From the NCBI RefSeq assembly GCF_000760095.1, contig NZ_JNAR01000016.1:124001-188000 (forward strand): 64,000 bases of DNA. The letters are read 5' to 3'. Under the pieces are notes generated by a model, which did no database searches, had not been told where the DNA came from, and saw only the letters and a list, made by a program, of their open reading frames with translations. This document shows positions 1 to 64,000 of this stretch, one piece after another; position 1 is the first letter of the stretch; the number at the start of each line of letters is the position of its first letter. This DNA comes from Prochlorococcus marinus str. MIT 9401. GTDB lineage: Bacteria; Cyanobacteriota; Cyanobacteriia; PCC-6307; Cyanobiaceae. Both the position numbers and the translations under genes were made by a program.

Positions 1-890
1 TTTTGAGGATTTATTGTTATGGAATTAGCCTGATTAATATTATTTAAACCTTCTATAGGAATTGAGGTTATGGCATAAATGCCTCCAATGGAGCCATCGA
101 TATGAAGCCATATATTTCTTTCTTTGCATATTTCACTTATGTCTTTAATAGGATCAATTGCTCCTCTTACAGTTGTGCCTAGAGTGGCAACAATAGCGAA
201 TATTTTTTTATTATCAATAAAACATCTATCTATAGTTTGTCTAAGATTTTGTATATCAATAATGCCGTTATTATCAGTTTTAATCCTGATAAGATTTGCT
301 TCATCAAGACCCATTATTCTTATACATTTAATGAAGGAGGAATGAGCATCTTCACTAACAAGTAATACAGAATTGGGATCTGAACCTAATCCAGAATTAT
401 GTCTAGCTGCTATAAGTGCATTCAAATTACTTAAAGTACCTCCGCTAGCTGCTATGCCTCCTGAAGAATCATTAAACCCTATTTTCTTTGCAAACCATTT
501 ACATAATGATTCCTCAAGAAGAGTAATACTTGGAGATAACTCGTAAGCAAGAAGATTATTATTTAAACCAGCAGCAATTAAATCGCCTAAAATGGAAAAT
601 ATCAAAGGGGGAGGATCCAGATGAGCTAAAGAGCCGGGATGAACTGGATTGAAAGAATTATTTAGTAGGGATTGAATATCAGAAAACAAATCTTCTGTAG
701 AATTACCATCCTCATCAGGCATTAAGCACTTGAAATTCTCATCAAATGGTAATGGACCATATTTATCAGCTTTAGAGAACCAGTCACAAAGAATTTGAGT
801 TGTTTTATTTAGGAGAGTAATTAAATTATCGTTAGTCCCTAAATACGAAGGGAAGTAAATATCTTTATTATTAATTAAATCTTCAGTCAT
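1..890 (-). CDS. PLP-dependent (group II) decarboxylase, C-terminus beyond window
   Basis: About 296 residues are visible, starting at the ATG whose complement is at 888-890. The protein resembles the aromatic-L-amino-acid/glutamate decarboxylase family of fold-type I PLP enzymes, which remove the alpha-carboxyl of an amino acid. Visible family marks are an HPGSLAHLDPPP stretch, a GGTLSNLNALIAAR segment that would hold the cofactor phosphate, and a final SITINPQ. In this family that last segment is followed by the PLP-binding lysine, whose codon straddles the window edge. The substrate cannot be read from the sequence. The gene is divergent from the deaminase gene, with about 43 bp between the two starts. 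The family call is fairly sure; the amino acid used is not. Confidence 0.85.
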   Translation of the reverse strand, partial: MTEDLINNKDIYFPSYLGTNDNLITLLNKTTQILCDWFSKADKYGPLPFDENFKCLMPDEDGNSTEDLFSDIQSLLNNSFNPVHPGSLAHLDPPPLIFSILGDLIAAGLNNNLLAYELSPSITLLEESLCKWFAKKIGFNDSSGGIAASGGTLSNLNALIAARHNSGLGSDPNSVLLVSEDAHSSFIKCIRIMGLDEANLIRIKTDNNGIIDIQNLRQTIDRCFIDNKKIFAIVATLGTTVRGAIDPIKDISEICKERNIWLHIDGSIGGIYAITSIPIEGLNNINQANSITINPQ

Positions 891-933
891 CAGATAAGAT
901 ATCTACTAATAAGTTTATTATTAATATTGGTAA

Positions 934-1449
934 ATGAGGTATATTTTTGAAAATGTAAATAGTAATTATGATGAACAGAAAGAAAAAAATATTTTAAAAT
1001 ATACAAGATGGATGAACTCTATTTTAAGAAGATCAGAAGAAATTGGAAAAGTTGAGTTACCAATCTGTTCAATAATTTTAGATGAAAGAGGAAGATGTAT
1101 TGGAAGAGGAGTTAACAGGAGAAATTTGAATAATGATCCTTTAGGTCATGCTGAAATTATGGCTCTAAGGCAGGCATCTCTAATAAAAAATGATTGGAGA
1201 TTTAATGAATGTATTATCATCACAAATTTAGAACCATGTACAATGTGTGCATCGGCGCTTATTCAAGCAAGGATGGGTAAAGTTGTTTTTGGTGCCTACG
1301 ATAAGAAAAGAGGTGGATTAGGCGGCTCAATTGACTTGTCAAAGCATAAAAGTTCTCATCACAAAATGGAAATAGAAGGAGGTATTTTAGAAGACGAATG
1401 CAGTAAAATTTTACAATTATGGTTTAAAAAGTTGAGGACTCAAAAATAG
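934..1449 (+). CDS. tadA: tRNA-specific adenosine deaminase-like zinc deaminase
   Basis: This cytidine/deoxycytidylate deaminase-fold enzyme is probably TadA, which converts adenosine 34 of tRNA-Arg(ACG) to inosine. The zinc site is visible: His72 and Glu74 in GHAEIM, and Cys102 and Cys105 in EPCTMC. The call is supported by the ARMGKVVFGAYDKKRGG stretch, which is typical of TadA. The 171-residue length is slightly above the usual 150-160, so the true start could be a downstream ATG such as the one at residue 27. Its last 26 bp overlap the 3' end of the convergent aminotransferase gene. A related guanine or cytosine deaminase is less likely. Confidence 0.85.
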   Translation: MRYIFENVNSNYDEQKEKNILKYTRWMNSILRRSEEIGKVELPICSIILDERGRCIGRGVNRRNLNNDPLGHAEIMALRQASLIKNDWRFNECIIITNLEPCTMCASALIQARMGKVVFGAYDKKRGGLGGSIDLSKHKSSHHKMEIEGGILEDECSKILQLWFKKLRTQK

Positions 1450-2608
1450 CATATTTTTTTAACTCAGTATCAAATAAATTTAATAATCTGTCTACATTCT
1501 CCTCGCTTGAGTTAAAGCCCATTAATCCTATGCGCCATACTTTACCAGACAATTCTCCAAGTCCATTTCCTATTTCTATTCCAAAGTTTCTTAAAAGATG
1601 ATTTCTAAAACCATCTCCATCAACTGCAGGTGGTATCTTTACTGTTGTAAGAGTTGGCAATCGATAATCCTCTGATACATGTAATTCCATTCCTAAACTT
1701 TCTAAACCTTTCCATAGTTTCTTTGCATTAGTATTATGCCTATACCAAACATTCTCTAAACCTTCTCTTGCAATTAATCGTAAACCTTCTCTAATAGCAA
1801 AATTCATATTTACAGGGGCAGTATGATGGTAAACCCGATCAGAACCCCAATATTTATTTAAAAGAGATAAATCTAAATACCAGTTGGGAACTTTTGTTTT
1901 TCTTGAACTTAGTTTATCTTCAGCTCTCTTATTCATTGTAAAAGGACTTAGTCCAGGCGGGCAGCTTAATCCTTTCTGGCTACAACTATACGCCAAATCT
2001 ATTTTCCACTCATCTATTAATAGTTCTAGAGCCCCAAGGGAAGTAACAGCGTCAACTAAGAATAAGCAGTTATTTTTTCTGCATACATCACCAATTCCGT
2101 TAAGAGGTTGTAAAACCCCACTTGATGTTTCAGCATGAACAATTGCAAATATAGCAGGTTTTTTAGTCTCTATTTCATACTTAATTTCTTCATAAGAAAA
2201 AGATTCCCCCCAAGTTTTTTCTATAACAGATACATCTGCTTTATATCTAGTTGCCATATCAACAAGTCTGTCTCCAAAATATCCTTTTTTAGCGATAAGA
2301 ATTTTTTCTCCTTCCTCTATAAAATTAGCTATTGAAGCTTCCATAGCTGCACTTCCAGTACCACTCATTGGAAGAGTCAGACGATTATTACATTGCCAGG
2401 TATATCTTAGAAGTTGTTGAACATCAGACATCAATGAAATATATGCTTCATCCAAGTGACCGATTGGATTTAAGGAAAGAGCATTTAGAACTTCTGGATG
2501 TGCGTTTGAAGGGCCAGGACCTAATAGAAGTCTAGAGGGAACATAAGTCTTTGAGAAATGAGATAAATTCTCTTTATTTAAAGCCGGAATAAGTTTTGCT
2601 TCTGTCAA
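1424..2608 (-). CDS. Class V aminotransferase, serine/alanine-glyoxylate aminotransferase type
   Basis: This 394-residue fold-type I PLP enzyme of class V probably transfers an amino group from serine or alanine to glyoxylate, a step in handling photorespiratory glyoxylate. The N-terminal LLLGPGPSNAHPEVL is typical of the SGAT/AGAT family. MSGTGSAAMEA would bind the cofactor phosphate, Asp186 in FLVDAVTSLG the pyridine nitrogen, and Lys212 in SCSQKGL the PLP. Cyanobacterial members are often mislabelled as a soluble hydrogenase small subunit; nothing here supports hydrogenase activity. It is convergent with tadA and divergent from glnA, so the 214-bp gap upstream is shared with the glnA promoter. 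Confidence 0.88.
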   Translation of the reverse strand: MTEAKLIPALNKENLSHFSKTYVPSRLLLGPGPSNAHPEVLNALSLNPIGHLDEAYISLMSDVQQLLRYTWQCNNRLTLPMSGTGSAAMEASIANFIEEGEKILIAKKGYFGDRLVDMATRYKADVSVIEKTWGESFSYEEIKYEIETKKPAIFAIVHAETSSGVLQPLNGIGDVCRKNNCLFLVDAVTSLGALELLIDEWKIDLAYSCSQKGLSCPPGLSPFTMNKRAEDKLSSRKTKVPNWYLDLSLLNKYWGSDRVYHHTAPVNMNFAIREGLRLIAREGLENVWYRHNTNAKKLWKGLESLGMELHVSEDYRLPTLTTVKIPPAVDGDGFRNHLLRNFGIEIGNGLGELSGKVWRIGLMGFNSSEENVDRLLNLFDTELKKYAIFESSTF

Positions 2609-2758
2609 AGCATTACATTCAATTACCTTTAAATTAAACTAATATCGTCACATAAGCGATATTTATTTAAAGAAATTAATTCAATTTAAATAATTAAGTA
2701 AATAATTATTAAAGTTATGACTTGAAACACTGAAAGAAGACGCCTAGTGTTGAAAAAA

Positions 2759-2772
2759 GTTACGGTTGATAC
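2759..2772 (+). promoter_or_regulatory. NtcA-type binding box upstream of glnA
   Basis: The bases read GTTACGGTTGATAC, that is GTT-N8-TAC, one mismatch from the NtcA consensus GTA-N8-TAC. Nineteen bases separate it from a TATTAA -10 element, the layout of a class II NtcA-activated promoter with the box in place of a -35. The same box and spacing recur before urtA, and glnA is an established NtcA target in cyanobacteria. Confidence 0.82.
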
Positions 2773-2791
2773 ATAATAAGAGTCATCAAGT

Positions 2792-2797
2792 TATTAA
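2792..2797 (+). promoter_or_regulatory. Putative -10 element of the glnA promoter
   Basis: TATTAA lies 19 bases after the NtcA-type box. Transcription would start near 2804, giving an untranslated leader of about 19 nt before the glnA ATG at 2823. The start site is inferred from spacing only. Confidence 0.6.
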
Positions 2798-2822
2798 TTT
2801 CATATAAGGTATCTCAATAATT

Positions 2823-4244
2823 ATGTCTAAGTCTCCACAAGATGTTTTAAGTCAAATTAAAGATGAAGGAATTGAACTCATCGATTTAAAATTCACAGAC
2901 ATCCATGGTAAATGGCAACATTTAACTCTTACATCAGACATGATAGAGGAGGATTCATTTACAGAAGGTCTAGCATTTGACGGTTCATCAATAAGAGGTT
3001 GGAAAGCAATTAATGCCTCGGATATGTCAATGGTGCCCGATGCAAGTACAGCTTGGATAGATCCTTTTTATAAACATAAAACTCTAAGTATGATTTGCTC
3101 TATTCAAGAGCCTAGAAGTGGAGAGCCTTATGATAGGTGTCCAAGAGCATTAGCCCAAAAGGCATTAAAATATTTAGATTCAACTGGTAAAGCAGATACT
3201 GCATTTTTTGGGCCAGAACCAGAATTCTTTTTATTTGATGATGTTAGATATGACTCTAAAGAAGGAAGTTGTTTTTATAGTGTAGATACTATTGAAGCAC
3301 CTTGGAACACAGGGAGAATTGAAGAAGGGGGAAACTTAGGATACAAAATTCAATATAAAGAAGGATATTTTCCAGTAGCTCCTAATGATACTGCGCAAGA
3401 TATTAGATCTGAGATGCTTCTTCTTATGGGTGAATTAGGTATTCCCACAGAAAAACATCACCATGAAGTTGCTGGCGCCGGCCAACACGAGCTAGGAATG
3501 AAATTTGATTCGCTAATAAATGCTGCTGATAACGTTATGACTTACAAATACGTTGTCAGAAATGTTGCCAAAAAATATGGAAAAACTGCAACATTTATGC
3601 CCAAGCCTGTTTTTAACGATAACGGAACCGGAATGCATGTCCACCAAAGTTTATGGAAAAATGGACAGCCACTATTTTTTGGTGAAGGAGCATATGCAAA
3701 TTTATCTCAAACGGCTAGATGGTACATCGGAGGCATACTTAAGCATGCCCCTTCTTTCCTAGCATTTACTAACCCAACTACAAATAGTTATAAACGATTG
3801 GTTCCAGGATTCGAAGCACCTGTAAATCTAGTTTATTCTGAGGGTAATAGATCTGCGGCAGTCAGAATACCTTTAACAGGTCCAAGCCCTAAAGCTAAAA
3901 GATTAGAATTTAGATCAGGTGATGCACTTGCAAATCCTTACTTAGCATTCTCTGTAATGATGCTTGCAGGTATTGATGGAATTAAGAATCAAATTGATCC
4001 TGGTGATGGAGTTGATGTAGATTTATTTGAACTTCCAGCTGATGAACTTGCGAAAATTGATACAGTACCTTCATCTTTAAATGATTCACTTAATGCGCTA
4101 AAAGCAGATAAGGATTATCTATTGGCTGGTGGAGTATTTACAGAAGATTTTATTGATAACTTTATCGATATAAAATACGAAGAAGTTCAACAACTAAGAC
4201 AAAGACCTCATCCACATGAATTCTTTATGTATTACGATGCATAA
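2823..4244 (+). CDS. glnA: Glutamine synthetase, type I
   Basis: Glutamine synthetase joins ammonium to glutamate with ATP and is the entry point of nitrogen, including ammonia from urease encoded about 40 kb downstream. The 473-residue length matches dodecameric GSI. Visible signatures include the N-terminal [11 protein letters not shown], the metal and glutamate-binding [12 protein letters not shown], the ATP-site [19 protein letters not shown] and the catalytic NRSAAVRIP. The region matching the adenylylated tyrosine of enterobacterial enzymes reads DLFELPADE, with Phe in place of Tyr, so adenylylation at this site is ruled out; cyanobacteria usually use small inactivating proteins instead. 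An NtcA box precedes it and a strong terminator follows, so it is probably monocistronic. Confidence 0.98.
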
Positions 4245-4269
4245 TTAAAAGAAAAAATTATTTTAAATT

Positions 4270-4318
4270 AATCAATTTGAGAAATTTCACAAAATATTCT
4301 CAAATTGATTTTTTTTTT
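4270..4318 (+). terminator. Rho-independent terminator of glnA
   Basis: A 14-bp perfect inverted repeat (AATCAATTTGAGAA at 4270-4283 with its complement at 4297-4310) encloses a 13-nt loop and runs into a T tract ending at 4318. It starts 26 bp after the glnA stop codon. Confidence 0.88.
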
Positions 4319-4346
4319 GTTGGAATGTATATATATAAAATAAAAA

Positions 4347-5402
4347 ATGGCTAGGGAATCTATTTCAAAAATTGCATATAAAACGCTACAACAGAGTAAA
4401 AGCATTGCAGGTTTTGCACATAAGCAGATAAGTTCAAGATTAATGAATTTTATTCTTCCCGATTCGAAACTTGAAAATTTTGATATTGATAAGGATCTCC
4501 TGATAAAAATACAAAATTCAATGGATATCTTAAGAGAAGAAGATTGGAATGATGCAGAAAAAAATATATATCCAAAAAAATTATTATTTAACGAGCCATG
4601 GCTCAGATATCTAACTCAATATCCCAAAATTTGGCTCGATATGCCTAACACATGGGATAGACGCAGAAGACAAAACTTTGACGACCTACCAAAATCAATT
4701 GATAAAGATAATTATCCTCAATATTACTTGAGAAATTTTCATCATCAAACAGACGGTTATTTATCTGATTTTTCAGCTAGCATTTATGACCTACAAGTAG
4801 AGATCCTTTTCAACGGAAGTGCTGACTCAATGAGGAGAAGAATTATTAAACCAATAAAAGAAGGACTTGAAATTTTTAACGATAGAAAAAAAAGTTCTAT
4901 AAAAATACTTGATGTAGCTACAGGATCTGGAAGAACATTAAAACAATTAAGAGCCGCATTTCCTAAAGAGAAAATTACCGGAATTGATTTATCTGATTCA
5001 TACTTGAAAGAGGCAAGTAGATATATTTCAGATTTAGATGGAGATTTAATTCAGTTAATAAAAGGTAATGCAGAAGAATTACCTTTTGAAAATGATAATT
5101 TTCAATGCATTTCTTGTGTTTACTTATTTCATGAATTACCTAGAACAATTAGAGCTAAAGTATTAAATGAATTTTTTAGAGTTCTTGAACCTGGAGGGAT
5201 ATTAGTGTTAGCTGATTCAATTCAAATAAGTGATTCGCCTGACTTTATATCCATAATGGAAAACTTCTATAAATCTTTTCATGAGCCTTTTTATTGTGAT
5301 TACATAAAAGAGGATATAGATTCTAAAATAGAGGAAGTAGGGTTTAAAGATGTAAAATCAAATTCCTTTTTTATGACCAAAGTTTGGTCTGCTGTAAAGT
5401 AA
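4347..5402 (+). CDS. SAM-dependent methyltransferase (class I, UbiE-like fold)
   Basis: The C-terminal half of this 351-residue protein is a class I Rossmann methyltransferase. The SAM-binding motif ILDVATGSGRT lies at about residues 187-197, followed by an acidic residue in TGIDLS and a motif-VI-like VLEPGGILVLADS. The N-terminal ~140 residues are specific to this cyanobacterial type, with a Trp/Arg-rich stretch (WLDMPNTWDRRRRQNFDDLP). The substrate is unknown; UbiE/COQ5 likeness suggests a small lipid or quinone, but this is only fold-level evidence. It starts about 30 bp after the glnA terminator and is followed after 12 bp by a small co-oriented gene. Confidence 0.8.
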   Translation: MARESISKIAYKTLQQSKSIAGFAHKQISSRLMNFILPDSKLENFDIDKDLLIKIQNSMDILREEDWNDAEKNIYPKKLLFNEPWLRYLTQYPKIWLDMPNTWDRRRRQNFDDLPKSIDKDNYPQYYLRNFHHQTDGYLSDFSASIYDLQVEILFNGSADSMRRRIIKPIKEGLEIFNDRKKSSIKILDVATGSGRTLKQLRAAFPKEKITGIDLSDSYLKEASRYISDLDGDLIQLIKGNAEELPFENDNFQCISCVYLFHELPRTIRAKVLNEFFRVLEPGGILVLADSIQISDSPDFISIMENFYKSFHEPFYCDYIKEDIDSKIEEVGFKDVKSNSFFMTKVWSAVK

Positions 5403-5414
5403 AAAAAAAATTCT

Positions 5415-5669
5415 ATGACCTATTGGGATAAAGATACTATTCAGCTTGTTCAAAGTCTTAATGACAAATTAAAGATTGATCATTCTAAATGGCATAAAGA
5501 TAAAGGAAATAAATTTAAACGATCTGCAGAACTAATTTCGGCGGGATTATGCCATTTAATTATTTCTAGTAATGAGAAGGAAACTATTGAATATATAGAA
5601 GAAAGTATTAAATGGTTAAAAGAAATAAACGTAGATCAACCTTGTCCTAGTAAAAAATCACCTTTTTAA
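5415..5669 (+). CDS. Small conserved cyanobacterial protein of unknown function
   Basis: This is an 84-residue soluble protein with no signal peptide or membrane segment. It is predicted to be mostly helical, with a central RSAELISAGLCHLI stretch and a C-terminal PCPSKKSPF tail. It starts 12 bp after the methyltransferase gene and probably shares its transcript. Its last 12 bp overlap the 3' end of the convergent RsbW-like gene. I recognise the general look of a short, conserved cyanobacterial family but cannot assign a function. Confidence 0.7.
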   Translation: MTYWDKDTIQLVQSLNDKLKIDHSKWHKDKGNKFKRSAELISAGLCHLIISSNEKETIEYIEESIKWLKEINVDQPCPSKKSPF

Positions 5670-6092
5670 TGCCAACTGAAGCCTATTACCTTTACTACTC
5701 CATCTAATATCATCAAAACATTCATTAATAATGTATAATCCTCGGCCATTTACACTACTTAATTTTTTGGGTAATTTGTAATCCCTTTTTTTTATTTCTA
5801 AACCATTACCTTGATCTTGAATTTGCCAAACACACCAATTTGGAGTAATTATTCTTCTTACTCTAATATTTTTTTTGGGATCTAATTTATTTCCATGTTT
5901 TACTGCGTTAACTAGAGCTTCATGTAAACCAAGTTTTATAAGATAGCTTGATTGAGAATATTTAATAGGTTCTAATAATTGATCGACGAATTCATTTAAC
6001 TGTAATGATGATTCGAATTCGTAGTTTGACCAGTTAATATTTGGTCTTTTAAAAAATTTTTTTAAAATATTTTTGCCCCGAAATAAGGACAT
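5658..6092 (-). CDS. RsbW/SpoIIAB-like anti-sigma regulatory factor (HATPase_c)
   Basis: This 144-residue protein is a lone GHKL ATPase domain of the kind found in serine kinases that bind sigma factors or STAS-domain anti-sigma antagonists. The N-box is HEALVNAVKHGN (residues 57-68), the G1 box is DQGNGLE (93-99) and the G2 box is GRGLYIINECFD (116-127). There is no histidine phosphorylation domain, so it is not an ordinary sensor kinase. A STAS protein with the conserved serine is encoded at 30065-30430 and could be its partner; this is inference. It is convergent with the gene at 5415-5669. Confidence 0.85.
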   Translation of the reverse strand: MSLFRGKNILKKFFKRPNINWSNYEFESSLQLNEFVDQLLEPIKYSQSSYLIKLGLHEALVNAVKHGNKLDPKKNIRVRRIITPNWCVWQIQDQGNGLEIKKRDYKLPKKLSSVNGRGLYIINECFDDIRWSSKGNRLQLALKR

Positions 6093-6139
6093 AATAATAT
6101 TTTGATACTTATTTAATCTTAACTTATTAAATACCTCAT

Positions 6140-6859
6140 TTAAAGAATATTATTATGTCTCTTTGCAATAGCAGGATGTCGTAGGATAGAGTCCATAAGT
6201 CTTACTCCTCTTAGTTGATTTATTAAAGGCATATGTCCATCAGGAGCATCCAATGACCAGCAAAAAGATCCAGGATATCTAGTCCATAAGCCCTCTTTTT
6301 TCCAACCTATTTTCGGCCACATTAATTCATATTTTTTTCCTACTGATTTTAAAATCTTTGCCTGAATTGAGAATCCAAATCTACCAGTAGAATAAATATT
6401 CCATAAGCGATCCATTGTTTCTAGGTCTTTACCTGACATATTCTTAACTTCACTGTAGAAAACATATCCACGTTTTTCAGCTAATTTTCCAGCTAATTTT
6501 CGTAAATAGGAACTTGTTAATCTATCTGCCTCTTCAAATTTTTGCTCAACCAACATCAATTGCAAATCTTCATAATTAATATCATTATCTGAATATGTAT
6601 TAAACCAATTATTGAATTTGGAATTTTCAAAAAAATCAGGCTTAAATTTTTTTAAAACTTGCAATATCCAACCAGCAGCCCAGTCGTCTCCATCACTATC
6701 AAAGATATCAAAAAGTGAAGGGCCAAATTTAAAAATATTTTCGACTTCAGATTCTATTTGAGTTAATGAATTTATTCTTTTCCTTTGATTGGAATCTACA
6801 AATTTTTTTATCAGATCTAATGTAGCATTATTAAAGTTATCTTGTTCTTTGTTATTCAT
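6140..6859 (-). CDS. GUN4-domain protein, Mg-chelatase regulator
   Basis: GUN4 proteins bind protoporphyrin IX and Mg-protoporphyrin and stimulate Mg-chelatase, the first committed step to chlorophyll. The C-terminal ~140 residues carry the family pattern: a LQLMLVEQKFEEADRLT segment, a central LWNIYSTGRFGFSIQAKI, then GSFCWSLDAPDGHMPLINQL and RGVRLMDSILRHPA. The N-terminal ~90 residues form a helical bundle with DDWAAGWILQVLKKF, as in the cyanobacterial two-domain form. The 239-residue length fits. It sits alone on the minus strand, divergent from mnmH with only 35 bp between starts. Confidence 0.9.
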   Translation of the reverse strand: MNNKEQDNFNNATLDLIKKFVDSNQRKRINSLTQIESEVENIFKFGPSLFDIFDSDGDDWAAGWILQVLKKFKPDFFENSKFNNWFNTYSDNDINYEDLQLMLVEQKFEEADRLTSSYLRKLAGKLAEKRGYVFYSEVKNMSGKDLETMDRLWNIYSTGRFGFSIQAKILKSVGKKYELMWPKIGWKKEGLWTRYPGSFCWSLDAPDGHMPLINQLRGVRLMDSILRHPAIAKRHNNIL

Positions 6860-6894
6860 TTTAAAAAATCAATCTAAAAAAATAAAAACTATCC

Positions 6895-7935
6895 ATGTAT
6901 TTCAAAAGAAAAGAACTAGAGAAATTTAGAAGTTTTAAAGGACCACTTATAGATGTTAGAAGCCCGAGTGAATATTATAAAGGACACCTGCCTAATTCTA
7001 TTAACATTCCACTATTTGATAATGATGAGAGATCTATAATTGGAACGATTTATAAAAAAGAGGGAAGAAAAAAAGCAGTCATAAAGGGATTAAGTTTTTT
7101 TGAAAAAAAAATGGAATTACTTCTTGATAATTTATTCATGAGTATTGAGTCTCATAAAACTATTGCTAATAAAAATGAAAAATTTTTTATCAGAATATAT
7201 TGCTCTAGAGGAGGAATGCGTTCACAAAGCATTGCTTGGCTACTAGAAAAATATAAATTAAATCCAATTACACTTAAGGGAGGATACAAATTATATAGAA
7301 GATGGGTATTAGATAGTTTCTCAAAAAACTTGAATATAGTAGTTATTGGAGGAAAAACAGGCACAGGGAAGACAAGATTATTATCATTACTAGAGAAAAA
7401 TAAATATCAAACTATTGATCTTGAAGGATTTGCTTGCCATAGAGGAAGTACATTTGGAGGTTTAGGAATGAAAGAACAACCTTCAAATGAACAATTTGAA
7501 AATAAAATTGCAGAAAAATTAAATTCCTTTGAAATTTCTAATAATATTTTTGTAGAAGCAGAAAGTGCAAATATAGGAAAATGCAAAATTCCTCATGAAT
7601 TCTTCAGTCAGATGAAAAATTCTAGGAGAATTGAAATTTTAAGGAGCGAATCTAACAGGCTAGATGAGTTGATAAATACTTATAGTATTTTTAAGAAAGA
7701 AGAACTCAAAGAATCTGTATTAAGGATAAAAAAAAGATTAGGACCGCAAAGAACAAAAATAGCTCTTGAATCAATCAATAATGAGAGATGGGAATTGGTT
7801 TGCAAATCTGTTCTAGATTATTACGATAAGTGTTATGAATATGAAAAGGTTGGCAAAACAAATATAAAGTTATTAGATTTAACAGACAAAAAATATGATG
7901 AAAGTATCCTAGAATTAATAAATGATGTTTTATAA
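6895..7935 (+). CDS. mnmH: tRNA 2-selenouridine/geranyl-2-thiouridine synthase
   Basis: MnmH (SelU/YbbB) exchanges sulfur for selenium, by way of a geranylated intermediate, at the wobble uridine of tRNAs for Lys, Glu and Gln. Residues 1-140 form a rhodanese domain with VRSPSEYYKGHLPNSINIP and the catalytic Cys103 in YCSRGGMRS. A P-loop domain follows with Walker A GGKTGTGKT at about 152-160. The 346-residue length is typical. No selenophosphate synthetase gene lies in this window, so whether selenium is really used here is open. Confidence 0.9.
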   Translation: MYFKRKELEKFRSFKGPLIDVRSPSEYYKGHLPNSINIPLFDNDERSIIGTIYKKEGRKKAVIKGLSFFEKKMELLLDNLFMSIESHKTIANKNEKFFIRIYCSRGGMRSQSIAWLLEKYKLNPITLKGGYKLYRRWVLDSFSKNLNIVVIGGKTGTGKTRLLSLLEKNKYQTIDLEGFACHRGSTFGGLGMKEQPSNEQFENKIAEKLNSFEISNNIFVEAESANIGKCKIPHEFFSQMKNSRRIEILRSESNRLDELINTYSIFKKEELKESVLRIKKRLGPQRTKIALESINNERWELVCKSVLDYYDKCYEYEKVGKTNIKLLDLTDKKYDESILELINDVL

Positions 7936-7995
7936 AATAATTACAAACGAATGTGAAAAATATTTCCTAAGATAAAAAATTATAAAGAGGATACT

Positions 7996-8346
7996 ATGAC
8001 AGAAAATAAAAGTGCAAAAATACAATTCTATGAAGGAACTGATGAACCAGTAGTGCCTGAAATAAGACTGACTAGGAGTAAAGATGGTACCACCGGCCAA
8101 GCGTTATTTTTATTCGAAAAACCTCAGGCATTATCTTCAATTACAGATGGTGAAATCACAGGTATGAGGATGATTGATTCCGAAGGTGAAATACTAACTA
8201 GGGAAGTCAAAGTAAAGTTTGTTGATGGAGAACCCATATTTTTAGAGGCAGTTTATATTTGGAAGAACACATCAGACTTTGATAGATTCATGAGATTCGC
8301 AAATAGTTATGCTAAATCAAATGGATTAGGATATTCTGAGAAGTAG
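7996..8346 (+). CDS. psb28: Photosystem II assembly factor Psb28
   Basis: Psb28 binds transiently to CP47 during photosystem II assembly and repair and also affects chlorophyll synthesis. The 116-residue length and the family motifs are all present: [20 protein letters not shown] near the N-terminus, then [41 protein letters not shown] and [19 protein letters not shown]. It has no signal peptide or membrane segment, as expected for a stromal-side assembly factor. It starts 60 bp after mnmH, and a TTG-started transporter follows after 16 bp. Confidence 0.96.
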
Positions 8347-8362
8347 TAGAATATTTTAAAAA

Positions 8363-9406
8363 TTGAGTAGTTCATCATATTTCAGGTTAGTAGTAATTCT
8401 AATAACTTCCTTAATAATATGGACTTTAAGAGAGTTTCTCCTATTAATAATTTGTTCTTTAGTAATTTCAAATATTGTATGTAATTTATGCAATCAAATT
8501 CAAAAGGGTTTGAAAATCCCCCGATCACTATCCTTGTTTCTTGTTTTGTCTGTTATATCTGTAATAGTATTTACTATTTTTATTCTTGTATTGCCTCCAT
8601 TTATAAAAGAATTTAATGAAATACTAGTTGATATTCCAAATGGTTTATCAAAAATAAATATTTTGATTAATGCAAATCTGAACAAATTTAATAGCCTATT
8701 TTATGGTGAACAATCAGAAAATGTTATAGACATATTTAGTCTAATAAATAATGTAGTTACGATTCCAGATGCCACAACTATTGCAAAAGCTATTCAAGAA
8801 AGTTTTAAGAATTTAATAAATATAGCGGGGAATCTTGGTTCAGGTCTTTTGAAATTAATATTCGTATTAGCAGTGAGTTTGATGTTTTCTATTGAACCAA
8901 AACAATATAAAGAAAATATACTTCTAATAATTCCAAAAAATTATCGAAACAAGTTTAGAAATATTCTTGAAAAATGCAATATTGCATTAGCAAATTGGAC
9001 CTTTTCTATGGCCATAAGTTCATTATCAGTAGGTCTATTATCATTAATAGTTTTGTCTATATTAGATGTCAAATATGTTGTCTCAAATGCTTTAATAGCA
9101 ATGGTTCTTAATATAATTCCAAATATTGGTCCAGTTATTAGTGGTATATTTCCTATCTCAATTGCACTACTAGATAATTTTTGGAAGCCACTGGCCGTTT
9201 TAGGAGCATATATAATCATTCAAAATATTGAGAGCTATATAATAATGCCCTCTATAATGAAGAAAAAAGCAAACTTACTTCCTGGTTTGACATTAATATC
9301 ACAATTTGGTTTTACCTTCATTTTTGGTCCATTGGGCTTAATACTTTCTCTTCCATTAGCTGTAGTAATTCAAGTTTTAATCAAAGAATCAATTAAAGAT
9401 ATTTAA
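8363..9406 (+). CDS. AI-2E/PerM family membrane transporter
   Basis: This 347-residue polytopic membrane protein has the AI-2E exporter (PerM/YdiK) layout: paired helices at the N-terminus, a long extracytoplasmic central region at about 80-145 (VLPPFIKEFNEILVDIPNGL), then several helices ending in FTFIFGPLGLILSLPLAVVIQVLIKE. The NIIPNIGPVISGIFP segment is a family hallmark. The best start is a TTG at 8363, since no ATG lies at the right place before the first helix. The transported substrate is unknown. It follows psb28 closely and converges with the small gene at 9410-9592, with 3 bp between them. Confidence 0.85.
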   Translation: MSSSSYFRLVVILITSLIIWTLREFLLLIICSLVISNIVCNLCNQIQKGLKIPRSLSLFLVLSVISVIVFTIFILVLPPFIKEFNEILVDIPNGLSKINILINANLNKFNSLFYGEQSENVIDIFSLINNVVTIPDATTIAKAIQESFKNLINIAGNLGSGLLKLIFVLAVSLMFSIEPKQYKENILLIIPKNYRNKFRNILEKCNIALANWTFSMAISSLSVGLLSLIVLSILDVKYVVSNALIAMVLNIIPNIGPVISGIFPISIALLDNFWKPLAVLGAYIIIQNIESYIIMPSIMKKKANLLPGLTLISQFGFTFIFGPLGLILSLPLAVVIQVLIKESIKDI

Positions 9407-9409
9407 AAA

Positions 9410-9592
9410 CTACTTAATTAATTTTTTATATAAATATGGGTAGGAAAAAAGTATAAAGAGAGCTAATGGATGTTTACCTATAGCAAAATATAGTGAACTA
9501 AAAGTAAAATGATCAAATAATATTCTTAGCTCAGTAGAAAGATCTATTAAAACTAAAGAAAATAAAATTATCAAATAGTAATTCAATTTCAT
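9410..9592 (-). CDS. Small hypothetical membrane protein downstream of secF
   Basis: This 60-residue protein has two hydrophobic stretches, residues 3-20 and about 40-56, separated by a polar ELRILFDHFTFSS segment. It lies 18 bp after secF on the same strand and could be the last gene of the secD-secF transcript. No family recognised. The tight packing on both sides favours a real gene, but the AT-rich composition makes chance frames rich in hydrophobic residues. Confidence 0.5.
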   Translation of the reverse strand: MKLNYYLIILFSLVLIDLSTELRILFDHFTFSSLYFAIGKHPLALFILFSYPYLYKKLIK

Positions 9593-9610
9593 GAGGTTTG
9601 TAATTTAATC

Positions 9611-10525
9611 TCAGTCTTTAAGCAACAAAGATGGAGCTAATAAAATACTTGAATAACTTCCAATTATAATTCCTAATGACAAGGCCAAAGAAAACCAAAA
9701 TAGAGAATAAGATCCAAACAAAATTATGCTTAAGAGAGGGATAAGGGTTGTAATACTGGTAAACGTTGTTCTCCTAAAGGATTCGTTTACTGATAATTGA
9801 ATCGTTTCGTTATAGCCTTCTTCCTTAGATTTTAAATTCTCACGAATTCTATCAAAAATAACGACAGTATCATTTACAGAATACCCAGCAATAGTTAATA
9901 AAGAAACAGCAAATAAACTATTTACCTCGACAGATAATATAATTCCCAACCAGGAGAATGTACCAAAAACAATTATTAAATCATGGAATAAAGCTAATAA
10001 CGCAAATAATGCATATTTTTTATCAAATCTAACAGTTATATATAAAGATATCGCAAATAAAGAAACTAACAATGAAGTAACACAATTAGTAAGTAATCTT
10101 TTACCAAGCTTGGGACCTATTAATCTTGAATCCTTACTATCAAAATTTAAAGGTCCAATGATATTATCCAGATTATTAATAAGATTATTTGATTCTTCAA
10201 TACTCAAATAAGGTGATCTTATTGAAATTAATTTATTATTATTTTGGGATTGTAATTTAATATTATTTAAAACGTTTTTATTTTTAGAGATCTCTCTTAA
10301 ATTATCTAAAACTAAATCAGGGGAAAAATTAGAACATTCCTCTTCGCAAACTCTCTCTATTCTTAATTCATTTCCCCCCACAAAATCCATCCCTAAATTT
10401 ATAGGTTTCTTATAAGAGGTATTAAAAGTAGAATATAGAATTCCTAAAATACTCAACAAAATAAGAACAATTGAAAAACCAATTATCTTTCTTTTATTTT
10501 TTATTAATTCAAGATTGTATTTCAT
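9611..10525 (-). CDS. secF: Protein translocase subunit SecF
   Basis: SecF works with SecD in the inner membrane to drive protein export using the proton motive force. The 304-residue protein has the six-helix layout: helix 1 near residues 14-32, a periplasmic domain to about 130, then five helices. The conserved GMDFVGGNELRIER follows helix 1, and TIAGYSVNDTVVIFDRIREN and the FRRTTFTSITTLIPLL region match the family core. It starts 21 bp downstream of secD on the same strand. Confidence 0.96.
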   Translation of the reverse strand: MKYNLELIKNKRKIIGFSIVLILLSILGILYSTFNTSYKKPINLGMDFVGGNELRIERVCEEECSNFSPDLVLDNLREISKNKNVLNNIKLQSQNNNKLISIRSPYLSIEESNNLINNLDNIIGPLNFDSKDSRLIGPKLGKRLLTNCVTSLLVSLFAISLYITVRFDKKYALFALLALFHDLIIVFGTFSWLGIILSVEVNSLFAVSLLTIAGYSVNDTVVIFDRIRENLKSKEEGYNETIQLSVNESFRRTTFTSITTLIPLLSIILFGSYSLFWFSLALSLGIIIGSYSSILLAPSLLLKD

Positions 10526-10546
10526 GGAAAAATTAGAAAAAAATTT

Positions 10547-12016
10547 TTAATTTGAAAAATTGTTCCTGGGTAGGTAGAGATTTTTTTGTCTTAAAGATTG
10601 ATATGCTGTAAAAAATCGCAAAATAGTTTTAGAACAATTTAATGAGGTAAACAAGCTTATCAAGACGCCAATACCTAATGTTGCCGCAAAACCTTTTACA
10701 AAATTTGTTCCTAATAAAAACAATACAAAACAACTAAGAAGAGTAGTAATATGGCCATCAACTATGGATGAATTAGCTCTTTGAAAACCGCTATCAATAG
10801 ATCTTGTAAGAGTATTACCATCATATAATTCTTCTCTAATTCTCTCAAATATTAGTATATTTGCATCCACAGCCATACCAATGCTAAGTATTAGCCCAGA
10901 TATTCCAGGTAAAGTCAAAGTTACAGGAATTAAAGAATATAGGGCTAAGTTAAAGAAACCATAAAGTACAAGAGAAAAAACTGAAACAAAACCTAGAATT
11001 CTATAATTAAAAATCATAAATATACCAACAAAAATCAATCCAGTAATAGCTGCATAAAGACTTTTTAAAATATTTTTGGATCCCAATAGAGCCCCTATAG
11101 TGTTAGTTTCTACTATCTCAATTGGCAATGGTAATGAACCTCCTTTAAGTTGAACTTCTAATTCTCTAGCCTTTTCAGCACTAAAATTACCGCTTATTGT
11201 TGCTGATCCACCCGTAATTCCAGTGTTAGCAAATTGACTACCTACACTGGCTTCACTAATTGATTCGCCATCAAGAACAATAGCCAATAGTTGATTAGTG
11301 CCAGCAATTGATTTTGTAATTTCTGCAAACTTATCACCTCCTGAATTACTAAAATTCAATAAAACTTCCCAATTACTGTTTGTTTGTTCTTGTCTCCTTC
11401 CTGCGTTTATAAGATCCTTTCCAGATAAATCTGTTTTATTAAATAAATTTGTAATTTGTTTATAAACATATTTTTTATTTTCAATTAACTTTCCATATAA
11501 ATCACTACTAGTAGATGAATAATTTAATGCTTTCTCTATCTCTTTAAGATCGTCTTGAATAATGATTAAGAAATTATCATCATATAGACTTTTTTCTGAA
11601 GAGGAATATTGATCAATTAATTCATTAATTTTCAATCTCTGAATTTGCAAGTTTTTTAAATCTGTAGATGTTCCTTCTTTTTGCGTCCTAAATTCTAATA
11701 AAGCAGTCTTACCTAGAACTCTTGAAGCAACTAATGGATTTTGCTCTCCAGGTAATTCTAAAATCAATTGATCTCCACCTAGTGTTTGCAAGTTAGACTC
11801 TGAAACCCCTAAGTTGTTAACACGTCTATCTATAACGGAATTGACTGCATCAAGTTCATCCTTTGTTACCCTCCCTTCCTCTTTAATAATTTGTAGTGTA
11901 AGTTGAGAACCACCCTGTAAATCCAATCCCAACTGTAAGGGATAATTTATTAATAGATAAACAGATAATGTGAGCAGAAATATAATAAAAAAAAGCCAGC
12001 CTTGCTTTCTTTTCAT
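10547..12016 (-). CDS. secD: Protein translocase subunit SecD
   Basis: SecD is the larger partner of SecF in post-SecA translocation. The 489 residues contain an N-terminal helix, the QLGLDLQGGSQLTLQI motif, a large periplasmic region to about residue 310, and a C-terminal five-helix core with SGLILSIGMAVDANILIFERIREEL and ANSSIVDGHITTLLS. Part of the periplasmic domain (about residues 120-200) is Ser/Lys/Asn-rich and less conserved. It follows pdhB by 3 bp, so pdhB-secD-secF form one tight operon, an arrangement common in cyanobacteria. Confidence 0.96.
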   Translation of the reverse strand: MKRKQGWLFFIIFLLTLSVYLLINYPLQLGLDLQGGSQLTLQIIKEEGRVTKDELDAVNSVIDRRVNNLGVSESNLQTLGGDQLILELPGEQNPLVASRVLGKTALLEFRTQKEGTSTDLKNLQIQRLKINELIDQYSSSEKSLYDDNFLIIIQDDLKEIEKALNYSSTSSDLYGKLIENKKYVYKQITNLFNKTDLSGKDLINAGRRQEQTNSNWEVLLNFSNSGGDKFAEITKSIAGTNQLLAIVLDGESISEASVGSQFANTGITGGSATISGNFSAEKARELEVQLKGGSLPLPIEIVETNTIGALLGSKNILKSLYAAITGLIFVGIFMIFNYRILGFVSVFSLVLYGFFNLALYSLIPVTLTLPGISGLILSIGMAVDANILIFERIREELYDGNTLTRSIDSGFQRANSSIVDGHITTLLSCFVLFLLGTNFVKGFAATLGIGVLISLFTSLNCSKTILRFFTAYQSLRQKNLYLPRNNFSN

Positions 12017-12019
12017 TGC

Positions 12020-13003
12020 CTATATACTCCCACTAATTAAATCTTCAACTTTTTCAACTATTTGATGTGGTTGGATTATTGTCAAATTCTCAAGATTTCC
12101 ATTATACGGAGTTGGAATATCCTGACTAGATAATCTTATTGGTCGAGCATCAAGATCATCGAAACACTCTTCTGTTATCAATGCAATTAATTCTGCACCA
12201 ATACCTCCAGTCTTCATACATTCTTCCACAATAATTACTTTATTTGTTTTTCTTATTGATTTTGAGATAGTTTCCATATCAAATGGTTTTAAACTTATTA
12301 AATCGATTAACTCAACATCTATTCCTTTTTTTTCTAATTCTTCAACAGCTTTAAGGCAGTGATGTCTCATTCTTGAATAAGTCAACAAAGTAATATCTTT
12401 ACCTTCTTTAACAACGTCAGCCTGATCTAAAGCGCAAGTATAATCACCAACAGGTAATTCTTCAGACAAGTTGTATAGAAGAACATGTTCGAAAAATAGA
12501 ACCGGATTATCATCTCTTATAGCTGCTTTCATTAAACCTTTAGCATTTGTAGGTGTACTACATGCAACAATCTTTATACCAGGAACTGCATGAAAATATG
12601 CTTCAAGTCTTTGACTATGTTCAGCACCAAGTTGGCGACCAACTCCCCCAGGTCCTCTAACTACTGCGGGTATTTTATAATTTCCTCCGCTTGTATATCT
12701 GAGCATGCCCATATTATTTGATATTTGATTAAAAGCTAAAAGCAAAAAACCCATATTCATTCCTTCTACAATTGGTCTTAACCCAGTCATTGCTGCACCT
12801 ACAGCCATTCCTGTAAAACTATTCTCGGCAATTGGAGTATCTAAGACTCTTAACTCTCCATATTTCTCATATAAATCCTTAGTAACTTTATAAGATCCTC
12901 CATATTGACCAACATCTTCCCCCATAACGCAAACATTTACATCATTTGCCATTTCTTCATCAATTGCCTCTTTCAAAGCATTAAATAATAATGTTCCAGC
13001 CAC
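12020..13003 (-). CDS. pdhB: Pyruvate dehydrogenase E1 component, beta subunit
   Basis: PdhB pairs with the E1-alpha subunit to decarboxylate pyruvate with thiamine diphosphate, feeding acetyl-CoA to fatty acid synthesis. The 327-residue protein has the family start [36 protein letters not shown], the [26 protein letters not shown] core, and the C-terminal transketolase domain with [17 protein letters not shown]. It is the first gene of the secD-secF operon. A chloroplast-like form is expected in cyanobacteria. Confidence 0.96.
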
Positions 13004-13052
13004 AATTAATTACCTAATTAATCACATCTATAATCCTACCACTTTGATTAAG

Positions 13053-13148
13053 TTAACCTCCTTCAGCAAAGGTTATAAGTAGTAATATTGACAAAATCAT
13101 TCCTGGAGAAAGCAAAAGTATTAAAAGTCCTAGGTCATGTATAGACAT
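13053..13148 (-). CDS. 31-residue single-helix membrane protein
   Basis: An ATG-to-TAA frame of 31 residues starts MSIHDLGLLILLL, contains one hydrophobic helix broken by SPGM, and ends TFAEGG. It sits in the 178-bp gap between the DUF3082 gene and pdhB on the same strand, 49 bp upstream of pdhB. The clean hydrophobic segment with charged residues only near the ends looks like the tiny thylakoid subunits of cyanobacteria, but I cannot match it to a named Psb, Pet or Ndh subunit. Confidence 0.5.
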   Translation of the reverse strand: MSIHDLGLLILLLSPGMILSILLLITFAEGG

Positions 13149-13181
13149 TAAATAAAAAGTTTTCTTAATGATATGCCCAAT

Positions 13182-13484
13182 TCAACTTTTCTTCAGAAAA
13201 AAACTTCGAATAAATACAATAAAAAGTCCTATACCTATAAAAGCAAAAGAAAAAGTAAGCAAAAAAGATAATCCAATTATCAAGGTATTAATACTAGAAG
13301 AAATATTTTGGACTATTTCTGAAGAATTAGCTGGTTTATGTAATGAAAAATAAATTGCAATTTTATTACTCAAAAAATAAAAAAATATAAATAATAAAAA
13401 ACTGGTTAATGATCCTACAATAAAATTTAATGGTCCTTTTTCAGGAATATTTTTTTCAATATTCTGATTACTTTTATCAGCCAA
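13182..13484 (-). CDS. DUF3082-type membrane protein
   Basis: This 100-residue protein has a short polar N-terminus ending GPLNFIVGSLTSF, one helix at about 21-45, a loop with SSEIVQNISSSINTLIIGLSFLLTF and a second helix to about 93. This two-helix pattern matches the cyanobacterial and plastid DUF3082 family, whose function is not established. It lies 23 bp downstream of ispE on the same strand and may share the rsmA-ispE transcript. Confidence 0.72.
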   Translation of the reverse strand: MADKSNQNIEKNIPEKGPLNFIVGSLTSFLLFIFFYFLSNKIAIYFSLHKPANSSEIVQNISSSINTLIIGLSFLLTFSFAFIGIGLFIVFIRSFFLKKS

Positions 13485-13507
13485 AATAAAATTTTGTATA
13501 GAAAAAT

Positions 13508-14443
13508 TTAAATAAATGTTATTCCCTTTTCAAGGAAAGTGCAAACCCATGAATCGTAACCATTTTCTTTGAATAATTTATAATTTGCATTTAATTCTTT
13601 TTTCGCAGTCTCTACATCTTTAAAAAGTGCAAAACATGTGGGGCCTGATCCACTCATTGAAAATGCCAGACTATTCTCTAATTTAGAAAGTAAATATAAT
13701 GCCTGCTTTACAGAATCATTTACATTTTCAACAACTAACTGCAAATCATTTTTTATAGTTAAATGTTGATTATCAAAATTTAAGTTATTTAAACCATTAT
13801 CTCTTAAGTCTTTTCTTATATTCTCAATCATTTCTTTATTAGTAAGATATTGATCACAAAATCTATTACTATATTTTTTATAAGTTTCAGCAGTGGATAC
13901 CGATACATTCGGATCTTTTAAAAGAATTACTCCATATTGAAAGTTTGAATCTAGTTTCTCTAAAATTTCCCCTCTTCCAAAACATAATTGAACACCACCA
14001 TTTATAAAAAATGGAATATCAGATCCTAAAGTTGATGCTAATGAACATAATGTTTTTTCATCTAAGTTCAAATCCCATAATTTATTAAGACCAATTAATG
14101 TTGCTGCTGCATTACTTGATCCACCAGCTAATCCTGCACCAATTGGAATATTTTTTTTTAAAAATATATTTACACCGAAATCTATATTTGATTTTTTCTT
14201 TAAAAGATTTGCCGATTTAACAATTAAGTTATCACTAGATAAGCTTAAATCATTACAATTAGATTCAAGTTTAATTAAACCTTCATTATTAATCTGAAAT
14301 TCTAAATAATCAGAGAGATCGATATTTTGCATAATCATTGCTAACTCATGGAAACCATCCTCTCTTTTACCAATAACTTCAAGATGCAAATTTATTTTGG
14401 CAGGAGATTTTATAATAATTTTCTTTTTAACTAAATCTTGCAT
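13508..14443 (-). CDS. ispE: 4-diphosphocytidyl-2-C-methyl-D-erythritol kinase
   Basis: IspE phosphorylates CDP-methylerythritol with ATP in the MEP pathway that supplies carotenoids, phytol and quinone side chains. The GHMP-kinase hallmarks are visible: SPAKINLHLEVIGKREDGFHEL at the N-terminus, the ATP loop PIGAGLAGGSSNAAATL near the middle and the C-terminal MSGSGPTCFALF. Length 311 is normal. The start follows the rsmA stop by 12 bp, the usual cyanobacterial rsmA-ispE order. Confidence 0.96.
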   Translation of the reverse strand: MQDLVKKKIIIKSPAKINLHLEVIGKREDGFHELAMIMQNIDLSDYLEFQINNEGLIKLESNCNDLSLSSDNLIVKSANLLKKKSNIDFGVNIFLKKNIPIGAGLAGGSSNAAATLIGLNKLWDLNLDEKTLCSLASTLGSDIPFFINGGVQLCFGRGEILEKLDSNFQYGVILLKDPNVSVSTAETYKKYSNRFCDQYLTNKEMIENIRKDLRDNGLNNLNFDNQHLTIKNDLQLVVENVNDSVKQALYLLSKLENSLAFSMSGSGPTCFALFKDVETAKKELNANYKLFKENGYDSWVCTFLEKGITFI

Positions 14444-14455
14444 ATACTTAAATTT

Positions 14456-15280
14456 TTATTTTTTAATTTTAATACAATTTTCTGCAAGCTTAATCCATTG
14501 ATCAATTGAAATATCTTGTGGTCTTAAATTAATACAAACTTTTGAAGATTCAGATAATTCATTTAACTCTTCATTTGAAAATATTGAATTAAGAGTATTT
14601 CTAAGCATTTTTCTTCTTGAATTAAATGAAATACGAAGAAGTTTATCTATATATTTTTCTAGACTAATGTTTAACCTTAAATCATTTTTAATTGGTTCAA
14701 AGACTACTAAAGAAGAAAAAACTTTTGGAGGCGGACTAAATGATGAAGGCGGTACATCGCAAATTCTTTTTATTTTTGATAACAGTTGCATTCTTATACT
14801 AAGCGCACCAGCATTGGTACTTCCTTCTTTTGACAAAATCCTATCTACAACGTCTTTCTGCATTAAAAAAATAATTTTTTCGTAATTGTATTTTTTTGAA
14901 ATGCCTAATCGCCCTATGAAAATATCCAATATTGGTCCAGTTATATTGTAAGGAATATTTGCAATCACTTTTGTAATCTTCTCATTAATCGAATCTAGAT
15001 TTACAGTAAGAATATCTCCTTGCTGAAGTGAAAACTTATCATTATTATTGAATTTATTATTTAATAAATTTATTAAATCTTTATCTAATTCAATCGCATG
15101 TAATTTTTTAATTTCTGAATCTAATAACTTAGATGTTAACGCTCCTTTACCTGGACCAATTTCTAAAATAAAGTCATTTTCATTAAGAAAAGCAATTTCT
15201 TTGATTTTTTCTAATATTTTTTTATTTACCAACCAGTGTTGTCCAAATCTTTTTTTTTGATGATAGTGTTTAGAATTCAT
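14456..15280 (-). CDS. rsmA: 16S rRNA dimethyladenosine transferase (KsgA)
   Basis: RsmA dimethylates two adjacent adenosines in the 3'-terminal helix of 16S rRNA during small-subunit maturation. The 274-residue protein has the [14 protein letters not shown] start, the SAM motif [16 protein letters not shown], the catalytic [11 protein letters not shown] motif and [18 protein letters not shown]. It is the first gene of the rsmA-ispE-DUF3082 group and is divergent from the gene at 15337. Confidence 0.96.
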
Positions 15281-15336
15281 CTAAAAGATAAATAATATGT
15301 TTAAATTAAATATGAATTTATTTTATACTTTATATC

Positions 15337-15669
15337 ATGAGCTTATCAAAAAAAAATTTAGATAAGCTCAAAAAATTTAAAAAGAATAAAAATTTAAAAA
15401 ACGAAAGTAAAAATATAAGTAATTTCACAAATATATCTAAAAACGACAATTCAATCACCAATCCACTTAATTTAGATGACCCCAATAAAATTTTTTATTC
15501 GTTAATTGATAATTCAGAATCTTTAGAAGAGACTTCTAAAGTTAATAATTCACTAAGAAAAAGTGAGCTTAATCAAATTAATATGAATTCTAAAAAAGAT
15601 AATTTTTCTAAGAAATTATCAACAGAAGAGGAACTCTATGATGAATTTAATTATCTTCTTGATGAATAA
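15337..15669 (+). CDS. Low-complexity Lys/Asn/Ser-rich protein
   Basis: A 110-residue, very polar protein built largely of Lys, Asn, Ser and Asp, with no membrane segment. It is probably disordered apart from a short acidic C-terminal helix (EEELYDEFNYLLDE). It precedes rlmH by 19 bp and may be co-transcribed with it. The composition reflects strong AT pressure on a weakly constrained protein. No family recognised; the acidic C-terminus is the part most likely to matter. Confidence 0.6.
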   Translation: MSLSKKNLDKLKKFKKNKNLKNESKNISNFTNISKNDNSITNPLNLDDPNKIFYSLIDNSESLEETSKVNNSLRKSELNQINMNSKKDNFSKKLSTEEELYDEFNYLLDE

Positions 15670-15688
15670 TTAGTTTTAATATTTACTT

Positions 15689-16105
15689 ATGCTTCAAGTT
15701 AATAGAATAACAATTTACGCTATCGGTAAAATAAAAAAAATTTGGATTAGAGATGGAATTAATCAATACAAAAAAAGAATGCCTGAACTTATTATTAAAG
15801 AGTTAAAGACTTTTAATATAAATAATCTTAAATCTAATAACAATATTATCATCTGCCTCGGTGAAGAAGGTAAGCAGTTTAATTCGGTTGAACTTTGTTC
15901 TTTGCTCTTAAATTTTAATAATAAAAAAATTAATTTCTTAATCGGCGATACTGATGGAATTAGTTCAGATATAAAAGAAAAATCAGATCTCATACTAAGT
16001 CTGTCTCCTTTAACTTTTCCTCATGAATTAGCTAGATTAATCTTAATCGAGCAAATCTATAGAGCTATTTCTATATCTAACAACTCCCCTTACCATCGTT
16101 CTTAG
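15689..16105 (+). CDS. rlmH: 23S rRNA (pseudouridine1915-N3)-methyltransferase
   Basis: RlmH is a small SPOUT methyltransferase that methylates pseudouridine 1915 in helix 69 of 23S rRNA on assembled ribosomes. The family signature is clear: [13 protein letters not shown], the knot region [34 protein letters not shown] and the terminal NNSPYHRS. At 138 residues it is somewhat shorter than the usual ~155, mainly in the N-terminal half. The C-terminal PYHR motif is intact, so the protein looks complete. Confidence 0.93.
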
Positions 16106-16175
16106 AAAGATTAGATTTAATCTAAACTTAATTTATAAAAGTTTAATAACTAACTATTTTTTGGTTTTTACTATA

Positions 16176-16191
16176 TAGTACATATATACTA
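16176..16191 (+). promoter_or_regulatory. LexA-like palindrome before umuDC
   Basis: TAGTACATATATACTA is a near-perfect inverted repeat (TAGTA/TACTA arms) ending 12 bp before the umuD start codon. It resembles the AGTAC-type LexA boxes described for cyanobacteria. Its position and the SOS role of umuDC make a LexA operator likely; binding is inferred. Confidence 0.65.
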
Positions 16192-16203
16192 TTAATTTAA
16201 GTC

Positions 16204-16620
16204 TTGGATTTCTTTGATTCAGCTAACAAAAAGTATAAAATCCCCTTATTAACTGATTCGGTATCAGCAGGATTTCCTTCTCCTGCTGATGACTATACAG
16301 AAGAGAATATTGATTTAAACGAATATTTAATATCTAATCCGTTTAGCACTTTTTTTATTAGAGTTAAAGGTGACTCAATGATAAATGCAGGAATTAAAGA
16401 TAAAGATTTAATAATAGTAGACAAAAGTTTAATAGCTAGGCCAGGGAATATTATCATCGCAATGATAGACGGGGAATTTACAATCAAAAGATTATCTATA
16501 AAAAATAATGAATTATATTTAAAAGCAGAAAATCATAATTATCCTGATTTTAGATTTATAAACCATATTGATGTACAGATATGGGGTGTTGTTATTTATT
16601 CAATACATAGCTATTTATGA
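16204..16620 (+). CDS. umuD: UmuD-like S24 peptidase, DNA polymerase V subunit
   Basis: UmuD cleaves itself on contact with RecA filaments and the product joins UmuC to form the translesion polymerase Pol V. The 138 residues show the UmuD start pattern DSVSAGFPSPADDYTEE, with a Gly-containing cleavage region. The catalytic Ser lies in IRVKGDSMINAGI and the catalytic Lys in GEFTIKRL. The start chosen is TTG at 16204, which puts the LexA-like box immediately upstream. The stop overlaps the umuC ATG by 4 bp (ATGA), indicating translational coupling. Confidence 0.93.
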   Translation: MDFFDSANKKYKIPLLTDSVSAGFPSPADDYTEENIDLNEYLISNPFSTFFIRVKGDSMINAGIKDKDLIIVDKSLIARPGNIIIAMIDGEFTIKRLSIKNNELYLKAENHNYPDFRFINHIDVQIWGVVIYSIHSYL

Positions 16621-17903
16621 AAATCTCAAATATTGATGCGATAGCTCTTATAGATGCTAATAATTTTTACGCATCATGTGAACAAAATATTAATCCTCAT
16701 TTAAGAAATAAACCAGTAGTAATTTTATCTAATAATGACGGATGTATCATCGCGAGAAGTCCTGAAGCGCGAGCTTTAAAAATCAAAATGGGAACTCCGT
16801 ATTTTAAGGTCAAGGAAAGATTAAATAAATTAAATGTAGCAGTCTTAAGCTCAAATTATTCGCTTTACGGCGATATGAGCAGAAGACTAATGAATACACT
16901 AAAAAAATACTGTGAACAAATAGAAATTTATTCTATTGACGAAGCATTTGTCTCGATTTCTAGACCTAATGATAAAAATCTATATCCTTGGGCAAGAAGC
17001 ATAAGATCATTAATATATCAGAATCTAGGAATTACCATAACAGTAGGAATAGGAGAAAATAAAGTAAGAGCAAAAATCGCTAATAGATTAGCTAAAAATA
17101 TTGATTATTCGGCTGGAATATTTGATTTAGCTAGAACTGAGAATGAGAGTAATGATTTAAAAAAAATTAGTGTAGATAAGATATGGGGAGTCGGGAAACA
17201 AACCTCTAATTGGTTGCAAAGTAAAGGTATTAAAAATGCTAGAGAATTAAGAGATATGGAAGAAAATGAAATTATTAAAAAATTAGGTATCGTAGGTAAA
17301 AGATTACAATTAGAACTGAAAGGTCATAGATGTCTGCCTATAGAAAAAAACAAGAAATCAAAAAAAGAAATTCAGGTGAGCAGGAGTTTCGGTACTCCTG
17401 TCACAAAATTAGAAGACTTAACTCAAGCGCTGGCGACTCACGCAATAAAAGCGGCTGAAAAAATGAGAAGTCAGAATTTGCAATCATCTGATATTAGAGT
17501 ATTTGCAAGAACCAGTAAGTATTCAAATCAAAATTATCAAAGAAGTGCTCATAAAAAACTTACAAAGGCAACAGATGACACAAATAATATTTTAAAAATA
17601 GTAGTTGAGTTATCGAAAGAAATTTATAATCCCGAATATAAATTCTCAAAAGCTGGTGTTTTGATGCAGGATTTAACAAATAGCGAATATTTACAGCAAT
17701 CAGTTATCAATTACAAATCTGAAAAAGACCTAAAAAAATCAACAAATCTTATGAGAACGATTGATTTATTAAATAAAAGATTTAATAAAAATGCAATTAC
17801 ATGGGCTATTACAAAAAATCCACAAAGTTGGACGATGAATAAGAATTTCTTAAGTCGCTCATCTACAACTGATATAGAGCACATCCCAACTATAGTTAAT
17901 TAA
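16617..17903 (+). CDS. umuC: DNA polymerase V catalytic subunit UmuC
   Basis: UmuC is a Y-family polymerase that copies past lesions. The 428-residue protein has the metal-binding ALIDANNFYASCEQ motif, the NNDGCIIARSPEARAL stretch, the catalytic YSIDEAFVSI, the helix-hairpin-helix IWGVGKQTSNWLQSKGI and a C-terminal little-finger domain, with the VSRSFGTPVTKLEDL region linking them. Its ATG overlaps umuD and the LexA-like box lies upstream of the pair. A gene for a HEATH-motif protein follows after 9 bp. Confidence 0.95.
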   Translation: MKISNIDAIALIDANNFYASCEQNINPHLRNKPVVILSNNDGCIIARSPEARALKIKMGTPYFKVKERLNKLNVAVLSSNYSLYGDMSRRLMNTLKKYCEQIEIYSIDEAFVSISRPNDKNLYPWARSIRSLIYQNLGITITVGIGENKVRAKIANRLAKNIDYSAGIFDLARTENESNDLKKISVDKIWGVGKQTSNWLQSKGIKNARELRDMEENEIIKKLGIVGKRLQLELKGHRCLPIEKNKKSKKEIQVSRSFGTPVTKLEDLTQALATHAIKAAEKMRSQNLQSSDIRVFARTSKYSNQNYQRSAHKKLTKATDDTNNILKIVVELSKEIYNPEYKFSKAGVLMQDLTNSEYLQQSVINYKSEKDLKKSTNLMRTIDLLNKRFNKNAITWAITKNPQSWTMNKNFLSRSSTTDIEHIPTIVN

Positions 17904-17912
17904 AAAAATAAA

Positions 17913-18380
17913 ATGGAATTTATAATATTTTTAAGCAAATTAGATAAAGAGATTCTTGACTTATTAATGAAAGCAAACTATGTGGTTGAAGAAAATAAAA
18001 TTGAATGTCTCTTAAATAAGGAAATAAAAGGGCTACATAACTTTGAAGAAAATAAAATAATAATATGTACTGAAAATGCAAAAAGGAAAACAAATTATAG
18101 AAATAAAAAACAGCTACAAGAAAAAGATAACTTCAAAACAGAAAGAGCAATAAGAAAAGCATTAAGACATGAAGCAACTCATGTGATACAAAGATGCAAT
18201 AACAATAAAACAATCGGAGATATAAAAAAATTAGAAAATAAATTGCATCAAGCTAAGAGAAAAGCGTTAGAATTTTCTACTTCAAATTTTTCTGGGACTT
18301 ATGCAAAAGAAGTAGAAGCTTATGTTCTTGAAGACAAACCCAAAAGGGTAAAAAAACTGATTAAAAAATACTGCTTATAA
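17913..18380 (+). CDS. HExxH-motif protein (putative metalloprotease-like) in the umuDC cassette
   Basis: This 155-residue protein has RHEATHVIQRC at about residues 85-95, a zincin-type HExxH (His86, Glu87, His90). A later KEVEAYVLED places Glu133 or Glu135 where gluzincins carry a third metal ligand. The rest is Lys-rich with amphipathic helices and no signal peptide, so it should act in the cytoplasm. It starts 9 bp after umuC, on the same strand, and so probably shares the damage-inducible transcript. Zinc binding and proteolysis are inferred from the motif only. I do not recognise a named family. Confidence 0.72.
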   Translation: MEFIIFLSKLDKEILDLLMKANYVVEENKIECLLNKEIKGLHNFEENKIIICTENAKRKTNYRNKKQLQEKDNFKTERAIRKALRHEATHVIQRCNNNKTIGDIKKLENKLHQAKRKALEFSTSNFSGTYAKEVEAYVLEDKPKRVKKLIKKYCL

Positions 18381-18396
18381 ATTTAAAGAGAATATA

Positions 18397-20427
18397 TTAA
18401 CTAGCAATGAAATTACCACAGCGTTGTTTATCTAAAAAATTAATATGTTTTCTTTCTAAATAATATAGTTCCTGAAACTTGATAGCATCTGAATTTAAAT
18501 CTTTAAAAAGATCGTCTATCTCTTTATTAGTATTTAGGGAACCTGAAGAATTATCAATTAAGATAGATATACAATTTTCTAAAGTTTTTAATCTTTGAGA
18601 TCCCCAAGATTCTATCAAGTGTCTACATCTTTTTAGAGAATTATATTTCTCAAGAAGTGATAAAGTTCCAAGTAAGTTGTCTTTAGGATTAGTCAGCAAA
18701 GTTAAAAACAACTCATTGGGATTGATAAAAATATTAATTTTATTTGATAATTCATTATTATTAAGAGCTAGGTAGTCAGGCAGAAGTGAAATTAAGTTAA
18801 TAGCAGAAAACTCTTTTTGAATAATTTGACTATTTAATTGTTTTAAATCATTTAAATAATTTAAACCCAAATTATTTTGTTCAATTTTTGCAATCGCTTC
18901 CCATAAATTTTGAATGTAGTTAGTATTAAAACCATTGATTTCTCTTTTAAGAAATTCATCTCTAATAAAAAGCCTAAGATCTGGACAATGCAAATAATAA
19001 AAAATTATTTCCGATTCATTCTTCTCACGGCGAGAAATATCATTTGGTTGTTCAAATCTTTTTGATCTGCCATGCCAACGAAATCCCTTAACTTGATTTC
19101 TTAAATCTTGTTCAAACTGTATTGCCAACCTTGCTTGCCCCTTACTTAATTGTTCGGAAACTTTTTGTAGATAATGAGTTCTGGTTGATGATTGAGGTAA
19201 TTTACTTAGTAATTTTACCAATGAAGAAATAACACTCTGGAAAACATTGGATTTAGTTAAATCTTTATCTTTAAAAATCTGATCAATCTCCCAATCAATC
19301 CAATAGGAAGAATTATCAATTAAATTAAAATAATCTTCGGGAGTATGACTATTCAAATATTCGTCTGGATCTTTAAAGTCATTTAGTTGAAGTATATTAA
19401 GGTTAATTTGATCATGAAGAGATAGACTCTCCACTTCTTTTATTACTCTTTTTGTAGCTAATATTCCTGCATTATCAGAATCAAAATTCAAAATTATATT
19501 TTTATTATCTGTACATCTACATAGTTGAGAAATTTGATACTTATTTAATGCTGTCCCGAGGGAAGCGACAGAATTATTGATACCTTTTGAATGAAGAGAA
19601 ATCACATCAAAATAGCCTTCAACAATAATAGCTTTATCTTTTTTTCTAATATTGCTAGAAGCTTTTTCGAAAGCAAACAGCATTTTTCCCTTTTCAAAAA
19701 TATCTGATTCAGGAGAATTAAGATATTTGGGTTCCTGAGCATCAAGAGATCTGCCTCCAAAGGCAACTACTCTTCCCTGCATATCATGTATTGGGACAAT
19801 TAATCTATTTCTAAAACGATCATAAATCTTTTCAGAATTATCCTTAGAAATTGCAAGACCTGAAGCTAATATTAAATTAATAGGAAATTTTTCTACCTTG
19901 GATAGATAATTTGACAAATCATTCCATGAATTTGGAGCGAAACCTAGTTCAAAATCATCAATAATTTTGTTATTTAAGTTTCTTTTAGATTTTAAATATT
20001 TCATTGCTTCAATACCAGAAGAATTATTTAATTGAGACTTAAACCAATTTTTAGTAACTCTTAGTATTTTATATAATTCTTCTTTTTTAGATAATTGCTT
20101 TTTATATGCTTCTGCTTGAGCACCCTCAAAATTTTCAACATTAATATTATTTTTTTTTGCTAGAGATAGTACAACATCAGAAAAGTTTGCACGAGTAAAT
20201 TCCATTAAAAATTTAATAGAGTTACCACCAGCACCACAAGAAAAACAATAATAGAATTGTTTAGTTGGTGATACTGTCATTGATGGTTTAGTATCATCAT
20301 GAAAAGGACAAATTCCAACAAATTCCTTCCCTTTCTTCTTTAGAACAATATGTTCAGATATAACTTCAACAATATCTGCCTTTTCTTTAACCTCTTGAAT
20401 AGTTCTTGGGTGTATAGAATGAACCAT
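18397..20427 (-). CDS. dnaG: DNA primase
   Basis: DnaG makes RNA primers for replication. The 676-residue protein has the N-terminal zinc ribbon (Cys40, His43, Cys61, Cys64 in GICPFHDD and YYCFSCGAGGN), the RNA polymerase core and the TOPRIM motif AIIVEGYFDVISLHSKG with NFDSDNAG. The C-terminal ~230 residues are the less conserved helicase-interacting part. It is convergent with the HEATH-motif gene, 16 bp apart, and divergent from the DMT transporter. Confidence 0.96.
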   Translation of the reverse strand: MVHSIHPRTIQEVKEKADIVEVISEHIVLKKKGKEFVGICPFHDDTKPSMTVSPTKQFYYCFSCGAGGNSIKFLMEFTRANFSDVVLSLAKKNNINVENFEGAQAEAYKKQLSKKEELYKILRVTKNWFKSQLNNSSGIEAMKYLKSKRNLNNKIIDDFELGFAPNSWNDLSNYLSKVEKFPINLILASGLAISKDNSEKIYDRFRNRLIVPIHDMQGRVVAFGGRSLDAQEPKYLNSPESDIFEKGKMLFAFEKASSNIRKKDKAIIVEGYFDVISLHSKGINNSVASLGTALNKYQISQLCRCTDNKNIILNFDSDNAGILATKRVIKEVESLSLHDQINLNILQLNDFKDPDEYLNSHTPEDYFNLIDNSSYWIDWEIDQIFKDKDLTKSNVFQSVISSLVKLLSKLPQSSTRTHYLQKVSEQLSKGQARLAIQFEQDLRNQVKGFRWHGRSKRFEQPNDISRREKNESEIIFYYLHCPDLRLFIRDEFLKREINGFNTNYIQNLWEAIAKIEQNNLGLNYLNDLKQLNSQIIQKEFSAINLISLLPDYLALNNNELSNKINIFINPNELFLTLLTNPKDNLLGTLSLLEKYNSLKRCRHLIESWGSQRLKTLENCISILIDNSSGSLNTNKEIDDLFKDLNSDAIKFQELYYLERKHINFLDKQRCGNFIAS

Positions 20428-20520
20428 TGAGATATTTATTCAAAAATTAATAATGATTTATTTGTTATAGTTCAAAATCAAATAAGAATCTACTTAATTT
20501 CACAATAAATATATTATTAA

Positions 20521-21411
20521 ATGATAAATTTCACAGAATTAGATAAAAAATTTAATTCACTTAATAAGTTGAATTTGGTTTTTGCCTCATTCTTCTTTAG
20601 TTTGATGACTTTGTGCGTAAAAAATATTGATAATAGGATACCTATTTATGAATTAGTTTTCTTTAGATCATTACTAAGTTTAATAATTACATTATTCATC
20701 ATTAATTTAAAAAATATAAATCCTTTAGGAAACAATAGATTACTACTTATTCTAAGAGGAGTTCTGGGAACCATAGCCTTACTTTGTATTTTTCATGCAA
20801 TAAGAAATATGCCTCTAAGTATATCGACTGTCATTCAGTATACATATCCTATTTTTATATCTATATTTGCTGGCATATTTATAAGCGAAAAAATAACTCG
20901 TAATTTATTTTTTGCTTTAATATTTGGTTGGGTTGGAATATTAGTAATATTAAATCCAACTCAATTATTAAAAATAAACGTTGAAATTGGAACTTTCTCG
21001 ATTTTCATTGCATTTCTTGGATCAATTTGCACTGCATTGGCTTACGTTTCAGTTAAGAAACTTTCATATACCGAAAATGTTTATGTAATTATTGAATATT
21101 TTCCACTTGTTTCTTTTATAACCTTATCGCCAATTGTTTTAATCAATTGGGTTACCCCAAATTGGAATGAATTAATTTGGATCTTTGGCATAGGGTTATT
21201 TACACAATTAGGTCAAACATTCCTAACTATAGGATTAAAAAATTTACCAGCGTCTGAGGCTTCAGCCATTAACTATTTACAAGTTTTATTTGGGTCTATT
21301 TGGGGGATTTTATTTTTTAGCGAAGTTATAAACATTAATTTTTTATTAGGAGCTTCTCTAGTTTTATTAGGAACTATTATATCCACTACCAAAATAATCA
21401 AAAGGACATAG
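20521..21411 (+). CDS. EamA/DMT-family permease
   Basis: This 296-residue integral membrane protein has ten predicted helices arranged as two EamA repeats, typical of drug/metabolite transporters. The first repeat includes YELVFFRSLLSLI and AIRNMPLSISTVIQYTYPIF; the second includes KNLPASEASAINYLQVLFGSIWGILFF. The pattern of proline and charged residues at helix ends matches the RarD/YdcZ-like group. The substrate is unknown; amino acids or purines are exported by relatives. No operon partner is evident upstream. Confidence 0.87.
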   Translation: MINFTELDKKFNSLNKLNLVFASFFFSLMTLCVKNIDNRIPIYELVFFRSLLSLIITLFIINLKNINPLGNNRLLLILRGVLGTIALLCIFHAIRNMPLSISTVIQYTYPIFISIFAGIFISEKITRNLFFALIFGWVGILVILNPTQLLKINVEIGTFSIFIAFLGSICTALAYVSVKKLSYTENVYVIIEYFPLVSFITLSPIVLINWVTPNWNELIWIFGIGLFTQLGQTFLTIGLKNLPASEASAINYLQVLFGSIWGILFFSEVININFLLGASLVLLGTIISTTKIIKRT

Positions 21412-21435
21412 AATATTAAAAGATTAAAAATTACA

Positions 21436-21789
21436 GTGAAATTTTTCTATTTAGCTTTTTTGTTTTGTTTTTCTTCTTCAATTAAAGTTTATGCAACACC
21501 CCCTAAATCGGTAACTTGTACCAGAACTGAATACAGAGAAGAATATATACCTGGTACAAAATCAAATCCAGGTTATGTAAGAAGTTATGAAGTAGATGTA
21601 GAAATACCTTGTGGAGGGTCAAGAGCAGAGAGAATTAAAGATGATGACTGTACCGATGGCAAGATAGCTGGCGCATTACTAGGGGGAGGAGTAGGTGGTG
21701 CTATTTCAAGGAAAGAGGGACGTTGGTGGGCCGTTCCGCTAGGTGCAGTCACAGGAGCAGCTATTGGTTGTCAAGTGGATGGTGGTTAA
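21436..21789 (+). CDS. Exported glycine-zipper protein
   Basis: This 117-residue protein starts at a GTG, begins with a signal peptide (FFYLAFLFCFSSSIKVYATP), has a conserved-looking TCTRTEYREEYIPGTKSNPGYVRSYEV region and ends with a glycine zipper (KIAGALLGGGVGGAISRK, then AVTGAAIGCQ). Such repeats insert in or associate with the outer membrane. Four cysteines lie outside the signal peptide and could pair in the periplasm. Its stop codon abuts the ruvA TTG start with no gap. Function unknown. Confidence 0.72.
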   Translation: MKFFYLAFLFCFSSSIKVYATPPKSVTCTRTEYREEYIPGTKSNPGYVRSYEVDVEIPCGGSRAERIKDDDCTDGKIAGALLGGGVGGAISRKEGRWWAVPLGAVTGAAIGCQVDGG

Positions 21790-22473
21790 TTGATTAGTTG
21801 GATAAGCGGAGAAATTGTTGAATATTGGCAAACTAATCAAAAATATTTTGTTTTAATCAATTGCCAAGGATTAGGTTATGAGATACAAATACTAGAATCC
21901 TTCTATCTTAAATTAAAAACAAATAAAAGATCCAATACAAACGTAACTCTTTGGATAAAGCATATTAAGAAAGAAGATACAGATTTATTATTTGGGTTCT
22001 CTTCGAAGGAACAAAAGTTATTCTTTGTTCAAATTTTAAATATAAGAGGTATTGGATCTCAAATTGGCATGGGGTTATTAAATAAATTTTCAATTAGCGA
22101 AATTCTCATGGCAATCAACACACAAAACAAAAAGTTAATTAGTTCGGTGCCAGGCATAGGTCAAAAAATGACTGAAAGGTTGTTTTTAGAATTAAAAACT
22201 ATATTTAAAAATGAATTAAAAATTGAGAAAGAAAAAAAAAATAATGTTTTTCTTATTAATAATGAAAACGATAAAATTCTTTGTGATCTCCAGCTAACCT
22301 TAAAGTCTTTAAATTATTCGAATAAAGAAATTGACAGTGTTTTGCCAAACATTATTAATGAAACAAAAGAAATTGTTTCTAACAATAAAGAAGAAAAAAA
22401 TATTTCATTTGAGCATTTATTGAAAGTAGCTATGAATTATTTAGATAATGATAGTAGTAATATAGGCAGATAA
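21790..22473 (+). CDS. ruvA: Holliday junction branch migration protein RuvA
   Basis: RuvA binds Holliday junctions and loads the RuvB motor. The 227-residue protein starts at a TTG directly after the preceding stop. It has the N-terminal OB-fold ISWISGEIVEYWQTNQ, the helix-hairpin-helix pair (LNIRGIGSQIGMGLLNKF and SSVPGIGQKMTERLFLELK) and a C-terminal RuvB-contacting domain. It is about 25 residues longer than E. coli RuvA, mostly in a Lys/Asn-rich linker. The TTG start is required, as no ATG or GTG lies before the OB-fold. Confidence 0.92.
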   Translation: MISWISGEIVEYWQTNQKYFVLINCQGLGYEIQILESFYLKLKTNKRSNTNVTLWIKHIKKEDTDLLFGFSSKEQKLFFVQILNIRGIGSQIGMGLLNKFSISEILMAINTQNKKLISSVPGIGQKMTERLFLELKTIFKNELKIEKEKKNNVFLINNENDKILCDLQLTLKSLNYSNKEIDSVLPNIINETKEIVSNNKEEKNISFEHLLKVAMNYLDNDSSNIGR

Positions 22474-22505
22474 CGTAGTAGAATAATTTTAAGAAAATTA
22501 AATTT

Positions 22506-22775
22506 ATGTCATTAGATACAGCTGAAAAACAGAAGCTTATTGAAACTCATCAAATACATGCAACTGATACGGGTTCAGTAGAAGTTCAAGTTGCAATGCT
22601 TTCAAAAAGAATCTCTAAATTAAGTTCCCATTTACAAGGCAATATTCATGATTTCGCTTCAAGGCAGGGATTATTAAAAATGATTGGCAAAAGAAAAAGA
22701 TTACTATCTTACATAAAAGAAAAAAATGTACAAAATTATAAAGATTTAGTAAAGAAAATTGGAATCAGAGGATGA
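22506..22775 (+). CDS. rpsO: 30S ribosomal protein S15
   Basis: S15 is a primary binder of the 16S rRNA central domain. The 89-residue protein is a full match in length and motif: [48 protein letters not shown]. It lies 32 bp after ruvA and 9 bp before the PAM68 gene, so it is likely part of a ruvA-rpsO-PAM68 transcript. Confidence 0.97.
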
Positions 22776-22784
22776 TTTCCATCT

Positions 22785-23234
22785 ATGAAAAAAAAGCAAT
22801 CAAAAAAGAAGATATCTAATAAAAAGAAAAAAAATATATCAGAGACAAAAGCTTTTGCCAATTTAGAAAAAAAATCAGAAACACTTATTTCTTCAAAAAA
22901 ATCTTCAAGTGGGATTCCAAAATATGTAGCTGATAGAATGGCTAGAAGAATTTTTTTCACAGCAGGAATACCTACTATCATGGGTATGTCAGTATTTGTT
23001 GTGAGCTACATTATCGTTACAAGAAATATTGCTGAAATACCTCCCTCATCAACAATTGCAATTTCTGCATTGTTTTTCTTATTAGGACTGGCAGGATTGA
23101 GTTTTGGAATATTATCAGCTAGTTGGGATAAAGAGCCTGGATCTTTTTTCGGTATTGAAAATATTCCTATGAACATACAAAGAGCAAAAGCTGCCTTCAA
23201 ACCTGCTACTCAAAATTTTGAAGAGAATAGTTAA
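22785..23234 (+). CDS. PAM68-family photosystem II assembly protein (DUF3464)
   Basis: PAM68 proteins of cyanobacteria and chloroplasts help early photosystem II assembly and chlorophyll insertion into CP47. The 149-residue protein has a Lys-rich N-terminus (about residues 1-45), then IPKYVADRMARRIFFTAGIPT, two transmembrane helices (about 60-82 and 92-113) and the conserved SASWDKEPGSFFG tail. It would sit in the thylakoid or plasma membrane. It starts 9 bp after rpsO, and its stop lies 1 bp from the convergent dnaE stop. Confidence 0.9.
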   Translation: MKKKQSKKKISNKKKKNISETKAFANLEKKSETLISSKKSSSGIPKYVADRMARRIFFTAGIPTIMGMSVFVVSYIIVTRNIAEIPPSSTIAISALFFLLGLAGLSFGILSASWDKEPGSFFGIENIPMNIQRAKAAFKPATQNFEENS

Positions 23235-23235
23235 T

Positions 23236-26200
23236 CTAAGAAACTAAAGATTTTAAATTAATCTGGAATGATTTATCTTCTAATAATTTGCATGCTCCTT
23301 GAATGTCTCCAATACAGAACTGATCCCCAAATTTAACGTAAGTGATACTATTTTTATTTCTTACTGCAGCTAAAACTGGAATCTTGACTCCACATGTACC
23401 TTTGTCTGGCCTAAACTTAATTAAACAGTCTCTTAATGTATTTTGTACTTTTACATCTGATGCTTGATAACTTTCAAGATTAATAATAAGCAATTTAAGA
23501 TTATCTATTTCTCTACAATCATCGATTATTAATTGAGTCTTGTCACTTTTTTTATCAATAGTTCCCCAAACCAATAATCTAGTATCAGTCAAAAGAAATT
23601 CTGATAATCTGGTATAGGTTTTAGGGAAAACTATTGATTCACAACTTCCAGATAGATCTTCAAGCTGAACTATGGCCATTCTATCTCCTTTTCTTGTTGT
23701 AATTTGCTTCAATTCAGGTATCATTGCAACTAAAGAAACCTTTGTTCTATCTTTTGAATCTTCTAACTGAGAAATACTTATTGGAGATACAAGTTTTGCA
23801 GGTTTAGTTAAATGTTTTAAAGGATGATCAGATAAATAAAAACCTAAAAGCTGTTTTTCTAACCTTAACTTCTCAATAAGTGAATAATCCTCAACCTTAG
23901 TTAACTGTGAATCTGAAAATGCTACATTTGAAAATTCATCTTCAGAGTCAAAAAGATTTCCTTGACCTGATAATCTATCCCGATTTCGTGAAGACGCCCA
24001 TTCAATGACATATTCGAGATCCGATAATAATTGAGCTCTATTGTTATTAATTGAAAATTCATCAAGTGCTCCACAATGAATTAGAGATTCAATGTTTCTC
24101 TTGTTTAGAACATTAGAAGGTAAACGATCACACAAATCAGACAATGACTTAAAATTTCCAAATTTATTACGATTTTCAATTATATTTCTTATCGCAGAAT
24201 CTCCTAGATTTTTAATTGCAGACAGACCAAATAATATTTGACTATTCTTGATAGTGAAATCAATCCCAGAAAAATTAATGCTGGGTGAAATAACCTCAAT
24301 TCCCATCGAATAACAATTAGAAATATATCTTTGCATCTTGTCGCTCGATCCAGAATTAACACTGAGCAGGGCTGCCATATATGCAACAGGAAAATGAGCT
24401 TTTAAAAAAGCAGTTTGGTAAGTTACTGCACCGTATGCAGTTGAGTGGCTTTTATTAAAACAATATTCCGCGAATAAAACCATTTGATCAAATAGATCAT
24501 TTGCTAATTTTTCATTTACACCTTTTTTCATAGAGCCGCCTACAAAAATATTCCTATGTTTTACCATCTCTGAAACTTTCTTTTTTCCCATTGCTCTTCT
24601 TAGTAAATCGGCATCGCCAAGAGAATAACCCGCTAAGTCTTGAGCAATTTTCATAATTTGTTCTTGGTAAACCATAATTCCATAAGTTTCAGTCAGAATC
24701 GATTTAATAAAAGGATGAGGGAAATCAACCTTTTCATTGCCATTTTTTCGATTAATGAATTTAGGTATCAGACCAGCATCAAGAGGACCGGGTCTATAAA
24801 GAGCCAGGATAGATGAAATATCTTCAAGAGAGTTTGGTTTAAAATCCTTTACAACCTGTTTCATCCCAGAAGATTCAAGTTGGAAAACACCTTCAAGATC
24901 TCCTCTACCAATAAGTTCAAAGGTTTTACAATCATTTTGAGGTAATTCATCAATATTTATTTTCTTTCCTGTGGATTGATTAATAAGAGAAACGGTCTTA
25001 TCAATCATCGTTAGATTCTTAAGACCCAAGAAATCCATTTTCAATAATCCAAGCGATTCAATATCATCCATTGAATATTGGGTAATTATTTGCCCTTCAT
25101 TATTCCTTTGAAGAGGAACAAGTTCGTCAAGAGGATCTGATGCGATAACAACTCCTGCAGCATGAACTCCATATGTTTTATTAGTTCCCTCAATTCTTAA
25201 TGCCAAATCTATCCATCTTTTAACCTTATTATCATTAATATACTTATCCCTGAACTCCTTACAGGGAGTTTTTTTATCAATCATTTCATTAAGTTTAAAA
25301 GGTTTACCTCTTACAACCGGTATTAACTTAGCCAATTTATCGGCCTCTCCATAAGGAATATCTAGAACCCTTGCAACATCCTTTAAAACCGCTTTAGATG
25401 TCATTTTATTAAAAGTAATTATTTGGGCAACTTTATCCTCTCCATATCGATTAGTAACATAATCAATAACTTCATTTCTCCTATCAATACAAAAGTCAGT
25501 ATCGATATCTGGCATAGACTTTCTTGCAGGATTTAGAAATCTCTCAAACAATAAACCATGCTCAACAGGATCAATATTCGTAATTTGAAGAGCATAGGCT
25601 ACTAGTGAACCTGCTGCAGAACCTCTACCAGGACCAACGGGAATGGAGTTATCTCTAGCAAATTTAATATAGTCCCAAACAACCAAAAAATAGTCTGGGA
25701 AACCCATGTCATTAATAATTTCTAATTCAGAAGATATTCTTTTTTTATAAATCTCATCAACTTCTTTTAGATCCTTCTTTTTAAGTCTCATCAATAAACC
25801 TTCATAAGATAAATCTTTCAAAAAAGAAAATGAATCTTTGTCTTCCTTAACAGGGAATTTTGGCATTCTATAATTACCAAATAAATCAAACTCTTCAATT
25901 TTTTTTGAGATTTCTACTGTATTATTAACAGCCTCTTTAATTGATTCATCATCAATATGATCTTTAAAAAGTTCAAGCATTTCATTCTCACTCTTAATAT
26001 ATTCTGTCCCGGTATATCTCAATCTTTTTTCATCGCTTATTAGTTTGCCCGTTAATATACAAAGTAACGCATCATGAGATTCAACATCCATATTTGATAT
26101 GTAATGAGCATCATTGGTAGCAATTACTTTTATTTGATGCTTCCTTCCAATTTTTAGTATTTCAACATTGACAATTCTATCCTCAATTGAACCATGATCC

Positions 26201-26739
26201 TGTATCTCTAGATAAAAATCGTCTGCAAATAATTTTTTGTACCAAAGAGCTATCTCCTCTGCTACATCTAATCTTCCTTTCAAAATGGCTTGAGGAATCT
26301 CGCCTCCAAGGCAAGCTGTGGAAACTATAAGACCTTCACTATATTTACTTAAAAGAAATTTATCAATACAAGGTCTAGAGAAAATACCTCGACCTCTCAT
26401 ACCATTTAAGTGACTGATAGTTGTTAACTTTACAAGATTCTTATAGCCAGTATGATTTTTTGCCAATACTACTAAATGATATCTTTTTTCTTTTTTTGGT
26501 TGAGGATCATCAATAGAACCATTAATCACATACATTTCATTGCCAATAATTGGTTTTATACCTTTATCTTTGCACTTCTTGACTAAATCAAGAACTCCAT
26601 ACATAACTCCATGGTCTGTCAAAGCTACAGAATCCATTCCAAGATCACAGGCTCTATCTACAATTTTAGAAATTTGACTTGCACCATCAAGAAGACTGTA
26701 GTCACTATGATTATGAAGCGGAACGAAACCCATACTCAA
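23236..26739 (-). CDS. dnaE: DNA polymerase III alpha subunit
   Basis: DnaE is the replicative polymerase catalytic subunit. The 1167-residue protein has the N-terminal PHP domain (FVPLHNHSDYSLLDGA, LTDHGVMYG), the palm with PDIDTDFC and GPGRGSAAGSL, the YRPGPLDAGLIPKF fingers region, the tandem helix-hairpin-helix region and a C-terminal OB-fold. Unlike some cyanobacteria it is not intein-split here; the frame is continuous through the region where DnaE inteins insert. It is on the minus strand, upstream of nothing co-oriented within 78 bp except gatA. Confidence 0.97.
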   Translation of the reverse strand: MSMGFVPLHNHSDYSLLDGASQISKIVDRACDLGMDSVALTDHGVMYGVLDLVKKCKDKGIKPIIGNEMYVINGSIDDPQPKKEKRYHLVVLAKNHTGYKNLVKLTTISHLNGMRGRGIFSRPCIDKFLLSKYSEGLIVSTACLGGEIPQAILKGRLDVAEEIALWYKKLFADDFYLEIQDHGSIEDRIVNVEILKIGRKHQIKVIATNDAHYISNMDVESHDALLCILTGKLISDEKRLRYTGTEYIKSENEMLELFKDHIDDESIKEAVNNTVEISKKIEEFDLFGNYRMPKFPVKEDKDSFSFLKDLSYEGLLMRLKKKDLKEVDEIYKKRISSELEIINDMGFPDYFLVVWDYIKFARDNSIPVGPGRGSAAGSLVAYALQITNIDPVEHGLLFERFLNPARKSMPDIDTDFCIDRRNEVIDYVTNRYGEDKVAQIITFNKMTSKAVLKDVARVLDIPYGEADKLAKLIPVVRGKPFKLNEMIDKKTPCKEFRDKYINDNKVKRWIDLALRIEGTNKTYGVHAAGVVIASDPLDELVPLQRNNEGQIITQYSMDDIESLGLLKMDFLGLKNLTMIDKTVSLINQSTGKKINIDELPQNDCKTFELIGRGDLEGVFQLESSGMKQVVKDFKPNSLEDISSILALYRPGPLDAGLIPKFINRKNGNEKVDFPHPFIKSILTETYGIMVYQEQIMKIAQDLAGYSLGDADLLRRAMGKKKVSEMVKHRNIFVGGSMKKGVNEKLANDLFDQMVLFAEYCFNKSHSTAYGAVTYQTAFLKAHFPVAYMAALLSVNSGSSDKMQRYISNCYSMGIEVISPSINFSGIDFTIKNSQILFGLSAIKNLGDSAIRNIIENRNKFGNFKSLSDLCDRLPSNVLNKRNIESLIHCGALDEFSINNNRAQLLSDLEYVIEWASSRNRDRLSGQGNLFDSEDEFSNVAFSDSQLTKVEDYSLIEKLRLEKQLLGFYLSDHPLKHLTKPAKLVSPISISQLEDSKDRTKVSLVAMIPELKQITTRKGDRMAIVQLEDLSGSCESIVFPKTYTRLSEFLLTDTRLLVWGTIDKKSDKTQLIIDDCREIDNLKLLIINLESYQASDVKVQNTLRDCLIKFRPDKGTCGVKIPVLAAVRNKNSITYVKFGDQFCIGDIQGACKLLEDKSFQINLKSLVS

Positions 26740-26817
26740 TCAAAATATATATATAAGATAGATAAAATTTCAAAAAGGTCTATAGTTTACCATCACAAAT
26801 TAATTATTAATACAAAT

Positions 26818-28266
26818 TTAGAATACGGGTCTATCCCTTATTACATGTGCATCAATTTCAAAAATATGCGCTGCATTTAAAATTCTGGCCTCTTCCAATA
26901 CATTACCTATTAATTGAAGACCTATAGGTAATCCTTTGGTATCAAAACCACAAGGAATACTTATAGCTGGAAGTCCGGCCAAATTAGCAGGAACAGTCAA
27001 GAGATCAGACAGATACATAGAAAGTGGATCATTCGCAAAGTCTCCTTTCATAAAAGCTGTAGTTGGACATGTCGGAGTTAGTAATATATCCACTTTCTTA
27101 AAAGCATTATCAAAATCCTTTCTTATTAATGTTCTTACTTTTTGTGCTTTCTTATAATAAGCATCGCTGTATCCAGCTGATAAAGCATAAGTTCCTATCA
27201 AAATTCTTCTTTGGACTTCATTTCCAAATCCTTCTGCACGACTTTTTGAAGTCATATCAAGAAGGTTAGAGCCTTCATTCGATCTGTAACCATATTTAAC
27301 TCCATCATATCTTGCTAAATTTGCAGATGCTTCAGATGGTGCAATAACATAATATGTAGCTATTCCGTCGTTAAATCTTGGGCATTCAATTTCAATAATT
27401 TCAGCTCCTAAATTTTTGAATCTTTCAACCCCAGAGAGAACAGAATCTTTAACTTCTGGATTAAGTCCTGGGTGTTGAAAACATTCTTTAATGATTCCAA
27501 TTTTTAAATCCTTAATGGATTTATTTAAATCATTCAAATAATTAGGAACGGGTTTATCAAGACATGTTGAATCAAAGGAATCTTTACCAGATATTGAATA
27601 AAGGATTTCAGCAGCATCTGAGACAGTATTTGTAATTGGGCCAATTTGATCAAGAGAACTAGCAAAAGCTACTAATCCCCATCTACTTACTCTTCCATAA
27701 GTGGGCTTAAGTCCTACAACACCACAAAAAGAAGCTGGTTGTCTTATTGATCCACCGGTATCAGAGCCTATAGCTGCAGCGCAAAATCCAGCTGCAACTG
27801 AAGCAGCACTTCCTCCAGAACTACCTCCAGGAACTCTATTAAAATCCCAAGGATTTGAAGTAACACCAAATAAGGAGGTTTCAGTTGAACTTCCCATTGC
27901 AAATTCATCTAAATTTGTTTTACCTAAACAAATCCCACCTGAAGACCATAATTTACTAGAAACTGTAGATTCGTAAGGTGAAATAAAATTTTGGAGCATT
28001 TTACTTGCACAAGTAGTTACAACACCTTTTGTACAAATATTATCTTTAATTGCAATGGGTATTCCCGCTAAAGGGGGTAGTATTTTTTCGTTTTGGATTA
28101 ATTTATCTATATTTTCAGCTTGCAAGATTGCTAATTCTTTTGTAGTACAAATATAAGAATTGATTTCAGAATCTTTAGAATCAATTTTTGAAAAAATATC
28201 ATTAACTAATTCTTTAACAGAAGCATTTTTACTATTAATTTCCTTTCTGAAAGAATTAAAATTCAT
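26818..28266 (-). CDS. gatA: Glutamyl-tRNA(Gln) amidotransferase subunit A
   Basis: GatA is the amidase subunit of GatCAB, which converts Glu-tRNA(Gln) to Gln-tRNA(Gln) using glutamine-derived ammonia. The 482-residue protein carries the Ser-cisSer-Lys triad: Lys in [14 protein letters not shown], the cis-Ser region [15 protein letters not shown], and the nucleophilic Ser in [16 protein letters not shown]. The ends match the family. It lies upstream of dnaE on the same strand with a 78-bp gap; whether they share a transcript is unclear. Confidence 0.97.
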
Positions 28267-28295
28267 TTTTTAACTTATCTTCAAATTTAAAATTA

Positions 28296-28511
28296 TCAAA
28301 CTGTCAATGGTTCTTCCTTTTTGCATCGTAATAAACTATGTTTTATGTCTTTGTTTCCTTCATCAGTTAAATCTTTGATAAAAGAAGACATATTTTCTTT
28401 TAAGCTACGTTTTGTGATAAATGGACCGTACCAGTATGTAGTACTGGGTTGTTTTGTCTCAATTTTAGCCCACCAAGCTAATCCGAGTTTGTTTCCAAAG
28501 TTTCTAATCAA
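28296..28511 (-). CDS. DUF1816-domain protein
   Basis: This 71-residue protein contains LGLAWWAKIETKQPSTTYWYGPF, the hallmark of the cyanobacterial DUF1816 family, which includes short proteins related to phycobilisome linker-type domains. The start chosen is TTG at 28511. The frame continues open for about 15 codons upstream, with no ATG or GTG in it. It sits 29 bp upstream of gatA on the same strand. Function unknown. Confidence 0.78.
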   Translation of the reverse strand: MIRNFGNKLGLAWWAKIETKQPSTTYWYGPFITKRSLKENMSSFIKDLTDEGNKDIKHSLLRCKKEEPLTV

Positions 28512-28657
28512 ATTTAATTGGCCGTTTAGACCATCAATTCTTGTTAAATTCTATACAATTTTGTAGCAAAAATTCAATAAATTTCTATTAAATATATAAA
28601 TGTATTGAAACAACAATATTTTAAAAAACATAAATATTGTGTTGGATACCAAAAAAA

Positions 28658-29668
28658 TTAATTACCAGTTAAGTGAAATAGTGATATTGCCGCTGCCACA
28701 GAGGCATTTAAACTTGATGTTTTCCCTTTAAGGGGGATCTTTAATAGGAAATCACATTTTTTTTGAGTAAGCAAGGAAATACCTTTATCTTCAGAACCAA
28801 TTACAACTACTAAAGGAGTTTTTTCATGAAAATTTGATATCGATAATTTACCATTTCCAGATAGTCCAACAATAAGAAAACCATTTTTCTTCAACTCAGC
28901 CAGCGCCCTATTTAAATTAACAACTCTACTTACTGGTAAGTGCTCCAGAGCACCTGCAGCTACTTTTGCAACTGTTCCTGTTAATCCAGCAGATCTTCTT
29001 TGAGGAATAACAATACCTTTGGAATTAAATGCTTCTGCAGATCTTATTATCGCCCCAACATTATGAGGATCAGTTATTCCGTCCAAGGCCAAAATAATTG
29101 GATTAGTTGAATTAGTTTTGGAAAATTTGATTAATTCTTCTAATGATATGGTTTTAGAGGATGCCAACTGCAATGCTGCTCCTTGATGTGAAGCACCAAA
29201 AGTCAATTGGGAAAGTCTGTTCCAAGAAACTTCTTCAATCAAGACTCCTTTTAATTTTAAATCCTTAAGCAAAGTATAGAATTTCTCCGAAGAAAAGATT
29301 TCTGAAGTACACCAAATCCTATTAATAGCTCTTTCACTAATAAGAGCTTCATAAACCGAATGTTTTCCCCATATCCAATCATCAAAGTTTTTATTATTTA
29401 CAAGCTCTTTATTAAGATAATGAGACTTTGTAGAAATTTCATTTTTAGATTTATTTAAAGGCTTCCTTCTGTTTGAGGATAAATTAGTTCTAACTTTATC
29501 ACTTTCATTGAAATTTTTTATTCCATGTTTCTTTGAAGATTTCATAGAAAATCTATTATTTTCTCTCGAAGAAATATTGTCTTTGGAGTAGAAATCAGAA
29601 TCTTCATTTTTTTTTCGTCGTTTTCTATTTTTTTCAGAATGATTTTTTCTTGAAAAGTTATTCATCAA
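28658..29668 (-). CDS. rlmB: TrmH/SpoU-family 23S rRNA 2'-O-methyltransferase (RlmB-like)
   Basis: This SPOUT enzyme probably methylates the 2'-OH of guanosine 2251 in 23S rRNA. The first ~110 residues are basic, low-complexity sequence (Lys, Asn, Ser, Arg). The substrate-binding domain then begins at WIWGKHSVYEAL. The catalytic domain has ALDGITDPHNVGAIIRSAEAF (motif 1), VVVIGSEDKGIS (motif 2) and IPLKGKTSSLNASVAAAISLF (motif 3), all intact. The long N-terminal extension is common in cyanobacterial members. It follows the mini-RNase III gene by 1 bp. Confidence 0.92.
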   Translation of the reverse strand: MMNNFSRKNHSEKNRKRRKKNEDSDFYSKDNISSRENNRFSMKSSKKHGIKNFNESDKVRTNLSSNRRKPLNKSKNEISTKSHYLNKELVNNKNFDDWIWGKHSVYEALISERAINRIWCTSEIFSSEKFYTLLKDLKLKGVLIEEVSWNRLSQLTFGASHQGAALQLASSKTISLEELIKFSKTNSTNPIILALDGITDPHNVGAIIRSAEAFNSKGIVIPQRRSAGLTGTVAKVAAGALEHLPVSRVVNLNRALAELKKNGFLIVGLSGNGKLSISNFHEKTPLVVVIGSEDKGISLLTQKKCDFLLKIPLKGKTSSLNASVAAAISLFHLTGN

Positions 29669-29669
29669 T

Positions 29670-30068
29670 TTAATTTATTTTAATTTCAAGGAATTCAAAA
29701 AGAGTTGACAGTCTTTGAGGATCTTTTAGAAATAGCCAACCTATAAGAGTTTCAAAGCCAGTTGCTCTTGAATAAATGGTCGGATCAGAAGACTTTGGGA
29801 ATCTCTTTATTTTATTTCTAGCACGCCTAATCAAATCGATTTCAATTGGATTTAGTAAATGTTCAATTTGACTTAAGGATTTTGATTGAGATTTTGCTTT
29901 CACTTCATTTACGACCGATAAATGGAGTTCTTTTGATTTTAAAGGTAAATGAACATATCTCAGTCTTTGATGAAGTTCCCATACCGAATCCCCAAGCCAC
30001 GCAAGTTGAATAACACCTATTTCTTCAGGTGATCCATATGGAACCAAGTTTTGAATCCAATAATTCAA
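29670..30068 (-). CDS. mrnC: Mini-ribonuclease III
   Basis: Mini-III is a ribonuclease III catalytic domain without a double-stranded RNA-binding domain; in known cases it matures 23S rRNA ends. The 132 residues show VIQLAWLGDSVWELHQR, which contains the catalytic Asp of the RNase III signature, and SRATGFETLIGWLFL with the second acidic site. The start is a TTG at 30068, which overlaps the TGA of the upstream STAS gene (TTGA), so translation is probably coupled. The next gene downstream, rlmB, also acts on rRNA. Confidence 0.9.
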   Translation of the reverse strand: MNYWIQNLVPYGSPEEIGVIQLAWLGDSVWELHQRLRYVHLPLKSKELHLSVVNEVKAKSQSKSLSQIEHLLNPIEIDLIRRARNKIKRFPKSSDPTIYSRATGFETLIGWLFLKDPQRLSTLFEFLEIKIN

Positions 30069-30430
30069 TTTTTAAAATAAGTTAATGCATCTTCAAGACA
30101 GGACTTTAAATTAAGAAAATCTCCTAAACGTACAAGTTTAATTGTTTGAGCAACTCTTGAATTACCAACAACTGAAAAACCTATCTTCAATTTTTTACAT
30201 TCTTTAGCAGTCTGGACGAGAGCTCCAAGACCTGAAGAATCAAGAAAATCAATTTTTGTAAGATCAATAATGAAAGGAAATTCATTTTTTATGTTATTAG
30301 AGACAAAAGTCTTAAATTGTTTTTCTGAGAAGGCATCGAGTTGGCCTTTAAAAGTAAAAACAGTAACATTTGATCTTACATCGAGGTTTCCTCTTAAGGA
30401 GACCGTTAGCTTTTGGAAATCTTCTATGAT
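30065..30430 (-). CDS. STAS-domain anti-sigma-factor antagonist with an AUC (or AUA) start codon
   Basis: A 121-residue STAS domain protein is encoded here: LTVSLRGNLDVRSN, TFKGQLDAFSEKQF, then IIDLTKIDFLDSSGLGALV with the conserved serine (Ser65/Ser66) that a partner kinase phosphorylates, and VRLGDFLNL near the end. An in-frame TAG (30431-30433) comes immediately before codon ATC at 30428-30430, and no ATG, GTG or TTG occurs in frame until after the domain core. A GGAGGG ribosome site ends 5 nt before the ATC. The best start is therefore a non-standard AUC, or the following AUA. The 3' end overlaps the mini-RNase III start. The frame is clearly coding; only the start codon is uncertain. Confidence 0.85.
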   Translation of the reverse strand: MIEDFQKLTVSLRGNLDVRSNVTVFTFKGQLDAFSEKQFKTFVSNNIKNEFPFIIDLTKIDFLDSSGLGALVQTAKECKKLKIGFSVVGNSRVAQTIKLVRLGDFLNLKSCLEDALTYFKN

Positions 30431-30491
30431 CTAAACCCTCCAAAAAATAAATGTTTCAAATGTAATTATCAAATCAAAAGAAAACAATATG

Positions 30492-31631
30492 TCAACATCT
30501 TTCTAACATTAGAGAAACAAATTTTTTAAATAAATAATCTGAATCATGGGGACCAGGTCCTGCTTCCGGATGATATTGAACACTGAATATTGGTTTATTA
30601 TAAACTTCTAATCCAGCAACAGTCTTATCGTTAAGATTAAAATGAGTTATTTTTACAGTATCGTCAGATAGGGTATTTGGGTCAATAGCAAAGCCATGAT
30701 TTTGACTAGTAATCTCGACATTCTGATTGATTCCACAAGGGTGATTTAGTCCACGATGTCCAAATGTGAGTTTATAGGTTGAACCTCCTAAAGCCAATCC
30801 AAATATTTGATGACCAAGGCAAATACCAAACATAGGTATCTTACCGTGATCAATAAGTAATCTTGCTAAATCTATACCTTCAGAAACAGAGGATGGATCA
30901 CCTGGACCATTTGAAAAGAATATGCCATCAGGCTTATGCGATAGAACGTCATTAAAAGAAGAATGTGAAGGCAAAACTAAAATTTCACAACCATGGGAGA
31001 CTAGTCTATTTAAAATTGATTTTTTAATTCCAAAATCAATAGCTACCACTTTTAATTTACGAGGATTTTCGTAACATCTTTTTCTAACGTCAAAAACAGT
31101 TTCTGTAAGATTTCGCCATAAAAATTGTTTTTTTGTTGAAACTACTTTTGATAAATTTAAACCCTCCATTTTTGGAATTTCATGTGCAATTTTTAGGCAA
31201 CTTTCTAGAGTTATGTCCTCGGAGGTTAGGACTCCATTCATCGAACCATTAGATCTTAAAATTTTAACAAGCGCCCTTGTATCAATTCCATAAAGACCTA
31301 CTATATTTTTTTCAACTAACCATTGATTAAGATTTTTTAAAGATCTCCAATTACTATTATTGGACGAATAATTTCTAACAATTATTCCCTTAACATTTAT
31401 AGTTGATTCTGAATCTTCTAGATTGATTCCAGTATTTCCAATTTCTGGATAAGTAAATGTTAATATTTGACCGTAGTAACTTGGATCAGTAATAACCTCC
31501 TGATATCCTGTCATTCCAGTATTAAAAACTATCTCACCAACAGCAGTACCAGTAGCTCCAAAAGAAAATCCCGGGAATATTATCCCATTACTCAAAACTA
31601 ATTTTGCATTTTTTTTGTAGGGATTATTCAT
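30492..31631 (-). CDS. carA: Carbamoyl-phosphate synthase small subunit
   Basis: CarA is the glutaminase subunit that supplies ammonia to CarB for carbamoyl phosphate (arginine and pyrimidines). The 379-residue protein has the N-terminal domain ([21 protein letters not shown]) and a class I glutamine amidotransferase domain with the catalytic Cys in [15 protein letters not shown], then the His in [14 protein letters not shown]. The ATG overlaps the trpD stop by 4 bp, so trpD-carA form a coupled pair, the usual order in marine picocyanobacteria. Confidence 0.97.
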
Positions 31632-32680
31632 GTATTTTCGATAATTTTATCTGAGGATAAATAAGTTTTTAAGAGTGAAAATTTTTTCCATGGATTTCCT
31701 TGATTAATTGAATATAAAGATTTATTGAAGCCTTCATGTAAATCATTCTCTATTCCTGCTGCCCAAAGTACTAAAGCGGAATTCAATGCAACTACTTCTT
31801 TATGCGATTTTTTTCCAGAACCATTTAAAACAGATCTTAGGATTTCCTCATTAGAGTCACTATCAGAAACAACCAGCTGAACGTTTGAAGTATTTTCGTG
31901 ATTAAAGTCAGAGATATTTATTTTTGAAAATCGCAATTTTCCTTTTTCAACAAATATTAATTTATTATCTCCTTGAAGTGAAGCTTCATCAAGGCCTCCA
32001 TAACCATGGACTACCACTACTCTATCCATTCCCATATTCAACAATGCACTTCCCATTGGTTCTAAAAGATCTTCTGAAGCGACCCCTAATACTTGTGCAT
32101 TGGGTCTTAAAGGATTAACCAGTGGTCCAAGTTGATTAAATACAGTCCTTATTCCAAGATCCTTTCTTAATGGAGCAAGTTTAATTAAAGATTTATGCCA
32201 AACAGGTGCGAACAAAAAAGTTATTCCAATTTCAGTAACGGCAGATATTACTTTTTCGAGTGAACAATTTAAATTTAAACCTAAATTCAATAAAACATCA
32301 GCAGAGCCAACTTTTCCACTTGCACTTTTATTTCCGTGTTTAGCAATATTTACTCCACAGGATGAAGCTACAAATGCCACAGCGGTAGAAATATTAAATG
32401 TATTTGCACCATCACCTCCGGTTCCACAAGTGTCAACCATATACAAATTCGGTCTCGCTACTGGCAATTCACAAACGTTTAGGAGTTCCTCAGCCATAGA
32501 AGACAATTCAGCTCCCGAGCAACCCTTTGCTCTTAAGGCGCTCAAAAAAGCTCCTGTTTGGACATCAGAGATTTCACTATTAAGCCATCTTTTCATTAAT
32601 AGTCTGGAAGTTGGATCATCAAGGTTTTCCCCCTCCAACAAACTATTTAAGATTTCAGGATTCGATAGGTTAGAAGACAT
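31628..32680 (-). CDS. trpD: Anthranilate phosphoribosyltransferase
   Basis: TrpD transfers the phosphoribosyl group from PRPP to anthranilate in tryptophan synthesis. The 350-residue protein shows [19 protein letters not shown], the PRPP-binding region, [15 protein letters not shown] for anthranilate and metal binding, and [23 protein letters not shown]. It starts about 30 bp after the DUF3288 gene and overlaps carA by 4 bp. Confidence 0.97.
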
Positions 32681-32711
32681 TTATTTTTTAATTAGAATAA
32701 GCAGATAAAAT

Positions 32712-33008
32712 TTAATTTGAAGTATCAAAACCCGACCCAACTAAATCTTTATTTGTATTAGTAGGCCTGAAGCTTTTTGACCAAATTGTTTTTGTTCTAA
32801 AAAAAAGATCATTTTGACTAATTTTCCAAAATTTTAAAATTTTTTCAATATCATTTTTAATTTCTATTTCACCAGGGAAGTTACTATATCTATTTATTAA
32901 TCTAGCCAAATTAATGTAGTCAAGATCCTCAGGTCTTTCTTTAGTTATGAGAGAATCAATAATTTTTTTATCCGTTGCATGTAAAGGATGAGTTTGCACA
33001 TTACTCAT
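32712..33008 (-). CDS. DUF3288-family protein
   Basis: This 98-residue soluble protein fits the cyanobacterial DUF3288 pattern: HPLHATDKKIIDSLI near the start, INLARLINRYSNFPG in the middle and KFWKISQNDLFFRTKTIW near the end. There are no membrane segments or catalytic motifs. It lies 31 bp upstream of trpD on the same strand and is divergent from the ABC exporter. Function unknown; the family assignment is from memory of the pattern. Confidence 0.75.
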   Translation of the reverse strand: MSNVQTHPLHATDKKIIDSLITKERPEDLDYINLARLINRYSNFPGEIEIKNDIEKILKFWKISQNDLFFRTKTIWSKSFRPTNTNKDLVGSGFDTSN

Positions 33009-33088
33009 AATTAAATATTAAATCATTTATAAAATTAGCTCACATATTTAAAAATGAAACATTATCTTAATCATATGGGTAAAATTAA

Positions 33089-34834
33089 ATGAAGAATTTA
33101 AAGTTAAAGGTTATATTAAAATATCTAAGACCATACAAAAAAGAGTTTTTTTATGGAGCTTTAGCCCTATTACTAGTAAACATATTAAGTGTTGTAATAC
33201 CCCTTGAAGTAAAGAACATCATAGATCAACTTCAAAATAGTTTCTCTTCAGATTTTGTAATTACTAAATCTTTGTGGTTAATCTTGTTAGCTACTTGTAT
33301 GGGTTTAATTAGACTATTTTCAAGGCAGATTGTCTTTGGAATAGGAAGAAAGGTTGAAGTAAATCTTCGTCAGAAACTCTTCGATCATTTACTTATTCAA
33401 GACCCAGATTGGATACAAAAAAGAGGGAGTGGGGACATAATTAGTAGAGCTACAAGCGATGTTGAGAACATAAGAAGACTTTTAGGTTTTACAGTTTTAA
33501 GTTTATGCAACATTGTATTAGCTTATTCATTCACTATTCCATCGATGTTTTTGATAAACAAAACATTAACCATATCAGCATTAATGATATTCCCATTAAT
33601 ACTGGGGATTGTAAGTTTATTTGGCGGTAGAATGGTAAAACAAAGAAAAGCTCAACAAGAATCACTATCCAAACTTAGCGATCTCATACAAGAAGATCTT
33701 TCAGGGATAAGTGCTATAAAAATATATGCCCAAGAAAATGCTGAGAAGAGAGAATTTAGCATACATAATAATTCTTATCGAAATTCGGCAATAAAACTTG
33801 CAAGAACTGCAAGTACTTTATTTCCATTGCTTCAAGGGATTTCTTCAATTTCCTTATTAATATTGTTAGGGTTAGGGACTTATCAACTAGAAAGTGGATT
33901 TATTTCAATAGGTGGTTTAGTTGCGTTAATTCTTTATGTTGAGAGGCTAGTTTTCCCGACTGCTCTGTTGGGATTTACATTGAATACTTTTCAACTCGGT
34001 CAGGTAAGTTTAGATCGTGTAGAAGAAATCTTTCAAAGTAATCCAAATATTATCGATGGATTAAACACTAAATCTATAAAAAGTAAGATAAAAGGATTGA
34101 TAGAAGCAAAAGATTTAACAATAAGATACCCCGGATCAAAATTTAACTCATTAAATGGTCTCAATTTTAAAATTTTTCCTGGAGAACTTATCGCAATAGT
34201 TGGTCCTGTAGGTTGTGGTAAAACAACATTAGCAAAATCTCTAGGAAGAACTATTGAAATTCCAGATGGTCAATTATTTTTAGATAAGGTTGATGTAAAA
34301 AATATTAAATTAAAAGATCTTAGAAAAAATATTTCAATTGTTCCTCAAGAAGCATTTTTATTTACCTCTACAATTGCTGAAAATCTTCGTTTTGGAGATC
34401 CAAAAGCCACAAAAGAATTAGTCAAAACAAGTGCTAAAAAGGCAGGATTGATAGACGATATAAATAATTTTCCCCAAAAGTTCAAAACAATTGTTGGTGA
34501 GAGAGGAATTACACTAAGTGGAGGTCAGAGACAAAGAACTGCACTAGGCAGAGCATTATTAGTAAATTCTCCCATTGTCGTACTTGATGATGCATTAGCT
34601 AGCGTTGATAATAAAACAGCTGCAAAAATAATAAATGAGATGCGAGAAAGAAGTAAAAAAACAATTCTAATGATAAGTCATCAACTATCAGTGGCTGCAA
34701 CTTGTGACAGGGTTTTAGTAATGGATAAAGGAGAAATTATTCAAGAAGGTAATCATCAAGATCTAGTAAAAGAGAAGGGGTTATATAAAAAACTTTGGGA
34801 AAGAGAATTAGCAACTAACATCGTCAACAGTTAA
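33089..34834 (+). CDS. ABC exporter, fused membrane and ATPase domains (MsbA/MdlB type)
   Basis: This 581-residue half-transporter has six transmembrane helices (residues ~15-310) and a C-terminal ATPase. The ATPase carries Walker A GPVGCGKTTLAKSL, the Q-loop IVPQEAFLF, the signature LSGGQRQRTALGRALL, Walker B PIVVLDDALASVD and the H-loop MISHQLS. It should work as a homodimer or with another half-transporter to export a lipid, peptide or drug. Walker B has Asp-Asp where Asp-Glu is usual (VVLDDALAS), a form seen in one subunit of heterodimeric exporters such as MdlA/TM287 types. No partner lies beside it. Confidence 0.92.
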   Translation: MKNLKLKVILKYLRPYKKEFFYGALALLLVNILSVVIPLEVKNIIDQLQNSFSSDFVITKSLWLILLATCMGLIRLFSRQIVFGIGRKVEVNLRQKLFDHLLIQDPDWIQKRGSGDIISRATSDVENIRRLLGFTVLSLCNIVLAYSFTIPSMFLINKTLTISALMIFPLILGIVSLFGGRMVKQRKAQQESLSKLSDLIQEDLSGISAIKIYAQENAEKREFSIHNNSYRNSAIKLARTASTLFPLLQGISSISLLILLGLGTYQLESGFISIGGLVALILYVERLVFPTALLGFTLNTFQLGQVSLDRVEEIFQSNPNIIDGLNTKSIKSKIKGLIEAKDLTIRYPGSKFNSLNGLNFKIFPGELIAIVGPVGCGKTTLAKSLGRTIEIPDGQLFLDKVDVKNIKLKDLRKNISIVPQEAFLFTSTIAENLRFGDPKATKELVKTSAKKAGLIDDINNFPQKFKTIVGERGITLSGGQRQRTALGRALLVNSPIVVLDDALASVDNKTAAKIINEMRERSKKTILMISHQLSVAATCDRVLVMDKGEIIQEGNHQDLVKEKGLYKKLWERELATNIVNS

Positions 34835-34871
34835 AAGTAATTTTCTGAATTATGATATAAAAATTTAGGCT

Positions 34872-35600
34872 ATGTTTGAATTTATTAAAAACATTATGAA
34901 TAATAAAGATCCGTTTTTAAATAAAGAAGTTAATTCTTTTCATAGAATATTAAAAACAGATATTGAAATAGAACCTAACATTAATCAAGATGAAATAATT
35001 TTTGGGTGTGGTTGTTTCTGGGGAGCTGAAAAATGTTTTTGGAAACTTCCAGGAGTAGTAACAACTTCCGTTGGATATGCTGGTGGGAAGAAAAGTAACC
35101 CAACTTATTATGAAGTATGTTCGGGTTTAACTGGTCATTCAGAAGTTGTAAGAGTTATCTGGGAGAAAAGCAAAATAGATATAAGTGATTTATTAAAGAT
35201 GTTTTGGGAATGTCATGACCCTACACAAAAAAATAGGCAAGGTAATGATACAGGTACGCAATATAGATCTGCAATATATTTTAAAAATGAAGATAACAAA
35301 GAAATCATATATGCAAGTAAAGAACAATATCAAAAAGAATTAAACAAAAATAATTTAGGTTTAATTGAAACAGAAATAAAAATGATTGATAAATATTTTT
35401 ATGCAGAAAACTACCATCAACAGTATCTCGCATCCCCAGGTGCTAGGCAATATTGTTCTGCATCTCCTACAAAAGTTAAGTTAGAGAGTTTTCCTGGATG
35501 TAATTACAAATTAAAAGACAATATTTGGGAAAATTTTGATTGGGATGTTGATAAATGTGTATTGAGATCTGATAACAATCCTATAAAGAATAACTTTTAA
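34872..35600 (+). CDS. msrA: Peptide methionine sulfoxide reductase A
   Basis: MsrA reduces the S-epimer of methionine sulfoxide in proteins. The GCGCFWGAEKCFWKLPGVVTTSVGYAGG motif contains the catalytic cysteine (GCFW). ECHDPTQKNRQGNDTGTQYRSAIY and YFYAENYHQQYL are also family marks. At 242 residues it is longer than most MsrA proteins, with about 40 extra N-terminal residues rich in Asn and Lys and no clear signal peptide. It precedes the tRNA-Pro gene by 27 bp. Confidence 0.95.
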   Translation: MFEFIKNIMNNKDPFLNKEVNSFHRILKTDIEIEPNINQDEIIFGCGCFWGAEKCFWKLPGVVTTSVGYAGGKKSNPTYYEVCSGLTGHSEVVRVIWEKSKIDISDLLKMFWECHDPTQKNRQGNDTGTQYRSAIYFKNEDNKEIIYASKEQYQKELNKNNLGLIETEIKMIDKYFYAENYHQQYLASPGARQYCSASPTKVKLESFPGCNYKLKDNIWENFDWDVDKCVLRSDNNPIKNNF

Positions 35601-35627
35601 ATACATCTTATCCTTATAGTAATAATA

Positions 35628-35701
35628 CGGGGCGTAGCGCAGTTTGGTAGCGCACCACTTTGGGGTAGTGGGGGTCGTGGGTTCAAATCCCGCCGTTCCG
35701 A
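35628..35701 (+). tRNA. tRNA-Pro (anticodon GGG)
   Basis: A full cloverleaf can be drawn: acceptor stem CGGGGCG with CGTTCCG (two G-T pairs), a D-arm with GCGC pairs around AGTTTGGTA, an anticodon stem CCACT/AGTGG enclosing loop TTGGGGT so that bases 34-36 are GGG, and a T-arm GTGGG-TTCAAAT-CCCGC. The discriminator A is at 35701. CCA is not encoded. The anticodon reads proline codons CCC and CCU. Confidence 0.97.
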
Positions 35702-35854
35702 TCACTTTTCTTCTTCGTTAATTAGAGATTTGTAGAGTTTATATGAGCTTATCCCTACAGCTAAAAAAGTAAAAGATGAGAAAAAAAGTAAGACTATTAT
35801 TGTTAAATTAGAGACTTCAACTTCACCCAACTGGAATGATAAAAAAATATCCAT
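35702..35854 (-). CDS. 50-residue single-helix membrane protein
   Basis: An ATG-to-TGA frame of 50 residues begins MDIFLSFQLGEVEVSN, has one hydrophobic helix (TIIVLLFFSSFTFLAVGI) and ends with a charged tail (YKLYKSLINEEEK). It lies between uppP and the tRNA-Pro gene on the minus strand; its stop abuts the 3' end of the tRNA. The amphipathic start, single helix and acidic tail look like a real thylakoid-type small protein, but I cannot match it to a named subunit and no strong ribosome site is visible. Confidence 0.45.
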   Translation of the reverse strand: MDIFLSFQLGEVEVSNLTIIVLLFFSSFTFLAVGISSYKLYKSLINEEEK

Positions 35855-35906
35855 TTTCACGATTTTACAAAACCCTAGCATATTGTAAAAAATTTTTCTT
35901 AATAAA

Positions 35907-36713
35907 TCATAAATTCAGAAGGATTACAACACCAAATACAACCCGATAGATAATAAATAACTTCAAACCATTTGAACAAAAATACTTTAATAAAAAATCA
36001 ATTGCTAATAATGAAAATAAAAATGTCGAAACAAGTCCAACAATTAGAGGGAAAAAGCTAAATGAGGAAAATTCATTAATAGAAGAAATGAACTCAACAA
36101 TAGCAGCAAAAGAAATCGCCGGTATGCCTAAAAAAAAGGAGAATTTTGCAGCATCTCGTCTTTCCCAACCTGATACTAAAGCGCTAGAAATAGTTACACC
36201 AGATCTCGAAACACCTGGACAAATTGCAAGGGCCTGAGAAAAACCTATAAAAAAACTATCTGAAAACAAATGATTGTTTATATTTTTAGAACCTTTTTTC
36301 GAACTATCAGCTATGTACATGAAAATAGCCATAAGGAATGAAACTAAAGCTATTGATAAATTAGAACGAAGAATCTTATCAAAAAAATAAGGAAGAAATA
36401 ACTTTATAGTCCCACCAAGCAAAACAATTGGAATATTACCAATCAAAATTGACTTCAATAACCTTTGATGTAATAAAACATCAAAAATCATTTTTGAAGA
36501 TTTACTTCTCGATTTAAAAATATCAGACCTAAAATACCAAAATAAAGCCAAGACACTTCCAAATTGAATAATTGCAGATAGAGAGTGACCTGGATCTTCA
36601 ATTCCAAAATAAAGAGAGATGACTTTTAAATGAGCGGTGCTGCTTACAGGAATAAATTCGGTTAAACCTTGAATTAATCCATATAAAATATATTTTAAAT
36701 ATTCAAATAACAT
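35907..36713 (-). CDS. uppP: Undecaprenyl-diphosphatase (UppP/BacA)
   Basis: UppP dephosphorylates undecaprenyl diphosphate at the outer face of the membrane so that the lipid carrier for peptidoglycan can be reused. The 268-residue protein has the two catalytic motifs, GLTEFIPVSSTAHLKVI near the N-terminus and PGVSRSGVTISSALVSGWERRDAAKFSFFLG in the middle, within about eight helices. All key residues (Glu in GLTEF, Ser in SSTAH, Arg in SRSG) are present. Confidence 0.96.
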   Translation of the reverse strand: MLFEYLKYILYGLIQGLTEFIPVSSTAHLKVISLYFGIEDPGHSLSAIIQFGSVLALFWYFRSDIFKSRSKSSKMIFDVLLHQRLLKSILIGNIPIVLLGGTIKLFLPYFFDKILRSNLSIALVSFLMAIFMYIADSSKKGSKNINNHLFSDSFFIGFSQALAICPGVSRSGVTISSALVSGWERRDAAKFSFFLGIPAISFAAIVEFISSINEFSSFSFFPLIVGLVSTFLFSLLAIDFLLKYFCSNGLKLFIIYRVVFGVVILLNL

Positions 36714-37049
36714 ACAAAATTTCCTAATTAATTTATTGCAATTTAGAAATACATAAATTTAGATTAAAAAAGAGTTAATAAAAACCAAAAAACTAGTGAT
36801 CATATTTTTACTTTTCTTTCAATTTTAGTTTCTATGCCGTAATATCAAGCTTTTGGTTAATAATTTGCACGTTTAAATAAGTTCCTTTGGTATGACTAGA
36901 CGAAACCGAGATGAAAACTACCCAGATACATACAATTAAAAAGTGAAGTTTCTTTTTTGTAATTAGACCGGTAAAAAATTACAGCCGAGATATATGTGTT
37001 TGGTTAATAGTAAATTGAATTGTGTGTTTATTAACGTTAAATAATAAAT
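36714..37049. other. 336-bp gap without a supported gene
   Basis: Between uppP and the 44-residue gene, no frame of more than about 20 codons looks coding. A 15-codon ATG frame, MTRRNRDENYPDTYN, at 36892-36939 on the plus strand is unusually rich in charged and non-AT-type residues but has no support beyond that. The gap has no clear terminator or tRNA. It may hold promoters or a small RNA, but none can be drawn with confidence. Confidence 0.5.
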
Positions 37050-37184
37050 TTACCTTTTAACATCGTGAGCACAACCGTCACCTTTGTAATTTTCACTTTC
37101 GTAAAAATCGTTTTTAGTTCCAAAATAAACGGTTAACAAAACAAAAGGGAGGCTTAATACAAATAGAATAGTTGTTAAATCCAT
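37050..37184 (-). CDS. 44-residue membrane protein with a charged, Cys-containing tail
   Basis: An ATG-to-TAA frame of 44 residues: one N-terminal helix (LTTILFVLSLPFVLLTVYFG) followed by a polar tail TKNDFYESENYKGDGCAHDVKR. The contrast between a clean helix and a charged tail with Gly, Cys and His is not what random AT-rich sequence gives. It is one of three small minus-strand genes between uppP and the DUF1830 gene. No named family recognised. Confidence 0.6.
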   Translation of the reverse strand: MDLTTILFVLSLPFVLLTVYFGTKNDFYESENYKGDGCAHDVKR

Positions 37185-37244
37185 GTTTAAAGTTTAATTT
37201 ATTAGATTAAAAAATTTGAATAACCAATCATTATTAGCTAAGGT

Positions 37245-37370
37245 TTAATAATCTGTAGGACCTTTTATACCAAGATAAAAAAATGCTCCTAGACCAATTA
37301 AAAGTAAAACTCCAGCAATAGCAGCAGAAGGAACAAAACCGCCTATTGCAAAAGAAGAAAAATAATACAT
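37245..37370 (-). CDS. 41-residue single-helix membrane protein
   Basis: An ATG-to-TAA frame of 41 residues begins MYYFSSFAIGGFVPSAAIAG and ends LGAFFYLGIKGPTDY. A Gly/Ala-rich helix leads to a short polar C-terminus, which is the build of small photosystem or cytochrome b6f subunits. I compared it from memory with PsbJ, PsbX, PsbY, PetG, PetN, PsaI and PsaM and none matches. A TTTGAG lies just before the ATG. It is on the same strand as its neighbours at 37050 and 37461. Confidence 0.6.
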   Translation of the reverse strand: MYYFSSFAIGGFVPSAAIAGVLLLIGLGAFFYLGIKGPTDY

Positions 37371-37460
37371 CTCAAATGATTAAACTTAGTTAGATATTAT
37401 CAATAAAAAATAAGTATTTGTAAAAAATTATGACTCGAAGACAATTGAATTATTCTGTTT

Positions 37461-37688
37461 CTATGCAACTAATGTGGAATCTTCGCTATCAGATGAAACT
37501 CTTATTCTTTCCTCTAATTTAGGGCCATATAGTTCGTTTCCCCAGATTTCTACTCTTGAATCAATTGGAGCCATAAAAGTAAGAATATCAGTTGGAAATA
37601 AAACTCTTTCTAAAAAAAAATTTGATGGTCCAATACACCTCAAGACGACCATTCTACAACCTTCATTTTTGTATGAAAATTCAACCAT
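37461..37688 (-). CDS. DUF1830-family protein
   Basis: This 75-residue soluble protein matches the cyanobacterial DUF1830 pattern: an N-terminal strand with a Cys (FSYKNEGCRMVVLRCIG), then NFFLERVLFPTDILTFMAPIDSRVEIW and GNELYGPKLEERIRV. The family is small, beta-rich and of unknown function. The minus-strand reading is favoured over the antisense frame at 37474-37698, which lacks any family pattern. It is the first of the row of small minus-strand genes leading to uppP. Confidence 0.8.
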   Translation of the reverse strand: MVEFSYKNEGCRMVVLRCIGPSNFFLERVLFPTDILTFMAPIDSRVEIWGNELYGPKLEERIRVSSDSEDSTLVA

Positions 37689-37780
37689 CCCTAACTAACA
37701 AAGTATATATAATTAAACAACATTTACATGTACAAAAAATGTATAAAAAATTACTGAAAAAAAAGAAAATTTAGAAAATA

Positions 37781-38725
37781 TTACAAATTCAACCCGGCCT
37801 CAACTAACTTTCTTTCTTGATCAATTAATAAAAGCGCGTAGGATTTTATAACATCAAAGCTTTTATGAGGAATTGAGACATTAAGCATTCTCAAGAAATT
37901 AGATAATTTTTCATCTATAAGGGCGTTACCTTTCTGTAAAAACATTTCTTTTTCCTGATTTGTTTTCCATATATTCATGTATTCAATCTTTAATGGCTTT
38001 AAGTGCCAAATATTATCTATTAAAGTCCAAATATCTAAATATTCGTTTAAGTTATTTTGAATTTTTAGTATATAAGATGATTCATGAAGACTCAAATTTT
38101 TTGTATTTATGGGTCGATCAATTAAGTCAATAGAATAAGGTTTTATTCCCAAAAACCATCCCTCAAGAATTAATAAATCAGGACTATCTAATCTCCAATG
38201 AGATCTATCTCCTAAACCATTTCTTAATGATTTATCGAAAACTGGTACATTTAATTCTCCATTTAACTTCCAATTTAATAATTTCTCATGCATTAATTTT
38301 ACTGAGTGACTTCCAGGAAACCCTCTTGAAACATTCCAAGGGTTATTCTTAATTGCTAATTTCATTTCATTTGACGGGAGATAAAAGTCGTCAATAGAAA
38401 TAACCGCAATTTTGAAGTTTAATTTTAACGATATAGCTTCAAGCCATTTACCTAGCGTTGTTTTACCTGTACCAGGTAGAGCTGAGATTCCAATAATTTT
38501 TCTATCAGAAAAACTATTTTGAAATTTATAAGCCTGAGATAAAAGAGGTAAAGCCAAACCCCAAATCCAATCATCATTTACTTTATTGTTCCAATATTGA
38601 TCAATTGAAAGAATGTTTCTTTTATTATTCCAAAAATTGAACCAATCATCCAAGGATGCCCAACCAATATCAATAATTAATTTTTCAAATTTATCAAGAG
38701 GAAAATTAATATCTAAATCTTTCAT
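37781..38725 (-). CDS. D-glycerate 3-kinase (plant/cyanobacterial GLYK type)
   Basis: This 314-residue P-loop kinase of the GLYK/PRK-like fold phosphorylates D-glycerate to 3-phosphoglycerate. Walker A is GISALPGTGKTTLGKWL (about residues 79-95). IAVISIDDFYLPSNEM carries the acidic Walker-B-like site, followed by NPWNVSRGFPGSHSVKLM and LLILEGWFLGIKP, all typical of the family. It starts 4 bp after the phosphatase gene at 38730. Glycerate from photorespiration or from breakdown of glucosylglycerate next door would both be substrates. Confidence 0.87.
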   Translation of the reverse strand: MKDLDINFPLDKFEKLIIDIGWASLDDWFNFWNNKRNILSIDQYWNNKVNDDWIWGLALPLLSQAYKFQNSFSDRKIIGISALPGTGKTTLGKWLEAISLKLNFKIAVISIDDFYLPSNEMKLAIKNNPWNVSRGFPGSHSVKLMHEKLLNWKLNGELNVPVFDKSLRNGLGDRSHWRLDSPDLLILEGWFLGIKPYSIDLIDRPINTKNLSLHESSYILKIQNNLNEYLDIWTLIDNIWHLKPLKIEYMNIWKTNQEKEMFLQKGNALIDEKLSNFLRMLNVSIPHKSFDVIKSYALLLIDQERKLVEAGLNL

Positions 38726-38729
38726 ATTT

Positions 38730-39527
38730 CTAAATTAATTCTCGCTTATTTATTAATTTATTGATTTCATTTTTCCAACCATAGCCATTTGGTTCAGAAG
38801 CCAAAGTAAATTCAATATCTTTTAATTGATCTAGTAAATTTATGTTAGGTCCATCAATTCCAGGAATAACTATCTTAATATCTGAGTTTAAAAGTAGAGG
38901 CAAATCATTTGGAGAATCGCCTAAACCTATAATTTCAATATTTTGAACATTTGAATATTCTTTTAGAGCATTTATTGCTTTCCCTTTATTCGATTTTGTA
39001 GATAATAAGTGACTCATTCTATTGCCCTTAAAAATATCAACATTGAATTTTTTACAACAGATATTAATTTTCTCTTCTAAATAACTTGGCGGATTTAAAA
39101 AAGGCATACTCCAGTATCTATCACGCATTAAATCCAATGAGTTGCCCACTAAACCCGTAAGCTGAGTAGCCTCTTGATCAGTGAGATTATTAAGAGGAGT
39201 AAGTTTGTAATCAATTTCTTTAGAAATAAAATTTAAGATTTCTTCAAGAGATTCGTATTTTATTCCAAGAATAATTTCTCCATTAACTCTTTCAAGAGAT
39301 TCACCATATATTGCCGCACCATTTTCAACAATATAAGGATCCGTCAAGTTAAGTTCCTTTCTAATAACTTTTACTTCAGAAGCAGTTTTGCTTGTACAAA
39401 GAATTACAGGTATAAATAATTTTTGGAGTTTTTTTATAGTTTCTTTAGCAGGTGATAAATCATATGTGTGATCCATTAAAGTACCATCTACATCACTTAC
39501 TACCCAAATAGAAGAATTTTCTATCAT
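38730..39527 (-). CDS. Glucosyl-3-phosphoglycerate phosphatase (MPGP-type HAD enzyme)
   Basis: This 265-residue HAD phosphatase of the Cof/MPGP group has the nucleophile motif WVVSDVDGTLMDH at the start, VILCTSKTASEV as motif 2, a VENGAAIYGE segment typical of mannosyl/glucosyl-3-phosphoglycerate phosphatases, and the acidic GLGDSPNDLPLL as motif 4. It should remove the phosphate from glucosyl-3-phosphoglycerate, completing synthesis of glucosylglycerate. It is 2 bp from the GH13 gene and 4 bp from glycerate kinase. Sucrose-phosphate phosphatase is a less likely alternative given gpgS nearby. Confidence 0.85.
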   Translation of the reverse strand: MIENSSIWVVSDVDGTLMDHTYDLSPAKETIKKLQKLFIPVILCTSKTASEVKVIRKELNLTDPYIVENGAAIYGESLERVNGEIILGIKYESLEEILNFISKEIDYKLTPLNNLTDQEATQLTGLVGNSLDLMRDRYWSMPFLNPPSYLEEKINICCKKFNVDIFKGNRMSHLLSTKSNKGKAINALKEYSNVQNIEIIGLGDSPNDLPLLLNSDIKIVIPGIDGPNINLLDQLKDIEFTLASEPNGYGWKNEINKLINKRELI

Positions 39528-39529
39528 TT

Positions 39530-41290
39530 TTATAAAGCACTAAGCCAAATTACTTGAAAAGGATCAAGACTAATATTTTTGCAATTATATTTAGTGGATG
39601 TTAAAAAATCATGAGTATTGAAATCATTATCAATTATTTTTGGTAGATCATTATCATTCAATTGATAATTAATTTTATTTTCAGTCATATTATGAATTGC
39701 AAAAACAGACTCAGGACCTTTACCTCTTTTGATTACAACAATATCACTTCTACCTTTAGACAAACATTTCATTTGTGAACAAGGGTGAAATTGCTTTAAT
39801 TCTGATCGGACATCCATAGCATTGCGGAGATATTTTAAGTTTTTATTAGCATTAGATTCAGGATTATTTAAAACAGCCGAAAGATTTTCTGACTTAAACT
39901 TTTCTCTGTTTAGATCTCTTCTTTGACCTGTCATAGAAAAACTTTTGATATCATTTTCTGAAGCTAGTAATGCTGGCAAATAAAATGCAGGGACCCCTTT
40001 AAGAGCCATTACTAATACTTGACTCAAAATAAATCTCTCATATTGAAATCTTTTAGCATCTCTACTGGAGTCTTCCATTGCACTCCACCAACTAATATTC
40101 AATTCATAAGGTTTATCCTCACCATTTGATAAACGTCTATGACTTACTAATCCTCCTCTTTTCTCACAATTAATTAATAAATCCTTAATTCTTTGTTCAT
40201 TCATTAAACCCTCAAGAGCTCTTAGCCCAACACCATCGTGAGATGCAGTGAAATTAAATAAAGTAGTATCTTCAGGTAATTTTGGCCAATCAAAAATCCA
40301 TGAGTTTAGAATATCAGCTCTTGAAGTAATAATTGCTTCTAGAAGAAGAGGAGGCAATGGGAAATTATACGCCATGTGGGCTTCATCATCAGAAATAAGA
40401 TAAGATAGATTCTCCTTCTGAGGAACGTTGGTTTCTGTTATCAAAACGCCATCATCAAGAAGATTATTTAAAAGAACTCTTAAGAGTTTCACAATTGAAT
40501 GTGCTTTAGGTAAATGTAAGCATGTAGTCCCTGATTCCTTCCAAATAAAACCTACAGCATCAAGTCTTAACCATTTAATTCCATTAGATAAATAAGTAGT
40601 AATTAAATTTAAAAACTCAAGAGTCATTTTAGGATTATGCCAATTCAAATCTATTTGATCTGGCCCAAAAGTTGTCCAAACTTGTTTAAGACCATCATCA
40701 GTATTTATTTGAGAAAACAAAGAGGAACTTCTAGGCCTAACTACATTTGACCAGTCAAGATTTTGTTTCGGTGAAAAAACATTTGATATCCCCGGTTCTT
40801 GGGATTTAATAAATTGTTGAACCCATGGATGAGATGATGAGACATGGTTTAGTACTAAATCAGCCATCAAATCATGATTTTTAGAAATACTTTTGAGATC
40901 ATCCCAACTGCCAAATTTTTCTTCTAGCGAATCATAACTTGAGACTGCGAAACCCCCATCGCTTGTGGATTTCAGAAAAGGAAGAATATGTACAACTTTA
41001 GAAAGACTACCAAAATGTTTACTTAACAACTTCCTAAGCGTTATTAATGTTGCCTCGCCATTTTTATAAATGCTATCTGCATAAGTTATCAAAACTGAAT
41101 GAGATTCGTTCCACCTTTCCTTCTCTCTTATTTCTTCATAAGCAGATTTCTCTGAGAAATCATCTAGAATCTGTAATAATTGGTTTGAAATAAAATTAAT
41201 TTCTTCTGTAGTATGATTTGAATAAATTGTTTTTAACAATTTATCAATTTTTAATCTATCTAATTTTTTCTCTGAATCAATTTGCTTCAC
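39530..41290 (-). CDS. GH13 sucrose-phosphorylase-like enzyme, probable glucosylglycerate phosphorylase
   Basis: This 586-residue alpha-amylase-fold protein of the GH13 subfamily that includes sucrose and glucosylglycerate phosphorylases has DLVLNHVSSSHPWV (conserved His region), KWLRLDAVGFIWKE with the nucleophile Asp, VLITETNVPQKEN with the acid/base Glu, and FTASHDGVGLRALEG. A phosphorylase would split glucosylglycerate with phosphate into glucose 1-phosphate and glycerate. The setting between gpgS and the phosphatase and kinase genes favours glucosylglycerate over sucrose; the specificity itself is inference. It is divergent from gpgS, 50 bp apart. Confidence 0.85.
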   Translation of the reverse strand: MKQIDSEKKLDRLKIDKLLKTIYSNHTTEEINFISNQLLQILDDFSEKSAYEEIREKERWNESHSVLITYADSIYKNGEATLITLRKLLSKHFGSLSKVVHILPFLKSTSDGGFAVSSYDSLEEKFGSWDDLKSISKNHDLMADLVLNHVSSSHPWVQQFIKSQEPGISNVFSPKQNLDWSNVVRPRSSSLFSQINTDDGLKQVWTTFGPDQIDLNWHNPKMTLEFLNLITTYLSNGIKWLRLDAVGFIWKESGTTCLHLPKAHSIVKLLRVLLNNLLDDGVLITETNVPQKENLSYLISDDEAHMAYNFPLPPLLLEAIITSRADILNSWIFDWPKLPEDTTLFNFTASHDGVGLRALEGLMNEQRIKDLLINCEKRGGLVSHRRLSNGEDKPYELNISWWSAMEDSSRDAKRFQYERFILSQVLVMALKGVPAFYLPALLASENDIKSFSMTGQRRDLNREKFKSENLSAVLNNPESNANKNLKYLRNAMDVRSELKQFHPCSQMKCLSKGRSDIVVIKRGKGPESVFAIHNMTENKINYQLNDNDLPKIIDNDFNTHDFLTSTKYNCKNISLDPFQVIWLSAL

Positions 41291-41340
41291 TTTGAAAAAA
41301 TCATCGAAGTATTAATACCATTCTGCACATCAATTAGAAA

Positions 41341-42567
41341 ATGGACTTTCAACAAGGTTTAATCACAACAATACATGAATATGGAGTTACAGGAAATTTA
41401 CTTAAAGAATTAAACAAAAGTCTTAAAAGAAGATCAACTAGCATTTTAATACCTTGCTTATATGAAGAGTTTGAGCGTCCAGCATTAAAAGATATAAAAG
41501 AAGTTTTAAAAAACCTTACAGGCTTAAATGAATTAGTAATTGCTCTCTCTGCAAAAACTGTTGAGCAAGTTAAGGCAGCAAAATCATTTTTTGATTCAAT
41601 GCCATTCCCAGTTCACGTTCAATGGACTAATTCTCCCTCTGTAATTGAGCTATTAAAAAGCCAAGAAAAAAATGGATTAGAACTTTTAGGAACTCCAGGT
41701 AAAGGATGGGCTGTATGGCAAGGCATAGGAGTTGCGACTAGAAAATCAGAAGTCGTTGCTCTTTTTGATGCTGATATAAGAACTTTTAGTCCTTTATATC
41801 CTTCAAGAATGATACTTCCACTTCTAGATGAGTCATATGGAATTTCATATGTAAAAGCTTTTTACAGTAGATTATCTTTAGAAACAAATCAATTGCAAGG
41901 TAGAGCAACAAGATTATTCGTGGGTCCTTTATTAGCAAGTCTTGAGCAGTTAGTTGGTAAGGGTCCGTTTTTACAATATCTTCAATCATTTAGATATCCA
42001 TTGGCAGGTGAATTTGCTTTTACTAAAGACCTTGCTATGAATTTAAGAATACCTTGTGACTGGGGTTTAGAGATAGGTTTATTATCAGAGGTTTATAGAA
42101 ATGTAAGGACCTCCAAGATAGCACAGGTTGACTTAGGTTTATTTGATCATAAACATAAAAATATTGGAGATTCTTCTAAAGAAGGATTGCAAAAAATGTG
42201 TACAGAAATACTTTCAAGTGTTTTAAGAGGCCTCATGGAGCATCAAGCCGAGACTTTAACTAGCACTCAACTAGCAACTTTAGAAGTTCTCTACAAAAGA
42301 GTTGGAGAAGATCGGGTAAAACAATTTGGATTAGACTCAGCAGTTAATCAACTTCCATACGATAGGCACGAAGAAGAATTATCAGTACAAAAGTTTGCGA
42401 AACTATTAAGACCTGCTACAGAAGATTATCTAGCTTGTCCTACGACACTTCAATTACCAAGTTGGTCAAGAGTTCTATCTTGTGAGAACAAACTGCAAGA
42501 AGATTTAGCTATTGCGGGGTCAAAAGACATAAAGATAAATGAAAAAGAATTAATTAAAAACTTCTAA
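41341..42567 (+). CDS. gpgS: Glucosyl-3-phosphoglycerate synthase
   Basis: GpgS (retaining GT81 glycosyltransferase) transfers glucose from a nucleotide sugar to 3-phosphoglycerate, the first step to glucosylglycerate. The 408-residue protein has the N-terminal nucleotide-sugar fold ([21 protein letters not shown]), the metal-binding acidic motif [12 protein letters not shown], and the acceptor region with [16 protein letters not shown] and [13 protein letters not shown]. It is divergent from the phosphorylase-phosphatase-kinase operon, and its 3' end overlaps that of ureC by 4 bp on the opposite strand. Glucosylglycerate is a known compatible solute of marine picocyanobacteria. Confidence 0.9.
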
Positions 42568-44273
42568 AGCAAAAAATACCTCTGAGCCATTGGAACTTCA
42601 TCAAGAGGTTCACAAGTAAGTAGTTCTCCATCAGAAAAAACTTCATAAGTTTGAGGATCTACTGAAATATTTGGTAGTTTACTATTAAGTTTTAAGTTTG
42701 ATTTATTGATATTTCTGGTATTTTCTACGGCAATACATTTCTTTTGTAAGCCTAATTTATTTGGAACATTTTGTTCAATTGAATTTTTACTTAAAAAGGT
42801 AAAAGAACTATTAATAAGAGATTGGCCGAAACTTGCAAACATAGGTCGACCATGGACAGGACCTGGAGTGGGAATTGAAGCATTTGCATCACCCATTTGG
42901 GACCAAACTATAGATCCTCCTTTAACAACTAATTCAGGCTTTACCGCAAAAAAGGAAGGTTTCCATAATACCAAATCCGCAATTTTACCGTTTTCTATAG
43001 ACCCAACATGTTTTTCAATACCATGAGCTATTGCAGGATTTATTGTGACTTTAGAAATATATCTCTTTACTCTATAATTATCGTTTCTATCAGAATCCTG
43101 CGATAGAGGACCCCTTTGGACTTTCATTTTATGTGCGGTTTGAAAAGTTCTTGTAATTACTTCGCCAACTCTTCCCATAGCTTGAGAATCACTAGCAATA
43201 ATTGAAAAGGCACCTACATCATGCAAGATATCCTCAGCTGCAATAGTCTCTCTTCTGATCCTTGATTCAGCAAATGCAATGTCTTCTGGGATTTTAGAAT
43301 CTAAATGATGACAAACCATCAACATGTCAAGATGTTCTTCTAATGTGTTCCTTGTGTAAGGCCTTGTTGGATTTGTACTACTAGGAAGAACATTTTTTTC
43401 TCCACAGATTTTTATAATGTCTGGAGCATGACCTCCACCTGCTCCTTCGGTATGAAAAGTATGAATAGTTCTTCCTGCAATAGCCTTGATGGTATCTTCA
43501 ACAAAGCCTGCCTCATTCAAAGTATCAGTATGAATACATACTTGTACGTCAAATTTATCTGCAACATTTAGACAAGAATTTATTGTAGAAGGAGTAGTAC
43601 CCCAATCCTCATGAAGCTTCAATCCACATGCACCAGACTCAACCTGATCAATAAGATTATTCTCGTTTGTTGAGTTTCCTTTGCCAAAAAAACCTAAATT
43701 CATGGGAAAAGCTTCAGCAGATTGAAGCATTCTTGAAATATGAAAAGAACCCGGAGTACAAGTAGTGGCATTTGTGCCAGTTGCAGGTCCAGTTCCTCCT
43801 CCCAACATGGTTGTAATTCCAGAGGCTAGTGCTGTCTCAATTTGTTGGGGACAGATAAAGTGAATATGAGTATCTATTGAACCTGCAGTAAGAATATGGC
43901 CTTCTCCAGCTATTACTTCTGTTGATGCACCAATAACAATATCAACATTATCCTGAATATCAGGATTGCCAGCCTTACCAATTTCAAAAATCATTCCATC
44001 TTTTATACCCACATCAGCCTTAATTATTCCCCACCAATCTACGATCAAAGCATTAGTTATTACTGTATCTACAGCCCCATCAGCTCTTCTTACCTGAGAC
44101 TGTCCCATCCCATCTCGAATAACTTTACCTCCACCAAATTTAACTTCATCTCCATATGTAGTTAAATCCTTTTCTACTTCTATAAAAAGTTCTGTATCAG
44201 CGAGCCGTATCCTATCTCCGGTAGTGGGTCCGTAAGTTTGAGCATAAGTTTTTCTATCAATTTTATAAGACAT
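42564..44273 (-). CDS. ureC: Urease alpha subunit
   Basis: UreC carries the dinuclear nickel active site that splits urea to ammonia and carbamate. The 569-residue protein has the nickel-ligand HIHFICPQQ, the carbamylated Lys in [23 protein letters not shown], the flap with the catalytic His in MLMVCHHLD, and the nickel-binding Asp in [14 protein letters not shown]. It is the last gene of ureABC; 4 bp separate it from ureB. Confidence 0.98.
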
Positions 44274-44277
44274 AATT

Positions 44278-44598
44278 TTAACTATTTAAAGAACCATTAA
44301 CTAATGAATTAAAACCATATGCATTTCTTAAACCTGAAAATGGAACTAATTTGACATCTGTTGTATCTCCAGGTTCAAATCTAATTGCTGTACCTGCAGG
44401 AATGTCAAGACGCATACCACGTGTTATTTCTCGATCAAAAATTAAAGCCTTGTTTGCTTCATAAAAATGATAATGAGATCCAACTTGCACAGGTCTATCT
44501 CCTGAATTAGAAACAGTTACGGTTTTAACTTGCTTACTAAGATTTAGTTCGATTTCACCTTTTTCAGGAATTATTTCGCCAGGAATTAAATTACTCAT
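44278..44598 (-). CDS. ureB: Urease beta subunit
   Basis: UreB is a small structural subunit of urease. The 106 residues match the family throughout: [69 protein letters not shown]. It lies between ureA (2 bp) and ureC (4 bp). Confidence 0.98.
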
Positions 44599-44600
44599 AA

Positions 44601-44903
44601 CTAATTAATCGGATTGTGAATAGTAACTAATTTAGTACCATCGGGGAAAACCGCCTCTATTTGAACTTCATCAACCATTTCAGGAATGCCCTCCATAACT
44701 TGTGATTTTGAAAGCCAGGTAGTTCCCTCTGACATTAATTGACTTACACTTTTACCATCTCGTGCTCCTTCAAGAACTTGAAAACTTAAAAAAGCAATTG
44801 TTTCGGGATAATTAAGCTTAAGACCTCGATTAAGCCTTCTTTCCGCTAAAAGCGCAGCAGAAAAAATCAATAATTTATCCTTTTCTTGAGGTGAAAGATG
44901 CAT
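44601..44903 (-). CDS. ureA: Urease gamma subunit
   Basis: UreA is the smallest urease subunit. The 100 residues show [49 protein letters not shown] and [21 protein letters not shown], the standard pattern. It is 2 bp from ureB and follows ureD after a 50-bp gap. Confidence 0.98.
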
Positions 44904-44953
44904 AATAAAAAATTAATCTATAAATTCTTAAAAAAAGTTCTTTCTGAACATAA

Positions 44954-45856
44954 TTAATAATTCATAGAATCTTGTAAAGGCCATACACCTTGATATTTTG
45001 GCTCACAAAATCCACAAACAGACCTAATTTGTTTCCAAATACAAAAAAAATACTTTCTAGCATCTTGAGAAGAACTTCCTAGGAATCGTACAGAGATTCC
45101 ATTTTCAAGGATTCCAATAGATAAATTATTATTAGTTTTATTGAAAATCTTTTTTATATTTACTACAAGATTATTTATTTTTGACTTGGAAAAATCTTTT
45201 TCGCAAATCCAAATTAAGGATCCAAAAACGGGCATGTAATCCATGCCTGACTTGGCCACAAAACTTGCTTTAGATAATTCAATCTGATCAACATATTCCC
45301 AATCATCAAGTGAATCATTATTTCTCATAATTTCTAATTTAGACCTAAAAACTCCACTCTCAATAGATTCTCCGGAAGAAGATCTTCCAAGTCTTATTAA
45401 ATCAGTAAATAAAAAACTTGAGGTTTCTGAAATAGTTACTTTAAAAATTTGCTCATATAAACCATTTGCAAAGATGATTGTTTCTTGGGGGAGATACTCT
45501 AAATGAGAATTGTCAAGAATGTTTATGAGATTCTTTTGCTTTGAAAAACTCCCTTTTGGATTAATTTTAGATCTTCCAACTGATCCATATACTTTCTGAG
45601 CTGAAGAGGTCGTCAACAAAACCTTAGAGTTTTTTTCAAGATTTACCTCAAAATCGAGTAAATCACCTCCTACCATTCCCCCTGCAGTATGTAGAACAGG
45701 TAAAATGCATCTGCCTTCTTGATCATGAGTAGACTTTAATAACTTATAAGGAGAAGTTGATTTAGATTTAAAGATTGTTTTATCAACATTTCCTAAACTT
45801 GCTTTATTATTGAAAAAATTTAAGAAACAATTACCTTCCCATGAAGTTTTAATCAT
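44954..45856 (-). CDS. ureD: Urease accessory protein UreD
   Basis: UreD binds urease apoprotein and works with UreF and UreG to insert nickel. The 300-residue protein has family marks including [36 protein letters not shown] and [16 protein letters not shown]. It is the first gene of ureD-A-B-C and starts 48 bp from the divergent ureE start, so the two halves of the cluster share one promoter region. Confidence 0.95.
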
Positions 45857-45872
45857 AAATTGTTTTCTTTAA

Positions 45873-45889
45873 TTACTAAATTAAAGTAA
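45873..45889. promoter_or_regulatory. Inverted repeat in the ureD/ureE divergent promoter
   Basis: TTACTAAATTAAAGTAA has arms TTACT and AGTAA around a 7-bp A/T centre and lies midway between the divergent ureD and ureE starts. It could be an operator acting on both halves of the urease cluster. It is not an NtcA box (no GTA-N8-TAC). Short AT-rich palindromes also arise by chance here. Confidence 0.35.
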
Positions 45890-45904
45890 CCATAAATTTT
45901 GATT

Positions 45905-46354
45905 ATGAGAATGAATAAACAAATTGTTGTAACTGATTGGATTAAGGAAAAACCGAAATTAGGTTTATTTATAAAACTTACCTTAAGTTCAGAAGAAAGA
46001 AGAGTCTTAAGGGGTAAAAGATTAACTGATTGTGATCAAGAAATAATTTTACAATTACCTAGAGAGGGCAAGTTAAATGATGGAGATATTCTTTCAACAA
46101 ATAAGTCCAATTTTTATGTAGAGATAATTGCCAAAACAGAAGATTTAATTGAAATTAGTTCAAATTCTAAAATTGAGCTTATTAAAACTGCTTATCATCT
46201 TGGAAATAGGCACGTCGAAGTAGAAATAGAAGAGGGCATTCTTCTAACAAAAAGTGATTATGTTATTAAAAATATGCTTCTTAATTTTAAAGTGGATGTA
46301 AAAAATACGAAAAAAAAGTTTTTTCCGGAAAGAGGTGCCCATAGTCATGAGTAA
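45905..46354 (+). CDS. ureE: Urease accessory protein UreE
   Basis: UreE is a nickel metallochaperone. The start chosen is the ATG at 45905; an in-frame TTG at 45899 and a second ATG at 45911 are alternatives. Family marks include a strand with RRVLRGKRLTDCDQEIILQLPREG and TAYHLGNRHVEVE, which holds the conserved nickel-binding His. The C-terminus ends GAHSHE, with only two histidines in place of the His-rich tail of some UreE proteins. Its end overlaps the start of ureF. Confidence 0.93.
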   Translation: MRMNKQIVVTDWIKEKPKLGLFIKLTLSSEERRVLRGKRLTDCDQEIILQLPREGKLNDGDILSTNKSNFYVEIIAKTEDLIEISSNSKIELIKTAYHLGNRHVEVEIEEGILLTKSDYVIKNMLLNFKVDVKNTKKKFFPERGAHSHE

Positions 46355-47033
46355 AAGTCATTTATTAAAATATTTATTAATAAGTCCGAACTTACCAATT
46401 GGAGGATTTTGTTATTCGGAGGGAATGGAGAGTTATCTTCATAATAAAAATTTAACAGATTCAAATTCGGTAAAAGATTTAATAATTAGTGAACTAAAAA
46501 TTGGTCAGATTAGACTAGATGGAAGACTTTTATTAGATTTTTTTGATATTTTTAAAGAAATAGAAAACGATAAAAATTTAAAAAGTAATTTGCAAAAACT
46601 ATTGAGTTTGGATAAGTGGATCCTTGCATCAAAGGACTCTGTCGAAATGAGAGCTCAACAAGTTCAAATGGCAAACTCTCTCTTTGAGTTAACCAAAGAA
46701 TTTGGATTTGAGTATCTATTTGAAAAAAATAAAAAAAGTTCCTGGCCATTAGCTTGGAGTTGGGCTTGTTATTGTTTTGAAATTTCGAAGTTAGAAATGG
46801 TTGAGAATTTTTTCTATTCGTGGAGTGCAAACCAACTTAGTGCAGCGTTAAGGATTATTCCTATTGGTTCAACAAAAGCACAAATAATTCAGAAAGACTT
46901 GTTAGCAACAATTTCAATAATTTCTAAAGAAATTATGGACAAAGAAATTTTTGACATCTACTTTGGCAATGTAGGTTTAGCTATGGCACAACAAAATCAT
47001 AATGAACTTTATACAAAACTTTTTAGAAATTAA
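46347..47033 (+). CDS. ureF: Urease accessory protein UreF
   Basis: UreF acts with UreD and UreG in nickel insertion. The ATG at 46347 overlaps the ureE stop by 8 bp; a GTG at 46335 is less likely. The protein (228 residues from this start) shows the family start LLKYLLISPNLPIGGFCYSEGMESYL and WSANQLSAALRIIPIGSTKAQ. All helical, cytoplasmic. ureG follows after 3 bp. Confidence 0.94.
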   Translation: MSKSHLLKYLLISPNLPIGGFCYSEGMESYLHNKNLTDSNSVKDLIISELKIGQIRLDGRLLLDFFDIFKEIENDKNLKSNLQKLLSLDKWILASKDSVEMRAQQVQMANSLFELTKEFGFEYLFEKNKKSSWPLAWSWACYCFEISKLEMVENFFYSWSANQLSAALRIIPIGSTKAQIIQKDLLATISIISKEIMDKEIFDIYFGNVGLAMAQQNHNELYTKLFRN

Positions 47034-47036
47034 TTT

Positions 47037-47648
47037 ATGAGTAGTAAATTGAGAGTAGGAGTTGCTGGGCCTGTAGGTTCAGGAAAAACTGCATTGGTAG
47101 AGACTCTATGTCTAAGCCTAAAAAAAAATTATGAGATAGCAGTTGTCACAAATGATATCTACACTAAAGAAGATGCTAACTTTCTTATAAACAAAAAAGT
47201 TTTAGAGGAAGGAAGGATTATTGGAGTGGAAACAGGAGGTTGTCCTCATACAGCTATAAGAGAGGATTGTTCCTTAAATAAAAATGCAGTTTTTGATTTA
47301 GAAAATAAATATAACCCTTTAGATTTTGTTTTTGTAGAAAGTGGAGGTGATAATTTAGCATCTAGTTTTAGCCCAGAACTTGTAGATTTATCAATATATG
47401 TAATTGATGTATCAGCAGGAGATAAAATCCCTAGAAAGGGGGGACCGGGGATAACAAGATCAGATTTATTATTAATAAACAAAATTGACTTAGCAGATAT
47501 GGTTGGTGCAGATTTAAATATTATGAAAAGTGATACTGAATTTATGAGAAAAGGGAAACCTTGGTTTTTTACTAACCTAAGTAGCGGTAAAGGAGTTGAA
47601 GAAATAACTCGATTTTTAGAGTCACATATACCCAACAATCGAAACTAG
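47037..47648 (+). CDS. ureG: Urease accessory GTPase UreG
   Basis: UreG hydrolyses GTP to drive nickel delivery to urease. The 203-residue protein has the P-loop [30 protein letters not shown], the metal-binding Cys-Pro-His in [24 protein letters not shown] and the base-recognition [13 protein letters not shown]. All expected motifs are present. It is the last gene of ureEFG. Confidence 0.97.
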
Positions 47649-47685
47649 AAAAATAATCCTTTTTTTATATTGGATTCAACAAAAA

Positions 47686-47699
47686 GTTACGACTGATAC
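47686..47699 (+). promoter_or_regulatory. NtcA-type binding box upstream of urtA
   Basis: GTTACGACTGATAC (GTT-N8-TAC) matches the box before glnA at 12 of 14 positions, including all six core bases. Nineteen bases separate it from a TAATAA -10 element, exactly as at glnA. Urea transport genes are known NtcA targets in cyanobacteria, so nitrogen control of urtA is strongly suggested. Confidence 0.85.
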
Positions 47700-47718
47700 A
47701 AAACATATTGCCACTCGT

Positions 47719-47724
47719 TAATAA
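47719..47724 (+). promoter_or_regulatory. Putative -10 element of the urtA promoter
   Basis: TAATAA lies 19 bases after the NtcA-type box. Transcription would begin near 47731, leaving a leader of about 45 nt before the urtA ATG at 47776. The start site is inferred from spacing. Confidence 0.6.
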
Positions 47725-47775
47725 CTTTTATTTTATCCCCCTAATGAGGGTTAATTACCTAACTTATCCTAATTC

Positions 47776-49053
47776 ATGAGAATTTCAAGGCGTATTTTGG
47801 CAGGATTAGCTACTGCCTCACTTGCGGTAACAGCAACTTCATGTGGTGGAGGTGGAACCTCCGGAAGTTTCGATGACACAGTAACCGTTGGTATTTTGCA
47901 TTCTTTATCCGGAACAATGGCAATTTCTGAATCAACCCTTGTTGATACAGAAAAAATGGCTATTGAAGAGATAAATGCTGCTGGTGGTGTAAAAGTTGGC
48001 GGCAAAAGCTACAAAATAGAATACATAGTTGAAGATGGCGCATCTGACTGGCCAACTTTTGCTGAAAAATCTAAGAAACTTATAGACCAAGACGGAGTTC
48101 CTGTTGTATTTGGTGGTTGGACATCTGCAAGTAGAAAGGCCATGTTACCCGTCTACGAATCAAAGGATGCTTTCCTTTACTACCCAATTCAATATGAAGC
48201 CCAAGAATGTTCTAACAACATTTTCTATACAGGAGCCACACCAAACCAACAGTCAGAACCCGCTACAGATTTCATGTATAAGCGTTCTCCTGCAGCTGGT
48301 GGAGATTTCTTCCTTGTAGGTTCAGATTATGTTTTCCCAAGAACCTCTAACACTATTACAAAAGCTCAGGTAAAACAGTTAGGAGGTAAAGTTGTTGGAG
48401 AAGATTACCTTCCATTAGGAAATACTGAGGTTGCTCCAATTATTTCAAAAATCAAAAAGGCACTGCCTGAAGGTGGAATAATCATTAACACACTTAATGG
48501 TGACCAAAACGTTGCATTCTTCAAACAGATTCAAGACGCAGGAATTACTCCTTCTAGTGGCTACTACGTAATGAACTATTCAATTGCTGAAGAAGAGATT
48601 AGTACAATTGGTCCTGAGTTCCTTGAAGGTCACTATGGTGCTTGGAACTACATGATGTCAATCGATACTCCTGCATCTAAGAAATTTGCTAAAAGTTTCA
48701 AGAAAAGATGGGGAGCTGATCGTGTTGTAGCTGATCCTCAAGAATCAGCTTACAACATGGTTTATTTATGGAAACAGGCAGTTGAAGATGCTGGAACTTT
48801 TGACGACAACGCAGTAAGGGAAGCCTTAGTTGGACAAAAGTTTGATGCACCCCAAGGTCCTGTTGAAGTTATGCCTAACCACCATCTTTCTCAAACAGTA
48901 AGAATTGGAGAGATTAATGCAGAGGGTGGATTTACAATTCTTGAAGAGACAGGAGTTGTTCTTCCTCAAGCATGGAACCAAAAGCATCCAAGTTCAAAAG
49001 GATTTGCATGTGATTGGACAGATCCATCAAAAGGAGAAAAGTATAAGCTTTAA
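47776..49053 (+). CDS. urtA: Urea ABC transporter substrate-binding protein
   Basis: UrtA is the periplasmic urea-binding protein of the high-affinity urea importer. The 425-residue protein starts with a lipoprotein-type signal (RRILAGLATASLAVTATSCGGGG, Cys about residue 23 as lipid anchor). The type I periplasmic fold follows: TVGILHSLSGTMAISE, VEDGASDWPTFAEKS, FGGWTSASRKAMLPVYE and FYTGATPNQQSEPATD. GC at third positions is visibly higher than in its neighbours, a sign of high expression. A strong hairpin follows it, before urtB. Confidence 0.96.
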   Translation: MRISRRILAGLATASLAVTATSCGGGGTSGSFDDTVTVGILHSLSGTMAISESTLVDTEKMAIEEINAAGGVKVGGKSYKIEYIVEDGASDWPTFAEKSKKLIDQDGVPVVFGGWTSASRKAMLPVYESKDAFLYYPIQYEAQECSNNIFYTGATPNQQSEPATDFMYKRSPAAGGDFFLVGSDYVFPRTSNTITKAQVKQLGGKVVGEDYLPLGNTEVAPIISKIKKALPEGGIIINTLNGDQNVAFFKQIQDAGITPSSGYYVMNYSIAEEEISTIGPEFLEGHYGAWNYMMSIDTPASKKFAKSFKKRWGADRVVADPQESAYNMVYLWKQAVEDAGTFDDNAVREALVGQKFDAPQGPVEVMPNHHLSQTVRIGEINAEGGFTILEETGVVLPQAWNQKHPSSKGFACDWTDPSKGEKYKL

Positions 49054-49074
49054 TAAATTTTAAACTTTTACTGC

Positions 49075-49108
49075 AAAATAAAAGGAGGTTAACACCTCCT
49101 TTTATTTT
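49075..49108 (+). terminator. Hairpin between urtA and urtB (terminator/attenuator)
   Basis: A 15-bp perfect stem (49075-49089 with 49094-49108) encloses the tetraloop TAAC. The 3' arm is T-rich (CCTCCTTTTATTTT), so it can work as a rho-independent terminator. It lies 22 bp after the urtA stop and 28 bp before the urtB start, where partial termination would let UrtA greatly exceed UrtBCDE. Confidence 0.85.
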
Positions 49109-49136
49109 ATATAATCAAAAATTTTCTTTTTCTAAA

Positions 49137-50291
49137 TTGGAGTTACTTCTAGATAGTCTTTTTAATGGTATTGCAATCGGATCTGTACTACTTGTTGCTG
49201 CATTAGGTCTGGCAATTGTTTTCGGCCTTATGGGTGTAATAAATCTTGCCCATGGAGAACTCATGATGCTTGGGGCTTACACAACTTACGTTACACAATT
49301 AATTTTTAAATTACCTATATTAAAACCTTTCTACAATTCATACATCATTGTTTCAATTTTCCTTGCTTTTATTGTTAGTGGAGTAGTGGGCATACTGCTT
49401 GAAAAAACTATTATAAGGAAACTTTATGGAAGTCCACTGGAAACACTTCTGGCAACATGGGGAGTAAGCTTAATTCTTCAACAATTTGTTAGAAGTGTAC
49501 CTTTAGCCTATGGGACTGGTTTAGTTATAAGTCTGATAATTGGTTTATTTTTACCAGCATCATTCCCTTCAAAAATAAAAGAATCTATAAATTTCAAATA
49601 TTTTAAATTTAGTTCTTGGATATTTGCTGCTTTAACTGGGGTCCTGACAGGTAGCCTGATCTCATCCTCTGTCAGCAAACTTAGTAGAGCAAGCGCTCGA
49701 AATGTTGATGTAACAGCGCCCTCATGGATGAGAGGTCAAGTTGAAATTATTGGCACTGCATTTCCTAAAACAAGATTAATGATAATTATTATTACCCTAA
49801 TCTCTGTAATAGCAATAACATTATTTCTTAATCAAAGTGCCTGGGGGATGCGTATAAGAGCGGTTACTCAGAACCGACAAATGAGTGATTGTCTTGGTAT
49901 ATCTACTGAAAAAGTGGATATAATTACTTTTGGAATCGGATCTGGCTTAGCAGGAGTTGCAGGAGTAGCAGTATCTCTTTTAGGTTCTGTAGGACCTAAT
50001 GTTGGCGGCAACTATATAGTTGGTTGTTTTATGGTTGTAGTGCTGGGAGGAGTAGGAAATTTATTAGGAACAGTACTTGCTTCATTTGGGATAGGAATAA
50101 TGACAGATTTAATTGGAGCTGGAAGGCTCTTATCAATATGGCCAGATATGCCTTTACCTTTATCAAACACAATTAATTTTTTTGCGACCACAAGTATGGC
50201 GAGGGTAATGATATTTGCACTAATTGTTATATTCTTACAATTTAAACCTACAGGTTTATTTCCTCAAAAAGGAAGGATGGTTGAAAACTAA
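49137..50291 (+). CDS. urtB: Urea ABC transporter permease UrtB
   Basis: UrtB is one of two membrane permeases of the urea importer (LivH family). The 384-residue protein starts at a TTG (no better start is near) and has about eight helices with the family marks AIVFGLMGVINLAHGELMMLGAY and GMRIRAVTQNRQMSDCLGI. The long loop at about residues 140-200 is typical of UrtB compared with LivH. Its stop overlaps the urtC ATG (TAATG). Confidence 0.94.
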   Translation: MELLLDSLFNGIAIGSVLLVAALGLAIVFGLMGVINLAHGELMMLGAYTTYVTQLIFKLPILKPFYNSYIIVSIFLAFIVSGVVGILLEKTIIRKLYGSPLETLLATWGVSLILQQFVRSVPLAYGTGLVISLIIGLFLPASFPSKIKESINFKYFKFSSWIFAALTGVLTGSLISSSVSKLSRASARNVDVTAPSWMRGQVEIIGTAFPKTRLMIIIITLISVIAITLFLNQSAWGMRIRAVTQNRQMSDCLGISTEKVDIITFGIGSGLAGVAGVAVSLLGSVGPNVGGNYIVGCFMVVVLGGVGNLLGTVLASFGIGIMTDLIGAGRLLSIWPDMPLPLSNTINFFATTSMARVMIFALIVIFLQFKPTGLFPQKGRMVEN

Positions 50292-51421
50292 TGTCCTTAA
50301 GAAAAATTAAATTTGATAAAAAAATAGTATTATCATTTTGGATAATATTAATAGCCTTAATTATTGCAGCACCAACTCTACTCCCTGTATTTAGACTAAA
50401 CCTTCTAGGAAGATACTTGTCCTTATCCATAGTTGCACTTGGGGTTGATCTTATCTGGGGATATACAGGTTTACTAAGTCTTGGACAAGGTATATTTTTT
50501 GCATTAGGTGGATATTGTGCAGCAATGTATTTACAAATAACCAGCTCCTCTGAATTTCCAAATAATATTCCTGAATTTTTTGCTTTATATGGTGTTGAAA
50601 AACTACCTTTTTTCTGGGAACCGTTTAGATCGCCTGTTTTTACCTTGTTAGCTATCTGGGTAATTCCAGCATTGGTTGCAGGTTTAATTGGATTTCTTGT
50701 TTTCAGGAATAGAATCAAAGGGGTTTATTTTTCTATACTTACTCAAGCTTCTCTTCTTGTATTCTTTAACTTTTTTAATGGACAACAAAAACTTATAAAT
50801 GGAACCAATGGATTAAAAACAGATGTAACACAACTATTTGGTCAGATGGTAGGTTCTGAGTCTATGCAAAGAATATTCTTTTGGATAACCGCCATACTAG
50901 TAATAGCAGCATGGTTTTTTGCAAAGTGGGTGGTTAAAGGAAGATTTGGAAATATCCTCATAGGAATAAGAGATGATGAACCAAGAGTAAGGTTTACAGG
51001 ATATAACCCAGTTATATTTAAGACGATAATATTTTCTATTGCTGGAGGTCTCGCAGGAATTTCGGGAGCTTTATATACCGTTCAGTCTGGAATAGTATCC
51101 CCTCAATTTATGACTGTTCCCTTTTCTATAGAAATGGTTATCTGGGTTGCTGTTGGAGGAAGAGGAACTTTATTGGGAGCAATACTTGGAGCAGTTTTCA
51201 TCAACTATGCAAAAAGTCTAGTTAGTGAAGCTTTACCTGCTAGCTGGATGTTTATTCAAGGAGGGTTATTTATCTTAGTTGTAACAGCCCTGCCAGAAGG
51301 GGTTTTAGGTTGGATTCAAGGAGATGGCCCTAGGAATCTTCTTCAAAGATTTGGTTTGAAAAGAAAGATCGAAACGTATCCAAGCTTAGAAGTTAATAAT
51401 AAGGAGGGGAATAATGAATAA
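50291..51421 (+). CDS. urtC: Urea ABC transporter permease UrtC
   Basis: UrtC is the LivM-like permease partner of UrtB. The 376-residue protein has about ten helices, LIWGYTGLLSLGQGIFFALGGY near the start and GNILIGIRDDEPRVRFTGYNPVIFKT, the cytoplasmic coupling region, in the middle. Its start overlaps the urtB stop by 1 bp and its end overlaps the urtD start by 8 bp. Confidence 0.94.
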   Translation: MSLRKIKFDKKIVLSFWIILIALIIAAPTLLPVFRLNLLGRYLSLSIVALGVDLIWGYTGLLSLGQGIFFALGGYCAAMYLQITSSSEFPNNIPEFFALYGVEKLPFFWEPFRSPVFTLLAIWVIPALVAGLIGFLVFRNRIKGVYFSILTQASLLVFFNFFNGQQKLINGTNGLKTDVTQLFGQMVGSESMQRIFFWITAILVIAAWFFAKWVVKGRFGNILIGIRDDEPRVRFTGYNPVIFKTIIFSIAGGLAGISGALYTVQSGIVSPQFMTVPFSIEMVIWVAVGGRGTLLGAILGAVFINYAKSLVSEALPASWMFIQGGLFILVVTALPEGVLGWIQGDGPRNLLQRFGLKRKIETYPSLEVNNKEGNNE

Positions 51422-52163
51422 TAAAGATCTTCTCAATTTAATAGATATTACTGTTAGTTTCGAGGGTTTTTTAGCTCTTAATAAACTTAATTTAAATTTG
51501 AAGAAAGGAGAATTAAGAGCAGTAATAGGACCAAATGGCGCAGGTAAAACAACATTTCTTGATGTAATTACTGGAAAGGTAAAGCCAACAAATGGTGAGG
51601 TGATTTTTAAAGGGAAATCATTAGTAGGTAAAAAGGAGCATAAAATAGCCAGACTTGGTGTTGGAAGAAAGTTCCAAAGTCCAAGAATCTTTGAAAATCT
51701 AACAGTTAAAGAAAATCTTGAAATATCGGTGACAACTCCTAAAAGTCCCTTAAACCTTATAAATAAAAGTATTAAGGATGAGCAGCTTAATGAAATTTAT
51801 CGTCTTATGAAGATTGTTAATTTAGCTCAAAAAGTTGATTCTAAAGCTGGATCTTTATCACATGGCCAGAAACAATGGCTCGAGATAGCCATGTTAGTAG
51901 GTCAGAAGCCAGATTTAATGTTAGTAGATGAACCTGTTGCCGGTTTGACTGATGAAGAAACAGATCTTACAGCTGATTTATTAAAATCTTTATCAGGAGA
52001 AAATACAGTAGTGGTAATTGATCACGATATGGAATTTATAAGAAGACTTGATAGCAATGTTTCAGTATTAAATCAGGGCACAGTATTATGTGAGGGAACG
52101 ATGGAAACCATACAAAAAGACAAAAAAGTTATTGATGTTTATTTGGGAAGACCTGGGGACTAG
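51414..52163 (+). CDS. urtD: Urea ABC transporter ATPase UrtD
   Basis: UrtD is a LivG-type ATPase of the urea importer. The 249-residue protein has Walker A GPNGAGKTTFLDVI, the Q-loop in GRKFQSPRIFENLTV, the signature LSHGQKQWLEIAMLV, Walker B LMLVDEPVAGLTDEE and the H-loop VIDHDMEFI. The variant signature LSHGQ is usual for this subunit. It overlaps urtC by 8 bp and precedes urtE by 2 bp. Confidence 0.95.
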   Translation: MNNKDLLNLIDITVSFEGFLALNKLNLNLKKGELRAVIGPNGAGKTTFLDVITGKVKPTNGEVIFKGKSLVGKKEHKIARLGVGRKFQSPRIFENLTVKENLEISVTTPKSPLNLINKSIKDEQLNEIYRLMKIVNLAQKVDSKAGSLSHGQKQWLEIAMLVGQKPDLMLVDEPVAGLTDEETDLTADLLKSLSGENTVVVIDHDMEFIRRLDSNVSVLNQGTVLCEGTMETIQKDKKVIDVYLGRPGD

Positions 52164-52165
52164 TT

Positions 52166-52876
52166 ATGGAAAATTTACTCGAAATAAAATCCTTAAATAC
52201 TTATTATGGCGAGAGTCATATTCTTAGAGATGTAGATTTAAATGTTAAATCAGGAGAAATGGTTTGTTTGATTGGAAGGAATGGGGTTGGCAAAACAACT
52301 TTATTGAAATCACTAATTGGTTTGTTAAGACAAAAAAAAGGCGATATCTATTTGATTGGTGAAAATATTAATAGAAAAGCACCTCATCAGAGGGCTAGAA
52401 AAGGAATGGCTTACGTTCCTCAAGGGAGAGAAATTATTCCATACCTAACAGTTGAAGAGAATCTTATGTTAGGGATGGAGTCTCTACCAGGTGGATTATC
52501 TATGAACAAGAAAATAGACACATTTATCTATGACCTCTTCCCAATCCTAAAAGATTTTCTTCAAAGGAAAGGAGGAGATCTTAGTGGAGGACAACAACAG
52601 CAATTAGCCATTGCAAGAGCATTATTAGGTAAACCTCAACTTCTATTACTTGACGAACCAACGGAAGGCATTCAGCCGAATATAGTCTTAGACATTGAAA
52701 ATGCAATTAACCAGATAATAAGAGATACAGGAATTGGTGTTTTATTAGTTGAACAACATTTGCATTTTGTAAGACAAGCCAATAGATATTATGCTATGCA
52801 ACGCGGAGGTATTGTTGCAAGCGGAAATACTAGCGAGTTAAGTCAAGCGGTTATAGATAAATTCTTGAGTGTTTAA
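52166..52876 (+). CDS. urtE: Urea ABC transporter ATPase UrtE
   Basis: UrtE is the LivF-type ATPase of the importer. The 236-residue protein has Walker A GRNGVGKTTLLKSL, YVPQGREIIPYLTVEENL, the signature LSGGQQQQLAIARALL, Walker B LLLLDEPTEGIQPN and the H-loop VEQHLHF. It starts 2 bp after urtD and closes the urtABCDE operon; no clear terminator follows. Confidence 0.95.
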   Translation: MENLLEIKSLNTYYGESHILRDVDLNVKSGEMVCLIGRNGVGKTTLLKSLIGLLRQKKGDIYLIGENINRKAPHQRARKGMAYVPQGREIIPYLTVEENLMLGMESLPGGLSMNKKIDTFIYDLFPILKDFLQRKGGDLSGGQQQQLAIARALLGKPQLLLLDEPTEGIQPNIVLDIENAINQIIRDTGIGVLLVEQHLHFVRQANRYYAMQRGGIVASGNTSELSQAVIDKFLSV

Positions 52877-52910
52877 TAGATTATTATTTTAAATTAATAA
52901 AAATCTTTAA

Positions 52911-53090
52911 TCATTTTTCGCATCTTATAAGGTCTATACTGTTTGGATGATCATTAATATACTTATTAAATTCCATTGCTAGTGTTCTAGCCTCGTAAGC
53001 GTCAAAAGCATAAAAACAATTTTCTAATCTTATATTTTGAAAATCACGATAATGCACTGTATATGGCTTCAAGACATTATTTTTGTTCAT
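52911..53090 (-). CDS. 59-residue conserved Prochlorococcus-type protein
   Basis: The frame continues 22 codons further upstream, but the ATG at 53090 gives a compact 59-residue protein starting MNKNNVLKPYTVHYRD, with ENCFYAFDAYEARTLAMEFNKYI and ending HPNSIDLIRCEK. The balanced composition (aromatics, charged residues, a clear amphipathic helix) marks it as coding. No membrane segment. The general type, with FDAYEAR-AMEFN-YI, is a short family seen in marine picocyanobacteria; function unknown. Confidence 0.68.
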   Translation of the reverse strand: MNKNNVLKPYTVHYRDFQNIRLENCFYAFDAYEARTLAMEFNKYINDHPNSIDLIRCEK

Positions 53091-53231
53091 TTTAATTTGC
53101 AAACAAGCAATTATATATATTTCAACCATGCATTTATTCGTAAATATAAAGCACAACTTTTGTTGTTATCAAAATATATTGACTTAAATTATGTAATTAA
53201 AAATACCTTATGAGGATAAAAAGTAATTAAT

Positions 53232-53342
53232 CTATTTTTTTTTATTTTTAGGATCTTGCTTTTTACCTTCTATTAAAAAAACGAATTTTGATAAAATATA
53301 ACCAAAAACGGGGACCCAAAACTTTTCATAAAATAATTTCAT
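53232..53342 (-). CDS. 36-residue small basic membrane-type protein
   Basis: An ATG-to-TAG frame of 36 residues begins MKLFYEKFWVPVFGYILSKF and ends in a Lys-rich tail (EGKKQDPKNKKK). It starts 6 bp after the end of the gene at 53349-53543 on the same strand, so it may be the second gene of a two-gene unit. One aromatic hydrophobic helix followed by a basic tail suggests a membrane peptide. No family recognised. Confidence 0.45.
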   Translation of the reverse strand: MKLFYEKFWVPVFGYILSKFVFLIEGKKQDPKNKKK

Positions 53343-53348
53343 AAAAAG

Positions 53349-53543
53349 TTAAGCAGCTAATGATTCGTTATCTTTAATTTCAGTTTTATTGATACGCTTC
53401 AAATCTATAGAATTAAACAAATGTTGCATAACCAGAAAATCAAGTTCCCCTTTCAACAAATCAAAATCTGATGAGAGTAGATCATCAACAAAATCATCAA
53501 AAGTATCTGAAAGAGGATTCACAATTAAAATTATTTTTGACAT
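53349..53543 (-). CDS. Small acidic protein of unknown function
   Basis: From the ATG at 53543 it encodes 64 residues, starting MSKIILIVNPLSDTFDDFVDD; ATGs or alternative starts up to 53570 would add up to nine residues. The protein is acidic and Leu/Asp-rich (DDLLSSDFDLLKGELDFL), with no membrane segment. It is followed on the same strand by the 36-residue frame. No family recognised. Confidence 0.5.
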   Translation of the reverse strand: MSKIILIVNPLSDTFDDFVDDLLSSDFDLLKGELDFLVMQHLFNSIDLKRINKTEIKDNESLAA

Positions 53544-53922
53544 TATCATCGCATTAAAAACAAAAGTCAACCAAATTTGAATATTTATTATTGAATTTTT
53601 TAAAAAATAATGAATAAAAACTAAAAAATTAAATAATAAAAATAAACAAGAAAAATAACAGATTTAATATCAAGCTTAGGGTTTTTGAATTAAATTTCAT
53701 TTATTTAGCTTTTCTTAATTTTATATCTCTCCTGATTAGCAATATCAAAACGACAATACACATATTTGCTAAAAAGAAATTTAAAGAATTCATCATCAAA
53801 CCATTTAATATATTTATAGCAAGACTATTGATGTGCCAATTAGTAAAGAATCACTTAAAAATTTTTAAACACAATAAATTTTTATAGCAATCAAATTTGA
53901 TATTAATAATTAATTTTAAATA
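53544..53922. other. 379-bp AT-rich gap with one possible tiny gene
   Basis: Very AT-rich sequence with no long frame. Its only coding candidate is the 31-residue minus-strand frame at 53701-53796, listed separately. No terminator hairpin, tRNA or repeated motif was seen. Confidence 0.5.
53701..53796 (-). CDS. Possible 31-residue membrane peptide
   Basis: An ATG-to-TAA frame: MMNSLNFFLANMCIVVLILLIRR, then DIKLRKAK. One hydrophobic helix with a basic end fits a membrane peptide, but nothing else supports it, and such frames arise by chance in AT-rich DNA. Confidence 0.28.
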   Translation of the reverse strand: MMNSLNFFLANMCIVVLILLIRRDIKLRKAK

Positions 53923-54237
53923 TTATTTTTTGATTAGCTCGAAGTAACCATTTTTATTTAAAAAGTACTTATCAAACCAAAGGCTTAATAGATTGTCTAA
54001 TCCTATTCCATTCATATTATTTATTTGCGAAGTCTTATAGTCTGAGAGTGCAAGCAATAAATAAGGAAAAATCATATCAGAAACCCCTTTTGGCAGTTTT
54101 TCCAAAGGGACTCCATGCGCTCTATCCCATAAAATTTGCATATCCTGAGAGAACAATGAACTCCAATAACTAAAATTACAATATAACTTGTCTGGAGGGA
54201 GGAGATTTACAGATAAACCTGGAAGAGATGAATTCAT
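53923..54237 (-). CDS. Hypothetical 104-residue protein
   Basis: The protein begins MNSSLPGLSVNLLPPDKLYCN and has a Trp/Tyr-rich middle (FSYWSSLFSQDMQILWDRAHG), followed by LEKLPKGVSDMIFPYLLLALSDY and NNLLSLWFDKYFLN-like segments. The composition is clearly that of a real protein. There is no signal peptide, membrane helix or metal motif. It lies in the accessory stretch after the urt operon. No family recognised. Confidence 0.62.
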   Translation of the reverse strand: MNSSLPGLSVNLLPPDKLYCNFSYWSSLFSQDMQILWDRAHGVPLEKLPKGVSDMIFPYLLLALSDYKTSQINNMNGIGLDNLLSLWFDKYFLNKNGYFELIKK

Positions 54238-54364
54238 AGTAATAAATATTTTATAGATTAATTGAATTTAAGATTTTGAAATGATGAAAAATAATCTTAA
54301 TATGTGAATCTCCTATATGTACAAATTCAATTTAACGCACAGTACATCACTTAGCAACACCTTA

Positions 54365-54763
54365 TCAAGTGTTATATTTATCCATCATTTCCTGAAATTT
54401 TAAGAATAATAAAAACTTTTTATAAGTTTGTAAGTCAAAAGTGTCTTGATTCTCTTTATTTAAATGGGATGATTTACTAGGAATAAAATGATTTCCTAAG
54501 TTAGTGTCAATTGAGATTTTTGCTTTATCTGTAAAGTCACCAGAAGTATCAAAAAAGTTTTTTGAATTATCGCCATTTACTTGATATGGTTGATTTACTT
54601 TACCATTTTTTTTATTAAATATACCTCTTATAGAAAGTGCTTCTTCTACCAAAATACTTATTATTTTTGAATTACTTAAATTGTTCTCTTTGCTCAACTT
54701 TTCAATTATTCTCATAACATCTTCTCTAGGAATAAATCCAACTCTTTTTTTCTTGGTAGGCAT
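54365..54763 (-). CDS. Ribbon-helix-helix-like putative DNA-binding protein
   Basis: The first ~50 residues look like a ribbon-helix-helix domain: a basic strand KKKRVGFIPREDVMRII followed by KLSKENNLSNSKIISILVEEAL, as in CopG/Arc-type repressors. The remaining ~80 residues are Asn/Ser/Lys-rich and probably disordered, ending in a helix (KKFLLFLKFQEMMDKY). It is divergent from the 51-residue gene at 54834, and an inverted repeat lies between the two. DNA binding is inferred from the pattern. Confidence 0.6.
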   Translation of the reverse strand: MPTKKKRVGFIPREDVMRIIEKLSKENNLSNSKIISILVEEALSIRGIFNKKNGKVNQPYQVNGDNSKNFFDTSGDFTDKAKISIDTNLGNHFIPSKSSHLNKENQDTFDLQTYKKFLLFLKFQEMMDKYNT

Positions 54764-54783
54764 TTAAAAATTAATTAAAGTTC

Positions 54784-54806
54784 AGCACTTGACTGTAATA
54801 AGTGTT
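54784..54806. promoter_or_regulatory. Inverted repeat between divergent RHH and 51-residue genes
   Basis: AGCACTT and AAGTGTT face each other across 9 bp, six of seven arm positions pairing. It lies 20 bp from the RHH-gene start and 28 bp from the start of the opposite gene, a natural place for an operator used by the RHH protein on its own promoter. Confidence 0.4.
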
Positions 54807-54833
54807 GCACTATATTCATTATAAGTCAATTTA

Positions 54834-54989
54834 ATGCTAATGATTTTACCAACAACATTACTTTTAGGATCCCTTGGATATCTTTTCTATACTTCAAAAA
54901 AAGAACTTTCACTAGATCAACATGAACTTATAGAAAACCAAAAAGAGAATGATGATTTGTATAAAGATTTGGAAGATCTATTTATTTAA
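54834..54989 (+). CDS. 51-residue membrane-anchored acidic peptide
   Basis: An ATG-to-TAA frame of 51 residues: a short hydrophobic N-terminus (MLMILPTTLLLGSLGYLFY) followed by a strongly acidic tail (ELSLDQHELIENQKENDDLY, then KDLEDLFI). A second in-frame ATG lies at 54840. It is divergent from the RHH gene. Anchor plus acidic cytoplasmic tail is a plausible small regulator or membrane adaptor, but no family is recognised. Confidence 0.55.
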   Translation: MLMILPTTLLLGSLGYLFYTSKKELSLDQHELIENQKENDDLYKDLEDLFI

Positions 54990-55085
54990 AATTTCCGTAT
55001 ATGCATTAAAGAACTTTGTTTCTTGACTAAAGATATACAAAACCTTAAATGTAATTAGAATTAGAATAATAAAGCTATAAATTCA

Positions 55086-55382
55086 ATGACTGTCCATCAA
55101 GATTACGAAATAAAAATCAATCTAAATGAATTGATCGAGAAGAGAATTCCGTGTTGTGATTTGCTTCATCCAGATCATTGTCTAACAGAAAAACAAGTCT
55201 CTGAAATTGCACATGATATTCGTATGGATTTAAATTTGCATGATCTTTACAAGCAAGTGGATCAACATATTATGAATTATGTAAATGCAGCAGGAATCGA
55301 TAACAAAGATCATTGGGTTGAACCTCATCTGCCGGATTTGGAAAGAAATTTAAAAGAAGAAGTTGGAATAGAATTTGATTAA
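55086..55382 (+). CDS. Hypothetical 98-residue soluble protein
   Basis: This protein is rich in His, Asp, Cys and Glu (RIPCCDLLHPDHCLTEKQVSEIAHDIRMDL) and ends in an acidic segment (LPDLERNLKEEVGIEFD). The cluster of two Cys, then His, His and Cys within residues 22-35 could bind a metal. It has no membrane segment. The composition is clearly coding and differs from the AT-driven noise around it. Family unknown. Confidence 0.68.
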   Translation: MTVHQDYEIKINLNELIEKRIPCCDLLHPDHCLTEKQVSEIAHDIRMDLNLHDLYKQVDQHIMNYVNAAGIDNKDHWVEPHLPDLERNLKEEVGIEFD

Positions 55383-55404
55383 ATCTTTTTTGTTACTAAA
55401 GAAA

Positions 55405-55548
55405 TCAATATATGTATTTTTTTTCCAAATCATCTATTAATTTATAAATACTTTTAGCTGATCTCTTTCTTTTTTTTAATATTCTCAATACTATAAATCC
55501 AATCAATAATGCAAAAATAGGTGTAAAAATAATGATTTCATGATTCAT
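55405..55548 (-). CDS. 47-residue membrane peptide with basic tail
   Basis: An ATG-to-TGA frame: MNHEIIIFTPIFALLIGFIV as the helix, then a very basic RILKKRKRSAKSIYKL stretch and a charged end. The helix with a positive inside tail has the right topology for a real membrane peptide. It is convergent with the 98-residue gene, 22 bp apart. No family recognised. Confidence 0.42.
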   Translation of the reverse strand: MNHEIIIFTPIFALLIGFIVLRILKKRKRSAKSIYKLIDDLEKKYIY

Positions 55549-55720
55549 AAACATCAAACAAAAGCCTATTATTTAAATTATTAAAATTTTTGCATCAATA
55601 AAATAGGTACTTTATACAAATATCATTCGCTATAAATAATTAAGATATTTTATAAAAAAGTGAATAGATACAAATTTTTTCATAAATTATGTAGAAATAA
55701 ATTTTAATTCAATAAATATA

Positions 55721-55903
55721 ATGATTAATTATTTTGCTTTAACAGTTACTGAGATGGGGATCGGTAAAATAGAGTTAGCAGTTATTGGCGCAGTAATTTT
55801 AATATTTCCAATTTTATTTGTTTATGCTTCTAAAAACCTAGATGCTAAGGGAGTTTTCGAATGGATGATGGAGAAACCAAATGATTGGATAGGTAAAAAA
55901 TAA
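55721..55903 (+). CDS. 60-residue single-helix membrane protein
   Basis: It begins MINYFALTVTEMGIGKIEL, has a helix AVIGAVILIFPILFVYAS and a soluble C-terminus with DAKGVFEWMMEKPNDWIGKK. The Trp-containing amphipathic tail looks conserved rather than random. It is convergent with the exported protein at 55925, 21 bp apart. Function unknown. Confidence 0.6.
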   Translation: MINYFALTVTEMGIGKIELAVIGAVILIFPILFVYASKNLDAKGVFEWMMEKPNDWIGKK

Positions 55904-55924
55904 GACTCATACAATATAAAATTT

Positions 55925-56266
55925 CTAGTTAAGCTTCAAATTTCCTAAATTACTAATATCGAAATCAAAAACCTGGCAATTATTTTCTAAATCATTAACT
56001 ATTGAATTTTTTAGTAGAGAATAATCTATCAACTTATTGAGTTTATTATTTTTAAATTCCTTATTAGTTTCTCCAATAGCAAATGCCAAAGCTCCTTCAT
56101 AAGAAATACCGAAGTTGGTAGTGTTGCAGTAGGTTCTAGTGAACTTACTAGAAATCTTTTTAGTATACTTTTCAAGAGTTTTTGAAGAAGTATCTAATGA
56201 GTAAACTGGACTAATAAATAGAAAAAGCAAAGTTAAAGTGAATAGCGCAAATACCCTTCTGATCAT
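55925..56266 (-). CDS. Exported hypothetical protein
   Basis: A 113-residue protein with a clear Sec signal peptide (MIRRVFALFTLTLLFLFISPVYSL, cleavage probably near residue 23). The mature part has two cysteines (YCNTTNFGISYEGALAFAIGE and NNCQVFDFD), which could form a periplasmic disulfide. No catalytic motif. Function unknown. Confidence 0.68.
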   Translation of the reverse strand: MIRRVFALFTLTLLFLFISPVYSLDTSSKTLEKYTKKISSKFTRTYCNTTNFGISYEGALAFAIGETNKEFKNNKLNKLIDYSLLKNSIVNDLENNCQVFDFDISNLGNLKLN

Positions 56267-56633
56267 AATATTTCAAAAATTGCAAATTTAATATAGTTTA
56301 AAATTTAACTCTGCCGAACATGATTTATAAAAAATTATAGAAATTAAAAATTTATTAACCAGAACAACTATTTCATATTTTGGATGATAAAAACTCTCTG
56401 AATGAGTATTTTATAGTTTGAATTTTTTTTGGTAATTTTTTTAAAAAACGCCTAAATGCTTTTGGCATAATAAAAAATCCATATCAATAATTAATAGATA
56501 ACAAATAATATATAGGTATTCAATAAATAACTATATAAAAATAAGTAAATTAATTATTAAATATATGATTGAGCTATGGAAATGTATTTAAACATGAATT
56601 ATTGTTTAATTAAGTATTAAATACAAAATTAAT
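56267..56633. other. 367-bp gap without a supported gene
   Basis: Very AT-rich sequence between the exported protein and the 64-residue gene. A small hairpin (ATGC-TTTTG-GCAT) lies near 56457, too short to call a terminator. No frame, tRNA or repeat is supported. Confidence 0.5.
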
Positions 56634-56828
56634 ATGGCACTACCAGAACTTATTTATGCTCCTATTGATGGTGGAACAATACATAGATATGAAATTAGTG
56701 GTGGCAAGAGAAAATTTTTAAGATTTATAGGTTGTTACTTGGGTCAATGTAATTTCCACAAAAATATTGATGATGCTATTGATTACATAAAAAATTTGAA
56801 AGAATCACAAAAGATACAAAAAACATGA
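56634..56828 (+). CDS. 64-residue hypothetical protein
   Basis: Residues 1-45 are balanced and likely folded: MALPELIYAPIDGGTIHRYE, then GGKRKFLRFIGCYLGQCNFHKN, ending in an amphipathic helix (DDAIDYIKNLKE). Two Cys and a His (CYLGQCNFH) are close enough to bind a metal. No family recognised. About 160 bp of non-coding sequence separates it from the Rieske gene. Confidence 0.62.
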   Translation: MALPELIYAPIDGGTIHRYEISGGKRKFLRFIGCYLGQCNFHKNIDDAIDYIKNLKESQKIQKT

Positions 56829-56986
56829 AATAAAGATACATAGATACAATAGAGATTCAATATTTTTCGATTAATACATAATTATTGCTACAAATAATAG
56901 AGAATTTTCTTTTTATAAGAAATTGATTATTTACTTGGGTTATAGTTCCGAAAGATAAACAGTCAATTAAAAAAAGAAATTAATTT

Positions 56987-58309
56987 ATGGAAAACAGACA
57001 AATTAATTTTTTTAAATCAAAAGACTTTAATACCGTTCTTAAGCCATTTAAAAAAGGAACGGTAGTAAAAATTGACTCGTTTGATATTAGAGAAACTCAA
57101 AAAGATTTAAATATAGGTTTATTTGGTTGGTATGCAATTTGTCCCTCAAAAGAACTAAAAAAAAATAAGCTATATTATTTTTCACTCTATGATGAGCCTC
57201 TTGTTCTTTATAGAGATGAAAATAAAAACGTAAGGTGCATTAAAAATATTTGTCCACATAGAGGAGCCTCCTTTTTTGGAGGGACATTATCAGATGGAGT
57301 AATAACCTGCCCATATCATGGAGCTAAGTTTTCATCTGGAGGAAGTTGTCAAAATCTCGACAGAATAACATGTCGCCATATAGTTGATAATAACTACGAT
57401 AACTATGCTAAAAGGATTCATTTATCTCAATACAAAACTTCAGAAAGAAATGGATATATTTTTGTACATTTTTCTAAAAAATCTGAGACTGATTTAAATA
57501 ATATAAGTGAAGATACACCTATAAGTAACTACGAATTATATGAAAATGGTTTTTCACATAAGGATTATGTCTTTGAGGAGGTATTAGTCGACTTCAAATG
57601 TGATTGGTCAAGGATTATTGAAAATCATCTAGATATCCTTCATATCTTTTGGGTTCATGGCGATACAATCCCAGATAAAGATGTGAATAAAAACGTATTA
57701 GTTAGTTTTAACCAGAAAATTAATATTAATCCCTCATACATTGAAAGTATTTATTATTACAAGAATAACCCTACAAAAGAATTTATTCGGATAAAATACA
57801 TACCTCCAGGAAGGATATTAATTTACAAAGGCGATCCTTTCTCATCAAGATATTTACAAGTTTTAGATCATATCCCCCTAGGAAAAAACAAAGCAAGAGT
57901 GATAGTAAGACACTACAGGAAATTTCTACAAAATAAACTGCTTAATAAGCTCTTATTATTTAAAGAGACTCAAAGAAAGATTTTTTATAAGATATTCGAT
58001 GAGGATTATATGATTTTAAAAACACAAACATATAATCACGATATGGGATTTATAAGTAAGGATGAAATAAAATTATTGGGAGAAGATAGGATAATAAATT
58101 ATTTTTGGAAGTGGTATAAGAAGTCTGAAGATAAAGATGAACCATGGAAAAATGTTAACAAAACTCAAAATCTTGATGTATACGACAAAGTTATATTGAA
58201 ATATCCTCCTGAGATAAAGAAGTTAGAAATTGCAAATAACATAGATATTATTAGAAAAACATTTGTAAGATTTGCTGCTCCACTTATATTTTTTATGTTA
58301 ATAATATAA
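56987..58309 (+). CDS. Rieske non-heme iron oxygenase (CAO/PaO-like)
   Basis: This 440-residue oxygenase has a Rieske [2Fe-2S] domain with ligands Cys89, His91, Cys108 and His111 (ICPHRG and TCPYHG). A mononuclear-iron site follows: ENHLDILHIFWVH, with Glu212, Asp216, His219 and His224, and the likely third ligand in DEDYMILKTQ (Asp340). The protein ends in one short hydrophobic stretch (RFAAPLIFFMLII). This plan is shared by chlorophyllide a oxygenase, pheophorbide a oxygenase and related cyanobacterial and plant enzymes. The Prochlorococcus chlorophyll b synthase is of this type, so this gene is a candidate, but the substrate is not shown by the sequence. The stop codon is followed in the same frame by a 33-residue membrane peptide. 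Confidence 0.88.
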   Translation: MENRQINFFKSKDFNTVLKPFKKGTVVKIDSFDIRETQKDLNIGLFGWYAICPSKELKKNKLYYFSLYDEPLVLYRDENKNVRCIKNICPHRGASFFGGTLSDGVITCPYHGAKFSSGGSCQNLDRITCRHIVDNNYDNYAKRIHLSQYKTSERNGYIFVHFSKKSETDLNNISEDTPISNYELYENGFSHKDYVFEEVLVDFKCDWSRIIENHLDILHIFWVHGDTIPDKDVNKNVLVSFNQKININPSYIESIYYYKNNPTKEFIRIKYIPPGRILIYKGDPFSSRYLQVLDHIPLGKNKARVIVRHYRKFLQNKLLNKLLLFKETQRKIFYKIFDEDYMILKTQTYNHDMGFISKDEIKLLGEDRIINYFWKWYKKSEDKDEPWKNVNKTQNLDVYDKVILKYPPEIKKLEIANNIDIIRKTFVRFAAPLIFFMLII

Positions 58310-58312
58310 TCA

Positions 58313-58414
58313 ATGAAGAAAGTAGATAGACCAGCATGGTTGAATTGGCTTTATCTTTTTATATTTATTTTAAGCTCGATTCAATTGATTATATTTTGGA
58401 GTAATAAGTTTTAG
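58313..58414 (+). CDS. 33-residue membrane peptide in frame with the Rieske gene
   Basis: The frame MKKVDRPAWLNWLYLFIFIL... ends WSNKF and TAG, with one long helix. Only TAA and one TCA codon separate it from the Rieske oxygenase, in the same reading frame. Its stop shares a base with the GTG start of the ABC ATPase gene (TAGTG). The overlap argues that it is translated. It could be a detached second C-terminal helix of the oxygenase, since related enzymes (PaO, CAO-like) carry two C-terminal helices. Confidence 0.65.
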   Translation: MKKVDRPAWLNWLYLFIFILSSIQLIIFWSNKF

Positions 58415-59202
58415 TGTTTAACAAATTTTGGTTTGACGCAAAAAATATAAATTGTTTTAAAAATGGCTTTAGAGTAATTAAAGATTTAAATTTAAAGATA
58501 TCTTATTCAGAAAATGTAATATTAATTGGGCCAAATGGCTCAGGTAAATCATCTCTAATTGAAATAATTAATAGAAACTTATACCCAGTAGTAGCTAATG
58601 AATCGAAACTAAAGATATTTGACAAAGAACTTGTAAATTTATGGGACCTAAGAAATAAAATAAGTACCGTAAATAATGATATAAAAAATAGAATTAATCC
58701 AAATTTACAAGTTTTTGATTTAATTTTGAGTGGACTATATGGGAGATATTGTTACGTACAAAAAAAATCTGAAAGAGATTCTTATAAGGTGGAAAAAATC
58801 ATGAAGAAAATGAATATTTCTAATTTATCGAAAAAGAATTTTTCCTATTTATCAGATGGAGAAAAACAAATTTCTCTCATTGCAAGGGCATTAATCAAAA
58901 AACCGGAAATTCTAATCCTAGATGAACCAATTGCAAATTTAGATTATAAATCAAAGTTTTTTGTAATTGATAAGGTTAATGAAATATCAAAATTAAATAC
59001 GAAAATTTTATGCGTCACTCATGATATTTCAACGATTACCAAAATTTATGACCGGGTCATAATGCTAAAAGATGGCAAAATAATCGCTGATGGAGATCAA
59101 AATAAGGTTATGAATAGTGAAAATTTTAATAAGTTATTTGGTATTCAAGTAGAGGTAACTAACAATAATGGACTTTGGAATATAAACAGAATATCTAAAT
59201 AA
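58414..59202 (+). CDS. Lone ABC-type ATPase
   Basis: This 262-residue ABC ATPase starts at a GTG overlapping the previous stop. Walker A is GPNGSGKSSLIEI (about 39-51), the signature is the variant YLSDGEKQISLIARAL, Walker B is ILILDEPIANLD and the H-loop is CVTHDIS. The resemblance to ModF/PhnC- and metal-type ATPases is generic. There is no permease or binding protein nearby, so its partner must be elsewhere. Operon position after the Rieske gene suggests a related job. Its last 8 bp overlap the convergent zinc-ribbon gene. Confidence 0.83.
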   Translation: MFNKFWFDAKNINCFKNGFRVIKDLNLKISYSENVILIGPNGSGKSSLIEIINRNLYPVVANESKLKIFDKELVNLWDLRNKISTVNNDIKNRINPNLQVFDLILSGLYGRYCYVQKKSERDSYKVEKIMKKMNISNLSKKNFSYLSDGEKQISLIARALIKKPEILILDEPIANLDYKSKFFVIDKVNEISKLNTKILCVTHDISTITKIYDRVIMLKDGKIIADGDQNKVMNSENFNKLFGIQVEVTNNNGLWNINRISK

Positions 59203-59383
59203 CAATTATAAAAATAGCTATCGCAATAACAAGAAATACTAATTTTCTACTTTTTAAAAATGAACTAGATTTATTTTTAAATGAAGAAGATCCACATTTA
59301 GAGCAGACAATCTTACCTCCTAAAGATCGGTCTGAGACGAATGAATAACTTCCACAATTAAAGCAAACTCTATTTACGCTCAT
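59195..59383 (-). CDS. Small zinc-ribbon membrane protein
   Basis: A 62-residue protein with two CxxC knuckles (Cys7, Cys10 in CFNC and Cys27, Cys30 in CSKC), a Ser/Lys-rich linker and a C-terminal helix (KLVFLVIAIAIFIIVI). It should bind one zinc at the cytoplasmic face and be tail-anchored in the membrane. Such pairs of knuckles suggest binding to nucleic acid or protein. It is convergent with the ABC ATPase and divergent from the CRP-type gene. Confidence 0.72.
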   Translation of the reverse strand: MSVNRVCFNCGSYSFVSDRSLGGKIVCSKCGSSSFKNKSSSFLKSRKLVFLVIAIAIFIIVI

Positions 59384-59460
59384 TTAAAATAAAATATTTA
59401 GAAATTCTACCAAAATTATATTCATAAATACTTTGTAAAGAAAAACTTCAGAAATATGAT

Positions 59461-59479
59461 GATAATGAGAATCTATTGC
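59461..59479 (+). promoter_or_regulatory. Fur-like box (distal) before the CRP-type regulator
   Basis: GATAATGAGAATCTATTGC matches the 19-bp Fur consensus GATAATGATAATCATTATC at 14 of 19 positions by my count. It is 26 bp upstream of a stronger box before the same gene. Confidence 0.55.
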
Positions 59480-59505
59480 AATAAGTAATTTTTTAGTGCA
59501 TAATT

Positions 59506-59524
59506 GATAATAATTCTCATTATC
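59506..59524 (+). promoter_or_regulatory. Fur-like box (proximal) before the CRP-type regulator
   Basis: GATAATAATTCTCATTATC matches the Fur consensus at 16 of 19 positions and is nearly palindromic. It ends 12 bp before the start codon at 59537, where a bound repressor would block transcription. Confidence 0.8.
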
Positions 59525-59536
59525 ATATTTAAATAA

Positions 59537-60124
59537 ATGAATTTCCATAGTTATGGAGAATCTCCGTCAAAATCAGTAAGGATAATAACTGGACAATCCG
59601 TATTAATAGATCCTTCATCAAGACCAAAAGGTACATGTCTAGAAGTTGAAAGTGGAATTGCAAGAGTCTATTGTCCATGTGAAGAAACAGAAGGAATGAC
59701 ACTCGCATTTTTACAATCAGGAGATCAATTAAGAACCGACCTTTTATGTAGCGAGGGTGTCTGTGTAGAGGCACTAACAGATTTGTCTTTTCACAGCAAT
59801 GTAAATATTGATGAGAATATTGGTTTCGATGCAGTAAATGAATGGACTTTGCAACTCCTCAGGATTAGACACTTAGGAAATGCAGAACAGCGATTACAAG
59901 CGTTGTTTTCAATACTAGTAAATCGTCTAGGTAGAAGATGTGGTCAATGGTGTGAGTTACCTTTTAGGTTAACTCATGAAAGGATTGGTGAATTAATCGG
60001 TTCTACACGAGTAACATCAACAAGATTAATTTCTAAATTAAGATCATCTGAGTTATTAATAGCTCCTATTGGAACCCAAACAGTTAGTGTTGCTCCTTCT
60101 TTTATTGAAACATCGCCTCTATAA
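59537..60124 (+). CDS. CRP/FNR-family regulator with paired cysteines
   Basis: This 195-residue protein has a cupin-like effector domain (~1-100), a dimer helix and an HTH_Crp region LTHERIGELIGSTRVTSTRLISKL (about 145-168). It lacks the glutamate-arginine cAMP-binding signature. Seven cysteines fall as Cys34, the pair Cys46/Cys48 (YCPC), the pair Cys71/Cys76 and the pair Cys135/Cys139 (CGQWC). Paired cysteines are typical of redox or iron-sulfur sensing, but the role is unknown. Two Fur-like boxes in front make an iron-responsive regulator likely. A small gene follows 4 bp downstream. Confidence 0.87.
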   Translation: MNFHSYGESPSKSVRIITGQSVLIDPSSRPKGTCLEVESGIARVYCPCEETEGMTLAFLQSGDQLRTDLLCSEGVCVEALTDLSFHSNVNIDENIGFDAVNEWTLQLLRIRHLGNAEQRLQALFSILVNRLGRRCGQWCELPFRLTHERIGELIGSTRVTSTRLISKLRSSELLIAPIGTQTVSVAPSFIETSPL

Positions 60125-60128
60125 AAAT

Positions 60129-60419
60129 ATGAAGGAATCACAATCACTAACTAACAACTTGTTACTGGAAGTTGAGGTTTTATCGAATAGACTTAGAAAT
60201 ATCAAGCAATCGTACAAATCTACAGAAAATAAAGCATTGAAGGGTAGGTTATTTTCTGAAAACAGAAATATTTTTAAAAGAGTTAATGAGATTTATAAAA
60301 TAGCTGAGCTCTTAATTAAAAACAATACTGAGAATATTAACTTTTCTAATTTGCTTTTTGAAATAACGAAAAGAACGTTGAATGAAAATAAATTTGAAAG
60401 TAATCTATTTTTTCTTTAA
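60129..60419 (+). CDS. Hypothetical coiled-coil-like protein
   Basis: The start chosen is the ATG at 60129, 4 bp after the CRP-type stop, giving 96 residues; an upstream in-frame ATG would overlap the regulator. It is a polar helical protein (LLLEVEVLSNRLRNIKQSY, FKRVNEIYKIAELLIKNN), probably a short coiled coil. It converges with ferritin, their 3' ends overlapping by 15 bp. Co-transcription with the regulator would place it under the same Fur-like boxes. No family recognised. Confidence 0.6.
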   Translation: MKESQSLTNNLLLEVEVLSNRLRNIKQSYKSTENKALKGRLFSENRNIFKRVNEIYKIAELLIKNNTENINFSNLLFEITKRTLNENKFESNLFFL

Positions 60420-60959
60420 ATCACTATCTATTAATAAGATTGCAGAAGGTTGATTAGAGGCAAACTTTACTTTACCAAGTATGTTTGCGAATTCATCTTC
60501 TGATTTAGTTTGAGCCTCAATGATTGGATCTAAAAATACATTAGTTCTTGTATCTGAAATTCTTTCTGAAATAGAATAAAGTTGTTGCAGAGATGAAGTT
60601 AAATCAGCCTCCATGTTAAAAGAATAAGAAATTAGATCCTCTATTGAATCCCATGCTTGAACTGGTGCAGGAATTTCATCTAATTTTACGCTTTGTCCTC
60701 TTGCGATTAAGTAATCTGCAAATTTCTGAGCATGTTCCATTTCACCTTGTGATTCACTTAGGAAATGAGAAGCAAATCCATTTAAATCACGTTCTTGAAA
60801 CCAGAGGTATATAGAAAAATACTGAACATTGGCGTATCTTTCCATTGTTAAATGTTCAAAAATATTATCCAATAAACTTTTGTCAATTGGTTGTGCGACA
60901 GCTCTTCCAGATGGACCAAAATTAATTAATTTCTTTAACTTTAGATTATTTTCTTTCAT
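60405..60959 (-). CDS. Ferritin (FtnA-type)
   Basis: This 184-residue ferritin stores iron as a ferric mineral. The four-helix-bundle ferroxidase residues are visible: Glu40 in TMERYANVQYF, Glu73 and His76 in GEMEHAQKF, Glu117 in FNMEADL and a further Glu/Gln region in PIIEAQTKSEDEF. The N-terminal ~27 residues extend beyond typical FtnA and end with the bundle start LLDNIFEHL. Prokaryotic ferritins are usually controlled by iron; the third Fur-like box lies 85 bp upstream, but its relation to this gene is uncertain. Confidence 0.93.
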   Translation of the reverse strand: MKENNLKLKKLINFGPSGRAVAQPIDKSLLDNIFEHLTMERYANVQYFSIYLWFQERDLNGFASHFLSESQGEMEHAQKFADYLIARGQSVKLDEIPAPVQAWDSIEDLISYSFNMEADLTSSLQQLYSISERISDTRTNVFLDPIIEAQTKSEDEFANILGKVKFASNQPSAILLIDSDLKKK

Positions 60960-61043
60960 TGCTATATAAGAAACTAATTAAATAATACAACATTTTGTAT
61001 AAATTAGTAATTAATATATCCTTTAAATTAAATTAAATAATAT

Positions 61044-61062
61044 GATAATGAAAATCAGTCTC
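61044..61062 (+). promoter_or_regulatory. Fur-like box before the Lys/Cys-rich peptide gene
   Basis: GATAATGAAAATCAGTCTC matches the Fur consensus at 16 of 19 positions. It overlaps a TATGAT -10 candidate at 61041-61046 and ends 10 bp before the ATG at 61073. It could also act on the divergent ferritin gene, 85 bp away. Confidence 0.65.
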
Positions 61063-61072
61063 AATACTATAA

Positions 61073-61195
61073 ATGGATTTTCAGTACAGATTTTCTGAAC
61101 TGCTATTAACTAATAAAATATATAACAGTAAAAAAAAGAAATGTAAAAAGAAAAAATGCTCTAATTGGAAGGGGGGCAAGTGTAATTGCCTATAA
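61073..61195 (+). CDS. 40-residue Lys/Cys-rich peptide behind a Fur-like box
   Basis: An ATG-to-TAA frame of 40 residues: MDFQYRFSELLLTNKIYN, then a Lys run leading to CKKKKCSNWKGGKCNCL. Four cysteines and nearly a dozen lysines in the last 21 residues is far from random AT-rich coding. A Fur-like box lies directly upstream. No membrane segment. It could bind metal, nucleic acid or acidic partners; it is not recognised as a known family. The stop lies 7 bp from the convergent end of the ABC ATPase gene. Confidence 0.6.
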   Translation: MDFQYRFSELLLTNKIYNSKKKKCKKKKCSNWKGGKCNCL

Positions 61196-61202
61196 AAAAA
61201 AT

Positions 61203-62279
61203 CTATATATATTCCTTATATGCTCCAGGATATAAAAAATAATAACTATTTGTATTAATAGAAAGAGAACATTTATCTCCATTATTAAGGAGATTATTAA
61301 TATCAGTTCTAACCCTTAATATGTTTCCATTAATAGATACTTTATATATAAGAAATTCTCCAAGAAATTCTTTAGATATAACAATCGCATTACCAGATTC
61401 TGATCTTTTAATTGAAATAAATTTAGGCGAAATTGACATACTTTTGATACCTTTATTTTTCAAATACTCTGAACAATTTATTTCACCTAAACAAGAAATA
61501 TATGAATTTCCATTTTTTTTAAGATTAATAATATTATTGCCCAAAATAAAACTACTAACAAATATGGTTTTGGGATTATTTAGAAGGTTAATTGGCGTAT
61601 CAATTTGATGTATTTTCCCATCATTCATAATGGCAACCTTATCGCAAATTGACATTGCTTCTTCCGGATCATGAGTAACCATCAATCCGCTTGCATTACA
61701 ACCTTTTAGGATATTAGGGAGTTCACCTCTCAATTTTAGTTTGACATGCATATCAAGACTACAAAAAGGTTCATCTAATAAAATAAAATTTGTACCTGGA
61801 GCAAGTGCTCTTGCAATTGCGAGTCTTTGTTTTTGGCCTCCAGATAATTCATGTGGGTACCTTTCAACAAAACTATCAAGACCAACAACATTCAATAAAT
61901 AATCAACTCTAGATCTGTTTTTTTTGTTTTTCAAACCAAAAATTACATTTTCCAAAACAGTTAAGTGAGGGAAAAGTGCATAGTCTTGAAAAACCATACC
62001 AATATTTCTTTTCTCAGGACTAAGAATTTTTTTACTACTCGAAATTTCCTTATCATTTAGAGTAATCCTGCCTTTAGAGGGATATTCGAACCCCGCAATT
62101 AATCTTAAAAGTGTAGTTTTTCCGCAACCAGAAGGACCAAGCAACCCTAACAATTCGCCATTTTCAATTTTCAAGTTAATTTCGTTTAATATCCAATTTG
62201 AACATTCTCGCTTATCATATTTATGATACAAATCATCAATTATTAACGCATCATTTTTCACTAAGTTCTTCTCATTCAA
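61203..62279 (-). CDS. Ferric-iron-type ABC transporter ATPase (FutC/FbpC-like)
   Basis: This 358-residue ATPase belongs to the Fe3+/polyamine/sulfate importer class. Walker A is GPSGCGKTTLLRLIAG, the Q-loop GMVFQDYALFPHLTVLEN is typical of FbpC/FutC, the signature is LSGGQKQRLAIARALA, Walker B is FILLDEPFCSLD and the H-loop is MVTHDPEEAM. A C-terminal TOBE-like regulatory domain (~240-358) follows. The ferritin and Fur boxes beside it favour iron, but no permease or binding protein is in the window, so its membrane partner lies elsewhere. Confidence 0.85.
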   Translation of the reverse strand: MNEKNLVKNDALIIDDLYHKYDKRECSNWILNEINLKIENGELLGLLGPSGCGKTTLLRLIAGFEYPSKGRITLNDKEISSSKKILSPEKRNIGMVFQDYALFPHLTVLENVIFGLKNKKNRSRVDYLLNVVGLDSFVERYPHELSGGQKQRLAIARALAPGTNFILLDEPFCSLDMHVKLKLRGELPNILKGCNASGLMVTHDPEEAMSICDKVAIMNDGKIHQIDTPINLLNNPKTIFVSSFILGNNIINLKKNGNSYISCLGEINCSEYLKNKGIKSMSISPKFISIKRSESGNAIVISKEFLGEFLIYKVSINGNILRVRTDINNLLNNGDKCSLSINTNSYYFLYPGAYKEYI

Positions 62280-62356
62280 ATATATTAAGTTAGCAGAAAA
62301 TATTCACCTAAAATATCCTATGTATAATTTTATACACCATGTAATTTTCAAATTTA

Positions 62357-63010
62357 ATGAGAAAGTCTGAAAGAGCTGAAATAATCCTCAAGGAACTCAA
62401 AAAGCTATATCCATCGCCTCCAATACCCCTTGATCATACAAATGCATATACACTTCTAGTCGCCGTAGTTTTAAGTGCCCAATCAACAGATAAGAAAGTT
62501 AATGAATTAACAAAAAGCTTATTTAAAGTTGCAGATAACCCAGAAAAGATGATGCAGTTGGGTATTAATGGCATTTACGAATACATAAAATTTTTAGGTC
62601 TATCTAATCAAAAATCAAAAAACATCTATAACTTATCTAAATTGTTGATTGAAAAGCATAATGGTACGGTCCCAGATTCTTTTGAGAAGCTTGAATCTCT
62701 TCCAGGCGTAGGTCATAAAACAGCATCAGTTGTAATGTCTCAAGTGTTTAAAATACCCTCATTTCCAGTAGATACTCACATACACAGGTTGGCGCAAAGA
62801 TGGGGACTATCAAATGGCGATAGCGTAGTTCAAACAGAAAAAGACCTAAAAAAAATATTTCCTGTTAATGATTGGAATACCTTACATTTGCAAATAATCT
62901 TTTATGGAAGAGAATTCTGTACAGCAAGAGGTTGTGATGGAACAAAATGTTATTTATGTCGCACTCTTTATCCCAAAAGAAAAAAGAAATTTATATGTAA
63001 AAAGCCTTAA
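62357..63010 (+). CDS. nth: Endonuclease III
   Basis: Nth removes oxidised pyrimidines and cuts the DNA at the site. The 217-residue protein has the helix-hairpin-helix LPGVGHKTASVV with catalytic Lys121, and the catalytic Asp139 in SFPVDTHIHRLAQRWG. The C-terminal cysteines are Cys188, Cys193, Cys198, Cys201 and Cys214; the order differs from the E. coli C-x6-C-x2-C-x5-C iron-sulfur ligand set, so cluster binding is not certain from this reading. It is divergent from the ABC ATPase gene. Confidence 0.94.
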   Translation: MRKSERAEIILKELKKLYPSPPIPLDHTNAYTLLVAVVLSAQSTDKKVNELTKSLFKVADNPEKMMQLGINGIYEYIKFLGLSNQKSKNIYNLSKLLIEKHNGTVPDSFEKLESLPGVGHKTASVVMSQVFKIPSFPVDTHIHRLAQRWGLSNGDSVVQTEKDLKKIFPVNDWNTLHLQIIFYGREFCTARGCDGTKCYLCRTLYPKRKKKFICKKP

Positions 63011-63045
63011 GAAATTTATATAATAATTAAATTAGTTTTTTAATC

Positions 63046-63705
63046 ATGAAAATAGCAATTACTGGTGCCTCGGGGAAAACAGGTTATAGAATTTCCGAAG
63101 AAGCAGTTAAGAAAGGATATAAAGTAAGGCAAATCATCAGAAAGAATTCAAAAGTACCAGCAGGACTAGAGCGTTTAGAAACAATTAGGATTTCATTAGA
63201 CAAAAAAGGAGAACTTGATGAAGCTTTAAAAGATATTGATGCTTTGATAATCGCGACTGGAGCGAGGGCATCATTAGATTTAACTGGTCCTGCAAAGGTT
63301 GATGCATTAGGTGTATACAGGCAATTAGAGAGTTGCAAAAGAGTTGGTATTAAAAGAGTTATTTTAGTTAGTTCCCTTTGTACTGGTAAATTATTTCACC
63401 CATTAAACTTATTTGGTTTAATTCTTATTTGGAAGAAATTAGGTGAAAACTTTCTACGCAATTCAAACTTTGAATGGACTATTATTAGACCTGGAGGATT
63501 AAAGGAAAATGAAGATATTAAATCTGAAAATATAAATTACTCAAAAGAGGATACTCAAATTAATGGATCAATCCCAAGAAGATTAGTTGCCCAATGTTGT
63601 ATAGATTCTCTAAAAAACAAAGAATCCATTAATAAATTAATAGAAGTTACAAGTTCGAATGATAATAAAAAGATTTCTTTTAAAAAAGCTATGCAAATGA
63701 TTTAA
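63046..63705 (+). CDS. NAD(P)-binding Rossmann-fold protein (atypical SDR)
   Basis: This 219-residue protein starts MKIAITGASGKTGYRISEE, a GxxGxxG dinucleotide-binding motif of atypical short-chain dehydrogenases, and has IIATGAR, VILVSSLC and WTIIRPGGLKE. The Tyr-x3-Lys catalytic pair of classical SDR enzymes is absent, as in the NmrA/YCF39-like and redox-sensing types. It could be an oxidoreductase or a regulator. It follows nth by 35 bp and a short conserved gene follows it by 26 bp. Confidence 0.86.
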   Translation: MKIAITGASGKTGYRISEEAVKKGYKVRQIIRKNSKVPAGLERLETIRISLDKKGELDEALKDIDALIIATGARASLDLTGPAKVDALGVYRQLESCKRVGIKRVILVSSLCTGKLFHPLNLFGLILIWKKLGENFLRNSNFEWTIIRPGGLKENEDIKSENINYSKEDTQINGSIPRRLVAQCCIDSLKNKESINKLIEVTSSNDNKKISFKKAMQMI

Positions 63706-63731
63706 AAGATGTAAATATATAAACTAAAACT

Positions 63732-63920
63732 ATGAAAATAAATCCCAAAATTGATGCATTACAATTAATGCTTACTGATTTAAGAACTAGAAATGAGCCA
63801 ATAAGACATAAAGCTGCATTTAAAGGTTGTCAACCCGAATTTCAAAGTCTTGTATCAAGATTAATAAAGCAGTTAGAGGACGAATTAGTTGCTGAAAAGC
63901 TTACTAATCGTGATAGTTAA
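63732..63920 (+). CDS. Small conserved protein of unknown function
   Basis: A 62-residue soluble, helical protein starting MKINPKIDALQLMLTDLRTR, with EPIRHKAAFKGCQPEFQSLV and a Lys/Glu-rich end. The balanced composition and spacing 26 bp after the Rossmann-fold gene support it as real. No motif or family with known role. Confidence 0.62.
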   Translation: MKINPKIDALQLMLTDLRTRNEPIRHKAAFKGCQPEFQSLVSRLIKQLEDELVAEKLTNRDS

Positions 63921-63930
63921 AAAATTTAGA

Positions 63931-64000
63931 TTACTTAAATGAAATTAAGTTATCCAATTTTGCTTGTTCTGAAAGTTCATCATATCCTCCAAAAAATTTA
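63931..64000 (-). CDS. C-terminal end of a possible glutaredoxin-like protein (partial)
   Basis: Only the last 22 residues and the stop are in the window, reading KFFGGYDELSEQAKLDNLIS and ending at TAA (63931-63933). The GGYDEL stretch followed by a helix rich in Glu, Lys and Leu resembles the C-terminal end of glutaredoxins (GG[FY]D[DE]L). The start lies beyond the window, so identity is tentative. Confidence 0.4.
   Translation of the reverse strand, partial: KFFGGYDELSEQAKLDNLISFK

Follow-up and report, generated by a model that had tools for sequence, protein, structure and literature searches.

Near-cognate codons initiate translation at a fraction of the rate of AUG and are rejected by the initiation factor IF3. 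Starts of the AUU, AUC or AUA type (hereafter AUH) limit the translation of infC (AUU or AUA) and of pcnB (AUU), and infC, which begins with AUU in E. coli, uses its AUH start for autoregulation by its own product. The near-cognate starts of both genes are cited in a report that also covers two S. aureus genes, ccpN, whose AUA start gives about 10-30% of the AUG yield, and cvfC1, which starts with AUU (PMC13009471). Both carry an extended Shine-Dalgarno (SD) sequence, and their output is about a tenth to a third of that of AUG (PMC13009471). The Streptomyces sigma factor gene sigR has a GTC start that is repressed by IF3, and a canonical codon in its place unbalanced the switch in which SigR takes part and in which the amounts of the partners matter; this start follows an extended SD, is conserved across Streptomyces, was mis-annotated, and is not seen in other actinobacterial genera (Feeney et al., PMC5472188).

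In Synechocystis, the anti-sigma factor antagonist Ssr1600 is phosphorylated by the kinase Slr1861, frees the sigma factor SigC and limits growth, and suppressors that lose most Ssr1600 regain growth in high CO2 (Kurkela et al., 2025, PMC12329169). TTG is stated there as the Ssr1600 initiation codon, and in the overexpression strain, where this TTG was changed to ATG, Ssr1600 was raised and growth slowed in high CO2 (PMC12329169).

The gene that we describe lies on the minus strand of a stretch of 64,000 nucleotides from Prochlorococcus marinus MIT 9401 (the window). It is preceded by carA (30492-31631, minus strand; TIGR01368, 6e-145) and followed by a gene with a Ribonuclease_3 domain (29670-30068, minus strand; 6e-20, no NCBIfam match), which we name mini-RNase III (mrnC) from its size and domain, and then by an rlmB-type methyltransferase. 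Its product is matched by Pfam STAS (PF01740, 2.9e-17) over residues 16-115 of 121, the STAS domain being the whole protein, and by the anti-sigma factor antagonist family TIGR00377 above the cut-off (62.2 bits). Among proteins of solved structure, the product is most similar in sequence to TM1442, RsfB and SpoIIAA, and the DSSG phospho-serine motif is invariant in 13 of 13 aligned rows. These are the features of a stand-alone anti-sigma factor antagonist of the SpoIIAA/Ssr1600 type, as which the protein is predicted to act. The gene is single-copy and the only stand-alone STAS gene of the genome, two other STAS matches lying in frames of over 500 codons.

Counted from an ATA at 30427-30425, the STAS frame (30065-30427) has 120 codons (121 from the ATC before it) and ends with a TGA at 30067-30065; at its start the minus strand reads TTTTTT GGAGG GTTTAG ATC ATA GAA GAT TTC CAA AAG CTA ACG GTC TCC TTA AGA GG. 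The sequence-only reading of this stretch had noticed a gene without a standard start codon, an in-frame TAG (30433-30431) directly before the ATC at 30430-30428, a GGAGGG ending 5 nt ahead of this ATC, and an overlap of the 3' end with mini-RNase III, and we find all four as described. The first in-frame canonical codon is a TTG at 30190-30188, two thirds into the frame, with no earlier ATG, GTG or TTG, and the STAS stop and the UUG start of mini-RNase III share the TTGA at 30068-30065. This is no chance feature of long frames: when the window is divided into non-overlapping stop-to-stop frames of 90 codons or more, 68 in all, just this one and one other are without ATG, GTG or TTG in their first quarter. 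The other late-start frame (53349-53663, minus strand) has its first canonical start at 30% of its length.

We examined 285 loci, 80 from genome contigs and 205 from genome searches, of which 256 are distinct over 300 nt. The searches gave matches in 122 of 149 relatives, in 270 of 300 family genomes and, with a profile search at 1e-25, in 113 of 244 genomes of the phylum, while the start-codon counts cover the fetched loci only; as so many relatives and family genomes match the frame, we take it to be a real gene. Among the 20 listed of the 131 phylum genomes without a match, 19 lie outside the class and one (G535), 99% complete, belongs to the same class and has no STAS orthologue (best match 2.2e-12). 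Loci were placed in genus-type, other family and other class groups by N-terminal motif in a script and not by taxonomy. Of the six peptide patterns used, one spans the start residues and brings a slight bias towards isoleucine there; the other five do not.

At the homologous place, the start codon is ATA in 139 of the 256 distinct loci, ATT in 88, ATC in 28 and CTG in one, and in none is it ATG, GTG or TTG. AUH is therefore kept in 255 of 256 loci from genus to class, with ATA in all 100 genus-type loci, ATC (25), ATA (24) and ATT (11) in the other family loci, and ATT (77), ATA (15), ATC (3) and CTG (1) in the rest of the class. These counts include L240, L269 and L284, which have small indels close to the start and were aligned manually on the AUH codon next to the SD; without this adjustment they would read AAC, AAT and TAG. 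A further locus outside the 256 (L326) reads ATC. The sole orthologue with CTG at the start place is L271. On a FastTree protein tree built from about 120 residues, with the start residue left out, the start codon changed at least 22 times, and none of these changes led to a canonical start. A fresh ATG-to-ATC change or a sequencing error, both of which the sequence-only reading had kept in view, is rejected by these data, since all 256 distinct loci, drawn from many assemblies, have a non-canonical codon at this place and no ATG was seen in any of them; the chance that an error or a recent ATG-to-ATC/ATA mutation in MIT 9401 accounts for the codon is negligible.

AUC or AUA had both been proposed as the start, and the genus-type loci favour the second. 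The AUA at 30427-30425 is unchanged in 100 of 100 distinct loci, against ten replacements of the AUC at 30430-30428 (GTC 4, AAC 3, ACC 3); in the first 110 loci, a redundant set, the second codon is always ATA and the first is ATC in 102, AAC in 4, GTC in 2 and ACC in 2. A pyrimidine pair, mentioned for cyanobacterial starts (Belinky 2017, PMC5622118), occupies positions -2 and -1 before ATA in 97 of 100 loci and before ATC in one, and precedes the homologous start codon in 244 of the 256 distinct loci. The GGAGG at 30437-30441, 9 nt before the AUA, keeps a distance of 8-10 nt from it in 99 of 100 loci. Downstream of ATA, third positions vary and first and second positions are nearly fixed, leucine codons apart, while upstream there is no codon pattern, the spacer length shifts by 1-2 nt, and the frame is closed by TAG or TAA at 30431-30433 in 80 of 100 loci. 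Taken together, the invariance of AUA, the pyrimidine pair, the placement of GGAGG and the coding signature after ATA identify AUA as the start codon and the ATC as part of the spacer. An AUC start, or use of both codons, would agree with the presence of ATC in 90 of 100 loci and with the GGAGG 6 nt ahead of it, a spacing nearer the usual optimum; yet ATC is lost where ATA never is and lacks the pyrimidine pair, and other family loci mostly have CCC, GCC, CTC or TCC in its place, with AUH at the place of ATA. We have for the most part rejected AUC as the start, and consider its use in Prochlorococcus quite improbable.

An inner control is given by the other conserved isoleucine codons of the genus-type group. 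The codon of Ile-1 is ATA in 94 of 94 sequences, whereas those of Ile-59 (ATA 60, ATT 33, ATC 1), Ile-54 (ATT 82, ATC 5, ATA 4, non-isoleucine 3) and Ile-96 (ATT 87, ATC 4, ATA 3) drift, which argues that the codon itself, beyond isoleucine, is kept. Outside the gene, carA serves as a control: of 160 loci, 154 carry ATG at precisely the homologous position, and the remaining six (ATA 3, ATC 1, AAA 1, AGC 1) have a canonical codon at a distance of 1 to 9 codons. Applied to the STAS gene, the same scan leaves 140 of 256 loci, including 89 of the 100 genus-type loci, with no canonical codon up to 10 codons from the AUH. Two counts speak against the AUH reading: 116 of 256 loci do have a canonical codon within 10 codons, at offsets that are scattered between loci and, in the family group, most often as a leucine TTG at codon 4 or 7 (42 of 60), and 66 of 256 frames meet a canonical codon before a stop when extended upstream without limit. 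On the lack of a canonical codon, the coding signature and the SD distance, the gene nevertheless has the characters of one with a conserved near-cognate start. Since ATA becomes ATG by one transition, since switches of start codon towards AUG are more frequent than those away from it (Belinky et al., PMC5622118), and since AUG is absent here, selection appears to act against AUG at this start. The weak start kept by every examined relative suggests that low production of the antagonist is deliberate.

The AUH frame also bears on Ssr1600 itself. When the 20 published Ssr1600 residue positions (PMC12329169) are shifted by six and compared with the 96 other class loci, all 20 fit in 14 loci and the mean is 16.9 of 20, against 3.6 at the next offset. 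This numbering, used in place of named Synechocystis DNA, points to the STAS gene as the orthologue of ssr1600. Because of the offset, the published TTG start would be codon 7 of the AUH frame, and Synechocystis probably has an AUH codon six codons upstream of it, although the account of the cascade takes the TTG inside the frame and, in the sections consulted, has nothing on AUH initiation (PMC12329169). With ATG placed at codon 7, the published construct would begin six residues late and lack the native start; as it works, a shorter Ssr1600 form would be functional, and such a form may be made in loci with TTG at codon 7. Apart from its statement as initiation codon (PMC12329169), the presence of TTG at codon 7 in 40 of 256 loci would agree with translation from this internal leucine codon throughout, the AUH remaining unused. 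Codon 7 is, however, TTA, CTA, CTT or GTT in 99 of 100 genus-type loci and TTG in one, and we rejected it as the start in Prochlorococcus; moreover, the first 60 codons are free of any canonical start in 67 of 256 loci, codons 2-6 evolve as coding sequence, and the SD lies 9 nt before the AUA. An internal start in place of AUH is accordingly very improbable. Nakamura et al. 2024, cited in PMC11863333, is said to be a study on PmgA and Ssr1600. A comment on Synechocystis proteogenomics does not name ssr1600 in the sections consulted (PMC13339759).

A GGAGG is unusual in the window, where it precedes a canonical start near the beginning in only 1 of the 67 other long frames. The pairing of a strong SD with a poor start codon is shared with S. 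aureus ccpN and cvfC1 (PMC13009471) and with Streptomyces sigR (PMC5472188). The spacing from SD to start is 9 nt in genus-type and most family loci and 5 nt in most other class members, so that a single spacing rule fails, and we found no RNA structure in the start region beyond that of shuffled sequences (z +1.08). At the other end of the gene, the TTGA (30065-30068) in which the STAS stop overlaps the UUG of mini-RNase III is present in all 100 genus-type loci and in 46 of the 60 other family loci. In the rest of the class, TTGA, ATGA or GTGA is found at the STAS stop in 43 of 96 loci, and a Prochlorococcus query, which may have missed some cases, identified mini-RNase III downstream in 51 of 95. 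The AUA of the STAS gene and the UUG of mini-RNase III are two weak starts in tandem, possibly translationally coupled. With a Prochlorococcus query, carA was found upstream in 99 of 99 genus-type, 59 of 59 family and 61 of 96 class loci, and this last count makes it unlikely that carA translation is required; we rejected a dependence on it.

We consider it likely that a deliberately weak and probably IF3-sensitive AUA start holds the antagonist at a low level compared with its kinase. The perfect SD and the pyrimidine pair would place the 30S subunit on the AUA, where the initiator tRNA can pair with two of three bases; initiation would be slow and open to rejection by IF3, so that synthesis of the protein would reach only part of the rate given by AUG. 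As the antagonist is expected to bind the anti-sigma kinase and free a growth-limiting sigma factor, an amount below that of the kinase would leave the sigma factor bound unless signals dephosphorylate the antagonist, and the UUG-started mini-RNase III, overlapping the stop, may share this throttle. Tuning of expression through weak initiation, already put forward from the sequence, fits the conservation of the start. The low ratio of antagonist to kinase proposed here is the argument that Feeney et al. make for sigR, which likewise combines a non-canonical start with an extended SD in a component of a sigma switch; there the codon is GTC and sits on the sigma factor itself, and IF3 dependence was shown, whereas the STAS AUA is likened to it from its sequence (PMC5472188).

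The weak start might also be a fixed volume knob, with a low output set by near-cognate pairing and no signal passing through IF3, and to this we give somewhat less than an even chance. The conservation needs nothing beyond a low and constant output, the AUU of S. aureus cvfC1 was without effect of the medium (PMC13009471), and stress-induced derepression of sigR could not be shown by Feeney et al. (PMC5472188). Against it, a fixed low level is also obtainable with a weak SD, whereas here a perfect SD is combined with a weak codon, an arrangement that would leave codon discrimination as the controlling step.

Besides the STAS gene, the genome has one match to PF13581 (HATPase_c_2, RsbW/SpoIIAB-type) and one to PF07228 (SpoIIE-type/PP2C phosphatase), and these candidate partners make up the minimal set for a partner switch. 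The sole PF13581-type anti-sigma kinase match (5658-6092, minus strand; domain at G000:C16:129673-129942) lies in the same window, 24 kb from the STAS gene. In one genus of the family, g48, none of the seven genomes tested (G156, G211, G238, G261, G280, G296 and G310) has a STAS orthologue or a match to mini-RNase III or PF13581 above the cut-off. Among three g98 drafts, a kinase is retained in two that have neither the STAS gene nor mini-RNase III, and both genes occur in G258 (77% complete), whose sole PF13581 match lies in a 516-codon frame. Co-loss of the STAS gene, mini-RNase III and the kinase is therefore partially supported.

A further reading, which we regard as possible but doubtful, is that, through its AUH start, the antagonist reports on the state of translation initiation, which in cyanobacteria would be an ancient link from ribosome status to a growth-limiting sigma factor. 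If so, a fall of free IF3 relative to 30S subunits would raise ssr1600-type output, free the sigma factor and cut growth, and the output of the coupled mini-RNase III, with its role in 23S rRNA maturation, would follow. Such a link would stand in place of the infC autoregulation that is apparently missing in MIT 9401. The sequence-only reading made a comparison with infC that suits the type of start, but infC in MIT 9401 (L286) has a frame that begins with ATG; the classical IF3 loop seems absent, and we rejected infC as a parallel AUH gene here. In other cyanobacteria, 16 of 29 parsed infC loci (L291-L320, one unparsed) have a Met codon in the N-terminal stretch, and the rest GTG, TTG or an unresolved start.

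Near-cognate starts that limit translation are already known, and what stands out here is the depth of conservation, from genus to class as against within a genus. The published cases that we found are single ones or conserved within a genus or family: the cvfC1 start is reported as conserved among Staphylococci, not across a bacterial class, and the functions of the S. aureus genes are other than that of the STAS gene (PMC13009471). We found no paper in the open-licence PMC literature that reports an AUH start of an ssr1600-type gene. If our reading is right, it would explain why gene finders restricted to ATG, GTG and TTG would truncate or miss the Prochlorococcus gene, it would correct the N-terminus of a gene under active study, and it would offer a ready test of IF3-controlled expression in cyanobacteria. 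The organisms concerned do much of the photosynthesis of the ocean, and in them one regulator has kept AUU, AUC or AUA, with no AUG seen, as part of a switch that would set growth according to carbon and light.
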